This document shows positions 1-46,724 of a stretch of DNA of 46,724 nt, piece by piece (positions within the stretch are counted from its first letter, which is position 1; every line of letters begins with the position of its first letter). Source of the DNA: Bacillota bacterium (lineage in GTDB: Bacteria > Bacillota > Sulfobacillia > Sulfobacillales > Sulfobacillaceae); NCBI GenBank assembly GCA_023475835.1, contig JAMCVM010000223.1:1-46724 (forward strand), read 5' to 3'. The notes under the pieces were generated by a model. The model was not told where the DNA came from. It searched no databases and saw only the letters and a program-made list of their open reading frames with translations. A program made the position numbers and the translations under genes.

Positions 1-268
1 CGGAGACGGCTAGGAGCAAAACTGCGGCCTCCGAAAGAGCGAACAATTCCAGACGTGTTCAGGAATGTGCAGATCTAGGAGATTTCTGCATGGGTCTGTG
101 TAAATATGCTTAAGCACGTTATAGCGGAATAGGCTAGGCGTCTTGAAGGTCTTGGGTGAGAACACGCTATGTGGTAACGGTTTTGAAACATAAAATGGGT
201 ACACTTTTTCTCAGAGAGCCTGAACCATCGCGCATCAGGGTTCACCGAACTGAGGGAGTGTGATTTTG

Positions 269-1480
269 ATGCATCCCGTTTTGAAAACGGCAAGCGCCGC
301 TATTGTCGGCTTTGCAGTGGGTGCGGGGGCGGCGACCGGCCTTTACACTGCGGTCAACCGGACCCAAGATCGGACTGAAGCGCACGCACAGGCTGGACCT
401 GCCAACGCGGCCGCCAGATACGCTAAAATTGCGGTCCCGACGGCCAGCACCCTGCCGATTGGGGCAGATACGATCTCTCAAGTGGTGGCCCGCACCAGTT
501 CTGCCGTGGTGAAGGTAGTGGCCACTGTTCCGCAACAAGTCTCCATTTCCTCCTCGTCGTTTTTTACCCCATTTTTCGGGTCGGTTTTCGGCGGGGGAGC
601 GGCTATTCCTTCGGAACAAGAAGTCGCTACAGATATTGGCTCGGGATTTTTCTTCAATAGCGAGGGATATCTGTTAACTAATGACCATGTCATCCAGGGT
701 GCTTCTTCGCTGACGGTGGATGTGCCCGGATATCATCATCCGGTGGCGGCCACGGTGGTGGGGACCGATTACGCTGCCGACTTGGCCGTTCTGCGAGTGC
801 GGCTTAAAAACCCTGCGCCGGTCTTAGCACTTGGAAATTCAACCGACACTCCCGTCGGCTCTTGGGCAATAGCCATAGGCAATCCTTACAATCTGAACCA
901 TACCGTGACCGTGGGCGTGATTAGCGCCAAGGGGCGCCCGCTGACGATCGGAAACCGGCAATATCGCAATTTGTTGCAAACCTCGGCCGCGATAAACCCT
1001 GGCAACAGCGGTGGACCGCTGTTAAATCTCCAAGGTGAGGTCGTGGGCATCAACACCGCGGTGCAGTCGCAGGGACAGGGCATTAGCTTTGCCATTCCTA
1101 CCAGTACCATCGAGCAAGTATTGCCCCGCCTGATGAAGGACCATGATGTTCCCCAACCTTGGATCGGGATCTATGCGGCCACCGACAGCGCTAAGATCGC
1201 CAGAGAATATGATCTGGCCAGCCAGCGTGGAGTCCTTATAGCTGAAGTCGATCCGGGAAGCCCGGCTGCAGCCGCTAATTTATCGGCCGGGGATGTCATT
1301 ACAGCGGTCAACGGAGTCAGTGTGCGAACTGCTTCACGCCTACAAGCCATCGTTCATCGATCGTCTGTGGGAACGAAACTCATTTTATCGGTGAATCATA
1401 ACGGCTCGGAGACCAAGGTAGCCGTAATCGTCGGAGAGAACCCGAATAGCGGAGGGCTCTCCCCGTCTCTGGCCGGTTAA
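269..1480 (+). CDS. htrA: HtrA/DegP-like S1C serine protease with PDZ domain, membrane-anchored
   Basis: This is a quality-control serine protease of the HtrA/DegP family, expected at the outer face of the membrane, where it degrades misfolded proteins. An N-terminal hydrophobic segment (about residues 8-27) looks like a signal anchor and is followed by a low-complexity linker. The trypsin-like domain carries the triad His140 (in TNDHVI), Asp171 (in AADLAV) and Ser247 (in NPGNSGGPLL). A single PDZ domain fills about residues 297-390. The length, about 403 residues, is normal for the family. I chose the ATG at 269 because GAGGGAG at 252-258 sits about 10 bases upstream; an in-frame GTG at 260 would be almost on top of it. 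The stop codon overlaps the stop of the convergent oxidoreductase gene. Function is confident; the substrate is not known. Confidence 0.93.
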   Translation: MHPVLKTASAAIVGFAVGAGAATGLYTAVNRTQDRTEAHAQAGPANAAARYAKIAVPTASTLPIGADTISQVVARTSSAVVKVVATVPQQVSISSSSFFTPFFGSVFGGGAAIPSEQEVATDIGSGFFFNSEGYLLTNDHVIQGASSLTVDVPGYHHPVAATVVGTDYAADLAVLRVRLKNPAPVLALGNSTDTPVGSWAIAIGNPYNLNHTVTVGVISAKGRPLTIGNRQYRNLLQTSAAINPGNSGGPLLNLQGEVVGINTAVQSQGQGISFAIPTSTIEQVLPRLMKDHDVPQPWIGIYAATDSAKIAREYDLASQRGVLIAEVDPGSPAAAANLSAGDVITAVNGVSVRTASRLQAIVHRSSVGTKLILSVNHNGSETKVAVIVGENPNSGGLSPSLAG

Positions 1481-2673
1481 GTGGTTTTAATCCGATTTTT
1501 CAGTTGGGAGGGGTCGCTGATCTTCTCTCCGCTCTGAAGTATCTTCCGGGCGTCTTTGATTTTGTCCCAGACGTTCCAATTCAGGATGCCGACGACCCGA
1601 TCTTGGTCGAGATAATACAATACGCCTTCTTCGTCGCGTTGCATCCAGTCCGCATAGACTGTCAAACTGGGGTCCAACCTTCCGATGGCTTCAAATCCCA
1701 GATGAAACAGATCCGAGTAAAAAAAGGGAAGATGAGTATAGGGCTTCTCCGCTCCTGTCATATTGCGGCCTGCGAGCCGTCCCTGGCTGATTGCGTTGTC
1801 TTCATGTTCTACGCGCACATGCGGACCCTGCCCACCCCAGGGAAACAAGGCGACATCGCCGGCAGCGTACACGTCGGGGTCATTGGTGCGAAGCAATGAA
1901 TCGACGAAAATGCCGTCCCCGGTGGTCAATTGGGCGGCTTGCGCGAGCTCGATATTCGGAAGGATGCCGAGGCCGGCAACGACCACGTCAGCGGTCAAAA
2001 GTGTATGGTTGTCGGTCTGCACCTCAAAGCCTTCGGAGCGGTGCCTAACCGAGAGGACCCGCATGTTAGCGTAGATGCTGACACCATGGTCCACGTAGAC
2101 CTGGCTAACGTGGGCGGCTAGATCTTTGGGGAGAACGTGACCCAAGATTCCTGATTCGGGAAAGATGATGCTGACGGACTTTTTGAGCTTAGCCAATTGA
2201 GCAGCGAGTTCTGCGCCAACAAAACCGCCGCCGATGACAAGAACGGAAGAATGCGTCTCAACCGCGTGATACAGTTTGAGATAGTCGTCTAGACTGCGGA
2301 AATAGATCACGTCGGGGTCGTCCTCAGCGCCTAAATCGTTTAAACGCCGAGGACGACCCCCGGTTGCCAACAGCAGTTTTCGGTACTCATAGGACACACC
2401 AGATGCGGTGTGGACCTGGTGTTGAGAGGGGTCGATAGCGCTGACTAGGGTGGTTAGCGCTATCGACCCGGTGCCCGAGGAGGCACACCAAATATCCTCC
2501 ATGCGTTCTTCTGTCCACAGTTTTTTGCTTAGCGGCGGACGTTGATAGGCCGGATGTTTTTCCTCCGAGAGCATGAAAACCGAAGAGGCTGACTCTGCCC
2601 GCCGAATCGCTGCCCAGGCCGCATCGGCCGCCATTCCACCGCCGACGATGAGGTAATCTACGCGTTTCAGCAT
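1477..2673 (-). CDS. AIF-like FAD/NAD(P)-dependent oxidoreductase
   Basis: This is a flavoprotein of the pyridine nucleotide-disulfide oxidoreductase fold, closest in motif to the apoptosis-inducing factor/ferredoxin reductase group. Near the N terminus it has an FAD-binding GGGMAADAA motif, then YQRPPLSKKLW, which matches a characteristic AIF motif, a second Rossmann motif (VLVIGGGFVGAELA) for NAD(P)H, and a C-terminal segment FFYSDLFHLGFEAIG, also typical of AIF. The CxxxxC redox pair of dihydrolipoamide dehydrogenase is absent. The start at 2673 (MLKRVDYL) has an AAGGGGG ribosome site about 8 bases upstream; a TTG at 2700 is less likely. It lies 69 bases downstream of odhB on the same strand and is probably part of that operon. 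Its electron partner cannot be deduced. The stop codon overlaps that of htrA. Confidence 0.88.
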   Translation of the reverse strand: MLKRVDYLIVGGGMAADAAWAAIRRAESASSVFMLSEEKHPAYQRPPLSKKLWTEERMEDIWCASSGTGSIALTTLVSAIDPSQHQVHTASGVSYEYRKLLLATGGRPRRLNDLGAEDDPDVIYFRSLDDYLKLYHAVETHSSVLVIGGGFVGAELAAQLAKLKKSVSIIFPESGILGHVLPKDLAAHVSQVYVDHGVSIYANMRVLSVRHRSEGFEVQTDNHTLLTADVVVAGLGILPNIELAQAAQLTTGDGIFVDSLLRTNDPDVYAAGDVALFPWGGQGPHVRVEHEDNAISQGRLAGRNMTGAEKPYTHLPFFYSDLFHLGFEAIGRLDPSLTVYADWMQRDEEGVLYYLDQDRVVGILNWNVWDKIKDARKILQSGEKISDPSQLKNRIKTT

Positions 2674-2742
2674 GTTAAATGCCCCCTTAAAGGCTGCCAA
2701 CGAGGCTAAGTGCCCACCTTTGGACCCGATCCACCGACGTCG

Positions 2743-3942
2743 TTATCCTTCCAACAAAAGACTTTCGGGATCCTCCATCAAATTTTTCAGCTTGACTAAG
2801 AAACGCACCGCGTCACCGCCGTCGATCAGACGGTGATCATAGGTAAGCGCCACATACATCATCGGCCGGATAAGCACTTGTCCTTCGACGGCGACCGGAC
2901 GTTCCTCAATTTTATGCAATCCTAAGATGCCGACTTGCGGCGTATTGAGAATCGGTGTAGACAGCAGCGACCCGTAGGTGCCGCCGTTGGTAATGGTAAA
3001 GGTTCCTCCCCTGAGATCTTCTAGACTCAGCGTTTTCTCTCTGGCTTTGGTCGCCACCGAACGGATAGCTTGTTCGATTTGCGCGAACGATAGCCGATCG
3101 GCACCCCGTACCACCGGAACCACTAATCCTTGGTCTGTACCGACGGCGATGCCAATGTCGTAGTAATCTTTGAGCACCATGTCGGTGCCTTGAATCTCAG
3201 CGTTGACTTGCGGAAAAGCCTTTAGGGCAGCTACGGTGGCCTTGGTGAAAAAAGACATGAGTCCGAGACTCACCCCATACCGTTCTTTGAACCTATCGCG
3301 CCAGCGGTGACGCAATTCTTGAACCACCGACATGTCGACCTCGTTAAAAGTGGTCAACATCGCTGCTGTATGTTGGGCCTCTACCAAGCGGCGGGCAATG
3401 GTTAGACGGCGCTGAGATAGACGCACCCGGCGTTCATTGGGGCGTTCTTCGACGGCCGGTGATGGCGCCGGGGCGGCCTCCGGTTTCTGAGGGTGCTGTT
3501 CTGCCGAACGCTCGACATCAGCTCGAATCACCCGACCTCGGGGGCCGCTACCAACCACGGTTTGCAAGTCGACCGCCAGTTGTTCGGCCACATTTCTGAC
3601 TCCAGGCGATGCTCGGCGATCTCCGGCTGCTGATTCGGGACTCGGGTCGGGCGTAGGCGCTGCGGGCAAAGGTTCTCCGATCGGGGTGGCCCCAGCGCTG
3701 TCATCGCCAGCTTCCAGCATTCCTAGCACTTGTCCGACCGACACAGTCTCCCCTTCCTGACAACTGATCTCTTTCAAAGTGCCGGAGGCGGTGGCACTGA
3801 CTTCTAAATTCACCTTGTCGGTTTCCAGTTCCACCAAGGCATCTCCTAGCGAGACCGTATCCCCAGGCTGTTTTAACCATTGCCCCACGGTGGCTTCGAC
3901 GATTGATTCTCCTAATGCGGGAACAGATATTTCGATGGACAT
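2743..3942 (-). CDS. odhB: 2-oxoglutarate dehydrogenase E2, dihydrolipoyl succinyltransferase
   Basis: This is the acyltransferase core of the 2-oxoglutarate dehydrogenase complex, passing the succinyl group from E1-bound thiamine diphosphate to CoA in the TCA cycle. Domain order is standard: an N-terminal lipoyl domain with the modified Lys43 in [10 protein letters not shown], a Pro/Ala-rich linker, a peripheral subunit-binding domain at about 111-146, a second linker, and the catalytic domain from about 172 to the end. The catalytic HxxxD motif is visible as His370 and Asp374 in YDHRLIDGG. Length (399 residues) is usual. It begins 9 bases after the odhA stop, with a good ribosome site (AGGAGG) before the ATG, so the two are surely co-transcribed. 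The linkage to an OGDH-type E1 makes succinyl specificity much more likely than acetyl. Confidence 0.95.
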
Positions 3943-3951
3943 ATTGACCTC

Positions 3952-6774
3952 CTAGATGCGGACTTTGCTTCGATGAGTAGAAACTGCCAGCGTTTGTTGA
4001 ATAATGGCCTGCTGCTCTTCTGCGTGCACCTCTGCGCTTCCCGAGGCGACGCTGGCACGGCCAGGCCGCCCAATGTAACCAAGCTCCATGCCGTGGGGTA
4101 AAAGATTTTGCAGCCGTTCTTGGACAAACGTCCACGCCCCCATGTTGCGCGGTTCTTCCTGAAGCCAGATGACTTCGCGTAAATTCGTAAACTGGGTTAA
4201 GTATGCCCGAATTGCGGCTTCGGGGAATGGGTAAAGTTGCTCCAAGCGCAAGACTCGGAGCACGCCTAACTCCGGCTCGGAACGCTTGCCTGCCTCCGCT
4301 TTGATGTCGACTGCAACCTTGCCGGAAGTCAACACTACGCGTTCCACTGCCTCCGTCGGTCCGTTCGCTAGCGGAAGTTCCAAAATTTCTTGAAAAGGTC
4401 CTGCCAGTAAATCTGTTAGACTGGACCCGGCTAGAGGATGACGCAAGAGACTTTTCGGGGTCATGACGATGAGTGGTCGAGGGTCAGAGGACAGTCGAAA
4501 TGCATGCAGACGAAGCAAATGAAAATACTGAGCGGCCGTGGTGCAATTAGCCACGTAGCAATTGTCTTCGGCGGCAAGTTGCAGATATCGTTCCAGGCGA
4601 GCGCTCGAATGTTCTGGACCTTGTCCTTCAAACCCATGGGGCAGGAGCAAGACCAAACCAGAAGATTGCCGCCATTTGGCTCGCCCAGCGGCGATAAACT
4701 GATCGATGATGGGCTGGGCGACATTAGCAAAGTCGCCGAATTGCGCCTCCCAAATCACCAAGGTTTCTGGAGCCCGAACGCTATAACCATATTCGAAGCC
4801 TAGGACCGCCGCTTCCGAGAGGGGACTGTTGTGAATCTGGAACGAGGCGCGATTGGACGAAATGGCCGCCAGCGGAATAATCGAAGGACCGCCCTCGGTA
4901 TCATGCCACACTAAGTGCCGTTGACTAAACGTCCCTCGTTCTGTGTCCTGGCCGGTCATCCGAATGGGAGTGTTGTTAGCGAGAATCGAGGCGAAGGCGA
5001 GAGACTCGGCCCAGGCCCAATCAATGGTCCCCTCTTCGTCGAGACCATCGAGGTGCCGAGCCATCACTCGGGCTAACTTGGGATGGAGATGAAAGCCTTC
5101 CGGTACTGCCAGCAATTCGCGATTCCAAGCCCTAATTTGATCGCTGTCGAGCGGGAGTGCGGACTTGGGGGCCGGTTTAGGCACCGGGTCTCCAAAACTT
5201 TCGGCTACCGATTCAGCGGAGGCTTTTTGATGAGCGCGGGTCATCCGTGCATGGGACGCTTCACGAATCGCCCGTATTTTTTCCTCGGAAAGAATCTTTG
5301 CGTCCGATAGTGCTTGGGAGTAAAGGACAGCCACGGTAGGGTGGGCCGCAATCTCATGATATAAATGGGGTTGGGTGAACGCCGGTTCATCTCCTTCGTT
5401 GTGGCCCCAACGTCGATAGCCTACGATATCCACCAGAAAATCTTTATGAAACCGCTGACGAAATGAAAATGCTAGATCTATGGCCGCGATCACGGTTTCG
5501 GGCATGTCTGCACTGACATGAATAATGGGGATGTCATACCCCTTGGCTAGATCACTGGAGTAACGCATTGACCGTTCGTCTTCGGTGTCGGTGGTGAATC
5601 CAATGTCGTTATTCGAAATGATATGCACGGTGCCGCCGGTTTTATAGGCACTGAGCTTGGATAAGTTGAGAGTTTCGGCGACGACGCCCTCCCCGTCGAA
5701 GGCAGCGTCGCCATGGACGATGATCGCCAAGGCATGATTGAATGCCGGCGAAGGAGTGCCAGGCACGTCGCGACGGTCCTGAAGCGCGCGAGTCTGACCC
5801 TCAACGACTGGATTGACCAGTTCCAAATGACTTGGATTGTTGGCCAAAATGACGTTGATATCACGTCCGGCAATGGACTGCTGCCGCGAAAACCCAAGGT
5901 GATATTTGACGTCGCCGGTCCAATGAGGGTCATCCATCACGGGCTCAGAATGATGGTGGAGAAATTCGGCGAGGAGTGTTTCCAAGGGTTTTTTCAGCAC
6001 GTGTGCGAGGACATTTAGCCTGCCGCGATGGGCCATGCCGATGACGGCGGCGTCGATTTCAGCGGCGGCGGCTAAACGGACGAGGTGGTTCAACACCGGG
6101 ACGATGACATCTAGCCCCTCGACCGAAAAGCGTTTTTGTCCGGGAAAGGTTTGATGGAGAAAATGCTCAAATTCCTCAGCATCGACAAGTTCCTGGAGCA
6201 ACTGCAGTTGGTCGGCCGCGCTGAAAGTCGTCGACCTCGAGGGGGACTCTACTTGCTGTCTCAACCAATTGCGTTCGTCGCGGTCCAAAACATGTTCGAA
6301 CTCGATGCCCATCGAGCCTAGATAACTCTGGCTGAGTGAGGCCAGGACGGCACTTATGGTCATCCCCAACGAAACGTATTCCGGGCCTAATATGCTACTC
6401 GGCAGCGATGCTGTCGCCGTTTGGTCAATACCGCGCGCGGCTAAGTCAAATAGGCTGGTCCGCTCGGGTGGGTGAAAGGGGTCAAAGGCAACCGCCCGGT
6501 GCCCTTCCCGGCGCAGGTCTTCAATGAATTGAATGACCGGTACGATTTGTTCCAATGTCTCTCGGGCGATACCGGGGGCGGCTGGCTCCCCCGAGTTCTG
6601 TTCGAAGGTGGGCGGCAAGGCTCCTGCGCGTTCTTGTTCCTCGAAGAAGGTTCGAGTGTTGGTGTCGATCGAGACCGGGTCCGCGAGGTATTGTTCGTAG
6701 AGACCCATGACATAGCCAGCGTTGGCACCATAAAATCGCTGCCACTGGCTCGACCCGTCCTGCTGATTGGCCAT
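3952..6774 (-). CDS. odhA: 2-oxoglutarate dehydrogenase E1 subunit
   Basis: This is the thiamine diphosphate-dependent decarboxylase of the 2-oxoglutarate dehydrogenase complex (about 940 residues, the normal size). Family signatures seen include GMAHRGRLN, GDVKYHLGFS, NPSHLELVNPVVEGQ and IIVHGDAAFDGEGVVAE, the ThDP/Mg region, and SNNDIGFTT. The N terminus has the usual YGANAGYVMGLYEQYL segment. The reading frame is open to an ATG at 6840, but I prefer the ATG at 6774 (MANQQDGSS): GGGGAGA lies about 10 bases upstream and the family starts at this point. The 66 bases between contain a perfect G6/C6 hairpin (6821-6838), then presumably part of the mRNA leader. The gene leads the operon odhA-odhB-FAD oxidoreductase; no lipoamide dehydrogenase gene (E3) is in the window. 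Confidence 0.95.
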   Translation of the reverse strand: MANQQDGSSQWQRFYGANAGYVMGLYEQYLADPVSIDTNTRTFFEEQERAGALPPTFEQNSGEPAAPGIARETLEQIVPVIQFIEDLRREGHRAVAFDPFHPPERTSLFDLAARGIDQTATASLPSSILGPEYVSLGMTISAVLASLSQSYLGSMGIEFEHVLDRDERNWLRQQVESPSRSTTFSAADQLQLLQELVDAEEFEHFLHQTFPGQKRFSVEGLDVIVPVLNHLVRLAAAAEIDAAVIGMAHRGRLNVLAHVLKKPLETLLAEFLHHHSEPVMDDPHWTGDVKYHLGFSRQQSIAGRDINVILANNPSHLELVNPVVEGQTRALQDRRDVPGTPSPAFNHALAIIVHGDAAFDGEGVVAETLNLSKLSAYKTGGTVHIISNNDIGFTTDTEDERSMRYSSDLAKGYDIPIIHVSADMPETVIAAIDLAFSFRQRFHKDFLVDIVGYRRWGHNEGDEPAFTQPHLYHEIAAHPTVAVLYSQALSDAKILSEEKIRAIREASHARMTRAHQKASAESVAESFGDPVPKPAPKSALPLDSDQIRAWNRELLAVPEGFHLHPKLARVMARHLDGLDEEGTIDWAWAESLAFASILANNTPIRMTGQDTERGTFSQRHLVWHDTEGGPSIIPLAAISSNRASFQIHNSPLSEAAVLGFEYGYSVRAPETLVIWEAQFGDFANVAQPIIDQFIAAGRAKWRQSSGLVLLLPHGFEGQGPEHSSARLERYLQLAAEDNCYVANCTTAAQYFHLLRLHAFRLSSDPRPLIVMTPKSLLRHPLAGSSLTDLLAGPFQEILELPLANGPTEAVERVVLTSGKVAVDIKAEAGKRSEPELGVLRVLRLEQLYPFPEAAIRAYLTQFTNLREVIWLQEEPRNMGAWTFVQERLQNLLPHGMELGYIGRPGRASVASGSAEVHAEEQQAIIQQTLAVSTHRSKVRI

Positions 6775-6820
6775 TCTTTGTTCATCTCCCCAAAAAGTCT
6801 CCACTAAGGAGCGTTCGACA

Positions 6821-6872
6821 GGGGGGAGGTAGCCCCCCATCGAATTTTCCCCGTAAGCTTGTCGAACTTACG
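6821..6872 (-). promoter_or_regulatory. odhA leader: G6/C6 hairpin and upstream palindrome
   Basis: Two inverted repeats precede odhA. The first pairs GGGGGG (6821-6826) with CCCCCC (6833-6838) around a 6-base loop, about 47 bases before the chosen start. The second, CGTAAG (6852-6857) with CTTACG (6867-6872), is a 21-base imperfect palindrome that could bind a dimeric regulator or fold in RNA. Neither resembles a riboswitch I know. Function is inferred only from position. Confidence 0.35.
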
Positions 6873-7029
6873 TCTTCTAGTCTGAGCATATCGGATCCGT
6901 AAGCTAACTGCGAATGAAACTTTTCTATTCATAACCAAACTAAAGGTTATACACGCGTCGTCAGGCTGCCAGTGCTACAATGAAGCCAATGTGTGATCGA
7001 GGGGGAGGATTCTGAAGACGGATATCGAT

Positions 7030-7776
7030 GTGGGTCAAATAGTGGTTGAGACACAAGCTCGAATCGGAGGAGGCGCCCAGCCTCATTGGGTGCCTGGATC
7101 TCGATACGGCCAGGCCGTTAACGATGTGGAAAAAAATCTCGCTGGGTGTATCGATCACACCTTGTTAAGCGCGGATGCCGACCAAGAGGACATTGAGCGT
7201 TTATGCCAACAAGCGCTGAAGTGGTCGACGGCGAGCGTGTGTGTCAACCCGATTTGGGTTTCCTTGGCCTCCCGCAATCTCGGCGCCTCAACCGTACGTG
7301 TCTGCTCCGTGGTGGGATTTCCCTTCGGTGCTTCTTTGAGTGCGCTGAAGGCCAAGGAAGCCCATATGGCGGTCGAGGAAGGCGCTAGCGAAATAGACAT
7401 GGTGATGGCTTTGGGGAAGTTTCGGAGTGGATGCTGGGAATTCGTGCTCGACGATATTCTTCAGGTGCGCCAAGCTATCGGCGACCTAGTGCTGAAAGTG
7501 ATTGTCGAGACCGGGCTGTGGGAGGATCACCAAATCGTCCAAGCGGCGACGATTTCCGTCGCCGCAGGCGCAGATTACCTGAAGACGTCTACCGGATTTC
7601 TGGCCGGAGGAGCAACGCTGCCCGCGGTTCGCTTGCTTCGCACCGCGGTTGGGGTAACGGCCGGCGTCAAAGCGTCAGGAGGCATCAAGACCCGCCAGGC
7701 GGCTTGGTCAATGATCGCTGCCGGAGCCGACCGCTTGGGATGCAGCCAAACCGAAGTCTTGCTTCAGGGAGAGTAA
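7030..7776 (+). CDS. deoC: deoxyribose-phosphate aldolase
   Basis: This enzyme splits 2-deoxy-D-ribose 5-phosphate into glyceraldehyde 3-phosphate and acetaldehyde in deoxynucleoside catabolism. The TIM-barrel signatures are complete: CIDHTLL near the start, EIDMVM, LKVIVETG, and the Schiff-base lysine in GADYLKTSTGF (Lys185 with the start used here), followed by GVKASGGIKT. The start is uncertain. The longest frame begins at GTG 7030, but that leaves about 35 residues before the usual family start; GTG codons at 7090 and 7126 are alternatives, the last giving a start just before the conserved IDHTLL. A strong purine run (7000-7008) lies upstream but too far from 7030 to fit well. A clear terminator follows the stop. 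The gene stands alone between divergent odhA and a convergent small gene. Confidence 0.92.
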   Translation: MGQIVVETQARIGGGAQPHWVPGSRYGQAVNDVEKNLAGCIDHTLLSADADQEDIERLCQQALKWSTASVCVNPIWVSLASRNLGASTVRVCSVVGFPFGASLSALKAKEAHMAVEEGASEIDMVMALGKFRSGCWEFVLDDILQVRQAIGDLVLKVIVETGLWEDHQIVQAATISVAAGADYLKTSTGFLAGGATLPAVRLLRTAVGVTAGVKASGGIKTRQAAWSMIAAGADRLGCSQTEVLLQGE

Positions 7777-7806
7777 AGAAGGGCGGCCTAAACGGAATAT
7801 ATCCAA

Positions 7807-7849
7807 GGCCATGCTTCGATGGTGGCAAAGCATGGCCCCGGGAGTTTTT
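7807..7849 (+). terminator. rho-independent terminator of deoC
   Basis: A perfect 10-bp stem, GGCCATGCTT (7807-7816) with AAGCATGGCC (7828-7837), closes an 11-base loop; after a short GC-rich spacer there are five T residues (7845-7849). It begins 30 bases after the deoC stop codon. Confidence 0.8.
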
Positions 7850-7850
7850 G

Positions 7851-8216
7851 CTAAGCGGAGGTACGTTGACTTCCGGCCGCGTTGGCATTGGCAGCCAAAA
7901 CAAACGACAATCCGGCACCGATCAGCACCAAAATCCCTACGACCAGGGTAACGAGTAGGTCGTCTTTGTGGTGTTTGGCGAATCCTAACGTCCAGGGTGA
8001 AATGGCCATCCAAATGCCTAACAGGGCTAGCACGATGTCGCGCCAACGACCCGACTGGGGCGCTAGGACCACCCAAAGTGCGCCCAGCAAGATCAGCGCG
8101 CCCCCGATAATAAAGTTCCACTCCGGTGCCGCCGAGTGCTTGGCGGCAGACAATATCCAAGCACTCGCTACGAACCACGCTCCGAAAACCGCGACGGCCC
8201 ACCAACGAATACTCAC
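7851..8216 (-). CDS. small SPW-repeat-like integral membrane protein
   Basis: This is a protein of about 121 residues with four predicted membrane helices arranged as two pairs. The second half carries an SPW motif inside WMAISPWTLGF; the equivalent place in the first half reads VASAWIL, a degenerate copy. This is the pattern of the SPW-repeat family (two-helix units of unknown function). The start is GTG 8216: GGAGGA sits 6 bases upstream, while the longer frame from TTG 8243 would put the ribosome site inside the gene. It is transcribed toward the deoC terminator. The role is unknown. Confidence 0.7.
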   Translation of the reverse strand: MSIRWWAVAVFGAWFVASAWILSAAKHSAAPEWNFIIGGALILLGALWVVLAPQSGRWRDIVLALLGIWMAISPWTLGFAKHHKDDLLVTLVVGILVLIGAGLSFVLAANANAAGSQRTSA

Positions 8217-8269
8217 GGATCTTCCTCCTATCAAGAGCTTCAATGTAGTAGAGAATACGCATAAAGGAC

Positions 8270-8300
8270 TAATGGAGACGGGCGAGGCCCATCTCCATTA
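8270..8300. repeat. inverted repeat (hairpin) upstream of SPW gene
   Basis: TAATGGAGA (8270-8278) pairs with TCTCCATTA (8292-8300), and an inner GGG/CCC extends the stem past one mismatch. It is not followed by a T run on either strand. It lies about 55 bases upstream of the SPW gene start, so an operator or leader hairpin is possible. Confidence 0.5.
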
Positions 8301-8307
8301 TATGGGC

Positions 8308-8349
8308 AAAAACGCCAAAATTGCACAAAAGTATCGGCAAATTTTGGCG
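8308..8349 (-). terminator. rho-independent terminator of the NHL-repeat gene
   Basis: Read on the minus strand, CGCCAAAATT and AATTTTGGCG form a perfect 10-bp stem (8313-8322 with 8340-8349, 17-base loop), followed at once by five T residues (8308-8312). It lies about 70 bases after the stop codon of the large secreted protein gene. Confidence 0.7.
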
Positions 8350-8421
8350 ATAGCACAAATCATAGGCACCTTTATTATCGGTGTGGGGTTTAAATCACAC
8401 GAACCGCCAAACTACGATCCG

Positions 8422-11421
8422 CTAGGGGCCCACGGTTACCGTTGTGGTGAGAGCAATATTCGGCCCAAAATGATAGGTCACAATCTGCCCGCTGCTGTTG
8501 AGAAAGGCGACATCGCCGTTGGGTTCCATGGCCATGGAAACTGGGCTTCCCAAAGTGTCGGAGACTTCGGACAGAACCTGACCGGTGTGGCTGACCAGTG
8601 CCACCCGATTGTCTCCCCGGTCCCATATCACCCAGTTTTGACCATCTGCGAAAAGATCCGTCGGATGATGCAGCGCGTCGAGTCCCGACCCATTGCCAAA
8701 AAAGTGGGCGATGAGGTGACCGGTTAAGGAATATTGCGATAGCACGCCACCGTAGTATCCGCTGATCCAAAGACTCTTGGGCCCGAGCGCGATGCCGTAG
8801 GGCGAGTCGGGATCCTTAAAGGTTTCCAACACCGTGCCATCTTTGGAAAGATGAACAATTTCATGATCATCGGTGTCCGCGACCCAAATACTACCGTTGG
8901 CGGCAATGGCAATGGCGCGCGGACCCAACACCCCCTGGCCTCCGGGCTGCAGCCATCCGACGACGCCGCTTGGCTGACTCGAAGTGGTGGGGAACAACAC
9001 TAATATCCGGTTGTACAAACTATCCAACGCGTAGACCACGTTGCCATCGACGGCGAGTTGGGTGATGGCGGACGGCTTATGGTTGCCGGGAACCGGTGGA
9101 ATGGTCCATTGCCCCAACACCTTCCCCGACGGTGAAAAATGGATGACCGAACCGTTTTGAAGGGCTTCGTAATAGCTGTTGTGCGGGCCGAAGGTGAGAG
9201 CAGTGGGGTGAGGCCGCCCCGTCAGCGCGGTCACGTACTTCGGCCAATCGGAAATGGTAAAGGTTTTCATGCGGTAGTTGGTGACCAAGAGAGTGCCGTT
9301 CGATTGAAGTTGGATCTGCTCTGGGAAGGGCACCTCACCCTGTTGCAAGTACGTGCCGTTCGGGGTAAACGTCTCCACGCGATTATTGAGGGTGTCAGCT
9401 ACAAAGACGGTGCCATTGGCGGCCACGGCGATCCCGCTCGGTCCGTCAAATTGTCCATTGCCATCGCCCCAGCCTCCCCAGGATTGCAACAATTTGCCGG
9501 TGGCGGAGAAATGAAGCACACGCTGGGTGCCGCTGTCGGTGACGTAGACGGTACCGTTGGGAGCCACGGCAATCCCCGAAGGCGCGACCATGCCCGAACC
9601 GGTGGTCCCATAATGGCCAAAACTGAGGATAAATTTGCCAGATGCAGTAAATTCTTCGATGCGGGCGTTGCCCTGGTCGGTCACATACAAGGTGTGTTGG
9701 GGGGACCACGCCGCAGCTGAGGGCATGTTTAAGTCCCCTGGGGCCTTTCCCGGGGTGCCAAAAGAGGAGACTTTGTGGCCGACCTTCACCCAAATTTGGT
9801 CGCCGTAGGTGTTGACCACGGCGCTGTATATGGTGTCGGTGCCGGAGCGCTGAGCCACCGGAGCGACAGAGCCGTCTACGGATTCTGGGACTTCCGGGAT
9901 GACCCGGGCCGCTTCATCAAGCGCCGCTATGGGTGCCGCTCTCCACGGCGTCGGTGCCGGATCAGGAAAGCCTGTGCGACTGCCAAAGTCTGCCGTCTTC
10001 GGGGTGCCGTGGCTGCCAATGGGGACTAGTTGCACCACAAAATAAGGATTGCCGCCAATGGGATGTTCTTTTCGGTTTCCTGCCGAAGACAACGTGGCAG
10101 CGGGTAGGGGCACGTGAAAGTATCCGTGCGCTGCATGAATCATCTGAGTCTGGCCCATGTCGTCGACCAGCAGAGCCGTTTTGCTGAATGCCTTTACCGT
10201 GCCGGTAATCGCCGGAGCGCCTTGATCCCAAATGACCGAGATGTAGCGACCCGGTGCGCCAAAATTGACTTCATCCATGGCTTGGGGATTGACCCCGTCA
10301 AACGGCGGGATATAGCGAGAGAGATAACGCGCTCCACTTAAGTAACGAATCAAGGTCTGGTAGGCCGTATAGGCCGGGCGAGGCTGATTGGACTGAGTCA
10401 AAAGGCCCACGGGGCCATTGAACTTGTTCAGCGGCTTCGGTTCCGGCAGTTGATAGACCTCCACCCGGCTGCTATAGGCTAAACTGTCAGCTATTTCTTC
10501 GACAATAAAGGCCGCCTGTTGGCTCGGAGTGACTCCGGGATCGTTTTTGGGGGCTTTATAGCCCTTGACGATTGGGGTGACATTGGTCTCGCTGAGCCAG
10601 ATCGGGGTACCGCTGAGGCCGTTGGCAGCCAAAATCTTGTGGTAGCGGGTATAGATCTGCTGATTGAAATTGATCGTGTTATAAAGGTTCAGATCGAGGG
10701 CATCAAAAAAATCGTGGTGAGTAGAGGCCCCCGGCAGCGCCGCTAAGTCTTTGATCAATTGCACTGTGACATGGCCGTGCGCGTACCAATAAGGGGTGCC
10801 CGGCAATAAGATGTGTGCGTTGGGGTCCGCAGCATGGGCAGCCAGGTACGCCACTTTAACCATCTGCGCAAATTGTGCCAAGGTGCCGGTCCAGGTGTTA
10901 AAATGCCCGGAGGGAATACTAATCTCGTTGCCTATGACCCACGTGTCGATGAGGCCTGCATAGTGCCGAGTCAGTCGATAGATGAAATTTCCCCACGTGT
11001 TTTTGGGACTGTTCCAGGCGTCATAGAGCCCTTTTGGCACTGAAGAGTTGGGAGACCTTCGTGCCCAGTTGGGGGTGGATACCAAAACCCCGACCGGAAT
11101 CCTTCCCGCCTTGACCTCCCTTAGTAGATCCGAATCATTTTTGGTAAAGAAGTTGTTCCATACCCCCGGCGAGGGTTCCAGAGAGTCCCAGAACATGGTA
11201 ATTCTTTCCCAGCCAATGCCCAAATTGGAAGCGGCCTTGGGGTCAGCATACGCTTGTGCCGCTCCGAAGCGATAATCCGGATGTCCTGGGTTGGGGGTAA
11301 TGTACGGATTTTGAGCTGCCTGCACCGGATGATGAGACGAAGTGGAGATTAAGGCTAGTCCTGCCGCGACTGCAATCATGCCCACTTGCGTGATTGTTCG
11401 CTTGCGATGCCGTTTAATCAT
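8422..11421 (-). CDS. secreted protein: glycosidase-like TIM barrel fused to NHL-repeat beta-propeller
   Basis: This is a 999-residue exported protein. Residues 1-36 form a signal peptide (KRHRKR, a hydrophobic core, and an AQA-like cleavage site). Residues about 50-370 resemble clan A glycoside hydrolases: WERITMFWDSLEP, a candidate acid/base Glu166 in WVIGNEIS, and a candidate nucleophile Glu278 in PIWLSETN, spaced as in that clan. Residues about 540-985 hold repeated NHL-type blades, such as PSGIAVAPNGTVYVTDSG and PSGIAVAANGTVFVADTLN, that would form a beta-propeller. Between them is a beta-rich linker. The start ATG has GGGAAGGG about 10 bases upstream. Its own terminator follows. The substrate is unknown; a cell-surface or exopolysaccharide role is plausible, and loss of glycosidase activity cannot be excluded. 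Confidence 0.8.
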   Translation of the reverse strand: MIKRHRKRTITQVGMIAVAAGLALISTSSHHPVQAAQNPYITPNPGHPDYRFGAAQAYADPKAASNLGIGWERITMFWDSLEPSPGVWNNFFTKNDSDLLREVKAGRIPVGVLVSTPNWARRSPNSSVPKGLYDAWNSPKNTWGNFIYRLTRHYAGLIDTWVIGNEISIPSGHFNTWTGTLAQFAQMVKVAYLAAHAADPNAHILLPGTPYWYAHGHVTVQLIKDLAALPGASTHHDFFDALDLNLYNTINFNQQIYTRYHKILAANGLSGTPIWLSETNVTPIVKGYKAPKNDPGVTPSQQAAFIVEEIADSLAYSSRVEVYQLPEPKPLNKFNGPVGLLTQSNQPRPAYTAYQTLIRYLSGARYLSRYIPPFDGVNPQAMDEVNFGAPGRYISVIWDQGAPAITGTVKAFSKTALLVDDMGQTQMIHAAHGYFHVPLPAATLSSAGNRKEHPIGGNPYFVVQLVPIGSHGTPKTADFGSRTGFPDPAPTPWRAAPIAALDEAARVIPEVPESVDGSVAPVAQRSGTDTIYSAVVNTYGDQIWVKVGHKVSSFGTPGKAPGDLNMPSAAAWSPQHTLYVTDQGNARIEEFTASGKFILSFGHYGTTGSGMVAPSGIAVAPNGTVYVTDSGTQRVLHFSATGKLLQSWGGWGDGNGQFDGPSGIAVAANGTVFVADTLNNRVETFTPNGTYLQQGEVPFPEQIQLQSNGTLLVTNYRMKTFTISDWPKYVTALTGRPHPTALTFGPHNSYYEALQNGSVIHFSPSGKVLGQWTIPPVPGNHKPSAITQLAVDGNVVYALDSLYNRILVLFPTTSSQPSGVVGWLQPGGQGVLGPRAIAIAANGSIWVADTDDHEIVHLSKDGTVLETFKDPDSPYGIALGPKSLWISGYYGGVLSQYSLTGHLIAHFFGNGSGLDALHHPTDLFADGQNWVIWDRGDNRVALVSHTGQVLSEVSDTLGSPVSMAMEPNGDVAFLNSSGQIVTYHFGPNIALTTTVTVGP

Positions 11422-12323
11422 TGCTGGCGCCCTTCCCTTAGTCGTTCGCTACGTATCGACACATCTGCAAAATTTTCATTAAAACTTCGCAACCGAAAGG
11501 CTGTTTTCCTGCTTGCAATTTATGGAAATGCTGTTCTCTTAGTAAAATATTGCCGACTTGACTATTCGCTGGTTAAATTGCTTATTTTGCCACCTGCTAA
11601 AAGATGAGAAAATCAGACATGCTCTGGGCCCGAGACGCGCTGTTGAGCTCAAAAAGTCAGAGGCCGGGTAAACTGCGGCGTGGAGTTTTTCGTATGCGCT
11701 TTAGGCCGACCATGAAACTAAGGCACAAAGTTCAGTGTTTACCTGATCGACCCTGGGCTTTTCAAATCGCCGCTAGTTATACTGCGCGCGGGCCATAGTT
11801 TTCGTTTTTGGGAGAACGCCATCGTGTTGGAAAACCATTATGCAACCATCGGTTGAGACGCCCACCGCCCTGGCATCAAACCGTCAAATTTGACCCGCGC
11901 GCAGTATATCTAAAAACGGTATTATAGGCTTCAGAGTGGTCATGGTAAAATGAGACCAAGCGCTAGGCTAGATCACCGCGCTCAGGCGATCCTGAGGCCA
12001 TTTGCCGTGAGGACCTGAAGGGTTGCTGGGGCCAACGCCGAGTCTCGGAGTGAGACCGCGGCGATGAAAATGCGGGTCAGAACCCCATCCCTTAGGAGCG
12101 GGGAGAGGCGCGGCAGATAGCCTTTGAACACTTGCGGAACTCTGACCTACCGCTGACAGGGTTCCTTTAGCGGCGGTTTTGGCGCATGTTTCTCTGACGA
12201 GGTGGTTTTTTCGCTGTTTGCCCTCTATCGGGTCGAGCCTGGGGATCGGAGTTGCCCTGATGGCTTTGCGGGCCCTAGAATTGGAGCCGGCGGTAGAGAT
12301 CACCGATGAAAGAGGAGGTCGTG
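11422..12323. other. 902-bp gene-free accessory stretch
   Basis: No convincing gene is seen here. The first 180 bases are AT-rich and should hold the promoter of the secreted-protein gene on the minus strand. A probable MITE occupies 11778-11908. From about 11975 to 12180 the composition changes and a short hairpin CTCAGG-cgat-CCTGAG (11981-11996) occurs; open frames on the minus strand here have Pro/Arg/Ser-rich translations without a recognisable domain and may be relics of an insertion element. Confidence 0.5.
11778..11908. mobile_element. probable 131-bp MITE with 15-bp terminal inverted repeats (IS630-like ends)
   Basis: TATACTGCGCGCGGG at 11778-11792 is repeated exactly in inverted orientation at 11894-11908. 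Inside these ends the similarity continues with mismatches for about another dozen bases. The outermost TA on both sides could be the duplicated TA target used by IS630/Tc1-type elements. The 101 bases between hold no ORF. Size, ends and lack of coding capacity fit a non-autonomous MITE. No second copy is present in the window. Confidence 0.55.
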
Positions 12324-13904
12324 TTGGAGACAAAAGCGCCCTATACAAATCTCATGAAACCGCAAAACCATCAGGGCGAGACATCCGATGCCACCGAGCT
12401 CAGACGTGTGGATTGGCAGGTGGCTGAAACCTTTACTAAGTTTCTTTATCCCTTTGTGTTCACACATCGTCTGAAGTCGAGTGTGGAGGCATGCGGCAAC
12501 GATTTTTCCCAGGCGCTGTTATCGGACCCGGAGTTGTCTGGGGTCTTTGTGGAGGATCCGTTTGATGCGTCGGAATTAGAAAATATGTTGCCCTATGTGA
12601 AGCAATATTTGAGCCTGGCGACCAATCAACGGCGCTTTCGGATGAATCTTGCCTGTTTGTCCGCCGGTGCTTTTTATGCTTTTTTGGCTGAATCCGAAAA
12701 GTCCTCGTCCTTTCGCATTAGTCAGATTGTGCTGTATGTGTTTTTTAACGGGGTGGCGTGTCTTGCCCTTGAGATTCGACCGACGTCAGAAAATGGTCTG
12801 GCACCGTCGGTTGAGGACGTGGAGCGAGTCAACGCGCGTTTGGCCTCCCTAATTCATGGCGCTCCGTTCCATATGGTCACCTATAAGCCGTCAGACATCG
12901 AACCGGTGGGCGAACCCCAAGGGTGGAGTATTGCATTGTTGTGCCAGAAACATTCTCGAATTACCCTGAAGTTGCTGATTGATGATTTGCTGAAATCATT
13001 TTTTTCTGAGTCTAGCCTCTTTCGGATAACACCGATGGTCGACCGCTTTTTGCCGGTTTATGGCGCTATGCTGCTCCGGCCGGATCGGTTGGCTGGGATG
13101 GATGTGTTGGATGAACGATTTTATGAGTTTGCGCAGCATCACCTGACCATCTTGCGTAAAACCTTTACCCCCAACGACATCAGTCATTTCTCGCAAATTC
13201 ATTTGGAAGATGCCACCCATCACTACCTGCCCTACCATAATGTCATCCACACGCAATCGTTAGACGGTGGATTTGTCCTGGCTTATGACAACGGCCTGGA
13301 CCATTTTGCCAAGCGGCCCGCCCGCGCCATGGAATCGTTTCGGACGAGTTATTTCTTGATGATGTTAATCCCTTTTCATCAGCGCCTCAGTATCTTGCGC
13401 TATGCCATGGGGGCCTCTTTGGCGGGTTTGTCGCCGCGTCGCGGCGAAGACCTTCGGACTTTGCGAGAAGCGATTTATGACTTTACCTCGCGTTGCTATT
13501 TCAGCCAGGCTTCGGTGAGTGAGGAAAGGGATCACATTTATCGCCGCTGGCAAGACGAATTTCATGTCGTACCCATGTACAACGAACTCAAAGAGGAGGT
13601 CCACGATATCGATAATTATCTAGCCGGTCTCGACCGCGAGCGTGAGAATATGCTCAAGGACTTAAGCCTGCGTCGGGACTCGCGCAACATGCATCTCTTT
13701 GGGTTGATCACTATGATTTTTCTTCCGGTGACAATCTTGGTGGAGGCGATCCCGGCGATTCCGATTCTTCATCGGTGGATAAATTTTGCAGTCCATCCAG
13801 TTCGGGCGCTTTTGATAGTCGCTGCCATGGTGGCATTTATCGTCGTGTTGTTGGCCTTGCTCTTTCGAAACCTTCGCCAAAGTCGAAAGACCCTGGGTCT
13901 ATAG
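12324..13904 (+). CDS. CorA-like membrane protein lacking the GMN motif
   Basis: This is a protein of about 526 residues with a long cytoplasmic N-terminal part and two C-terminal membrane helices. The C-terminal 80 residues follow the CorA metal-transporter layout: a long charged helix (YLAGLDRERENMLKD), then HLFGLITMIFLPVTILVEAIPA as the first membrane segment, a short loop, and a second segment of about 20 hydrophobic residues with a basic tail. The GMN signature that ends the first helix in true CorA channels is replaced by AIPAIP. I chose TTG 12324 because GAGGAGG (12312-12318) lies 5 bases upstream; the ATG at 12306 would bury that site in the gene. It stands alone. It may be a divergent channel or a membrane protein with a CorA-derived fold; the ion is unknown. 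Confidence 0.6.
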   Translation: METKAPYTNLMKPQNHQGETSDATELRRVDWQVAETFTKFLYPFVFTHRLKSSVEACGNDFSQALLSDPELSGVFVEDPFDASELENMLPYVKQYLSLATNQRRFRMNLACLSAGAFYAFLAESEKSSSFRISQIVLYVFFNGVACLALEIRPTSENGLAPSVEDVERVNARLASLIHGAPFHMVTYKPSDIEPVGEPQGWSIALLCQKHSRITLKLLIDDLLKSFFSESSLFRITPMVDRFLPVYGAMLLRPDRLAGMDVLDERFYEFAQHHLTILRKTFTPNDISHFSQIHLEDATHHYLPYHNVIHTQSLDGGFVLAYDNGLDHFAKRPARAMESFRTSYFLMMLIPFHQRLSILRYAMGASLAGLSPRRGEDLRTLREAIYDFTSRCYFSQASVSEERDHIYRRWQDEFHVVPMYNELKEEVHDIDNYLAGLDRERENMLKDLSLRRDSRNMHLFGLITMIFLPVTILVEAIPAIPILHRWINFAVHPVRALLIVAAMVAFIVVLLALLFRNLRQSRKTLGL

Positions 13905-14272
13905 TTTAGGCGCCACTTCCAGACCCGAAAAGCCAAATCACGCGCGAGCACGAAGATGCTCTCACCTGATCTCGGCTCTTTGCCAATCATAAGTCGGGGC
14001 GGGGGGAGGACTGACGCGGGCACGAACAGCGGGGAAGGAGGGGGAAGGAGATTTCCGCGGGATGTCGAATCGAGATATCACCGAGAGACTTTGGGCCAGA
14101 CGGAGGCCGAAAACGGGTGACGGGGGTTGACCGTAATCTTGGGGGGATGGACCACAGGGCGTGGGCGACGATGGAGGGTGTGCCGGAAGCGTCCGGGGCG
14201 AGGGCAAAATCCTAGCGCCACCAAGGCAGATTTTCCTGGACGAACACTCTTAGAGAGAGGATACAAGAATCC
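13905..14272. other. intergenic region with G-rich purine tract
   Basis: There is no gene in these 368 bases. Around 13997-14050 the plus strand is strongly purine- and G-rich, with several runs of three to six G residues, and could form non-B structures such as a G-quadruplex. The distal end should carry the promoter and ribosome site of the methyltransferase gene (GAGAGGA about 12 bases before its ATG). Confidence 0.4.
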
Positions 14273-15100
14273 ATGGCCTTTGCCGAGACGTTGGACCAGT
14301 TGCTGATGGAGGTGGCAAACGAAGGGGGAGCCGATCGTTGGTTAATGTTGCAGACAGCCTATACCGGTGCAGCCCGCCGGCAGGCGCTCTATCGACTGCC
14401 CGCTGGCAACCAGTCGCGAGTCGCCGACGTGGGTTGCGGGTTAGGGGCAGCCGCATTAGAAATTGCCGAACACTTTGGGGCGGAGGTTCATGGGTTTGAC
14501 CAGGATCTTGCCCGCCTGACTATAGCCGAGCGCTTGCGTCGTAGTTTTCCGAGTCTGGCCGGACGGGTCGCCTTTTTCCCTGCCGATGTGGCTCGTCAGA
14601 TACCGCGGGTACCCTTTGATATCGTCACCGCAAGATTTGTTCTGCAGTACCTTCCGCCAGAAGAAACCTTGGTTCATTGGCGGGACTGGCTCAAACCGGG
14701 GGGGTGTCTTTATTTGGAAGAGGTTGATGACGGCTGGACGGTTGAGTATCCTCCCGCCCCCCTAGCTTGGCGGCGAGTGTTGGCTGCTTATCAAGCGTAT
14801 GCGTTCGATCATGGTTCGGATCGGCAGATTGGGCGGAAATTACCCCAATATCTTGAGCGATCAGGATATCGGTTGACCCGAGTATTGTGGAACCCCCAAA
14901 GTTCGCTGGGTACCGAACAAAGGTCAGATCCACAGGTGGGGTTTGAACGGGAACGATTGTCCAGCATGCACAGCGCTTTAGTGGCGGAAGGGTATCTGAC
15001 CCTTGACGAATTTCAAGAAGGGATCGACCATTTTGATGCCGCCTATCCCAAGATGACCTTTGTAACGGGAGCCACCATCCAAATTTGGGCCACTCCCTGA
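14273..15100 (+). CDS. class I SAM-dependent methyltransferase
   Basis: This is a 275-residue methyltransferase of the Rossmann type. Motif I is clear as VADVGCGLGAAALEIA (residues 50-65), followed by the acidic motif II GFDQD near residue 75, an adenine-binding ADVA segment, FDIVTARFVLQYL as motif IV/post-motif, and a loop LKPGGCLYLEE typical of small-molecule methyltransferases of the UbiE/methyltransf_25 type. The C-terminal 100 residues, after DHGSDRQIG, are a helical extension also seen in plant-like and actinobacterial small-molecule methyltransferases. The substrate cannot be inferred; the neighbours are unrelated. Confidence 0.85.
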   Translation: MAFAETLDQLLMEVANEGGADRWLMLQTAYTGAARRQALYRLPAGNQSRVADVGCGLGAAALEIAEHFGAEVHGFDQDLARLTIAERLRRSFPSLAGRVAFFPADVARQIPRVPFDIVTARFVLQYLPPEETLVHWRDWLKPGGCLYLEEVDDGWTVEYPPAPLAWRRVLAAYQAYAFDHGSDRQIGRKLPQYLERSGYRLTRVLWNPQSSLGTEQRSDPQVGFERERLSSMHSALVAEGYLTLDEFQEGIDHFDAAYPKMTFVTGATIQIWATP

Positions 15101-15414
15101 GGACTCTCGAACGGCGGTGGGCGGGATTAGCTTGAAGCGTAGGCACCTGGGCTCGCTCGATGGAATTGTCTCCGAGGGCTTGCGCCCAGCCCGGTAAAGG
15201 CCCATCCCAGGTGCGGGGGCGCCCGATGCGCATCTTGGATGGGCGGTGCGATAATTGTGGGCCATGGCCGCCTGGAGTCTTGCCGTGCCTGCGATTTTAC
15301 CCGATTTTTATCTGACTCATCGGTCGACTGAGACAACCGTGGATTCTATATGGTCGAACGTTCGCCGAACCGACGGCCATAAGATCTAGAGATCCATCGA
15401 GAGGAGGCTTGTCG
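15101..15414. other. intergenic region upstream of glcD with long-range inverted repeat
   Basis: These 314 bases hold no convincing gene. GCACCTGGG (15143-15151) and CCCAGGTGC (15206-15214) form a 9-bp inverted repeat around a 54-base, internally GC-rich segment, which could fold as a structured RNA or be an unrecognised operator pair. No known riboswitch consensus was matched. The glcD promoter should lie near 15300-15390. Confidence 0.35.
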
Positions 15415-16890
15415 GTGAAGGCTGCCATTCAGCGTTCCATGGAGTCGTCCGTGCTGGCAGAATTGGTCCGCGTGGTCGGGGCCAAAGAAGTTCTGGTAGA
15501 TATCGAAGAGCGCGCGCTCTACGGGTATGATGCAACCATCCATCGTTTTGTGCCCGATGCTGTGGTCCGGGTCGGCAGTCTAAAAGAGGTGTGCGATGTG
15601 CTTCAGATCTGTAGGCAGGCACACCTTCCTGTGGTTCCCCGAGGGGCGGCCACGGGCCTTTCCGGCGGTGTGCTGCCGGTCCGGGGTGGGGTGATGTTGG
15701 ATATGGGCCGTCTTCAACGTATTCGCGAGATTAATCGCGAGGACTTGTATGCTGTGGTCGAGGCAGGAGTGACAGTGGAACGCTTTGCCGAGGCGGTGCA
15801 GGAAACGGGGCTCTTCTTTCCTCCCGACCCGTCCAGCGCCAGGGCATCGACCATGGGTGGGGGCGTAGCGGAAAATGCCGGAGGCCCGCACGCGTTCAAG
15901 TACGGGGTGTTTCGAGATTATGTCCTCGGCCTCACCGCGGTGAAAATGGACGGAACGGTCGTCCGAACCGGGGGAAAGACGGTTAAAAATGTGAGCGGAT
16001 ACGATTTAACCCGGCTACTCGTGGGCTCTGAGGGAACGTTAGCAGTGGTCGTCGATGCGACCGTTCGTCTGATCCCCGCGCCTAAAGCTAAACGCACGCT
16101 GTTAACCGCCTACGACCGTTTGGACGATGCGGCAGCTTCAGTCAGCCAGATCATCGCCAGAGGGATGCAGCCAGCGGCGTTGGAGTTTATTGATGATGCC
16201 TCCATGCGGGTGGTCGAAGACTATTTGCATTTAGGGTTGCCGTTGGATGCGGAGGCTTTGCTGCTGATTGAGGTCGACGGGTCCGAAGCGGAAGTCAGTC
16301 GCCAAGCCGACGAAATTACCGCACTTTGTGAATCGCTCAATGCGCGCTCGGTGAAGGTCGCCGTCAGTGAGGCGGAAGCTGCTGGGCTTTGGAAAGCTCG
16401 CAAGTCGATTTCATCGGCCGTGGCTCGAATCAAGCCTTCTAAAGTTTCTGAAGATGCCACCGTGCCGCGCAGTCAAATCCCTGCCATGGTGCGCAAACTG
16501 AAAGAGATTGCTCAGCACTATGAGGTCGATTTGGTGGTTTTCGGGCATGCCGGAGATGGCAATTTGCACCCCAATATTATGTGTGATGAAACCAACCAGG
16601 AGGAAATGGGACGGGTGTGGCAAGCCGTGGCTGAAATTTTTGCAGTGACTTTGGAATTAGGGGGAACACTGACCGGAGAACACGGGGTTGGAACGATGAA
16701 GGCTCCCTTTATGCAGTGGGAACATGGGGAGGAAGGACTCGCGGTCATGCGGGCGATTAAAAACGCTTGGGATCCTGACCACCTGTTGAATCCGGGCAAG
16801 CTGTTCCCTGAAGATGCTCCGCCGTGGCCGGTGAGCCTGGAGCCGTGGGAATCCCGTGTCAAGCATAGGGGGACCTCATGGCCGACCTAA
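15415..16890 (+). CDS. glcD: glycolate oxidase, FAD-linked subunit
   Basis: This is an FAD-dependent 2-hydroxyacid dehydrogenase of the GlcD/D-lactate dehydrogenase family (about 491 residues). The N-terminal PCMH-type FAD-binding domain has PRGAATGLSGGVLP and a central GGVAENAGGPHAFKYG segment; the C-terminal FAD-linked oxidase domain ends with the conserved metal/substrate motifs GHAGDGNLHPN and GEHGVGTMK and the HLLNPGKLFP tail. GTG 15415 is chosen because GAGGAGG (15401-15407) lies 7 bases upstream; TTG 15409 is too close to it. The 3' end overlaps glcF by 13 bases, showing translational coupling. With GlcF it should oxidise glycolate (or D-lactate) and pass electrons to the quinone pool. 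No GlcE subunit is present, so the complex may be two-part. Confidence 0.92.
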   Translation: MKAAIQRSMESSVLAELVRVVGAKEVLVDIEERALYGYDATIHRFVPDAVVRVGSLKEVCDVLQICRQAHLPVVPRGAATGLSGGVLPVRGGVMLDMGRLQRIREINREDLYAVVEAGVTVERFAEAVQETGLFFPPDPSSARASTMGGGVAENAGGPHAFKYGVFRDYVLGLTAVKMDGTVVRTGGKTVKNVSGYDLTRLLVGSEGTLAVVVDATVRLIPAPKAKRTLLTAYDRLDDAAASVSQIIARGMQPAALEFIDDASMRVVEDYLHLGLPLDAEALLLIEVDGSEAEVSRQADEITALCESLNARSVKVAVSEAEAAGLWKARKSISSAVARIKPSKVSEDATVPRSQIPAMVRKLKEIAQHYEVDLVVFGHAGDGNLHPNIMCDETNQEEMGRVWQAVAEIFAVTLELGGTLTGEHGVGTMKAPFMQWEHGEEGLAVMRAIKNAWDPDHLLNPGKLFPEDAPPWPVSLEPWESRVKHRGTSWPT

Positions 16891-18188
16891 ATTTTCCATT
16901 CGTCGATCCGCCGAGGCAAGACCAGTTTCAGTCCTGTATTAAGTGCGGTCTGTGCTTGGACAGTTGTCCGACTTTTCAAGAAACCGGGAGGGAACTAGAA
17001 TCTCCACGCGGCAGGGTTCAGTTGATAGCTGCAGTGGCACGGGGTGTTGTGCCTTTGCAAGCACCCAAGGTTGCCCAAACGCTGTTTAGTTGTCTGGATT
17101 GTCGTGCATGTGAGGTGGCTTGTCCGTCGGGTGTGCCCATTGGCTCCCTCATTGAAAGGGGCCGCGCCCAAGTGGTTGGGTGGCAAGAGGCTCACCCTGA
17201 TTTACACGGCCAGCGCTCCGTGTCGAAGACCACAAGGTGGGCCGTAACCCATCTTTTGCCCAATCAAAGAAGGCTAAGACGACTTGGATGGGTGGTCGCG
17301 CGCGTGCAAAGATTAGGGCTTTTAAGTGGGCCTGGTCGACGGCTGTTGCCAAAGCCGATGCGCGCTATGGCACAGAGCCTGCCACCGCTCACGGGGAAAG
17401 AGACGTTGCCCCCTGAGCGCACGACGGGGTCGTCGCCGAACCCGAAAAAGAAGGTCGGCGTGTTTTTGGGATGCGTGATGGACGTGGTGTTTGGGGACGC
17501 CAATCAAGCGACCATTCGTGTGTTGGATAAAAACGGGCTGGGACCGGTGGTCCCCCAGGGGCAGAATTGTTGCGGAGCATTGGCCATTCATGCCGGCGAA
17601 CGAGAAACCGCGCGGAAGATGGCGCGACGCAATATTGATGCATTTTTAGCCGGGGATTTGGATTATATCGCTACCAACGCCGGCGGTTGTGGTGCGGCAC
17701 TGATGGAGTATGGGGAATGGCTGGCTGACGATCCTCAATACCGCGAAAAAGCTGAGATCTTCTCAAAAAAAGTCAAAGACGTGGCCCAGATTCTGGACAC
17801 GGAGGGATGGCAGGTGCCCCGGTCGGCAACGACGGAAGTAGTGACCTACCAAACGTCGTGCCACTTGTCTAACGTGATGAAAGCAGGTGCGGCGCCGGAG
17901 CGTATTTTGCAGTCTATTCCAGGCGTGCAGTTAAAACCCATGGCGGACAGCGCCCGCTGTTGTGGCAGTGCGGGCATCTATAATCTGACTCATCCACAAA
18001 TGGCTGAAGCCTTGCTGCGACGAAAGATGGAGGATGTGCCCGATGGCATCGACACCATTGTCACCGGCAATCCTGGTTGTTGGCTGCAGTTGCTGCATGG
18101 AGTGCAGGCCTACCGCCCCGGTGTTCAAGTGCGCCACCTGGTGCAGGTCCTCGATGATGCTTACCAGCGGGAAACTTCGTCGCCGTAG
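16878..18188 (+). CDS. glcF: glycolate oxidase, iron-sulfur subunit
   Basis: This is the electron-transfer partner of GlcD (436 residues). Two ferredoxin-type 4Fe-4S motifs lie near the N terminus, with Cys20/23/26/30 and Cys72/75/78/82. The C-terminal half has two CCG-domain motifs, QNCCGALA and ARCCGSAGIY, typical of GlcF, heterodisulfide reductase B and related proteins. The start ATG has AGGGGGA close upstream inside the glcD end. The last 28 bases overlap the convergent sulfurtransferase gene. Whether the substrate is glycolate or lactate cannot be told from the sequence. Confidence 0.92.
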   Translation: MADLNFPFVDPPRQDQFQSCIKCGLCLDSCPTFQETGRELESPRGRVQLIAAVARGVVPLQAPKVAQTLFSCLDCRACEVACPSGVPIGSLIERGRAQVVGWQEAHPDLHGQRSVSKTTRWAVTHLLPNQRRLRRLGWVVARVQRLGLLSGPGRRLLPKPMRAMAQSLPPLTGKETLPPERTTGSSPNPKKKVGVFLGCVMDVVFGDANQATIRVLDKNGLGPVVPQGQNCCGALAIHAGERETARKMARRNIDAFLAGDLDYIATNAGGCGAALMEYGEWLADDPQYREKAEIFSKKVKDVAQILDTEGWQVPRSATTEVVTYQTSCHLSNVMKAGAAPERILQSIPGVQLKPMADSARCCGSAGIYNLTHPQMAEALLRRKMEDVPDGIDTIVTGNPGCWLQLLHGVQAYRPGVQVRHLVQVLDDAYQRETSSP

Positions 18189-19021
18189 GCTAGCGGCGCT
18201 TCAGGATAGCTAATCCAGTCGCTCCAACTGCCGGGATAGAGTCTGGCGTCGATGCCCGCAAGACTCAAAGCAAGAAGGTTTACGCAAGCGGTAACACCCG
18301 ACCCGCAATAGATGACTAGACGATCCGCCTGGCTCTCCAAGGGTTTATGGTAGTCGAGGAGCCAGGCCGGATGGTGGTAGTGGCCGGGTGCCGTTTGAGT
18401 CAAGCGGTAATCCCACGAAAGTGCGCCGGGGATATGCCCCGCCTTAACGTCTATCGGTTCGACTTCACCGCGGTAGCGTTCGGGGGACCTGGAATCCACC
18501 AGCACAAAATCCAAGGGATTTTCGCTTATGGCTTGATAGTCGACGATCATCGCGGAGTTGGGCGCGGCTAAAAAATCTCCGGTCGAAGATGGGACCGAAA
18601 GCCCGGAACTGGCTCCAAATCCACGTTTCATCCAGGCCGGCCAGCCGCCTTGCATGACCCAAACCTGGCGGTGCCCAAAATAACGAAGGAGCCACCAAAG
18701 CCGGGCGGCGCCAGAGCCGTCGCCATCATCATAGGCTACTACCTTGGACGCCCGGCCTATGCCGAGCGCGCGCATCCGATCCTCAAAGGCCGCGCGATCC
18801 GGAAGGGGATGGCGGCCCCCGTGAGCGCTCAGCGGAGAGGACAAGTCTCGGGCCATATCGAGATAATGTGCGCCGGGCACATGCTCCGCGCGGTAATGCC
18901 ACTCGCTGGCTTGAGGCGCTGATAAGTTGTACCGGCAGTCGACGATGACCGTTGAACGGTCCGAAAGCATATCCAGAACATCTTCGACAGTGATTAGCGG
19001 AAGCTGTAAAGACGGTTTCAT
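18161..19021 (-). CDS. sseA: 3-mercaptopyruvate/thiosulfate sulfurtransferase (two rhodanese domains)
   Basis: This is a 286-residue tandem rhodanese. The first domain is structural (about 12-135). The second (about 160-280) has the persulfide-forming Cys239 in the loop CGSGVTA, the form usual for 3-mercaptopyruvate sulfurtransferases, while thiosulfate rhodaneses have CRKGVT. It likely moves sulfane sulfur to thiophilic acceptors in the cytoplasm. GGAGG sits 7 bases upstream of the ATG. Its 3' end overlaps glcF by 28 bases on the other strand. Confidence 0.88.
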   Translation of the reverse strand: MKPSLQLPLITVEDVLDMLSDRSTVIVDCRYNLSAPQASEWHYRAEHVPGAHYLDMARDLSSPLSAHGGRHPLPDRAAFEDRMRALGIGRASKVVAYDDGDGSGAARLWWLLRYFGHRQVWVMQGGWPAWMKRGFGASSGLSVPSSTGDFLAAPNSAMIVDYQAISENPLDFVLVDSRSPERYRGEVEPIDVKAGHIPGALSWDYRLTQTAPGHYHHPAWLLDYHKPLESQADRLVIYCGSGVTACVNLLALSLAGIDARLYPGSWSDWISYPEAPLAYGDEVSRW

Positions 19022-19173
19022 ACGCGAGCCTCCAGAATGTGGGCGGATATTGACGGCAATCTTGCCTTCGCTTTATTTTAGCCCATGCCGAGTCGGCGGG
19101 GAAGATGCTGACGCAGACGTGGCATCTAGGTGTATGCTGAGAGTCAATCATGATGATAGGAGATGATTTGCAT

Positions 19174-19938
19174 ATGGACGATTTGCGCGAAGAGGTGGCG
19201 GTCCAACTATTCAGCGTTCGCGATGCGATTCAGGCCGATCTGGAAACGAGTCTGAATCGGCTTAGCCGTTTAGGTTTTCGGGGAGTGGAATTGGCAGGGT
19301 GGGCTGGGTCTCGCCCCGAGCGCTGGAGCCACCTGCTTCTGCAAAATCGGCTGACTCCGGTTGCCATGCATATTCCCTTCGATGACCTCGACCATGACGT
19401 CGAACGGGTCGTCGCCGAGGCAGAGATGATTGGATGTCCGGTAATGGTTTTGCCCTGGATCGGTGAAGAGAAGCGTCGAACCCCGGCCGATTGGTCCAAG
19501 ACGGCGGCATGGATGAATCGAATCGGTGAAAGCATCCGGCGACAGGGCAAACGCTTTGGCTACCACAACCATGCTTTCGAATTTGATCACTTAGAATCGG
19601 GGGAAACTGGCTATGATCGCCTAATTGCGGAGACCGACCCGGCTTTGGTGGAGTTTGAATTGGATATATTTTGGGCGGCCAAAGCGGAGCAAAATGTCCC
19701 AGAGTTAGTGTCGCGCCTCGGAACGAGATTGACGTTTTGCCACATTAAAGATATGACCGGAGATCAGGAGCGGACCTTTGCCCCGGTGGGCCACGGCATC
19801 TTGCCCTGGTCCGAGTGGCTTCCGATGCTTAAGGTTCAGGCACTGATTGTGGAACAAGATGCGTGCAAAGACCCGGATCCATTCAACTGCCTCAAAGCGA
19901 GCATCGACTTTTTACAGTCAAAGCCTGAATCGGAATAA
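19174..19938 (+). CDS. sugar phosphate isomerase/epimerase-like TIM-barrel protein
   Basis: This protein of about 254 residues belongs to the xylose isomerase-like TIM-barrel superfamily (AP endonuclease 2 fold). It begins with VAVQLFSVRDA and RLGFRGVELAGW, has the metal-site segments GYHNHAFEF and EFELDIFWAA, and later HIKDMTG and VGHGILPWSEW, all at the usual places. Such proteins often act on inositols or keto-sugars; here the reaction is not known. The ATG at 19174 is preferred (AGGAG at 19158-19162 about 11 bases upstream) over ATG 19150, which lies before that ribosome site. It is a single gene, converging on cysQ. Confidence 0.82.
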   Translation: MDDLREEVAVQLFSVRDAIQADLETSLNRLSRLGFRGVELAGWAGSRPERWSHLLLQNRLTPVAMHIPFDDLDHDVERVVAEAEMIGCPVMVLPWIGEEKRRTPADWSKTAAWMNRIGESIRRQGKRFGYHNHAFEFDHLESGETGYDRLIAETDPALVEFELDIFWAAKAEQNVPELVSRLGTRLTFCHIKDMTGDQERTFAPVGHGILPWSEWLPMLKVQALIVEQDACKDPDPFNCLKASIDFLQSKPESE

Positions 19939-19969
19939 AGCGCGCCAACGCCGCCGGGGTCGGCCACAG

Positions 19970-20008
19970 CCACCACGATCGGCATGAGCCAACGGCTGAT
20001 CGTGGTGG
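19970..20008. terminator. strong hairpin between convergent genes
   Basis: CCACCACGATC (19970-19980) pairs exactly with GATCGTGGTGG (19998-20008), and AGCC/GGCT extends the inner stem. It lies between the ends of the TIM-barrel gene and cysQ. There is no T run on either strand, so it may be a processing or mRNA-stabilising hairpin, or a weak terminator for both genes. Confidence 0.5.
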
Positions 20009-20019
20009 ACCGATAGGTG

Positions 20020-20808
20020 CTATCCTCGGGCGATAAAGGCGGTGTTTTTAAGATTTTCTTGGTTGTAGAGCAGGGGCTGCCCGTCTATTTGGCAAACCTC
20101 GCCGCCCGCTGCAACCACGAGACAGTGGCCAGCGGCTGTATCCCATTCCATTGTGGGTCCGAGACGAGGATAGAGATCGGCCCGGCCTTCAGCGACCAAG
20201 CCAAACTTTAACGCGCTGCCGGCGCGAATCCACTGACTCACACGCATTCCCTGTGCCTGGACCCACTCCACTTCTTGACTGCTGTGGGCTCGACTTACAG
20301 CGCAGCGGACCTCTTGACCCTGAATGGGTCGGCGGCTGAAAATCCGCGAGGCCTGGCCTGATTCGATGCGGTAGGCTCCTTGGTCGGCGATGCCTACATA
20401 GGTTACCGCTTGCACCGGAATATCCAAGAATCCTAAGACCGGCTGATTCCCATGAATCAAAGCGAGATTAATAGTGAATTCATCCGTGCGTTCAACAAAG
20501 TCACGGGTACCGTCCAGCGGGTCGACCAACCAAAAATCATCCCATAGCTTGCGTGATTCCCAGTCTGATTGATAACCTTCTTCGGATAAGATAGGCAGGC
20601 TAGGACTTAGCCCGGTTAAGCCTTGGCTAAGTATTGCATGGGAACGACGATCAGCCAAGGTTAGGGGACTTTTGTCGGTTTTGTACTCGACCTCCATGTT
20701 GGCATCTTGGTAGACATCCAGGATGGCTTGGCGGGCGCGTGCAATCAGTTGAAGGAGGGAAGAGGCAGACAGTCCATGAGGCAATAGCGGCAAGCTGTCG
20801 ATAGTCAC
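20020..20808 (-). CDS. cysQ: 3'(2'),5'-bisphosphate nucleotidase / inositol monophosphatase family
   Basis: This is a 262-residue Mg-dependent phosphatase of the inositol monophosphatase superfamily. The metal-binding motifs are PILSEEG (Glu76/Glu77), WLVDPLDGTRDF (Asp96, Asp99), and the C-terminal GPTMEWDTAAGH. The latter, and the length, match CysQ, which removes the 3'-phosphate of PAP produced in sulfate assimilation; inositol or other sugar phosphates remain possible. The start is GTG 20808 with GGAG about 9 bases upstream. Having a sulfurtransferase 1 kb away may be coincidence. Confidence 0.85.
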   Translation of the reverse strand: MTIDSLPLLPHGLSASSLLQLIARARQAILDVYQDANMEVEYKTDKSPLTLADRRSHAILSQGLTGLSPSLPILSEEGYQSDWESRKLWDDFWLVDPLDGTRDFVERTDEFTINLALIHGNQPVLGFLDIPVQAVTYVGIADQGAYRIESGQASRIFSRRPIQGQEVRCAVSRAHSSQEVEWVQAQGMRVSQWIRAGSALKFGLVAEGRADLYPRLGPTMEWDTAAGHCLVVAAGGEVCQIDGQPLLYNQENLKNTAFIARG

Positions 20809-21023
20809 CGGATCAAACTCCTTTCGCCCTCATCTTAGCGGACAAGGGCGGGGGATGACAAGATCGGGCAGAGTTCCCGAAGAAAAACCAATTTCCCAAA
20901 ATTCGAAAGGCACCAAGGTGAAAGCTATCGGTTATAATCAAATTCGCCAAATGATTGACTTTTTTCCGTCGACAAATTCATGATCGGATCGAGGTTTGGT
21001 TTGCAAAGAGAGGAGAAAGACGA

Positions 21024-22634
21024 ATGAACGAGGCGCTCAGACGCCCACTTCCGAATCCTGTGGGGGGGGACGTAGTATGGTCCAAGAGCCTCATTTACCC
21101 CATCTTGGTGATGGCGGTGGGAGGGGCGGCCGCTTTAGTCAGCTCGCTGGTCGGAGCGCTGTTATTGGTGATAGGGTTTGCCTGGCTCGCCTATCGCTCG
21201 ATTCCTATCGGCCTGGCGGCGTATATCGTCATGGCCCCGATTCCTTTGGAAATCATTGTTCACGCGCATAAATTATTTGTGTCTGATGCGATGGCCGTGT
21301 TGCTCATGGCGATTGTGGTGTGGACCATTCGGGCCAACCATGAGCAGGACTCGACAAAACCCTTTCGCAGTCGACTGTGGGAAACGTTTTTTCCCGAGTC
21401 GTATCGATGGGCGCTCATCGTTTTGTTGGGGCTGTCATTTCTGTCTTTGGCCGTGGCGCTAAGTCACAGCGGGACCGTGATTAAACTCTTGGAGTACATT
21501 GAATTTTTTGTGGTCATTATCGGCATCGCGCGATTTACCGGCCGCAGCCGCAGCGCGTGGGCGCTCTACTTTTATGCGTTGCTGTCCATTGCCGGGGTCT
21601 TGTCGTTGATTGGGATTTTTCAATTTCTGGTTGGCGCGGGACCCATTTCCAATCAGATTGCCGTGTTTCACGTGCGGGCGACATCGATTTTCGGACAACC
21701 CAATCCTTTTGGGGGATTCGACGCGGACATTTTCCCCATGATCGCCGCGTTGGTCGTGGTCGGTCCCAAAGATGTGTATCGCCGATGGTTGACCGCAGGT
21801 CTGGTCGTCATTGCGCTCGGGGTGGTTATTTCCTACTCGCGTGGAGCTTGGGCAGCAGATATGGCGGCGGTTGTGGCGATGATCGTGTTAGGCTATGTCA
21901 CTAAAGGCAAGCGGATTCTCATCGCCATGGCGGAATATGCGATGGTAATCCCCGTGGCCTTGTTTGTAGTGGCTGATCTGGTGGGCAAGGTCGACCTCAA
22001 ACCCCTCTATCATCACTGGGTTGCCAGTGCTAAACCTCTCGCCGACGGCGTGCGAGCGCACCATGCCCTGACCCATGCGGTGGTCAAGGTGGCCAAGGCT
22101 CATCCGGCTACCAAACCCGTGGTCTTGGCGCATGCCAATGCAGCCAGCAAATTGTTTTCTCTTATCGGCGTACTGTTTCACCCCAAAAAATATTATGACG
22201 TGCAGCAACGCTTGATCATTTGGCGTAGTGCCTGGCAAGCTTTTGTGAAACATCCTATTTTGGGGGTAGGCTTAGGCAACTTCCACTTGTACATTCAGGC
22301 CCATCGTCCCAAACATTTGGTGGGCGGCATCCCACCGATGGCCCATGATCTGTACTTAGAATGGGCGGCGGATTTAGGCATTGGCGGATTCGTGGCAGCG
22401 TTTTGGCTAGAATGGCGCTGGCTGGTCTCGGGGATTCGGGCGGTGCGACAGAGCGTAGCCGACCTCGACGAATTTTGGTATGCGGTGACGCTGGGGGCAT
22501 TCGGTACGGTCGTAGCGTTCGTGGTGCAAAACTTTATTGACCTATTAATTGACCATGGGGTGATCGTGCCGTTTCTTTTGGCGGTCGCGGTGATTACCTT
22601 GGCGATTCCCGCTCGAAAGAGTCAAACTTCCTAA
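21024..22634 (+). CDS. O-antigen ligase/polymerase-like polytopic membrane protein
   Basis: This is a protein of about 536 residues with about 11-12 hydrophobic helices. A large extracytoplasmic loop (about 330-410) precedes HPILGVGLGNFHLYIQ and PPMAHDLYLEWAADLGIGG, the Wzy_C signature of O-antigen ligases and related glycan polymerases/ligases. In a monoderm this suggests assembly or attachment of a surface polysaccharide or glycosylation of cell-wall polymers. The loop is Ala/His/Lys-rich (KVAKAHPATKPVV). ATG 21024 is chosen because AGGAGA (21011-21016) lies 7 bases upstream. It is monocistronic, with a strong terminator after it; no glycosyltransferases are adjacent. Confidence 0.8.
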   Translation: MNEALRRPLPNPVGGDVVWSKSLIYPILVMAVGGAAALVSSLVGALLLVIGFAWLAYRSIPIGLAAYIVMAPIPLEIIVHAHKLFVSDAMAVLLMAIVVWTIRANHEQDSTKPFRSRLWETFFPESYRWALIVLLGLSFLSLAVALSHSGTVIKLLEYIEFFVVIIGIARFTGRSRSAWALYFYALLSIAGVLSLIGIFQFLVGAGPISNQIAVFHVRATSIFGQPNPFGGFDADIFPMIAALVVVGPKDVYRRWLTAGLVVIALGVVISYSRGAWAADMAAVVAMIVLGYVTKGKRILIAMAEYAMVIPVALFVVADLVGKVDLKPLYHHWVASAKPLADGVRAHHALTHAVVKVAKAHPATKPVVLAHANAASKLFSLIGVLFHPKKYYDVQQRLIIWRSAWQAFVKHPILGVGLGNFHLYIQAHRPKHLVGGIPPMAHDLYLEWAADLGIGGFVAAFWLEWRWLVSGIRAVRQSVADLDEFWYAVTLGAFGTVVAFVVQNFIDLLIDHGVIVPFLLAVAVITLAIPARKSQTS

Positions 22635-22654
22635 ATGTTTTGTCCACTGACGTG

Positions 22655-22697
22655 AAAACGATGACTTGCGCCTAAAAGGCCCAAGTCATCGTTTTTT
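22655..22697. terminator. bidirectional rho-independent terminator
   Basis: AAAACGATGACTTG (22655-22668) is matched by CAAGTCATCGTTTT (22682-22695), with an inner GCC/GGC stem. T runs follow on both strands (TTTTTT on plus, TTTT on minus), so it ends both the O-antigen ligase-like gene and hemQ. Confidence 0.88.
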
Positions 22698-22699
22698 GA

Positions 22700-23461
22700 T
22701 TAGGAGCGGGCGTTGAGGGATCGAGGCGCAAACCATTCGTCCAGGTGTTCGAGATCGAGGCGTATGCCGATGTAAAAAGGTCCGAATTCGCCGAATCGAG
22801 CGGTAGACTCGTCAAACCGCATTTCATACACAATTTTTTTGAAAGCAATCGGGTCATTAGCCAAGAGCGTCACTCCCCACTCCCAATCGTCGAGTCCTTG
22901 TGAGCCGGTAATAATTTGACTGACTCGAGCGCGATGGTGGTGTCCGATTTGGCCGTGTGCTTTCATCAACTCGCGGCGCTGGGCCTGGGTCAACATATAC
23001 CAGTTGTCTTCGCCTTGGCGCCTTTTGCTCATCGGGTAAAACGAGAGGTAGGGCGACTGTGGAAGCTTCGGGTGCAGCCGGCTCTGAAGATAGGGGGAGG
23101 CGGCATCTTGGTCCTTGGCCATATATTGGCTCAACTCGACGACCGATAAATAAGACCACGCCGGTCGCATCAACCCGGCCCATAAACGACTGCGGAAAAA
23201 GGACCGAGCCTGAGCCAAGTCGTCCACGGTCGGACACAAATATAGCCATAAGAGATCCGCCTTGTGGCCGACGATCTGATACGCTCCATACCCAGCAGTT
23301 CCTTTGTCGTTTTGGGACTGCCAAGCGCGAGACCACTCTTTCAGCACCTCAAGGCGTTCTGTACGGGCGGAGTCCGAGAGACCCCACCATTTTTCCCAAT
23401 CGAGGCTGCGGAAATCGTGTAGCGCGTACCAGCCTTCCAGGGTTTCTATAGGTTCGGGCAT
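22700..23461 (-). CDS. hemQ: coproheme decarboxylase (chlorite dismutase-like)
   Basis: HemQ performs the last step of the coproporphyrin-dependent heme pathway of monoderm bacteria, turning iron-coproporphyrin III into heme b by two decarboxylations in the cytoplasm. The 253-residue protein has the family landmarks: catalytic Tyr142 in FYPMSKRR and the proximal heme ligand His169 in MKAHGQIG, 27 residues apart as in Geobacillus HemQ. The distal part WEWGVTLLANDPIAFKKIVYEMRFD is also typical. The pattern excludes a true chlorite dismutase, which has an Arg on the distal side. AGAGG lies before the ATG. No other heme gene is adjacent. Confidence 0.93.
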   Translation of the reverse strand: MPEPIETLEGWYALHDFRSLDWEKWWGLSDSARTERLEVLKEWSRAWQSQNDKGTAGYGAYQIVGHKADLLWLYLCPTVDDLAQARSFFRSRLWAGLMRPAWSYLSVVELSQYMAKDQDAASPYLQSRLHPKLPQSPYLSFYPMSKRRQGEDNWYMLTQAQRRELMKAHGQIGHHHRARVSQIITGSQGLDDWEWGVTLLANDPIAFKKIVYEMRFDESTARFGEFGPFYIGIRLDLEHLDEWFAPRSLNARS

Positions 23462-23540
23462 TCAGCACCTCTTTGGTGGGACATAAACTCTTCCTTATGA
23501 TAACAAATTGACAAGCTAGCCATGATGCTAAAGCGAACCG

Positions 23541-23569
23541 TTGCCAGTGCCGACAGTAGTCTGTACACT
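23541..23569 (+). promoter_or_regulatory. sigma-A-type promoter of cimA
   Basis: A -35 hexamer TTGCCA (23541-23546) and a -10 hexamer TACACT (23564-23569) are separated by exactly 17 bases. The predicted transcript starts about 50 bases before the cimA ATG. Confidence 0.6.
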
Positions 23570-23627
23570 AATACCACTATCGCCGTAATACTGAAGGCTA
23601 CGCAAGCGATGAAGTGAGGGATCAGCG

Positions 23628-25211
23628 ATGAAATCTATTGTACTTTATGACACCACGCTTAGAGACGGCACCCAAAGGGCGGCCATCAGCTTGTCCTTGG
23701 ACGATAAACTGCAGATAGCAGCTTTGTTAGACGAATTTGGAATGGATTATATCGAGGGCGGATTTCCGGGATCCAACCCTAAAGACGCTCAGTTTTTCGA
23801 GTGGATGCGCCAGCATCCGAAGGTTAGTAAGATGGCGGCTTTTGGTAGCACGGTGAGGAAGGGGATGGAGGCCAAAGACGATCCCAACTTACGGGCTCTG
23901 GTCGACGCCCAATCAGGAGTGGCGACGATTTTTGGAAAAGCCTCGGCCTTTCACGCTGAAAAAGTCCTGGGCGTCGACCGTGCAGAGAACCTTAGGATGG
24001 TTGAGTCGTCGATTCGATTTCTCGTCGGTGAAGGGCTGGAAGTTTTGTTTGACGCCGAGCATTTTTTTGATGGATGTAGGGAAGATCAGGACTACGCCAT
24101 GGAGGTGCTCAAGCGGGCTCAGGACGGCGGCGCGGCGTGGGTGGTGCTTTGCGACACTAACGGAGGAAGTTTACCTCATCACGTCGGCGAGATGGTCAGC
24201 CGAGCAGCCGAGGCGGTTCAGGTCCGGATTGGCATTCATGCTCACGATGATTCGGGCTTAGGCGTGGCCAATAGCCTAGAGGCGGTCTTGGCGGGAGCCG
24301 AAATGGTGCAAGGGACGATTAATGGTTACGGCGAACGGTGCGGCAACGCCAATTTATGCACCGTGATTCCTGATTTGGTGTTAAAAATGGGCTATGACTT
24401 AAACTGCGCCCCTGCCCTTGACAATCTCACGCGTTTGTCGCGGACGGTGGCGGACATCGCGAATCTTTCGCTGGATGCCGCCGCACCCTTTGTCGGCGAG
24501 AACGCTTTTACCCATAAGGCCGGCCTGCACGTCGGTGCGGTGCGCAAACATCCCCACGCTTATGAGCACGTTAAACCAGAATCGGTCGGACAGACGCGAA
24601 GAGTGCTGATGTCGGAATTGGCCGGACGAGCGAATTTGTTGTATCAATTTGATGGATTAAACCTAGAACCTCAGGCACTGACGAATCTTATGGACGATGT
24701 CAAGCGATTAGAAGCCCAAGGCTATCAGTTTGAAGCCGCCGAATCCTCAGTGGCGCTCATGGTTCAACGCGCCATGGGTCAGGTACCATCGTTTTATCAC
24801 GTCGACCGTTTCCACGTTTCGGTGGCAATGGATGGGGTGCCGGTCACCGAAGCGACCGTGCGCCTGACCGTCGGCCAACAAACGGTATTGGAAGTTGGCG
24901 ATGGCGATGGTCCAGTGAATGCCTTGGACAACGCCTTGCGCCGGGCGTTGACTCGATTTTATCCCGTTATTGGCGATCTGCGACTGACGGATTACAAGGT
25001 CCGGGTCCTAGACGCCAATGAGGCTACGGCAGCCACCGTGCGCGTGCACGTGCGCTCGGAATTCCATGGAGAACCCGTCACCACCGTCGGGGTCTCGCCA
25101 AACATTTTGGAGGCATCCTGGAAGGCTCTTTTAGACGCCGTCGACTATGCCTTGTGGCGAGATCAATCGCAACATTCAGCCGACCCGGGTCTGCCCCCGA
25201 GTGAGATGTAG
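23628..25211 (+). CDS. cimA: (R)-citramalate synthase
   Basis: This enzyme condenses pyruvate with acetyl-CoA to give citramalate, the first step of the threonine-independent isoleucine route. The catalytic HMGL-like domain starts with LYDTTLRDGTQ (Arg12, Asp13), has EGGFPGSNPKD, and GIHAHDDSGLGVANS plus the NGYGERCGNANL segment near 230-250. The C-terminal region after about 390 is the LeuA allosteric/dimerisation domain. The 527-residue length and the GGFPGSNPKD motif distinguish CimA from LeuA and homocitrate synthase. A ribosome site GAGGGA precedes the ATG. It needs LeuCD, found 3.6 kb away, for the next step. It overlaps dapA by 36 bases on the other strand. Confidence 0.9.
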   Translation: MKSIVLYDTTLRDGTQRAAISLSLDDKLQIAALLDEFGMDYIEGGFPGSNPKDAQFFEWMRQHPKVSKMAAFGSTVRKGMEAKDDPNLRALVDAQSGVATIFGKASAFHAEKVLGVDRAENLRMVESSIRFLVGEGLEVLFDAEHFFDGCREDQDYAMEVLKRAQDGGAAWVVLCDTNGGSLPHHVGEMVSRAAEAVQVRIGIHAHDDSGLGVANSLEAVLAGAEMVQGTINGYGERCGNANLCTVIPDLVLKMGYDLNCAPALDNLTRLSRTVADIANLSLDAAAPFVGENAFTHKAGLHVGAVRKHPHAYEHVKPESVGQTRRVLMSELAGRANLLYQFDGLNLEPQALTNLMDDVKRLEAQGYQFEAAESSVALMVQRAMGQVPSFYHVDRFHVSVAMDGVPVTEATVRLTVGQQTVLEVGDGDGPVNALDNALRRALTRFYPVIGDLRLTDYKVRVLDANEATAATVRVHVRSEFHGEPVTTVGVSPNILEASWKALLDAVDYALWRDQSQHSADPGLPPSEM

Positions 25212-26084
25212 CCCTTCGGTCAAGAGTTGCCCCAACCGGGTAAATTCTTCAGGGTCTTCGGGAAAAGCCAAGGGCAGGCGAACATATTGGGACGGCCATC
25301 CCAACTGGCTCAACGCCCATTTTACGGGGATAGGATTGGTGAGTCGAAAGAGTTCTTCGAAGATGGGCAGCAGCATACGATGCAGTTCTTGAGCGCGATG
25401 AATGTCGCGGTTGGTCCAGGCGGCCATCATTTCTGCTAAGGCGTCGCCTGCGACGTGTGAAGCGACACTGACTACGCCGTGGGCTCCTAGGGCAAGACTG
25501 GGATAAAAGAGGGCGTCGTCGCCACAATATACTTTAACTGACGACGGTACTTGAGCAATCAGATGACCGATTTGGGTGATGTTTCCGGACGCTTCTTTGA
25601 CCGCCAATAGATTGGGAGATTGTTCGATAATCCGACAGATAGTGTCTGGCTCTACGTTGGTTCCGGTGCGCCCGGGTACATTGTACAGCATCATTGGCAA
25701 TCCCGTGGCTCGGGCGACTGCGGAGAAATGCTGCACCAAGGCATATTGTGGGGGTTTGTTGTAGTAGGGAGTCACCACTAAGATGCCGTCGGCCCCCCAC
25801 GATTCTGCCTGACGACTCCAAGCCACCGATTGGCGAGTATCGTTGCAACCGGTGCCAACCCATACCGGAATGTGAGCCGGAACCTGCGATCTGACCGCAT
25901 CGAAGAGGGCACGCCGTTCCTCGTCGTTCAGCGTGGGCGACTCTCCGGTCGTCCCGGCAACCATAATGCCGTCGCTGCCGTGCTCGACTAACCATAGAGC
26001 CAAACGACCAGCGGTCGCCAAATCGATGGTGCCTTCCGAGTCAAACGGGGTGATCATCGCGGTAAAAACATGGGGCCAGTTCAT
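25176..26084 (-). CDS. dapA: 4-hydroxy-tetrahydrodipicolinate synthase
   Basis: This is the first committed enzyme of lysine/diaminopimelate synthesis, joining pyruvate and aspartate semialdehyde. The TIM barrel has GTTGESPTL, the catalytic Tyr134 in LYNVPGRTG and the Schiff-base Lys163 in LLAVKEASGN; the family length (302 residues) is normal. AGGAGG lies immediately before the ATG. The 5' region carries a strong promoter about 320 bases upstream and a structured leader with a short ORF. The gene is not linked to dapB or asd here; a DapL-like aminotransferase is divergently placed on the far side of the leader. The 3' end overlaps cimA by 36 bases. Confidence 0.94.
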   Translation of the reverse strand: MNWPHVFTAMITPFDSEGTIDLATAGRLALWLVEHGSDGIMVAGTTGESPTLNDEERRALFDAVRSQVPAHIPVWVGTGCNDTRQSVAWSRQAESWGADGILVVTPYYNKPPQYALVQHFSAVARATGLPMMLYNVPGRTGTNVEPDTICRIIEQSPNLLAVKEASGNITQIGHLIAQVPSSVKVYCGDDALFYPSLALGAHGVVSVASHVAGDALAEMMAAWTNRDIHRAQELHRMLLPIFEELFRLTNPIPVKWALSQLGWPSQYVRLPLAFPEDPEEFTRLGQLLTEGLHLTRGQTRVG

Positions 26085-26150
26085 GATATCCTCCTTGTTG
26101 TCTACGGCCGGTCATTCCGGCGCCATCCTGAGATAAGCGGCTGATCATAA

Positions 26151-26194
26151 CGTATGCAACGCTTGTGAAAGCGTCCGATTCGCATACGTATCGG
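26151..26194. ncRNA. pseudoknot-capable structured element in the dapA leader
   Basis: CGTATGC (26151-26157) pairs with GCATACG (26182-26188), enclosing a hairpin ACGCTT/AAGCGT (26159-26164 with 26169-26174); CCGAT (26175-26179) inside the outer stem is complementary to ATCGG (26190-26194) just outside it, giving an H-type pseudoknot. It would lie in the minus-strand dapA leader, between the short ORF hairpin and the dapA start. It does not match the lysine riboswitch or another class I recognise. Confidence 0.4.
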
Positions 26195-26197
26195 CAA

Positions 26198-26225
26198 AGC
26201 CGGGTGGCCTGTAAGCTACCCGGCT
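26198..26225 (-). terminator. attenuator-like hairpin at the end of the short leader ORF
   Basis: AGCCGGGTGGC (26198-26208) and GCTACCCGGCT (26215-26225) form an 11-bp stem with one wobble pair and a 6-base loop. On the minus strand it is followed by only TTT before GC, so it is a weak terminator at best. The stop codon of the short ORF lies exactly at its base. Confidence 0.45.
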
Positions 26226-26358
26226 ATATCTTGATTCGCTTAAATCCAGGGACAACCAAGAAAGAGAGATTGCAAGCAGAGGACAAACTACCATCATGGG
26301 AGCGACGAAATCTAACCATACGAGGAACGAAAGCCACATCAGCAGGATTTGCCAGCAT
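26224..26358 (-). CDS. possible 44-residue leader ORF upstream of dapA
   Basis: This short frame starts with an ATG preceded at about 6 bases by GGGGGG, the best ribosome site in the region, within the transcript of a strong minus-strand promoter. The product is basic, ends in a lysine-bearing FKRIKI, and its stop codon overlaps the base of the 26198-26225 hairpin. This is the geometry of a regulatory leader peptide for dapA, with only two closely spaced lysine codons at the end. I recognise no homologue. A second overlapping frame (start near 26339) encodes a hydrophobic peptide and could be the real one; neither may be real. Confidence 0.35.
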   Translation of the reverse strand: MLANPADVAFVPRMVRFRRSHDGSLSSACNLSFLVVPGFKRIKI

Positions 26359-26407
26359 TTCGTTCCCCCCTTTGCGGATAGCCATAGTTTCGGTAAACTT
26401 AAATTGG

Positions 26408-26436
26408 ATTATACGGGATGCAGGTTGGCTTGTAAA
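26408..26436 (-). promoter_or_regulatory. strong sigma-A-type promoter, probably of dapA
   Basis: Read on the minus strand, TTTACA (26431-26436) and TATAAT (26408-26413) are separated by 17 bases. The transcript would begin near 26402, about 320 bases before the dapA ATG, and would contain the short ORF, hairpin and pseudoknot element. Confidence 0.65.
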
Positions 26437-26515
26437 GTGCAATTTTGGGGTGGCATTCATGGGAACTCCCAGAGTTACGTGCTGGCACCTCCCGTCCCAA
26501 GACTTTAGCGGTGCT

Positions 26516-26569
26516 GTCAACTACCTCACCCTAAGGGGCGGAGCCTGAGGGAACTCGGGCTAGGTTGAC
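26516..26569. mobile_element. possible end of an IS200/IS605-type element
   Basis: GTCAAC (26516-26521) pairs with GTTGAC (26564-26569), and between them are nested imperfect hairpins built from CTCACCC/GGGGCGGAG. Such compact hairpins with this kind of motif are common at the ends of IS200/IS605 (TnpB-type) elements. No transposase gene is present in the region, so this could be a remnant, or an unrelated hairpin. The upstream part of the aminotransferase frame lies in it. Confidence 0.3.
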
Positions 26570-26660
26570 CGGGGAAAGCGGTATCCAACCCGTTAGGTTT
26601 GCGATGGGTCGCCAAGACGCACCGGCCAATGCTCACGAAAAAATTACCTACTCTGAGGAA

Positions 26661-27848
26661 GTGGAAATTATCGTACCCGCAGCGAGAATGGCGGATCTCC
26701 CGCCCTATTTATTTCTGGAATTGGACCGGTTGGCAGACAGTCGCCGGCAGTTGGGTCGAGACGTCATTAACCTCGGCGTCGGCGATCCCGACTTGCCGAC
26801 CCCCGATTACATCATCCGAGCGATGACCGAGGCTCTGCACCGGCAAATCAATCATCGCTACCCCAATTACCTAGGCAGTTCCGATTTTAGGCGCGCGGTC
26901 GCTGCCTGGTATCAAAAGCGGTTCGATGTAACGCTTGACTCTGTGGACGAGGTGGTCGGCCTGATCGGGTCCAAAGAAGGCATTGCGCATTTGATTTGGG
27001 CGATGGCCGGCCCAGGGGATTTGGTCTTAGTGCCGGATCCTGCTTATCCAGTCTATCGGACACAGACTGTTCTGGCCGGAGCTATGCCTTATCGGATGCC
27101 GCTCTTGCCGGGACTTGGATTTTTGCCGGATTTGGGAGCTATTCCAGAGTCGGTGTGGAGAAAGGCCAAGATGCTCTGGCTTAACTATCCGAACAATCCC
27201 ACCGGAGCCACGGCACCCTCCTCGTTTTTGGCGGAGGCGGTGGAGCGCTGTCGCACTTACGACGTCCTCTTGTGCCATGACAACGCTTACGCTGAGATGA
27301 GCTTTGACGGCTATCGGGCTCCCAGTGTTTTGGAAATCCCAGGAGCTCGGGACGTGGCTGTTGAATTTTATTCCTGGTCTAAGCCGTTTAATATGACAGG
27401 ATGGCGAGTGGCGGCGGCGGTGGGCAATTCGATTGCCATCAAGGCGTTGGGATTGATGAAGAGCCATTTGGATTCGGGGGTATTCACTGCGGTTCAGGAA
27501 GCCGCAATCGCTGCACTGGAAGGCAACCCGGAGGCGGTGTTCGAGCGAATGAATGCGGTCTATCGGACTCGTCGCGACCTTTTAGTCGACGGCTTGACCA
27601 AAGCCGAGCTGGTCGTGCCAACCCCCAAGGCAACGTTTTACTTGTGGTTTGCCACGCCGCGCGCCATGACCTCGGCGGAAGCCTCCAAATTCTTCCTCGA
27701 AGAGGCGGACACGGTGGTAACGCCGGGAAGTGCCTACGGCGAGCAAGGCGAGGGGTGGCTTAGGATTGCGCTGACCGAGTCGGAAGACCGCTTGCGCTTG
27801 GCCGTCGAACGGATGCAAGCGGCATTGTCGGCACTGCCTCGGGCCTAG
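26661..27848 (+). CDS. dapL: LL-diaminopimelate aminotransferase-like class I/II aminotransferase
   Basis: This is a PLP enzyme of fold type I. The N-terminal LPPYLFLELDRL and VINLGVGDPDLPTP segments are those of LL-diaminopimelate aminotransferases, which turn tetrahydrodipicolinate directly into LL-diaminopimelate. The PLP lysine is in SWSKPFNMTGW (residue 241 with the start used); NYPNNPTG and HDNAY are also present. The frame is open upstream to 26565, but family length supports a start near 26661-26688. GTG 26661 is very close to GAGGAA (26655-26660); an ATT at 26667 would have ideal spacing, and ATG 26688 is the first ATG. Alternative specificity (aspartate or other aminotransferase) is possible; dapA nearby supports DapL. 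The ASCH gene follows at 2 bases. Confidence 0.8.
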   Translation: MEIIVPAARMADLPPYLFLELDRLADSRRQLGRDVINLGVGDPDLPTPDYIIRAMTEALHRQINHRYPNYLGSSDFRRAVAAWYQKRFDVTLDSVDEVVGLIGSKEGIAHLIWAMAGPGDLVLVPDPAYPVYRTQTVLAGAMPYRMPLLPGLGFLPDLGAIPESVWRKAKMLWLNYPNNPTGATAPSSFLAEAVERCRTYDVLLCHDNAYAEMSFDGYRAPSVLEIPGARDVAVEFYSWSKPFNMTGWRVAAAVGNSIAIKALGLMKSHLDSGVFTAVQEAAIAALEGNPEAVFERMNAVYRTRRDLLVDGLTKAELVVPTPKATFYLWFATPRAMTSAEASKFFLEEADTVVTPGSAYGEQGEGWLRIALTESEDRLRLAVERMQAALSALPRA

Positions 27849-27850
27849 CG

Positions 27851-28435
27851 ATGGGGCGGAAAGTTCATTCTGAGAGAGGGACGGGGGATAATACTTTTAC
27901 CGACAGGAAGAGTGGTTCGCGCGTTGGTCCCGACGAACAGGATTACCAGCCGTCTGCTGGGTCTCAGCGGGAAGCATGGAAAAACCCACCAGGGGGTATG
28001 GCATCGGCTTCCCTGCGACTGGAATCGGACTATCCTAAGATTTCACCGATTGGTCGAGGGCTGGTGATTCGTCAGCCCTGGGCAGAGATGGTGGTGCGTG
28101 GTCAGAAGACTTGGGAGATTCGGGGCAAACCCACCCGGATTCGAGGAGATATTGCCATCATTGCCGCAGGCAGTGGCAGCATTATTGGAACCTGCCGTAT
28201 TATTTCCGTTCGGGGACCTCTGTCGTCGAATGAGTACGCCTTAGCGTATACCGAGCGAGGGGAAGCAGATGTCGAATCGCCAGAAATGCCCTATCTGAAG
28301 ACCTATGCCTGGGTATTGGACCAGGCTCGCCGCCTAAACAGTCCGATTCCCTATCTTCATCCCAAGGGTGCGGTTATCTGGGTGAGGCTGAGCGAACCGG
28401 TTCAAGCCGCTCTGCAGATTGGGCTCATGGCGTGA
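27851..28435 (+). CDS. ASCH-domain (PUA-like) protein
   Basis: The C-terminal 130 residues form an ASCH domain: GLVIRQPWAEMVVRGQKTWEIRG, then IIGTCRIISV and a C-terminal AVIWVRL strand. ASCH domains resemble PUA RNA-binding domains and are thought to bind RNA or modified nucleotides. The first 50 residues are polar and without known domain. The start is unclear: ATG 27851 directly follows dapL but has no obvious ribosome site; an in-frame ATG at 27998 has GGGGG almost touching it. It is translationally linked to dapL by position but no common function is evident. Confidence 0.65.
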   Translation: MGRKVHSERGTGDNTFTDRKSGSRVGPDEQDYQPSAGSQREAWKNPPGGMASASLRLESDYPKISPIGRGLVIRQPWAEMVVRGQKTWEIRGKPTRIRGDIAIIAAGSGSIIGTCRIISVRGPLSSNEYALAYTERGEADVESPEMPYLKTYAWVLDQARRLNSPIPYLHPKGAVIWVRLSEPVQAALQIGLMA

Positions 28436-28522
28436 CCGGCCCAGCAAACACCCTTCTCTGGGTTGTGCTCAGAGGCTTTTGACGGATCGTTGGGGAAGAA
28501 TCAAGCAATAGGGCATTTCCTC

Positions 28523-28544
28523 CGGTCCTTTGGGCCGTCTTTTT
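28523..28544 (+). terminator. rho-independent terminator of the dapL-ASCH unit
   Basis: CGGTCC (28523-28528) and GGGCCG (28532-28537) form a 6-bp stem (one wobble) with a TTT loop, followed by TCTTTTT. A second perfect inverted repeat, GATGAGGGAT (28558-28567) with ATCCCTCATC (28578-28587), follows without T run. Confidence 0.6.
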
Positions 28545-28722
28545 GAGTCCGTCATCGGATGAGGGATTGGGTCTGCCATCCCTCATCGCTTAGAGACGGC
28601 CACGGTTGATGAGAGCGGCCCGACACCGAACGCACCAGCGTAGCAATCGGGTCAGTGCAGAATAGTTCTGCCGGGCTAGGTGACTCCATTGGATCTCGGC
28701 CGGTGGCGGTGGCAAACATAGA

Positions 28723-28760
28723 CAGCGGGGGCGGCTTCGAAAATGAAGTCGCCCCCGCTG
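28723..28760 (-). terminator. hairpin downstream of leuD
   Basis: A 16-bp GC-rich stem, CAGCGGGGGCGGCTTC (28723-28738) with GAAGTCGCCCCCGCTG (28745-28760) with one wobble pair, lies 10 bases after the leuD stop. The T run on the minus strand is interrupted, but the stem is strong. Confidence 0.55.
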
Positions 28761-28769
28761 TGGAGAGAT

Positions 28770-29357
28770 TTAGGCCCGCTGGGTTTCGTATGCGGAAATC
28801 GCTGATTCGTGGGCCAGCGTTCGGGCAATGTCATCTAGGCCATGCATTAAGGTGTCTTGTTGATAGGGCGTGAGGGCAAATCCAAAGTCTATAGTGCGTT
28901 TGCTGTCAAATACCCTGAGCGCCTCTAAGTCAACGGTCAAAGTGAGCGCCGAATGTTGGCTGCGATGCATGATGACGCCCACCTCGGGTGGGGTCAGGAT
29001 CAGCGGCAACATGCCGTTTTTTAAGCAATTTTGATAAAAAATATCGGCGAACGAACTAGATATAATCACGCGGAATCCATAGTCATTGAGAGCCCAGGGT
29101 GCGTGTTCGCGAGAAGATCCGCAACCAAAATTGGGCCCGGCGACTAAGATGCTGGCCCCCTGATACTGAGGCTGGTTGAGGACGAATTCCGGGTTGGGAC
29201 TCTGGTCTTGGCGATAGCGCCAGTCAAAAAACAAAAACTCGCCAAATCCGGAACGTTCGACGCGTTTAAGAAACTGTTTGGGAATGATTTGATCGGTGTC
29301 GATATTGGCCCGTTCCATGGGGACGACGAGCCCGGTGTGGCGAACTAAAGGTTCCAT
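28770..29357 (-). CDS. leuD: 3-isopropylmalate dehydratase small subunit
   Basis: This is the swivel subunit (195 residues) that with LeuC isomerises 2- to 3-isopropylmalate in leucine synthesis, and citramalate to beta-methylmalate in the CimA route. Family motifs seen are NIDTDQIIPKQFLKR, the GPNFGCGSSREHAPWAL loop, and FADIFYQNCLKNG. GGAGGA is 6 bases upstream of the ATG. It follows leuC at about 50 bases on the same strand and ends at a strong hairpin. Confidence 0.95.
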   Translation of the reverse strand: MEPLVRHTGLVVPMERANIDTDQIIPKQFLKRVERSGFGEFLFFDWRYRQDQSPNPEFVLNQPQYQGASILVAGPNFGCGSSREHAPWALNDYGFRVIISSSFADIFYQNCLKNGMLPLILTPPEVGVIMHRSQHSALTLTVDLEALRVFDSKRTIDFGFALTPYQQDTLMHGLDDIARTLAHESAISAYETQRA

Positions 29358-29406
29358 AAATAATCCTCCTTCTTCCTAAATCCATCGCCCTCGGGATAAT
29401 GTGGGC

Positions 29407-30816
29407 TTAGTTGGCACTCAACCACTCTCGAACGTCCACGAAGTGGCCGGCGATGGCGGCGGCCGCGGCCATCTCAGGGCTGACGAGGTGAGTCCGTCCA
29501 CCTCGGCCTTGACGGCCCTCGAAATTTCGGTTGGAAGTCGATGCGGAGCGTTCCCCGGGCTGAAGAATGTCTGGATTCATGCCTAGGCACATGCTGCATC
29601 CGGGTTCGCGCCACTGCATGCCGGCTGCGATAAAAATCTTGTCTAGGCCCAACAATTCCGCTTCCCGTTTAACTCGTCCAGACCCGGGCACGACCATGGC
29701 TTGAATGCCTGGCGCTACGGACTTCCCCTCCACAATAGCGGCTGCGCGCTTCAAATCTTCCAAACGCCCGTTGGTACAAGAACCGATGAAGACGCGGTCG
29801 ATCTCTATCTCCTGCATTGGAGTGTTGGGCTTTAGCCCCATATACTCCAAGGCCAGTCGAACGGATTCGGATTCGACGGGATCGTCGAACTGCAAGGGGT
29901 CGGGAACCTTGCCGTCGATGGTCGTCACCATGCCAGGACTGGTGCCCCAGGTGACCATGGGGGCGAGTTGAGATACGTCTACTTCGACTAAATGGTCAAA
30001 TTGGGCACCGGGGTCGGTGGCAAAGGTCAACCAGCGCTCACGAAATCGAGGGTACTCGTCCGCTGACGGCCCATGCGGACGATTTTTTAAATAGCGCACC
30101 GTGGTTTCATCGGGCGAAACCATGCCAGCGCGCGCACCAGCCTCAATACTCATGTTGCACAGTGTCATCCGTTCTTCCATGTTCAAGGCATGAACGGCCT
30201 CGCCGGTGTATTCGATCACGTATCCCGTAGCCCCTGATGTGCCGATTTGGCCGATGAGGCCCAAGATCATATCTTTTGGGGTTACACCAAAAGGGGTCGT
30301 CCCCACGAATCGCACTTCCATGGTCTTGGGGCGGCTTTGGATTAAACATTGGGTAGCCAAGACATGCTCGACTTCGCTGGTGCCAATGCCAAAAGCCAGG
30401 GCACCAAAGGCGCCGTGGGTGGCGGTATGGCTGTCTCCGCAGACGATGGTCATGCCGGGTTGGGTTAATCCTTGTTCAGGTCCGATAATATGAACAATGC
30501 CCTGATCGGGATGATGCAGATTGAACAGGGGGATGTTGAACTCCCGGCAATTCTTTTCCAGCAAGTCCATTTGTTTAAGAGCAATCGGGTCTTGAATCGG
30601 AAGGCTTCGGTCGGTGGTGGGAACGTTGTGGTCCATGACGGCGAAAGTGCGTTCGGGTCTTCGCACCGGGCGTCCGGCCATTCGCAGTCCTTCAAAAGCC
30701 TGCGGGGATGTGACCTCGTGGACTAAATGCAGATCGATATAGAGCAACGCCGGTTGTTCCGGTTCCTGCAGAACGAGATGGCTCTCCCAAATCTTGTCGA
30801 ACAAAGTTTTCGGCAT
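29407..30816 (-). CDS. leuC: 3-isopropylmalate dehydratase large subunit
   Basis: This is the aconitase-type catalytic subunit (469 residues). The three cysteines binding the 4Fe-4S cluster are Cys347 (IGSCTNGR), Cys407 and Cys410 (CSMCLG), identical in position to E. coli LeuC. ATG 30816 is chosen because the family begins here ([10 protein letters not shown]) and AGGATGGTGA lies about 8 bases upstream; the longer frame from 30864 adds 16 non-conserved residues. It is divergent from a LysR-type regulator gene. The 200-base space between has a hairpin AGGCCG/CGGCCT (30902-30907 with 30924-30929) in the leuC leader. Confidence 0.95.
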
Positions 30817-31017
30817 AAACTCACCATCCTTTTGTAATGACTGTGTGAAGGCAATATCCCCCATGTGTCCCCGTCGCGACGCGGCAACGACTCGATATGA
30901 TAGGCCGAGCCTTGAGGCGATGGCGGCCTGCCCTCAGTGCCCAACTCAAGTCTAGTATAGCTCGAAGGATCAGATGCGTCTAAGATATCGTTTCTATTTG
31001 TGCTATAGTGAATAACT
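30817..31017. promoter_or_regulatory. leuC / lysR divergent control region
   Basis: This 201-bp gap must hold two divergent promoters. ATAGTgaatAACTAT (31005-31019), an inverted repeat of LysR T-N11-A type, lies at the regulator start, and TATAGT (31004-31009) is a good -10 only 8 bases from its ATG. On the minus strand TATACT (about 30955-30960) is a candidate -10 for leuC, and a hairpin AGCGCG-like stem with GCC/GGC core (30902-30929) lies in the leuC leader. The -35 elements are weak. Confidence 0.4.
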
Positions 31018-31995
31018 ATGAACGACTCAGAGATTGACATTCGCATCTTGCGCTATATCCTAGCTATTGCCGATCACCGCAGTTTTACCCGGGCGGCACA
31101 AGCATTGAATATTGCCCAGCCTTCTTTAAGTCAGCAAATTCTGAGATTAGAAAATTCGCTGGGAGCTCCGATTTTCTTCAGACACTCGGGTGGGGTGACT
31201 CCGACGAGCCTAGGGGCTACTTTGTTGGAGCGTGGCCGGGCGATTGTGGTGCTACACGACGATCTCATTCGCGAACTGAAAGAGGATCATGACCACCGGG
31301 CTGGCACGCTCACATTGGGCAGTCCATCGATTACGGGCGGCCACTTGCTGCCGCCGTGGTTGGCTCGATACCGAGCGCAATTTCCTGACGTTAAAGTGAA
31401 ACTTATTGAACAATCGCCTGAGCAACTGGAAGAATTGACCGACCGCGGCATCATCGATCTCTGTCTGTTGGCGCTGCCCCTGCACAGGGCTCAACTCGAA
31501 ACCTATCCGGTGTTAACTGAAGGCATCGTGCTGGTCTTGCCGACCGTACCCACGAGTTGGATGCCGCCTTCGTGGTGCCTATGGTACTTGCAGGCGGAGG
31601 TTCCGATGAGGGCGGAACCAGAACCCGTGGCTTTGGCCGTGATGTCCGAGTCCCCCTTTATCCTTTTGAAAGAAGGATATGGATTTAGGCAGACCGTGTT
31701 GTCGTTGTGTGCTACCTCGGGGTTTCAACCCAATGTGGTTTTTGAAACCGCAAACATTGAAACCGCCCAGGCCTTGGCAGCGCATGGCCATGGAGTCACC
31801 TTGGTGCCGGAAATGGTGATGGTCAAGGACGCACCCGGCATGCCGCGCTATCTCCGATTGCAAGAAGCCCCGACCCGTACCTTGGTTCTTGCTCGACGCC
31901 AAGATCGGTACCTAAGCCAGGCTGCCCGGGATTTCATAGGCCTCATCCCCGGATCGCCCATCGTCAGAGCACCCAAGGCGTCGGCTCCTGGCTAG
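31018..31995 (+). CDS. LysR-family transcriptional regulator
   Basis: This is a 325-residue LysR regulator. The N-terminal winged helix-turn-helix reads RILRYILAIADHRSFTRAA... with AQPSLSQQILRLE in the recognition helix; the rest is the substrate-binding-protein-like effector domain. It diverges from leuC across 201 bases, so leucine-pathway control (for example by a pathway intermediate) is plausible but inferred. The ATG has no Shine-Dalgarno sequence and lies about 8 bases from a TATAGT box, so it may be translated from a leaderless mRNA. Confidence 0.88.
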   Translation: MNDSEIDIRILRYILAIADHRSFTRAAQALNIAQPSLSQQILRLENSLGAPIFFRHSGGVTPTSLGATLLERGRAIVVLHDDLIRELKEDHDHRAGTLTLGSPSITGGHLLPPWLARYRAQFPDVKVKLIEQSPEQLEELTDRGIIDLCLLALPLHRAQLETYPVLTEGIVLVLPTVPTSWMPPSWCLWYLQAEVPMRAEPEPVALAVMSESPFILLKEGYGFRQTVLSLCATSGFQPNVVFETANIETAQALAAHGHGVTLVPEMVMVKDAPGMPRYLRLQEAPTRTLVLARRQDRYLSQAARDFIGLIPGSPIVRAPKASAPG

Positions 31996-32118
31996 ATCCG
32001 TGCATTCAGACTGTGAGGCATAGTCAGGCGGGCCGGGGCCTCGGTTAAGGAGACCCACGGCGCCGACATCATCGACGGAGACTATCGCCAAAGTGGGACC
32101 TTAGACTCTCCCATTCGG

Positions 32119-32148
32119 TTGACAACCGAGGAGAGAGCCCGATATAGT
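32119..32148 (+). promoter_or_regulatory. promoter of the T-box-proBA unit
   Basis: TTGACA (32119-32124), a perfect -35, and TATAGT (32143-32148) are separated by 18 bases. Transcription should start near 32155, just before the T-box leader. Confidence 0.75.
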
Positions 32149-32154
32149 GAAGAC

Positions 32155-32392
32155 AGGACCCATAACATACCGTTACCGCGATGATGAAGCCGGGATGACT
32201 GACCGTACGCAGCGAGCCGATGAGGGTGGAAGATCGGCACGGATAGGGAAATCCAACCCACTTTTGAGCGTTCCGACGAAAGTCGGACGGAGTCCCCCGA
32301 TATGGGACGTAAGCGGTCGACAAGGACAGTCGGCAACTGAGGTGGTACCGCGGATTTTTAATTCGCCCTCGCTAAATGAGGGCGGTTTTTGT
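32155..32392 (+). promoter_or_regulatory. T-box riboswitch leader of proBA
   Basis: The leader has the hallmark T-box sequence GGTGGTACCGCG (32341-32352), which pairs with the acceptor end of uncharged tRNA, and a mutually exclusive intrinsic terminator CGCCCTC-gctaaat-GAGGGCG followed by TTTTT (32364-32390). Upstream, GCGAGCCGATGAGGGTGGAAG is the usual stem II/S-turn type region, and GTCCC/GGGAC forms stem III. Stem I is short. In the proline-biosynthesis context the specifier is expected to be a proline codon; CCG at 32203-32205 is a candidate. Transcription of proBA would be allowed when tRNA-Pro is uncharged. Confidence 0.88.
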
Positions 32393-32406
32393 TGGGAGGA
32401 TGAATT

Positions 32407-33180
32407 GTGCGGATCGTTGTTAAAATCGGCACTTCCAATCTTTGCGATAGCCAGGGACGTTTGGATGCAGAGAAAATTGACGGATTTTCCCGCCAATTGA
32501 TAAAGTTGTATCAGGACGGACACCAATTGCTGGTGGTTTCTTCCGGCGCGGTCGGCGCCGGCATCGGAGCGGTTGGAAGACGCCCGCGAACCGTTCAGGA
32601 AAAGCAAGCGTTGGCAGCCGTCGGCCAAGCTCATCTGATTCACGCCTGGCATCAACACTTGGGTACGGTCATTCCCGCCCAAATTTTGGTCAGCGGATAC
32701 GATCTGACCGTGGAAGAGAGGCGCCGGAATTCGTCTCGCACGCTGGAACAACTGGTCGCTTGGGGAATTTTGCCGATTATCAACGAAAATGATAGCGTGG
32801 CGGACGAAGAGATTCGCATAGGTGACAACGACACGCTGGCCGCTCGCGTCGCCTGTTTGATGGTGGCCGATCTCCTGATTTTGTTGTCAGACGTTGACGG
32901 CCTATTTACCGACGACCCAAATCGTCATGCTGGCGCGCAAAAGATTGTTCAGGTGTCTTGGGTGACCCGGGAACATTTCAATGCTACAGCCGAGTCAGGG
33001 CCGTTTGGCACCGGAGGAATGGCCACGAAATTGCAAGCGGCAATTATTTGTCAGGATCAAGGGATTCCTATGGTGTTAGCCAATGGGCAAGTACCCGAGG
33101 TGTTAAGTCGGATCATCGCCGGTGACCGGGATTGCGGCACCTGGTTTATGGCCCATCGCGGAGAGGATGTGGAAAAATGA
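32407..33180 (+). CDS. proB: glutamate 5-kinase without PUA domain
   Basis: This enzyme phosphorylates glutamate in the first step of proline synthesis. The 257-residue protein has only the amino-acid kinase domain: MRIVVKIGTSNL (ATP site), VSSGAVGAGIG, NENDSVADEE and the GTGGMATKLQAA loop. The C-terminal PUA domain of E. coli or B. subtilis ProB (about 370 residues) is absent; kinases of this short form are known. GTG 32407 is chosen with GGAGGA 6 bases upstream. The stop overlaps the proA start by 4 bases (ATGA). Confidence 0.93.
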   Translation: MRIVVKIGTSNLCDSQGRLDAEKIDGFSRQLIKLYQDGHQLLVVSSGAVGAGIGAVGRRPRTVQEKQALAAVGQAHLIHAWHQHLGTVIPAQILVSGYDLTVEERRRNSSRTLEQLVAWGILPIINENDSVADEEIRIGDNDTLAARVACLMVADLLILLSDVDGLFTDDPNRHAGAQKIVQVSWVTREHFNATAESGPFGTGGMATKLQAAIICQDQGIPMVLANGQVPEVLSRIIAGDRDCGTWFMAHRGEDVEK

Positions 33181-34445
33181 ACAATTCAGAAGTGGGGGAC
33201 AATCCCTTGCAGTCGGTGCTGCTTCGAGCTCGACAGGCACAAGTCGAGGTCGCTCGAGTGCCGCTTCAGGAGCGCAATCGGGTGTTGATGGAAATGGCGG
33301 CTGTCTTGCGGCAAGCATCGCCGGATATTGACTTGGCCAACCAGGAGGATGTTCAGAGTGCAAAAGATTCTGGCTTGGCCGAGACCTTGGTTAAGCGCTT
33401 GTATCTTACCAATGCCAAGATTGAAGGGCTGGCCCGTTCTCTTGAGGCCTTGGTGGGGCTGGCAGACCCCATAGGACGGGGCCAAGGGCGAACGGTGCTC
33501 GCCAATGGCTTGGCATTGGAGACGATTCGGGTGCCTCTCGGGGTGATCGGCCTGATTTTTGAGAGCCGGCCGGGAGTGGCGGTAGAAGCTGGGGGATTGG
33601 CAGTAAAAAGCGGCAACGCAATCATCCTTCGCGGCGGAAAAGAGGCTAAACGGAGCATCCAAGCCCTGGCTGACGCGTGGAGAAAGGCTCTTGAGAGAGT
33701 CGGTTTGCCTCGAGACTTGATCCAGTGCCTTGATGATCCCGACCGTCGCCTGGCCGAAGCGCTGATGCATTTGCACGGTTTGGATCTGTTGATTCCGCGA
33801 GGCGGACGAGGCCTCATCGAAACGGTGGTCCACCACGCCACCGTACCTGTGATTGAAACCGGCATTGGCAATTGCCATCTATATGTCGACGGGTCAGCCG
33901 ACTTGGATATGGCGCTTCACATTTTGGCCGATGGCAAACTAGGCAATCCGTCCGTGTGCAATGCGCTGGAAACCCTTCTGGTGCACCGCCAAGTCGCCCC
34001 CGCTTTTCTACCTCTGGCACATCAGCGGCTGGCTAAAGAGGGGGTCGTGTTCCACGGCGATCTGGAGTCTCGGCAGTGGGTCTCGGCAATGCTGCCTGCG
34101 ACAGATGAAGACTATGCCGAGGAATATCTTGGTCTTGAAATCGCGGTCAAAGTGGTGGCGGACGTGAACGAGGCATTGAAGCATATCGCGCAATATGGAT
34201 CGAATCACTCAGAAGCCATTGTTGCGGATAGTTATGCCGTGGGTCAGACCTTCCTGGACGAGGTGGATGCGGCGGCCGTATATTGGAATGCTTCGACACG
34301 ATTCACGGATGGATTCGAGTTTGGCTTGGGAGCGGAGGTTGGCATTAGCACGCAAAAGCTTCATGCTCGTGGACCAATGGGCCTGGAAGCCTTGACCACT
34401 TGGAAGACGATCGCTTACGGCAGTGGCCAAACCCGGGACCTTTGA
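33177..34445 (+). CDS. proA: gamma-glutamyl phosphate reductase
   Basis: This aldehyde-dehydrogenase-fold enzyme reduces glutamyl 5-phosphate to glutamate semialdehyde with NADPH. The catalytic cysteine is Cys261 in GNPSVCNALETLL; FESRPGVAVEAGGL, LRGGKEA and FGLGAEVGIST are further family motifs. ATG 33177 overlaps the proB stop, with GAGAGGA 9 bases upstream, so the 422-residue product is of normal length; the longer upstream frame is not used. proB-proA form one operon under the T-box. No terminator was seen after it. Confidence 0.95.
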   Translation: MNNSEVGDNPLQSVLLRARQAQVEVARVPLQERNRVLMEMAAVLRQASPDIDLANQEDVQSAKDSGLAETLVKRLYLTNAKIEGLARSLEALVGLADPIGRGQGRTVLANGLALETIRVPLGVIGLIFESRPGVAVEAGGLAVKSGNAIILRGGKEAKRSIQALADAWRKALERVGLPRDLIQCLDDPDRRLAEALMHLHGLDLLIPRGGRGLIETVVHHATVPVIETGIGNCHLYVDGSADLDMALHILADGKLGNPSVCNALETLLVHRQVAPAFLPLAHQRLAKEGVVFHGDLESRQWVSAMLPATDEDYAEEYLGLEIAVKVVADVNEALKHIAQYGSNHSEAIVADSYAVGQTFLDEVDAAAVYWNASTRFTDGFEFGLGAEVGISTQKLHARGPMGLEALTTWKTIAYGSGQTRDL

Positions 34446-35121
34446 ACCGAACTTAAACCTATCAGCGAAAGTCAAAGACTTAGCGGTCAAATCCGCCAGG
34501 GACTTTAGCGATGTCGTCGAACGGAGTCGAGGCTAGCATTCTGGACCGCTCGCAAACAATTCAGCCGCAGGGCTTTGGCCTCGGGGGAGATAGGTGTCGG
34601 CCCTCAGCGTAGGGGAAGCAGCCAACCCATCGATGGCGGAAATCCTAATCAAAGCGGTATCGGCGAAGATATCGCGTTTGCAAGGAACATCAGGTGGTCA
34701 GGGTAACGATGTCATGGTGTGGTTTGTTTTTCTTGCAGGGAGGCGCTAAGACTGGCTTTAGCAGGGCATTTTACTCGTCTGCGGGAGGGTCCGATGCGTA
34801 CCCACGAGTTGGCATTCTGGGCTCTCGGGTGGCCTAGGGACAACCCGCGGACTGGCAACGTAGGAGGGGCCCCCACGCTCGAGTTTTGGTTCACCATGGC
34901 TTGAGCCGATGGCTCCCCTGCGTCGGAGCCTGGCGCAAAGATATCCCGATGGCCTTAGGCTCTGCTCTTAGACCCAGTTTTGGACGACCGAATGCCAGGA
35001 GTGGCGATAGGGTGAAAAAATGATTACCAGTTTGCAGTAGTGGAAGCTGACACGGAAATCTGCTAGATTAGTAGCCTAATGCTTGAGCTGAGGTTCGTCA
35101 TTTGAGACTCAGGGAGGACCG
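34446..35121. other. 676-bp gene-free stretch
   Basis: There is no supportable gene here. Near 34471-34510 an AAAGACTTAGCGG-like unit recurs as GGGACTTTAGCG, and a similar CTTTAGCGG word is present in two other gene-poor gaps (12165-12173, 26501-26511). Around 34860-34880 is a G-rich/C-rich hairpin (GGGGCCCCC). These could be remnants of a mobile element; the short frames in the region have no recognisable domain. The promoter of the Toprim gene should lie in its last 100 bases. Confidence 0.35.
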
Positions 35122-35484
35122 ATGGGTGAAGGCTGGCTAATCGTGGTCGAGGGCAAGCATGATGTTGCCCGCGTACGCGCTCTAGCGCCTGAAGCGCTGG
35201 TGCTGGCTACTCATGGCTGGCCCAGCCAGACACGCGTGATGGCACTGAAAAAGGCGGCTCAGGACAGACGGGTGGCTTTGCTGACAGATGCCGATTCGGC
35301 CGGCAGGCGAATCCGCGCCAGACTGCGAGAGGTTTTTACAGACGCCGTGGACATTTATGTTCGACGCTCATTTAACGGGGTGGAGCACACTCCTTGTTCC
35401 TACTTGGCCCGTGGGTTGGCCCGGGCTGGAGTGATTCAAGAAGTCTTACGCGCGGAACCCGACATGAACGGCAAGCGGAGGTGA
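35122..35484 (+). CDS. small Toprim-domain protein (RNase M5-like)
   Basis: This is a 120-residue protein made of one Toprim fold. It has the conserved glutamate in LIVVEGKHD (Glu10) and the DxD motif in LLTDADSAGRR (Asp56, Asp58), the metal-binding residues of topoisomerase/primase/RNase M5 domains. It lacks the extra C-terminal part of RNase M5 (about 180 residues), so a role in 5S rRNA maturation is only possible. GGGAGGA lies upstream of the ATG. It is followed 6 bases later by a Nudix gene, so the two are likely co-transcribed. Confidence 0.7.
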   Translation: MGEGWLIVVEGKHDVARVRALAPEALVLATHGWPSQTRVMALKKAAQDRRVALLTDADSAGRRIRARLREVFTDAVDIYVRRSFNGVEHTPCSYLARGLARAGVIQEVLRAEPDMNGKRR

Positions 35485-35490
35485 ACGATA

Positions 35491-35988
35491 ATGGCAAAGA
35501 ATCCTTCGGCGGAAGGTATTTACGTGATGTGCAGAGGATTGACCAGCGATCGGGAGCAAAAATACCCGGCAGCGGAATTGCGCTTTCGACCAGCCGCCTA
35601 CGGACTGTATATTCGTCACGGCGAAATCTTGCTCGGTCGCTCACGCTTCACCGGAAAGTGGGATATTCCTGGAGGCGGCGTGGAGCCGTGGGAAACGCTG
35701 GAAGAGGGAATGACCAGAGAATTCCGAGAAGAGACCGGGGTTAGCGTTCGCGTTGAGCGTTTGGTTGATTTCCGTGAGAGCTTTATCGCTTTTGCTCAGC
35801 ATCCGTTTCATTCACTGCGCTACTATTATTTGGTGTCGGCGAATGACGGGCAAACGCTGGCGCCGGACCTCGATGAATTAACGAGCGTAGGATGGGTGCG
35901 ACTCGACGAGATTCAGCCCGAAGAATGCGCCCGGGGTGACTTGGCTCTGATTGAGCGGGTGATGAAGACGGAAGGATCGCGTGATTAA
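35491..35988 (+). CDS. Nudix hydrolase
   Basis: This is a 165-residue Nudix protein. The Nudix box is complete (residues 61-83, GGGVEPWETLEEGMTREFREETG), with the catalytic REFREE helix. The N-terminal 30 residues and the RYYYLVS strand are usual for small Nudix pyrophosphatases. The substrate is not predictable; nucleotide pyrophosphates are likely. The ATG is 6 bases after the Toprim gene. Confidence 0.88.
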   Translation: MAKNPSAEGIYVMCRGLTSDREQKYPAAELRFRPAAYGLYIRHGEILLGRSRFTGKWDIPGGGVEPWETLEEGMTREFREETGVSVRVERLVDFRESFIAFAQHPFHSLRYYYLVSANDGQTLAPDLDELTSVGWVRLDEIQPEECARGDLALIERVMKTEGSRD

Positions 35989-36417
35989 GTGGAACAAGAG
36001 GATAGCGTATTTTGGCAGCGGGCACGAAGACTGGAAACCGGTCCGGTCTGGCGCCTTTTTGGGATGTCGATAGTAAACGCCGAGGAAGGTGTGGCGTCGG
36101 TCTCGATGCCGATAACCCCGGCAGTATTTCAGCAATTGGGCCACGTGCACGGCGGAGTGCTGATGACCCTGTTGGATTCTGCCATGGCCGCCGGGCTGGA
36201 TACTCGGTTGACGGAAGACTGGACGGCGGTGACTTCGCAACTGAATACGCATTTCTTGCGTCCAGCCAGCGGAGCCTATTTAACGGCTACTGGAAGGGTC
36301 TTGCGTTTGGGCAGTCATCTCGCGGTGACGCAAGGAGAAGTCCGCGATTCGAGCGGGCAACTGGTGACAGCGGCCACGGCCCAATTTTTTCTGATTGCCC
36401 GAGCCGATAACCGGTAA
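35989..36417 (+). CDS. PaaI-like hotdog-fold thioesterase
   Basis: This is a 142-residue hotdog protein of the PaaI/DUF4442 type. The segment LGHVHGGVLMTLLDSAMAAG (HGGV motif at residues 54-57, catalytic-type Asp63) is the signature of acyl-CoA thioesterases. It starts with GTG directly at the stop of the Nudix gene, which suggests translational coupling; the GAAGGA before it serves as ribosome site. It probably hydrolyses an aromatic or medium acyl-CoA. Confidence 0.82.
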   Translation: MEQEDSVFWQRARRLETGPVWRLFGMSIVNAEEGVASVSMPITPAVFQQLGHVHGGVLMTLLDSAMAAGLDTRLTEDWTAVTSQLNTHFLRPASGAYLTATGRVLRLGSHLAVTQGEVRDSSGQLVTAATAQFFLIARADNR

Positions 36418-36544
36418 CGCTAAAACGACGGTCGCTGGGTCAAGGAGGTCTTCGGGATCAGGCACAGTGGCCGGGATTCCGGCACCGCAAGAACCCGGCA
36501 AAGTATGCCGTAAATGACCGCCAATATTGGATTTTACTGGTCGA

Positions 36545-37138
36545 CTAACGGAAGAAGAAAATCGCCACAACGGCCATCAAAGTGCTGGCAGCTAACGTTC
36601 CCACAACTGAGGCACCGATGGGTTCTTCGTAATAAAAACGCAATAGACGCCAAATCGTCCAAGCGATGACGATCCAACCCACCCAAAAAGCGAGACCGAA
36701 CGATAAGATTGCCACCAACGGCAATAGGGCAAACCACCCGGAAAAGGCGATTAACTCGGTCTTCAAACCGGACGTATCCGGAGGGCGATGCGAGGTGGTG
36801 AATGCCCCGTGCACTGCACCGGTGAGCCAAGGCACCGCATAGTACCAAATAAATGCTAAAAATAATACGTTGAGCACAGCGCTGATAAAGCCTAAAATCG
36901 AAAACCCTAAATGCCAGGTTTCTATCAGGGCCAGGATGAGTCCTCCGGCGAGTCCGTTGCCATATAGCATACGTTCCGTCCAAAAGGTCCTTCCGCCTAG
37001 GGCCAGAGGGCGACGCACCCGTTCCCGCCAATACCCCCACCACTCGTCGAGTTCCCCTCCTTGGGGTCGTGGTCGCGCTAGGGTGGGCTTCACATGTTTT
37101 TTTGCGCGTTGTCGAAATGAAATCGGATCCTTGCCCAT
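36545..37138 (-). CDS. YIP1-like polytopic membrane protein
   Basis: This is a protein of about 197 residues with a polar N-terminal 60 residues and four to five membrane helices, including a Trp-rich FWVGWIVIAWTIWRLL stretch. The pattern resembles YIP1-domain membrane proteins of unknown function, at low certainty. ATG 37138 is preferred: GGTGA-type site directly upstream, while the GTG at 37147 lies inside it. TATAAT (37162-37167, minus strand) is a candidate -10 about 25 bases upstream. It is divergent from ilvE. Confidence 0.55.
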   Translation of the reverse strand: MGKDPISFRQRAKKHVKPTLARPRPQGGELDEWWGYWRERVRRPLALGGRTFWTERMLYGNGLAGGLILALIETWHLGFSILGFISAVLNVLFLAFIWYYAVPWLTGAVHGAFTTSHRPPDTSGLKTELIAFSGWFALLPLVAILSFGLAFWVGWIVIAWTIWRLLRFYYEEPIGASVVGTLAASTLMAVVAIFFFR

Positions 37139-37194
37139 TGGACTCACCCTTTCTTGCCTCTATTATATCAATTCTCGGTTGAATTGAGTCGTGG

Positions 37195-37225
37195 TTGACC
37201 TAGATGCAGGAATCCACGGTACAAT
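37195..37225 (+). promoter_or_regulatory. candidate promoter of ilvE
   Basis: TTGACC (37195-37200) and TACAAT (37220-37225) are 19 bases apart, longer than ideal. The transcript would begin about 75 bases before the chosen ilvE ATG. Confidence 0.4.
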
Positions 37226-37307
37226 AGAGAGGGCATTGTCGGCCACTTGGGTGAACACCGATGCCGAAGCGGAGACTGTCCGCGAACAGGATTGTGAGGG
37301 GATAGGG

Positions 37308-38222
37308 ATGGCTGCTGGGTCGATCGCTTTTTTTCGAGACCGTTATGTACCTCTGGAGGAGGCGACGGTCTCTATTGCTACGCACGCTTTGAACTATGGC
37401 ACGGGCTGCTTTGAGGGATTGCGAGCGTACTACAACGATGAAGAACACCGTTCTTATATTTTTCGTATGGCGGAACACTACGAACGACTGTTGGATTCTT
37501 GTCACATCCTGCGGATCGCTGTACCGTATAGCGTTGAAGACCTCTGTGCCATCACTTTAGAAGTCATGCGAAGAAACCAACTCGAAGAAGATGCCTATAT
37601 CCGCCCGTTGGCCTTTAAAGCAGAGCCTCTGATCAAAGTGACGTTGGAGGGAATCGAGGACGCCTTTGGACTTTTTGTTATGCCGTTTGGGGAATATCTG
37701 CCACTTCAGGGAATTCGTGTGGTGACGTCCAGTTGGCGGCGCATTGACGATAACGCGATACCGGCACGGGCCAAAGTGACAGGGTCCTACGTTAATACCG
37801 CATTAGCGGTTAGCGATGCTCATGCGGCTGGCTTTGACGACTGCATCTTCTTGAATTCCGATGGACACGTTTCCGAGGGTAGTGCAGCCAATTTGTTTAT
37901 GGTGCGGGATGGGCAATTGATTACCCCTCCGATTACGGACAATCTGTTAGAAGGGATCACCCGGGAAAGCTTGATGGCGCTGGCCGTAGATCATGGCCTG
38001 GCAGTTTCCGAGCGGCATATCGATCGCAGTGAACTCTATGTGGCCGACGAGGTGTTTTTGGCTGGAACCGGGGTTCAGGTGGTTCCGGTAGTCGAGATTG
38101 ATAACCGTTTGGTCGCAGGTGGAAACGAAGGGCCAATCACGAAGATGTTGAAGTCGGCGTATTTACTGGCCGCCCGAGGCAATGATCCGGCCCACCGGAC
38201 TTGGGTGACGCCGGTCGCGTAA
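37308..38222 (+). CDS. ilvE: branched-chain amino acid aminotransferase
   Basis: This is a fold-type IV PLP enzyme making leucine, isoleucine and valine from their 2-oxo acids. It has HALNYGTGCFEGLRAY, the PLP lysine Lys156 in ARAKVTGSY, and GHVSEGSAANLF; all fit BCAT (E. coli Lys159). ATG 37308 with GAGGGG 6 bases upstream gives a 304-residue product of normal length; the frame is open further upstream to 37191 but that part is not conserved. It is monocistronic. Confidence 0.93.
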   Translation: MAAGSIAFFRDRYVPLEEATVSIATHALNYGTGCFEGLRAYYNDEEHRSYIFRMAEHYERLLDSCHILRIAVPYSVEDLCAITLEVMRRNQLEEDAYIRPLAFKAEPLIKVTLEGIEDAFGLFVMPFGEYLPLQGIRVVTSSWRRIDDNAIPARAKVTGSYVNTALAVSDAHAAGFDDCIFLNSDGHVSEGSAANLFMVRDGQLITPPITDNLLEGITRESLMALAVDHGLAVSERHIDRSELYVADEVFLAGTGVQVVPVVEIDNRLVAGGNEGPITKMLKSAYLLAARGNDPAHRTWVTPVA

Positions 38223-38441
38223 TGACCGCTCATCACCCCGATCGACCCGTCGGAGATAGTCTAGCAGCCTTGGGCGGAGGGGTCATTGGCTCGAGTATCA
38301 GTCATCCATATACGTCAAAGGGGAGTTGGGTAGCGGTGGGGAGTTCCTCAAGCTTCGCCTCGGCAACGAAACATCCGACGTTGATTCTTGACGATGGGCG
38401 GTCTAAGATAGGCATACACAGGTAAAGTGCGGAGGCATAGT

Positions 38442-39164
38442 ATGTACAACACTGGAGCGGTAAGGGCTGTGGCCGAAAATGTGGGCCAAGTCCTTGAACA
38501 CATGGGGTTTCCGGCACATGTGCACGCGGTCGAAGTCGAGGGACTACCCTGGAGTTGGGTGGCTCCTGATCCTTCGTGGCCGAATTATCGGCAGGCGAAG
38601 ATTGGAGCAGGGGTCTTGGCCGGAGGCGAACGCCTTTGGGCCGGGATTCGATGGGACAAGGGACTGGGGCTAAGAGCGCGGGGATACATAGCAGAACGAC
38701 CGATGCTGATGGCTAATGACGGCGACTGGGAGTGGACTCGGCTGATGGCCCAACTGCCCTTGTTGCAAGAAGCCATGGCTAACACTAAAGGGCCGGCGCC
38801 GCTAGTGGCCACGTTAAGTTTTGGCAATGGAGTGGAACCCGGTTTCCGGCCGTTTGGCTCCCGGTTGAAGCACGTGGTGGCATGGAATGTCCAAGCCGAA
38901 AAGTTAGTGTTGGCGAAACCGGTCTATGATATTGGGGCTGCGCAGAGTGTGAAAGACGCGCCCGACTTGGTGGAGGCAATGAGGCGATTAGAGGAAGGTA
39001 CCGATTGGGATTGGACTTGGGTGACGTTTTCTCTGGGTTGGTATCAGCTAGCTCCGGATCGGCCGTCTTTGGGGGCGCGGCTTGGCCGTGAATTATTAGT
39101 GGGCTGGATGGATCCTCTGTTGCCGTTTTACATGGAATTGAAAGAGGTGACCCCCAGTGGCTAA
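38442..39164 (+). CDS. uncharacterised protein, coupled to yajQ
   Basis: I do not recognise this 240-residue soluble protein. It is rich in Trp (for example LPWSWVAPDPSW, DWEWTRL, DWDWTWVTF), with a central ATLSFGNGVEPGFRPFG and no signal peptide or membrane segment. GGAGG lies 6 bases before the ATG. It overlaps yajQ by 8 bases, so the two should be co-translated. A role linked to YajQ is inferred only from this. Confidence 0.6.
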   Translation: MYNTGAVRAVAENVGQVLEHMGFPAHVHAVEVEGLPWSWVAPDPSWPNYRQAKIGAGVLAGGERLWAGIRWDKGLGLRARGYIAERPMLMANDGDWEWTRLMAQLPLLQEAMANTKGPAPLVATLSFGNGVEPGFRPFGSRLKHVVAWNVQAEKLVLAKPVYDIGAAQSVKDAPDLVEAMRRLEEGTDWDWTWVTFSLGWYQLAPDRPSLGARLGRELLVGWMDPLLPFYMELKEVTPSG

Positions 39165-39654
39165 GGATAGTTCATTTGACATTGTGTCTGAACCCGACTG
39201 GTCGGAGGTGCTCAATGGGGTCGATCAAACGCGACGGGAGGTGGCCCAACGCTACGACTTTCGAGGACACGACATTTCTGTGACTTGGGATGCCTCCGCT
39301 AAGGTGATTCGCCTGGAGGCCCCTCAGGGCATGGTGATGGAGGCGCTTTCGACGGTTCTAGGCGAGAAAATGGCGAAACGTGGGGTAGCGTTGGGCTATT
39401 TGGACTTCAAACCCGTATCCGTTTCGGGGATGGATCGGGCGACTCGCGAGGTGGTAGTACGGCACGGGCTTGACACCAACGTGGCCAAAACCATCCAGAA
39501 GGCTATTCGCTCGCTTCCGGCGAAAGTGGATGTTCAAATTCAAGGCGATGCGCTCCGTTGCAGTGCCAAGAGCAAGGATGACTTGCAAGCGGTGATTTCT
39601 TGGTTGAAGGGACAGGATTTTGGGGTGGAGCTCTCACCGGCCAACTATCGCTGA
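39157..39654 (+). CDS. yajQ: YajQ-family nucleotide (c-di-GMP)-binding protein
   Basis: This is a 165-residue member of the YajQ/UPF0234 family: SSFDIVSEPDW at the start, RYDFRG, then GLDTNVAKTIQKAIRS and VQIQGDALRCSAKSKDDLQ. It consists of two ferredoxin-like domains. Some members bind cyclic di-GMP; in Gram-positives the role is unclear. The start is GTG 39157 with GAGGTGA 7 bases upstream, inside the end of the preceding gene. Confidence 0.92.
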   Translation: MAKDSSFDIVSEPDWSEVLNGVDQTRREVAQRYDFRGHDISVTWDASAKVIRLEAPQGMVMEALSTVLGEKMAKRGVALGYLDFKPVSVSGMDRATREVVVRHGLDTNVAKTIQKAIRSLPAKVDVQIQGDALRCSAKSKDDLQAVISWLKGQDFGVELSPANYR

Positions 39655-39776
39655 GTAGAGCCGGGGGGTCATTCTGAGTGGGCAACGCCAGGATCCGTGT
39701 GGTCAAGTGACGCGGTATGTCAAGGTACTCACCAGCGAATCATCGGGGTTGTGCCAAAACTTGAGGTGAACAGTTG

Positions 39777-40376
39777 GTGAAATGGATTCTTATATTCGTC
39801 AGTATGTTTTTGGTGGAGTTGCCTGACAAAACGTCGTTGGCAACCCTTTCTCTAGTTTCTCGCTATGGCGGCCGGGTGGTCTGGTTGGGTTCGGCGGCGG
39901 CGATGATGGCTCAGACTGCGATTGCCGTGCTCGCTGGCCGCGTCTTGAGCGAAGTGCCCAAAGCTCCGTTGCGCTGGGTGGAAATTCTCTTGTTTCTGGT
40001 CTTTGCCTTCTGGCTCTGGAAAGAGTCCACGGAAAAAGAATCCAGTGAAGTCGACACCCTGCCGTCGCGCCCAGGTTTTAGAAAGGGCAGGGTCGGGCTC
40101 ATTGCTCAAGCGTTTTTGTTGGTGTTTTTTGCTGAGTTCTTAGACTTGACGCAGATCGCAACGGTAGCCTACGCTTCTCGATTTCCCCACCACTTGCTGA
40201 GACTATTCGTCGTGGTGGCTGCCGCCCTAGTCGCTGCAAATTCTTTAGTGGTCCTCGGCAGCGGTAAGCTTAGCCAGATGTTGGCGCCTAAATGGATTCA
40301 AAGAACTTCGGCCGCCATCTTTTTTGGGGTGGCTCTCTTTGGCATTGGGAGTCAGATTTTTCCTGCGGTCTTCTAG
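39777..40376 (+). CDS. GDT1/TMEM165-type cation transporter (UPF0016)
   Basis: This is a membrane protein of about 199 residues with six helices in two inverted halves joined by a polar loop. The signature is duplicated: VELPDKTSLATL (Glu14) and AEFLDLTQIATV (Glu120), compared with the family consensus E-x-G-D-K/R-S/T. The Gly is changed to Pro and Leu. Such proteins exchange Ca or Mn for protons. GTG 39777 has GAGGTGA 7 bases upstream. Confidence 0.82.
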   Translation: MKWILIFVSMFLVELPDKTSLATLSLVSRYGGRVVWLGSAAAMMAQTAIAVLAGRVLSEVPKAPLRWVEILLFLVFAFWLWKESTEKESSEVDTLPSRPGFRKGRVGLIAQAFLLVFFAEFLDLTQIATVAYASRFPHHLLRLFVVVAAALVAANSLVVLGSGKLSQMLAPKWIQRTSAAIFFGVALFGIGSQIFPAVF

Positions 40377-40591
40377 CGATTTGGGGCAAAACCCATTCTC
40401 GAAGCTATACCGGTTTCACTCCTCGCGGTCCGACGGTTCGGGTGGGCGGAAGGGCCCTTATCCACCAGGTCTTTAGACTCAGCCGCCAAAGCAGCGGTAG
40501 ATGAGCGGATCGCGTCCTTTCGAGGAGTCTCTTCGGTCGCTATGCTTTCCGAGGGAATTAGCATACAATTAGCCTAAGGGAGGTTAAAGTG

Positions 40592-40780
40592 ATGCTTACC
40601 CGCCGCTGGAAGACCCTTGAACGGCAACGTCCGCAACTTCGCATGGTCAAATGGGGCGAACTCGTGGGCGCGCTCTTTATCGTGGGCAGGTTTGTCGATT
40701 TCGGCAGTATTGTATTCGGGCTTATCCTCATGGTGGGATTTGGGCTCTGGGGCTATTCGATATTGAATCGAGATGGCTAG
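40592..40780 (+). CDS. small single-span or two-span membrane protein
   Basis: This 62-residue product has a basic N-terminal region (TRRWKTLERQRP) and a C-terminal hydrophobic region of about 40 residues. GGGAGG lies 8 bases before the ATG (GTG 40589 is also possible). Function is unknown. It converges on the rhomboid-like gene 32 bases later. Confidence 0.5.
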   Translation: MLTRRWKTLERQRPQLRMVKWGELVGALFIVGRFVDFGSIVFGLILMVGFGLWGYSILNRDG

Positions 40781-40812
40781 GGGATTGGAGTCGCCGTAGC
40801 CTGGAGCGCATT

Positions 40813-41412
40813 TCAGCGATCCAGGCCGGTGGCTACCGCGATCCCAAATCCACTGCCAAATGCGGACACAATGCCAATCATGATGGCGTCGTTAAAGCCC
40901 GAGAGGACTAAATTGAACAAGAGCAGAGTCAGTGCCCAGCGCGCGGCCCCGCCAATGCCACGGGTCATCATGACCCGCACATAGGCTCCTGCGAGTCCAT
41001 AGGCGGCTAGCGACGAAGAGATAGCATAGGCCCCGGTGGTGCGGTCCAAAATGACTGCGGCAATCAGCGCAGAACCCACAAACACGAGTAAATACTGCCA
41101 CCATTGAATCAGCGGTTCAATCGAGGAACCGATGAACCAGACAAACAACCCATCGAAGACAAGTCCCAAAAGACTTCCGGGAAAGATTACGGCTAGCGCG
41201 TAGGCTAATATTTGGCCGCCCGGCCGTACCTCGAGCGCTGCAATCGCCCCTGGGACGAACCTTTCCGCTATCCAACTGATGATCATCAGAGCGATTAAAA
41301 TGATCGTGATAGGAGTATCTCCGAGTAAGCCATACCTGCCTCGGCGAGTTCGACGTTGCATTTGCCGACGTTGCTGTTTCCAATAATTTCTAGCTTCACG
41401 GTCCAACCTCAT
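40813..41412 (-). CDS. rhomboid-fold membrane protein lacking catalytic residues
   Basis: This is a protein of about 199 residues with a basic N terminus (YWKQQRRQMQRRTRR) and six membrane helices. The segment GLFVWFIGSSIEP resembles the rhomboid L1/TM2 motif, and AYAISSSLAAYGLAGAY aligns with the G-x-S-G-x-x-(F/Y)-x-x-x-G helix of rhomboid proteases, and GFNDAIMIGIVSAFGSG with the last helix, where an active rhomboid has A-H-x-x-G. Here the Gly of GxSG and the catalytic His are missing, so it is probably a non-proteolytic (pseudo)rhomboid. ATG 41412 (AGGG 6 bases upstream) is chosen over 41466. Confidence 0.6.
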   Translation of the reverse strand: MRLDREARNYWKQQRRQMQRRTRRGRYGLLGDTPITIILIALMIISWIAERFVPGAIAALEVRPGGQILAYALAVIFPGSLLGLVFDGLFVWFIGSSIEPLIQWWQYLLVFVGSALIAAVILDRTTGAYAISSSLAAYGLAGAYVRVMMTRGIGGAARWALTLLLFNLVLSGFNDAIMIGIVSAFGSGFGIAVATGLDR

Positions 41413-41596
41413 CACCATCCCTAAGTGGTAGTGTAACGAACTTTTGCCGAAAATTGCTAAGGTCATCGGGTTTTATTGAATTTGGTCGCCGAATCATCGA
41501 GCGCTAGGGGGTCGGGGGAGTCAGAGCGCTACGAAATCTGTAATCCTACGTGGGACCGAGGAAATGTAAGGGATTTTAAGAGGCATCAATGTGAGC

Positions 41597-41650
41597 AGCA
41601 AATATGTGCTAAATTCATCGCTCGATCACCTATATATGGTAGACTATAAT
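41597..41650 (+). promoter_or_regulatory. candidate NrdR boxes and -10 of nrdR-nrdJ
   Basis: Two AT-rich palindromes, AGCAAATATGTGCT (41597-41610) and ACCTATATATGGT (41628-41640), have centres about 31 bases apart, as usual for pairs of NrdR boxes. TATAAT (41645-41650) follows immediately, so the boxes cover the -35 region. This suggests autoregulation of nrdR-nrdJ by NrdR. The match to the NrdR consensus is imperfect. Confidence 0.5.
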
Positions 41651-41681
41651 CATCATGTACCCAACATAAAGAGGTGTTAGG

Positions 41682-42173
41682 ATGCGGTGTCCATTTTGCA
41701 GTCATCCCGATAGTCGAGTCTTGGATTCGCGCCCTGCGCGCGAAGGCGCGGAAATTCGTAGACGTCGTGAATGTTTGGCCTGCAAGCGACGGTTTACCTC
41801 GTACGAGCATGTGGAAGAGGCAACCTTGTGGGTGGTGAAAAAGGATGGACGACGTGAGCGGTTCGATCGAACGAAGATTCTTCGCGGGCTGATGACCGCT
41901 TGCGAGAAACGCCCTATAGCCATTGACCGATTGGAGTTGTTGGTGGATGAGGTGGAGCGTGGGCTACGCGACGCCCACGCTAGTGAGGTTAACACAGAAA
42001 CCATCGGGGAAGCCGTGATCGCATCCCTCCAAACGTTGGACGAAGTAGCCTATGTCCGCTTTGCGTCGGTATATCGACAGTTTACCGATATTGAGGGCTT
42101 TCGGCGAGAACTCGAACGTATGTTAGGGGCCGGTGTCAAGACGCATGACCGCATCGATCAAAACGGAGGTTAG
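41682..42173 (+). CDS. nrdR: transcriptional repressor NrdR
   Basis: NrdR represses ribonucleotide reductase genes according to ATP/dATP level. The 163-residue protein begins with the zinc ribbon CPFC...CLAC (Cys3, Cys6, Cys31, Cys34) and continues with the ATP-cone domain (about 49-139, with VVKKDGRRERFDR). GAGGTG lies 6 bases before the ATG. It is followed 6 bases later by nrdJ, forming a two-gene operon; palindromes in front of it may be its own binding sites. Confidence 0.96.
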   Translation: MRCPFCSHPDSRVLDSRPAREGAEIRRRRECLACKRRFTSYEHVEEATLWVVKKDGRRERFDRTKILRGLMTACEKRPIAIDRLELLVDEVERGLRDAHASEVNTETIGEAVIASLQTLDEVAYVRFASVYRQFTDIEGFRRELERMLGAGVKTHDRIDQNGG

Positions 42174-42179
42174 TAAGGC

Positions 42180-44687
42180 ATGGAATTAGAAACAGGGTTC
42201 TCTTCGGAACTGAGTTGGAAAATTTTTTTAGACCGTTACACGTTAAAGGACGCAGAGCGCGCGTTTGTGGTTGGCGATCTTGCCATCGCGTTAGTCGAGG
42301 CACACCCTAAATGGCCTAAAAAAGATATCGGCATGATTCGGGCCATTTTGCCCGAAGACTATCTGTCTATTGAACTCGTGACTGGACCGCACAAGGGCGA
42401 GGTCATCGAACGGCGGCGAGTTGAGTGTGATCGACCCTTAGAGCGCGACATGGAAACGGTGGCGCGAAGAATTGCGCGAGGTGTGGCCGCAGTGGAAAAA
42501 CCCTCGGTGCGCCAAGATGTGGAGGACAGCTTTACCAAGGAGATTGCCAGCTTGAAAATGGTCCCGGGTGGCCGTATTTGGGCGGGAGCGGGGACCGATC
42601 AGCAATTGACCTACTTCAATTGCTATGTCATTCCTTGTCCTGACGATAGCCGCGAGGGTATCGTGAGGACGTTGGGTCAAATGATTGAGATTATGAGCCG
42701 CGGCGGGGGGGTCGGGATTAATGTCTCCTCCCTCAGACCGGCTCGGGCCACGGTACAAGGAGTGAACGGCCGTTCGTCTGGCGCGGTCTCTTGGATGGAC
42801 TTGTACTCGAGAGCGACGGGTTTGGTGGAACAAGGAGGCAGTCGGCGCGGCGCGCTGATGTTGCAGATTGAAGACTGGCATCCGGACGTCTGGCGATTTA
42901 TTGAAGTCAAAAAAACGCCAGGCATGGTGGAGAACGCCAATATCAGCTTACGTATTTCTGATGACTTCATGGCCGCCGTCAAGGCCGATGGTGATTGGCA
43001 ATTAGTTTTTCCCGACACCAGGGATCCAGACTATGATGCGCTGTGGGATGGCAATTTAGAGACGTGGAAGGGCTTAGGCAAACCCATTACCGTCTATGAA
43101 ACCGTAAAGGCGCGATCAATGTGGGCGGCGATTGTGGCTGGGGCATGGCAGGCGGCTGAGCCTGGTATTGTTTTTGACCAAAGGCATGAACAGGACTCCA
43201 ACAGCTGGTACTTTAACCCGCTTATTTGCACCAATCCGTGTGCCGAGCAACCACTGCCAGCGTGGGGAGTCTGTACTTTAGGGCACATCAATCTGGCCGC
43301 ATTTTACGACCCCGAGAAGCATGACGTGGACTGGGATGGGCTTCGTGCTAGCGTTCGAATTGGGGTGCGTTTCCTAGATGATATTGTCGATGCGACGCCG
43401 TATTTCTTTGAGGAAAATCGAGTCAATCAGGAGCGAGAGCGGCGTATCGGTCTCGGTACGATGGGATTGGGCGAACTGTTAATCCGTCTAGGTTATCGTT
43501 ACGGCAAAGAGGAGTCGTTAGCATTTATTGATAAGCTCTACCGGTTTATCGCCATTGAAGCTTATCTGTACGATGTAGAGCTGGCTAAAGAAAAAGGAGC
43601 CTTCCCAGCGTTTGACAAAAACAAATACCTCCAGAGCGGTTTTATCAAACGGCTGCCTAGTCCAGTAATTGAAGCTATTCGTCGTTATGGCACGCGAAAC
43701 GTGACGATTTTGACCCAGGCACCTACGGGAACCGTGGGCACCATGGTGGGCACCAGCACGGGAATTGAACCGTTTTACGCACTAACCTATTTTCGCCAGT
43801 CGCGACTTGGGTTTGATGAGCAGTATGTTCCGGTGGCTGCTGAATGGAGAGATCAGCATCCTGGAGAAACCTTGCCAGATTACTTTGTGGGAGCCATGGA
43901 TTTGACTCCGGAAGAACATATTTATGTTCAAGCGGCTATACAGCGTTGGACCGATTCTAGCATCTCCAAGACCGCTAATGCTCCTCAAGAGTACACGGTA
44001 GAAGACACTGCTAAACTCTACGAGTTGGCTTACGATCTTGGATGTAAAGGGGTCACGATATATCGGGACCAGTCGCGTCAGGAACAAGTCTTGCATCTGG
44101 CAGAAAGCCCCACTGCAACCGAAAAGACGCCGGATTTGCCTGAACCAGCGATCGTGCTCCAAAAAGGACTGGAAGTATTTCCCGTACCGTCCGAAGTCGA
44201 AGGCAAGACGTTCCGCAAGGAAACTCCGGCGGGTACCGCTCGTGTCGTCATCAATGAAGTCTCAGGTGAGCCCTTTGAGGTTTTCATGCTTCTCGGTCGA
44301 GCGGGCTCAGAAGTGCAGTCGTTTATGGAATCGTTGGGACGAATCATCAGCCTCTATCTTCGATCGAGAGGCGATTTGAATGCCCGTAGAAAACTTGCTT
44401 TAGTGTCCGAGCAACTTCGAGGAATTGGCGGTGCCAATCAAATGGGATTCGGTGCTGGCAGGGTATTGAGTGTGGTCGACGGAATCGGACAGATTTTGAG
44501 CCGGTATGTGTTGGAGGAGGTGGCGTCCAGGGACAGTACTGACACTCCGTCTGCTGACCACCCACCGGCTGGGTCTGTCCATCGCCCCCAGGCGGTGTAC
44601 GACTTGTGTCCCCAATGCGAGGCTCCAACCCTGATTTACGAGGAAGGATGCCAACACTGTACCGATTGTGGCTATTCTAAGTGCTAG
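42180..44687 (+). CDS. nrdJ: adenosylcobalamin-dependent (class II) ribonucleotide reductase
   Basis: This enzyme makes deoxyribonucleotides without an oxygen-dependent radical subunit. The 835-residue protein has the catalytic cysteine Cys354 in TNPCAEQ (with Asn352 and Glu356), and the redox pair Cys148 and Cys365. FNCYVIPC and GLGTMGLGELLIRLG are further class II motifs. The C terminus has a TSCPD-type region followed by a zinc-ribbon-like CPQCEAPTLIYEEGCQHC...C tail that likely re-reduces the active site. GGAGG lies before the ATG. It needs vitamin B12; no class I reductase is seen in this window. A hairpin follows the stop. Confidence 0.95.
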   Translation: MELETGFSSELSWKIFLDRYTLKDAERAFVVGDLAIALVEAHPKWPKKDIGMIRAILPEDYLSIELVTGPHKGEVIERRRVECDRPLERDMETVARRIARGVAAVEKPSVRQDVEDSFTKEIASLKMVPGGRIWAGAGTDQQLTYFNCYVIPCPDDSREGIVRTLGQMIEIMSRGGGVGINVSSLRPARATVQGVNGRSSGAVSWMDLYSRATGLVEQGGSRRGALMLQIEDWHPDVWRFIEVKKTPGMVENANISLRISDDFMAAVKADGDWQLVFPDTRDPDYDALWDGNLETWKGLGKPITVYETVKARSMWAAIVAGAWQAAEPGIVFDQRHEQDSNSWYFNPLICTNPCAEQPLPAWGVCTLGHINLAAFYDPEKHDVDWDGLRASVRIGVRFLDDIVDATPYFFEENRVNQERERRIGLGTMGLGELLIRLGYRYGKEESLAFIDKLYRFIAIEAYLYDVELAKEKGAFPAFDKNKYLQSGFIKRLPSPVIEAIRRYGTRNVTILTQAPTGTVGTMVGTSTGIEPFYALTYFRQSRLGFDEQYVPVAAEWRDQHPGETLPDYFVGAMDLTPEEHIYVQAAIQRWTDSSISKTANAPQEYTVEDTAKLYELAYDLGCKGVTIYRDQSRQEQVLHLAESPTATEKTPDLPEPAIVLQKGLEVFPVPSEVEGKTFRKETPAGTARVVINEVSGEPFEVFMLLGRAGSEVQSFMESLGRIISLYLRSRGDLNARRKLALVSEQLRGIGGANQMGFGAGRVLSVVDGIGQILSRYVLEEVASRDSTDTPSADHPPAGSVHRPQAVYDLCPQCEAPTLIYEEGCQHCTDCGYSKC

Positions 44688-44738
44688 GATCAGTTTAACT
44701 CTCAGTCTTAGTCGTTAACTTCAAAGTGCTTTATAACA

Positions 44739-44801
44739 AGACGATCGGGATATGACACAGGTTGTTTCCCGATCGTCTAGGGTGATATCAATACCTGTGT
44801 C
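44739..44801. repeat. two interlocked inverted repeats downstream of nrdJ
   Basis: AGACGATCGGGA (44739-44750) is exactly inverted at 44767-44778, and GACACAGGT (44754-44762), lying in its loop, is exactly inverted at 44793-44801, outside it. The arrangement is a pseudoknot in RNA or a recombination-site-like pattern in DNA. It separates nrdJ from the decayed recombinase genes, so it may be an element end, an attachment site, or an nrdJ terminator without T run. Confidence 0.5.
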
Positions 44802-44853
44802 CATTGTTTTGTTTGCGAATCGATGTTCTAATATATTCAAGGTGGGGATTGCA

Positions 44854-46011
44854 GTGGCGGTTACCCTCGAATGGGTCAAGTTGCCTGAAGGAGTTCGGTT
44901 TCGTACGGTGTGTCGCAACGGAGTCCCGTGGTTCGAACCGACGGGATTTCTGACGCAGTACGGTCACATTGGGCTGGGATCATCCCGCACGGTGGACACA
45001 TACGCAGAACGCTTGTTACCGTTCTGCCAGTGGGTCTCCCGAGAGTAATTGTCGTTCGCAGAAATTCACCCAGGGGTCCTTCGCCGTTTCCGCCGCGATT
45101 TGGTGGTATATGACGCTTCCCAACCTCCGTTGCTGAAAAAAGGTGCCGATTCCAGTGACCGAACCATCCGTGATACGGTCGCCATGGCTCTCCGATTCAT
45201 GGCCTGGTATGGCGAGCAGTACCAGACAGATTCGGCCCCGGGGATGACCTCCAAAATACGCTCATCAAGTGGCCTTCGCTTTGCTGAATGGAACTCATGG
45301 AATGAGGGACGTCCACGCGTCAAACGCAAGCTTCCCAAAACGCTTACCTCGGCCCAACTGGATGTATGCCGAAAGTGGATTATGGCGGCCTATACTTTTG
45401 ATCCGGTATTGCAGATCCGCAACCGGGCGATCTTTGAACTCTTGCTGGGGGGAGCGCTCAGGCTGGGTGCGCTGCTGGGATTGAAGACAAAGAATATTTT
45501 TGGACAAATTGACGAATGCTGATTTCGTACCAAGAGAGTGACTATCGCACGGCGTGGCACTCTAAACAACGGCATTTTCGGACGGCCAAAACGGGTGAAT
45601 ATATGATGACCTTGGACGCCGAGACCTTGCTGTGGTTAAATCGGTATTTCCTCGAATCGCGACCAGCGGAGGCCGTTCGTCGCAATCACGGGGTGTTCTT
45701 TTGTGAACACCGTCCTGGATGTGATGACCATGGGGCGCCAATTCACATTGCAACCGTTCGGTACTTGTTTCAATCACTTGCGAAATCTGTGAGCGATGGG
45801 GGTTCTGGCATCCATGTCACACCCCATATGCTCCGCCACACCGGGCCACGATGGCCCTCGAATCGGGTCTACCCCGAGAGGTGGTGCACAATATCAACTG
45901 GGTCATCAATCATCTCAGAGCACCGACCAATACTCGCATGTGAGTCCACAGTGGGCGCGTCAGGCGCTGGAGGAGTGGCACCGAACTCGCAGTCAGGGAG
46001 GCAGGTCGTGA
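44854..46011 (+). pseudogene. tyrosine recombinase (XerC/phage-integrase type), broken
   Basis: When frames are joined this is a recognisable tyrosine recombinase. The N-terminal core-binding domain (RTVDTYAERLLPFCQWVSRE) is cut by an in-frame stop at 45046-45048 and resumes in the same frame. The catalytic domain then shows box I, GGALRLGALLGL (first Arg), changes frame near 45515, has HMLRHT (box II His/Arg), changes frame near 45850 to ATMALESGLPREVVHN, and again near 45905 to LGHQSSQSTDQYSHVS with the conserved His and the nucleophile Tyr. At least one stop and three frameshifts make it inactive unless sequencing errors are at fault. GTG 44854 has a GGTGGGG-type site before it. Confidence 0.75.
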
Positions 46012-46534
46012 CTCGAATTCCGTGCCGGGGAGGGCGATTTGTCGAATGCCTGGATGACGACCATTGGAAGGCGCCAGCATGGCGGGGTACCGTCGCGCAG
46101 ACTTTCCCATGGATTTGACGCGAATCCCCGGTTCGGTACGTCCCTGGTGGCGGCGCGTTCTCCGTGAGGCGTTTCAGGTCGATTCTGTCGCTCAAGTCCG
46201 AGGGATTTCGCATACCGCACTATGGTTTTGTCGGTTTCATGCAGCGACTACCCGCGCTCTATCGACCACTTGGGACGAGTGGACCGCCCCCGATTGGGGT
46301 GCTTACGCGGAATGGCTCAAAGATCAAAAAGGGTTTGAAAACCGCCCCCTGTCGCATGAGTACCGGCGCGGCCAATTTTTGTGGCTGGCCGCTGCCGCCC
46401 GGCACGCGATCGATGTTGGATTGCCGGGAACCTCGGAAGTCACTGTTGCCCGGATCCAGTCGGTGTCCCGACGAGCTTTTCGTGGAACCGGGACCCTATC
46501 GAATCAACGGATGCAGCGTCGGGGTGCAGCTTAA
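46008..46534 (+). pseudogene. second recombinase-like gene, N-terminal fragment, frameshifted
   Basis: A GTG at 46008 overlaps the stop of the preceding recombinase frame and has GGGAGG upstream. The first 36 codons (TRIPCRGGRF...) end in a stop, and a neighbouring frame continues with DLTRIPGSVRPWWRRV and a helical segment (TTWDEWTAPDWGAYAEWLK, HEYRRGQFLWLAAAARH) like the core-binding domain of large tyrosine recombinases such as Tn554 TnpB. No catalytic motif follows; the frame ends near 46534. The overlap of two recombinase genes resembles Tn554-type or recombinase-in-tandem elements. The assignment rests on context more than on motifs. Confidence 0.5.
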
Positions 46535-46724
46535 GTTTGTTGATAGACACATACGTTCTCATGCATAAACTCGTGCGTCTTGGTCGACAGGCATCAGGCG
46601 CGGCCCCGTAGGATCCTTCTCGGGGCAAAACGGCTGCCGAGCAGGCTACCGCCCACCCGAACGATGCAAACGTCCGTTCGTGTTCGTTGGCCGGTGTTTG
46701 CCCGGTCAGGGGCTCATCGAGGCT
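46535..46724. other. end of window, recombinase element remnant
   Basis: No gene can be supported in the last 190 bases. Open frames exist in more than one phase but carry no domain that I recognise. The region may still belong to the decayed mobile element. Confidence 0.35.

Follow-up and report, generated by a model that had tools for sequence, protein, structure and literature searches.

How is lysine synthesis controlled in bacteria that lack the lysine riboswitch? In textbooks, lysine exemplifies gene control through riboswitches that bind metabolites. The lysine riboswitch (RF00168) regulates lysine-biosynthesis genes in many Firmicutes, as is proposed below for the element described here, although it is a different RNA and senses free lysine. 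The stretch of DNA analysed (46,724 nucleotides from a bacterium of the Sulfobacillaceae, hereafter the window) contains, on its minus strand, a dapA gene encoding 4-hydroxy-tetrahydrodipicolinate synthase (25176-26084; TIGR00674 equivalog, 311 bits against a cut-off of 206). This gene, which we propose to be the regulated one, is preceded by a complex leader in which the original prediction had seen no lysine riboswitch consensus. Our searches agreed: no Rfam family was found in the window at gathering threshold, and RF00168 was detected in none of the 34 genomes of the family, the same search being positive in four control genomes. T-boxes (RF00230) are common in this genome, with nine matches, none of which is located at dapA. 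A permissive Rfam scan returned a HEARO fragment on the strand opposite to the leader and chance-level matches only.

Two neighbouring elements may be recorded here in their own right. The HEARO fragment (RF02033, IscB/OMEGA guide RNA; 34 bits, cut-off 83) is a truncated match at 26516-26647 on the plus strand, in the interval that separates the dapA promoter from a divergently transcribed aminotransferase gene. Six HEARO matches were present in the genome, two of them above the cut-off; the one in question looks like a decayed element, and its sequence is found in the sister genome (L009) as well. Elsewhere in the window, a T-box-like RNA (32172-32373, plus strand; 71.6 bits, E 2e-15, cut-off 93) is positioned directly upstream of proB (32407), which suggests tRNA-controlled proline synthesis.

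Layout of the dapA leader and its distribution in the family

All leader features described below lie on the minus strand. A sigma-A-type promoter, TTTACA-17-TATAAT (26408-26436, 11/12 match), is the single promoter-like site before dapA. About 324 bases separate its -10 box from the start of dapA, in good agreement with the near-consensus promoter originally placed at about 320 bases. Its position ahead of the leader ORF speaks against a transcript start restricted to the 60 bases proximal to dapA. The promoter is followed by a ribosome-binding site, AAAGGGGGGAACG (26361-26373), and by the predicted 44-codon ORF (26224-26358), which is translated as MLANPADVAFVPRMVRFRRSHDGSLSSACNLSFLVVPGFKRIKI and ends in ...VPGFKRIKI-UAG. 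The ribosome site had been described as very strong, but it is actually a G run (AAAGGGGGG) and no textbook Shine-Dalgarno (SD) sequence; SD-like sequences occur at the equivalent place in relatives, many of which carry AAAGGAG or AAGGAGG. Near the end of the ORF, the first Lys codon (AAG) of a terminal cluster is found at 26239-26241, and another AAG at 26230-26232 starts 8 nt before the GCCGG arm of a hairpin, a distance kept in 25 of 25 loci (invariant Lys codon). This hairpin, H1 (26198-26225), has 8+3=11 bp and begins within the stop codon, and its outer GCCGG/CCGGC is family-invariant. The UAG (26226-26224) overlaps the base of H1, just as had been noted. Across the leader, the divergent aminotransferase has LL-diaminopimelate aminotransferase as its best match, so both genes flanking the leader probably belong to the lysine pathway.

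The signals of the window alone do not set this layout apart from chance. A promoter match of this kind is at chance level (mean of 0.9 expected in shuffled sequences), and the leader fold alone is only modestly stable (z -2.15). It is conservation that places the layout above chance. We searched for DapA proteins in the 34 family genomes and read up to 560 bases upstream of each start. The leader was present before dapA in 25 loci, representing 10 of the 11 genera of the Sulfobacillus-like family, and because the promoter-ORF-AAG-hairpin arrangement recurs in these loci, we regard it as real. The common layout consists of a promoter, an ORF of 26-46 codons, the invariant AAG, five bases and the GCCGG...CCGGC hairpin. 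An open frame was found in all 25 loci, and a promoter and an SD were predicted from the sequence in most of them; in the 20 loci with a clear ORF start, promoters with 9-11/12 matches were located 33-57 nt upstream of the ORF. The leaders fall into two classes. In class 1, the AAG is followed by one codon (mostly AUN), UAG and then CCGG. In class 2, the position of UAG is occupied by UGG or GGG, and the ORF continues into the hairpin loop (e.g. ...K-T-W-P-V-R-A-stop). Leaders of genus g8 are short, with only about 45-56 nt from H1 to the dapA start.

In genus g9 (L013), neither the Lys-codon ORF nor the hairpin was found upstream of dapA; the gene has its own promoter-like site there and a long leader. 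Loci L034-L037 of the same family possess a second type of dapA, which starts a few bases after the upstream gene and has no leader. Within the family, the AAG-to-hairpin pattern in its TAG form and all strong covariance-model matches fell at dapA; other pattern matches had either no UAG hairpin layout or no inner stem and resembled chance. No such leader was found at lysA in the family genomes, and no match to the element in the plasmid collection searched. Beyond the family, scanning the whole class with the hairpin model yielded weak matches only, none of them at a listed dapA place. Alternatively, the leader might just contain a translated upstream ORF or encode a small protein, neither of them involved in regulation, or its layout might have arisen by chance. 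However, the presence of the leader only at dapA within the family, in 10 genera, with the Lys end and the hairpin conserved and the peptide body not, speaks against both, and we consider such explanations highly improbable.

Lysine codons of the leader peptide

In every genus having the leader, the ORF ends in lysine codons. Lys codons made up 42 of the 225 codons in the nine positions before the invariant Lys, compared to 11 of 583 in the remaining ORF. This corresponds to an enrichment of about 12-fold (odds ratio; Fisher p ~1e-15), which is to be taken as strong rather than exact, the sequences being related. In frames 0, +1 and +2 of the same stretch, 42, 1 and 2 Lys codons were counted, respectively, so the enrichment belongs to the reading frame. 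The codons themselves are biased as well: of 78 Lys codons in the leaders, 74 were AAG and 4 were AAA, as against AAG:AAA counts of 149:193 in the genes of the window, 157:279 summed over the genes in the loci, and 17:84 in the dapA genes. Both a CUU and a UUU anticodon are represented among the tRNA-Lys genes of the window's genome. Other attenuation leaders are also known to favour particular control codons, a preference attributed to the selective charging of isoacceptors (PMC1183508).

The DapA proteins of L008-L033 contain only 1.4% lysine, written as AAA (84) over AAG (17), which is opposite to the leaders. This preference fits a starvation-induced enzyme that avoids the starved codon.

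The peptide body appeared to evolve freely. In all close leader pairs, non-synonymous changes in the body were at least as numerous as synonymous ones, and the test thus gave no purifying selection on the body. The claim of a translated ORF therefore rests on the frame, the Lys codons and the codon bias; a freely evolving body would be expected if the sole requirement is that ribosomes translate the control codons. Between genera, only the Lys positions are common, and the position of the stop differs between class 1 and class 2. These patterns also bear on nascent-peptide arrest, in which the C-terminus would sense free lysine (or diaminopimelate) in the ribosome in the manner of TnaC or SpeFL, the arrest itself being the signal. 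Admittedly, P-x-x-K-x-x-x-K-[I/M]-stop is common to many class 1 leaders, and K-x-G-[V/A]-K-T-[W/G]-P-[V/A] to those of class 2. Nevertheless, the residues between the lysines vary between genera, the stop moves (UAG of class 1 being UGG or GGG in class 2), and the strong AAG bias would be unneeded by an arrest at the amino-acid level. No arrest sequence conserved at the peptide level was found, and we consider arrest improbable. The interpretation of the element as a lysine-codon leader peptide is well supported.

Pairing of the leader with the dapA ribosome-binding region

As for the output of the leader, no intrinsic terminator was found on the minus strand and H1 has no U tract across the family. 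A transcriptional attenuator with a terminator switch of the trp/his type is therefore unlikely. In the window, two long-range helices between the leader ORF and the region preceding dapA were predicted. In P1, an anti-SD segment of the ORF (26251-26265) would pair with the dapA SD region (26089-26102, including AAGGAGG at 26090-26096). In P2, the leader codons through the first Lys codon (26237-26250) would pair with an anti-Lys-codon segment, CGCUUAUCUCAGG (26127-26139). Leaders of g1/g10/g4 and of g8 cannot be aligned to each other outside the AAG-hairpin core; when the two groups were folded separately with RNAalifold, the same topology was obtained, i.e. the SD paired with the anti-SD, the Lys-codon region with a stretch upstream of the SD, and H1 at the tip. 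In ensembles of the whole leader, the dapA SD paired with ORF codons situated about 27-34 nt ahead of the invariant Lys in g1, g4 and g8 loci and partly in g10, and with codons 5-21 nt ahead of it in L020, L024 and L026, the codons between anti-SD and hairpin pairing with the sequence that precedes the SD.

Complementarity was above controls in most genera. In 15 of 22 loci, the SD was on average better hidden by the native 5' part than by its shuffled versions, and the duplex of the leader with the SD region, averaged per genus and compared with dinucleotide shuffles, gave Stouffer p of 0.001-0.003. The duplex was strong in g10, g4, g8 and g11, moderate in g6 and weak in g1 and g7; in g2, g3 and g5, the shuffle comparison found no such pairing. 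For the window's own leader (L008/L009), the duplex had only a slight advantage over shuffles (z about -0.5 to -1.4). In g1, sequestration of the SD is supported by homology and the consensus fold, and in g6 it is supported in most cases. The energies of P1 and P2 in g1/g10/g4 were better than those of all 300 shuffles. Swapping the partners between genera made the duplexes less stable overall (p from 0.002 to 0.09 with different sequence windows), and clearly so between g4 and g1/g10, where P2 changed from -20.3 (cognate) to -14.2 kcal/mol (swapped) and P1 from -16.2 to -13.0 kcal/mol.

The comparison among relatives that the original prediction had called for did not go against it: the partners fit their own genus better than other genera. 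The number of compensatory positions in P1 and P2 of g1/g10/g4 was not above shuffles, because the duplexes were energy-fitted. This count was therefore dropped as evidence, and the case rests on the energy and swap tests. Within g8, the structure held in 95.5% of cells, compared to 40-53% for slid registers; the helices are conserved there, and no double changes were seen. The modelled SD switch is thus supported in several genera, weak in the leader of the window on thermodynamics alone, and absent in three genera. Since g2, g3 and g5 show no pairing of the leader with the SD, and g7 shows little, release of the SD is not universal across the family.

We also modelled the effect of a stalled ribosome. 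When a ribosome was placed on the Lys codons and the RNA beneath it and 5' of it was deleted, the mean cost of opening the SD dropped from 7.3 to about 4.3 kcal/mol, a value to be read with the expectation that any truncation lowers it somewhat. Among the loci covered, which were all but the last five, a single footprint of 28 nt at the first Lys codon lowered the cost in L010, L011, L012, L020, L023, L024, L025 and L026, and no decrease was obtained with the same model in L016, L018 and L022. In the leader of the window, a single stalled ribosome reduced the opening cost from 6.7 to 5.6 kcal/mol in the static model, and the unpaired fraction of the SD rose from 0.02 to 0.07 with one ribosome and to 0.30 with a queued second one. 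Some genera therefore fit the model of SD release well, while for the window there is only a hint of it.

The same lysine-codon leader might also act through Rho-dependent termination: a pyrimidine-rich ORF would load Rho, H1 would pause the polymerase, and stalled or queued ribosomes would exclude Rho. Most leader bodies are indeed rich in pyrimidines (about 19 of 25 have C>G), most loci exceeding nearly all dapA windows in pyrimidine content, and Rho was found in all eight genomes checked. Moreover, Salmonella orf34-speF couples Rho termination with sequestration of the ribosome-binding site (PMC6386406), and Rho would also cover the genera with no SD pairing. On the other hand, the C or pyrimidine bias is weak or missing in several g8 leaders, the anti-SD strand would need pyrimidine richness anyway, and the pairing to the SD would be left unexplained. 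We consider the Rho-dependent output unlikely.

Between H1 and dapA, further helices were found. An alignment of three genera (g1/g10/g4) revealed a clade-specific module at 26150-26194, composed of P3 (CCGAU 26194-26190/AUCGG 26179-26175), P4 (ACGUAUGC 26189-26182/GCAUACGU 26157-26150), with which an H-type pseudoknot is possible, and an inner hairpin, P5 (26174-26159). By inspection, the P3 stem reads CCGAU/AUCGG, CCCGC/GCGGG, UCGGC/GCCGG or CCGGC/GCCGG depending on lineage, and its loop can pair with a downstream GCAUACG or GCAUA. The module itself is probably real in these genera. As for the pseudoknot potential originally assigned to 26151-26194, the helices are compatible with it; being confined to three genera, however, it represents a clade-specific extra outside the core. 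It could be argued from the conservation of P3-P5 and the re-pairing of P3 that this module is a small-molecule riboswitch for lysine or diaminopimelate, the ORF being secondary. Yet the module is absent from the short g8 leaders, which retain the ORF, the Lys codons and H1, and it matches no Rfam family; a riboswitch at this site is thus very doubtful.

Another hairpin, H3 (GCCGG-AAUGA-CCGGC, 26107-26121), is located between P2 and the dapA SD and is re-formed with different sequence in related genera. By inspection, it is apparently kept in three genera as GCCGG/CCGGC, GGUCGA/UCGACC and GUCGGG/CCCGAC.

Proposed mechanism, precedents and significance

We propose that the leader is probably a lysine-sensing, ribosome-mediated attenuator of dapA, that is, a leader peptide which senses lysine-tRNA and acts mainly on dapA translation, with no terminator. 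According to the model, the transcript would begin about 315 nt before dapA and encode a leader peptide with Lys (AAG) among its last codons. When Lys-tRNA is charged, ribosomes would reach the UAG and leave the leader ORF, and the freed ORF strand would fold on the dapA 5' region (P1 at the SD, P2 upstream of it, H1 at the tip), resulting in low dapA translation. When lysine is short, a ribosome would stall on the Lys codons and cover P2 together with part of P1, and a queued second ribosome would cover a larger share of P1. With P1 and P2 occupied, the dapA SD would be released and dapA turned on. The stalling, the direction of control and its translational level are what we infer here.

The original prediction of leader-peptide or RNA-based attenuation of lysine/diaminopimelate synthesis fares well in this light: Lys codons stand at the ORF end in each leader-bearing genus, and pairing with the dapA ribosome-binding region is predicted in several genera, so that its leader-peptide half is strongly supported. 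The Lys codons, the AAG bias, the family-wide distribution and the SD pairing were not part of that prediction.

To our knowledge, lysine is absent from the classical leader-peptide attenuators. In the rtpA (anti-TRAP) leader of Bacillus subtilis, known from the work of Chen and Yanofsky in 2003 and 2004, stalling at cognate codons reportedly controls translation initiation of the next gene. That leader differs from the present one in having Trp codons and a T-box in front, and in using a positional switch (a ribosome at the stop covers the SD) as against the long-range helix here. The work of Chen and Yanofsky is cited in PMC11255114. The closest mechanistic precedent we found is Salmonella orf34-speF (PMC6386406), which likewise combines a short ORF containing amino-acid control codons, a hairpin just past the stop, and ORF codons that pair with the downstream ribosome-binding site, the long-range helix being supported by compensatory mutants. 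However, orf34-speF responds to arginine/ornithine, targets a decarboxylase, is also Rho-dependent and has no sequence relationship to our leaders, which contain lysine codons, precede a lysine-biosynthesis gene and show no pairing with the ribosome-binding site in three genera. The trp/his/leu/thr attenuators of Proteobacteria resemble the dapA leader in their clustered end-product codons and biased control codon (PMC1183508), but operate through terminator and antiterminator structures, none of which was found here. In the open-access literature (subscription journals being mostly outside it), no leader-peptide attenuator for lysine came to light. Nearest to one was SEP5 of Sinorhizobium meliloti (PMC10117765), a translated short ORF in a 5'-UTR; its terminal part contains Thr and Lys codons, and it has been proposed to be an aspartate-branch leader peptide. 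Unlike the dapA leader, it is dominated by Thr, belongs to another gene and phylum, and comes with no demonstrated mechanism.

There is, in our estimate, about an even chance that this is the first natural lysine-responsive leader-peptide attenuator, in which riboswitch-lacking Sulfobacillus-like Firmicutes read the charging of Lys-tRNA by AAG codons and the coding strand of the leader sequesters the dapA SD with no terminator involved. If true, it would close a gap by adding lysine to the amino acids for which leader-peptide attenuators are known, and it would provide an example of a leader ORF whose coding strand itself inhibits a downstream ribosome site. Because the leaders prefer AAG where dapA prefers AAA, the theory that selective charging governs the choice of control codons can be tested for lysine. 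A leader peptide of this kind, kept at dapA throughout most genera of the family, would also mean that bacteria can sense lysine supply by the charging of Lys-tRNA as well.
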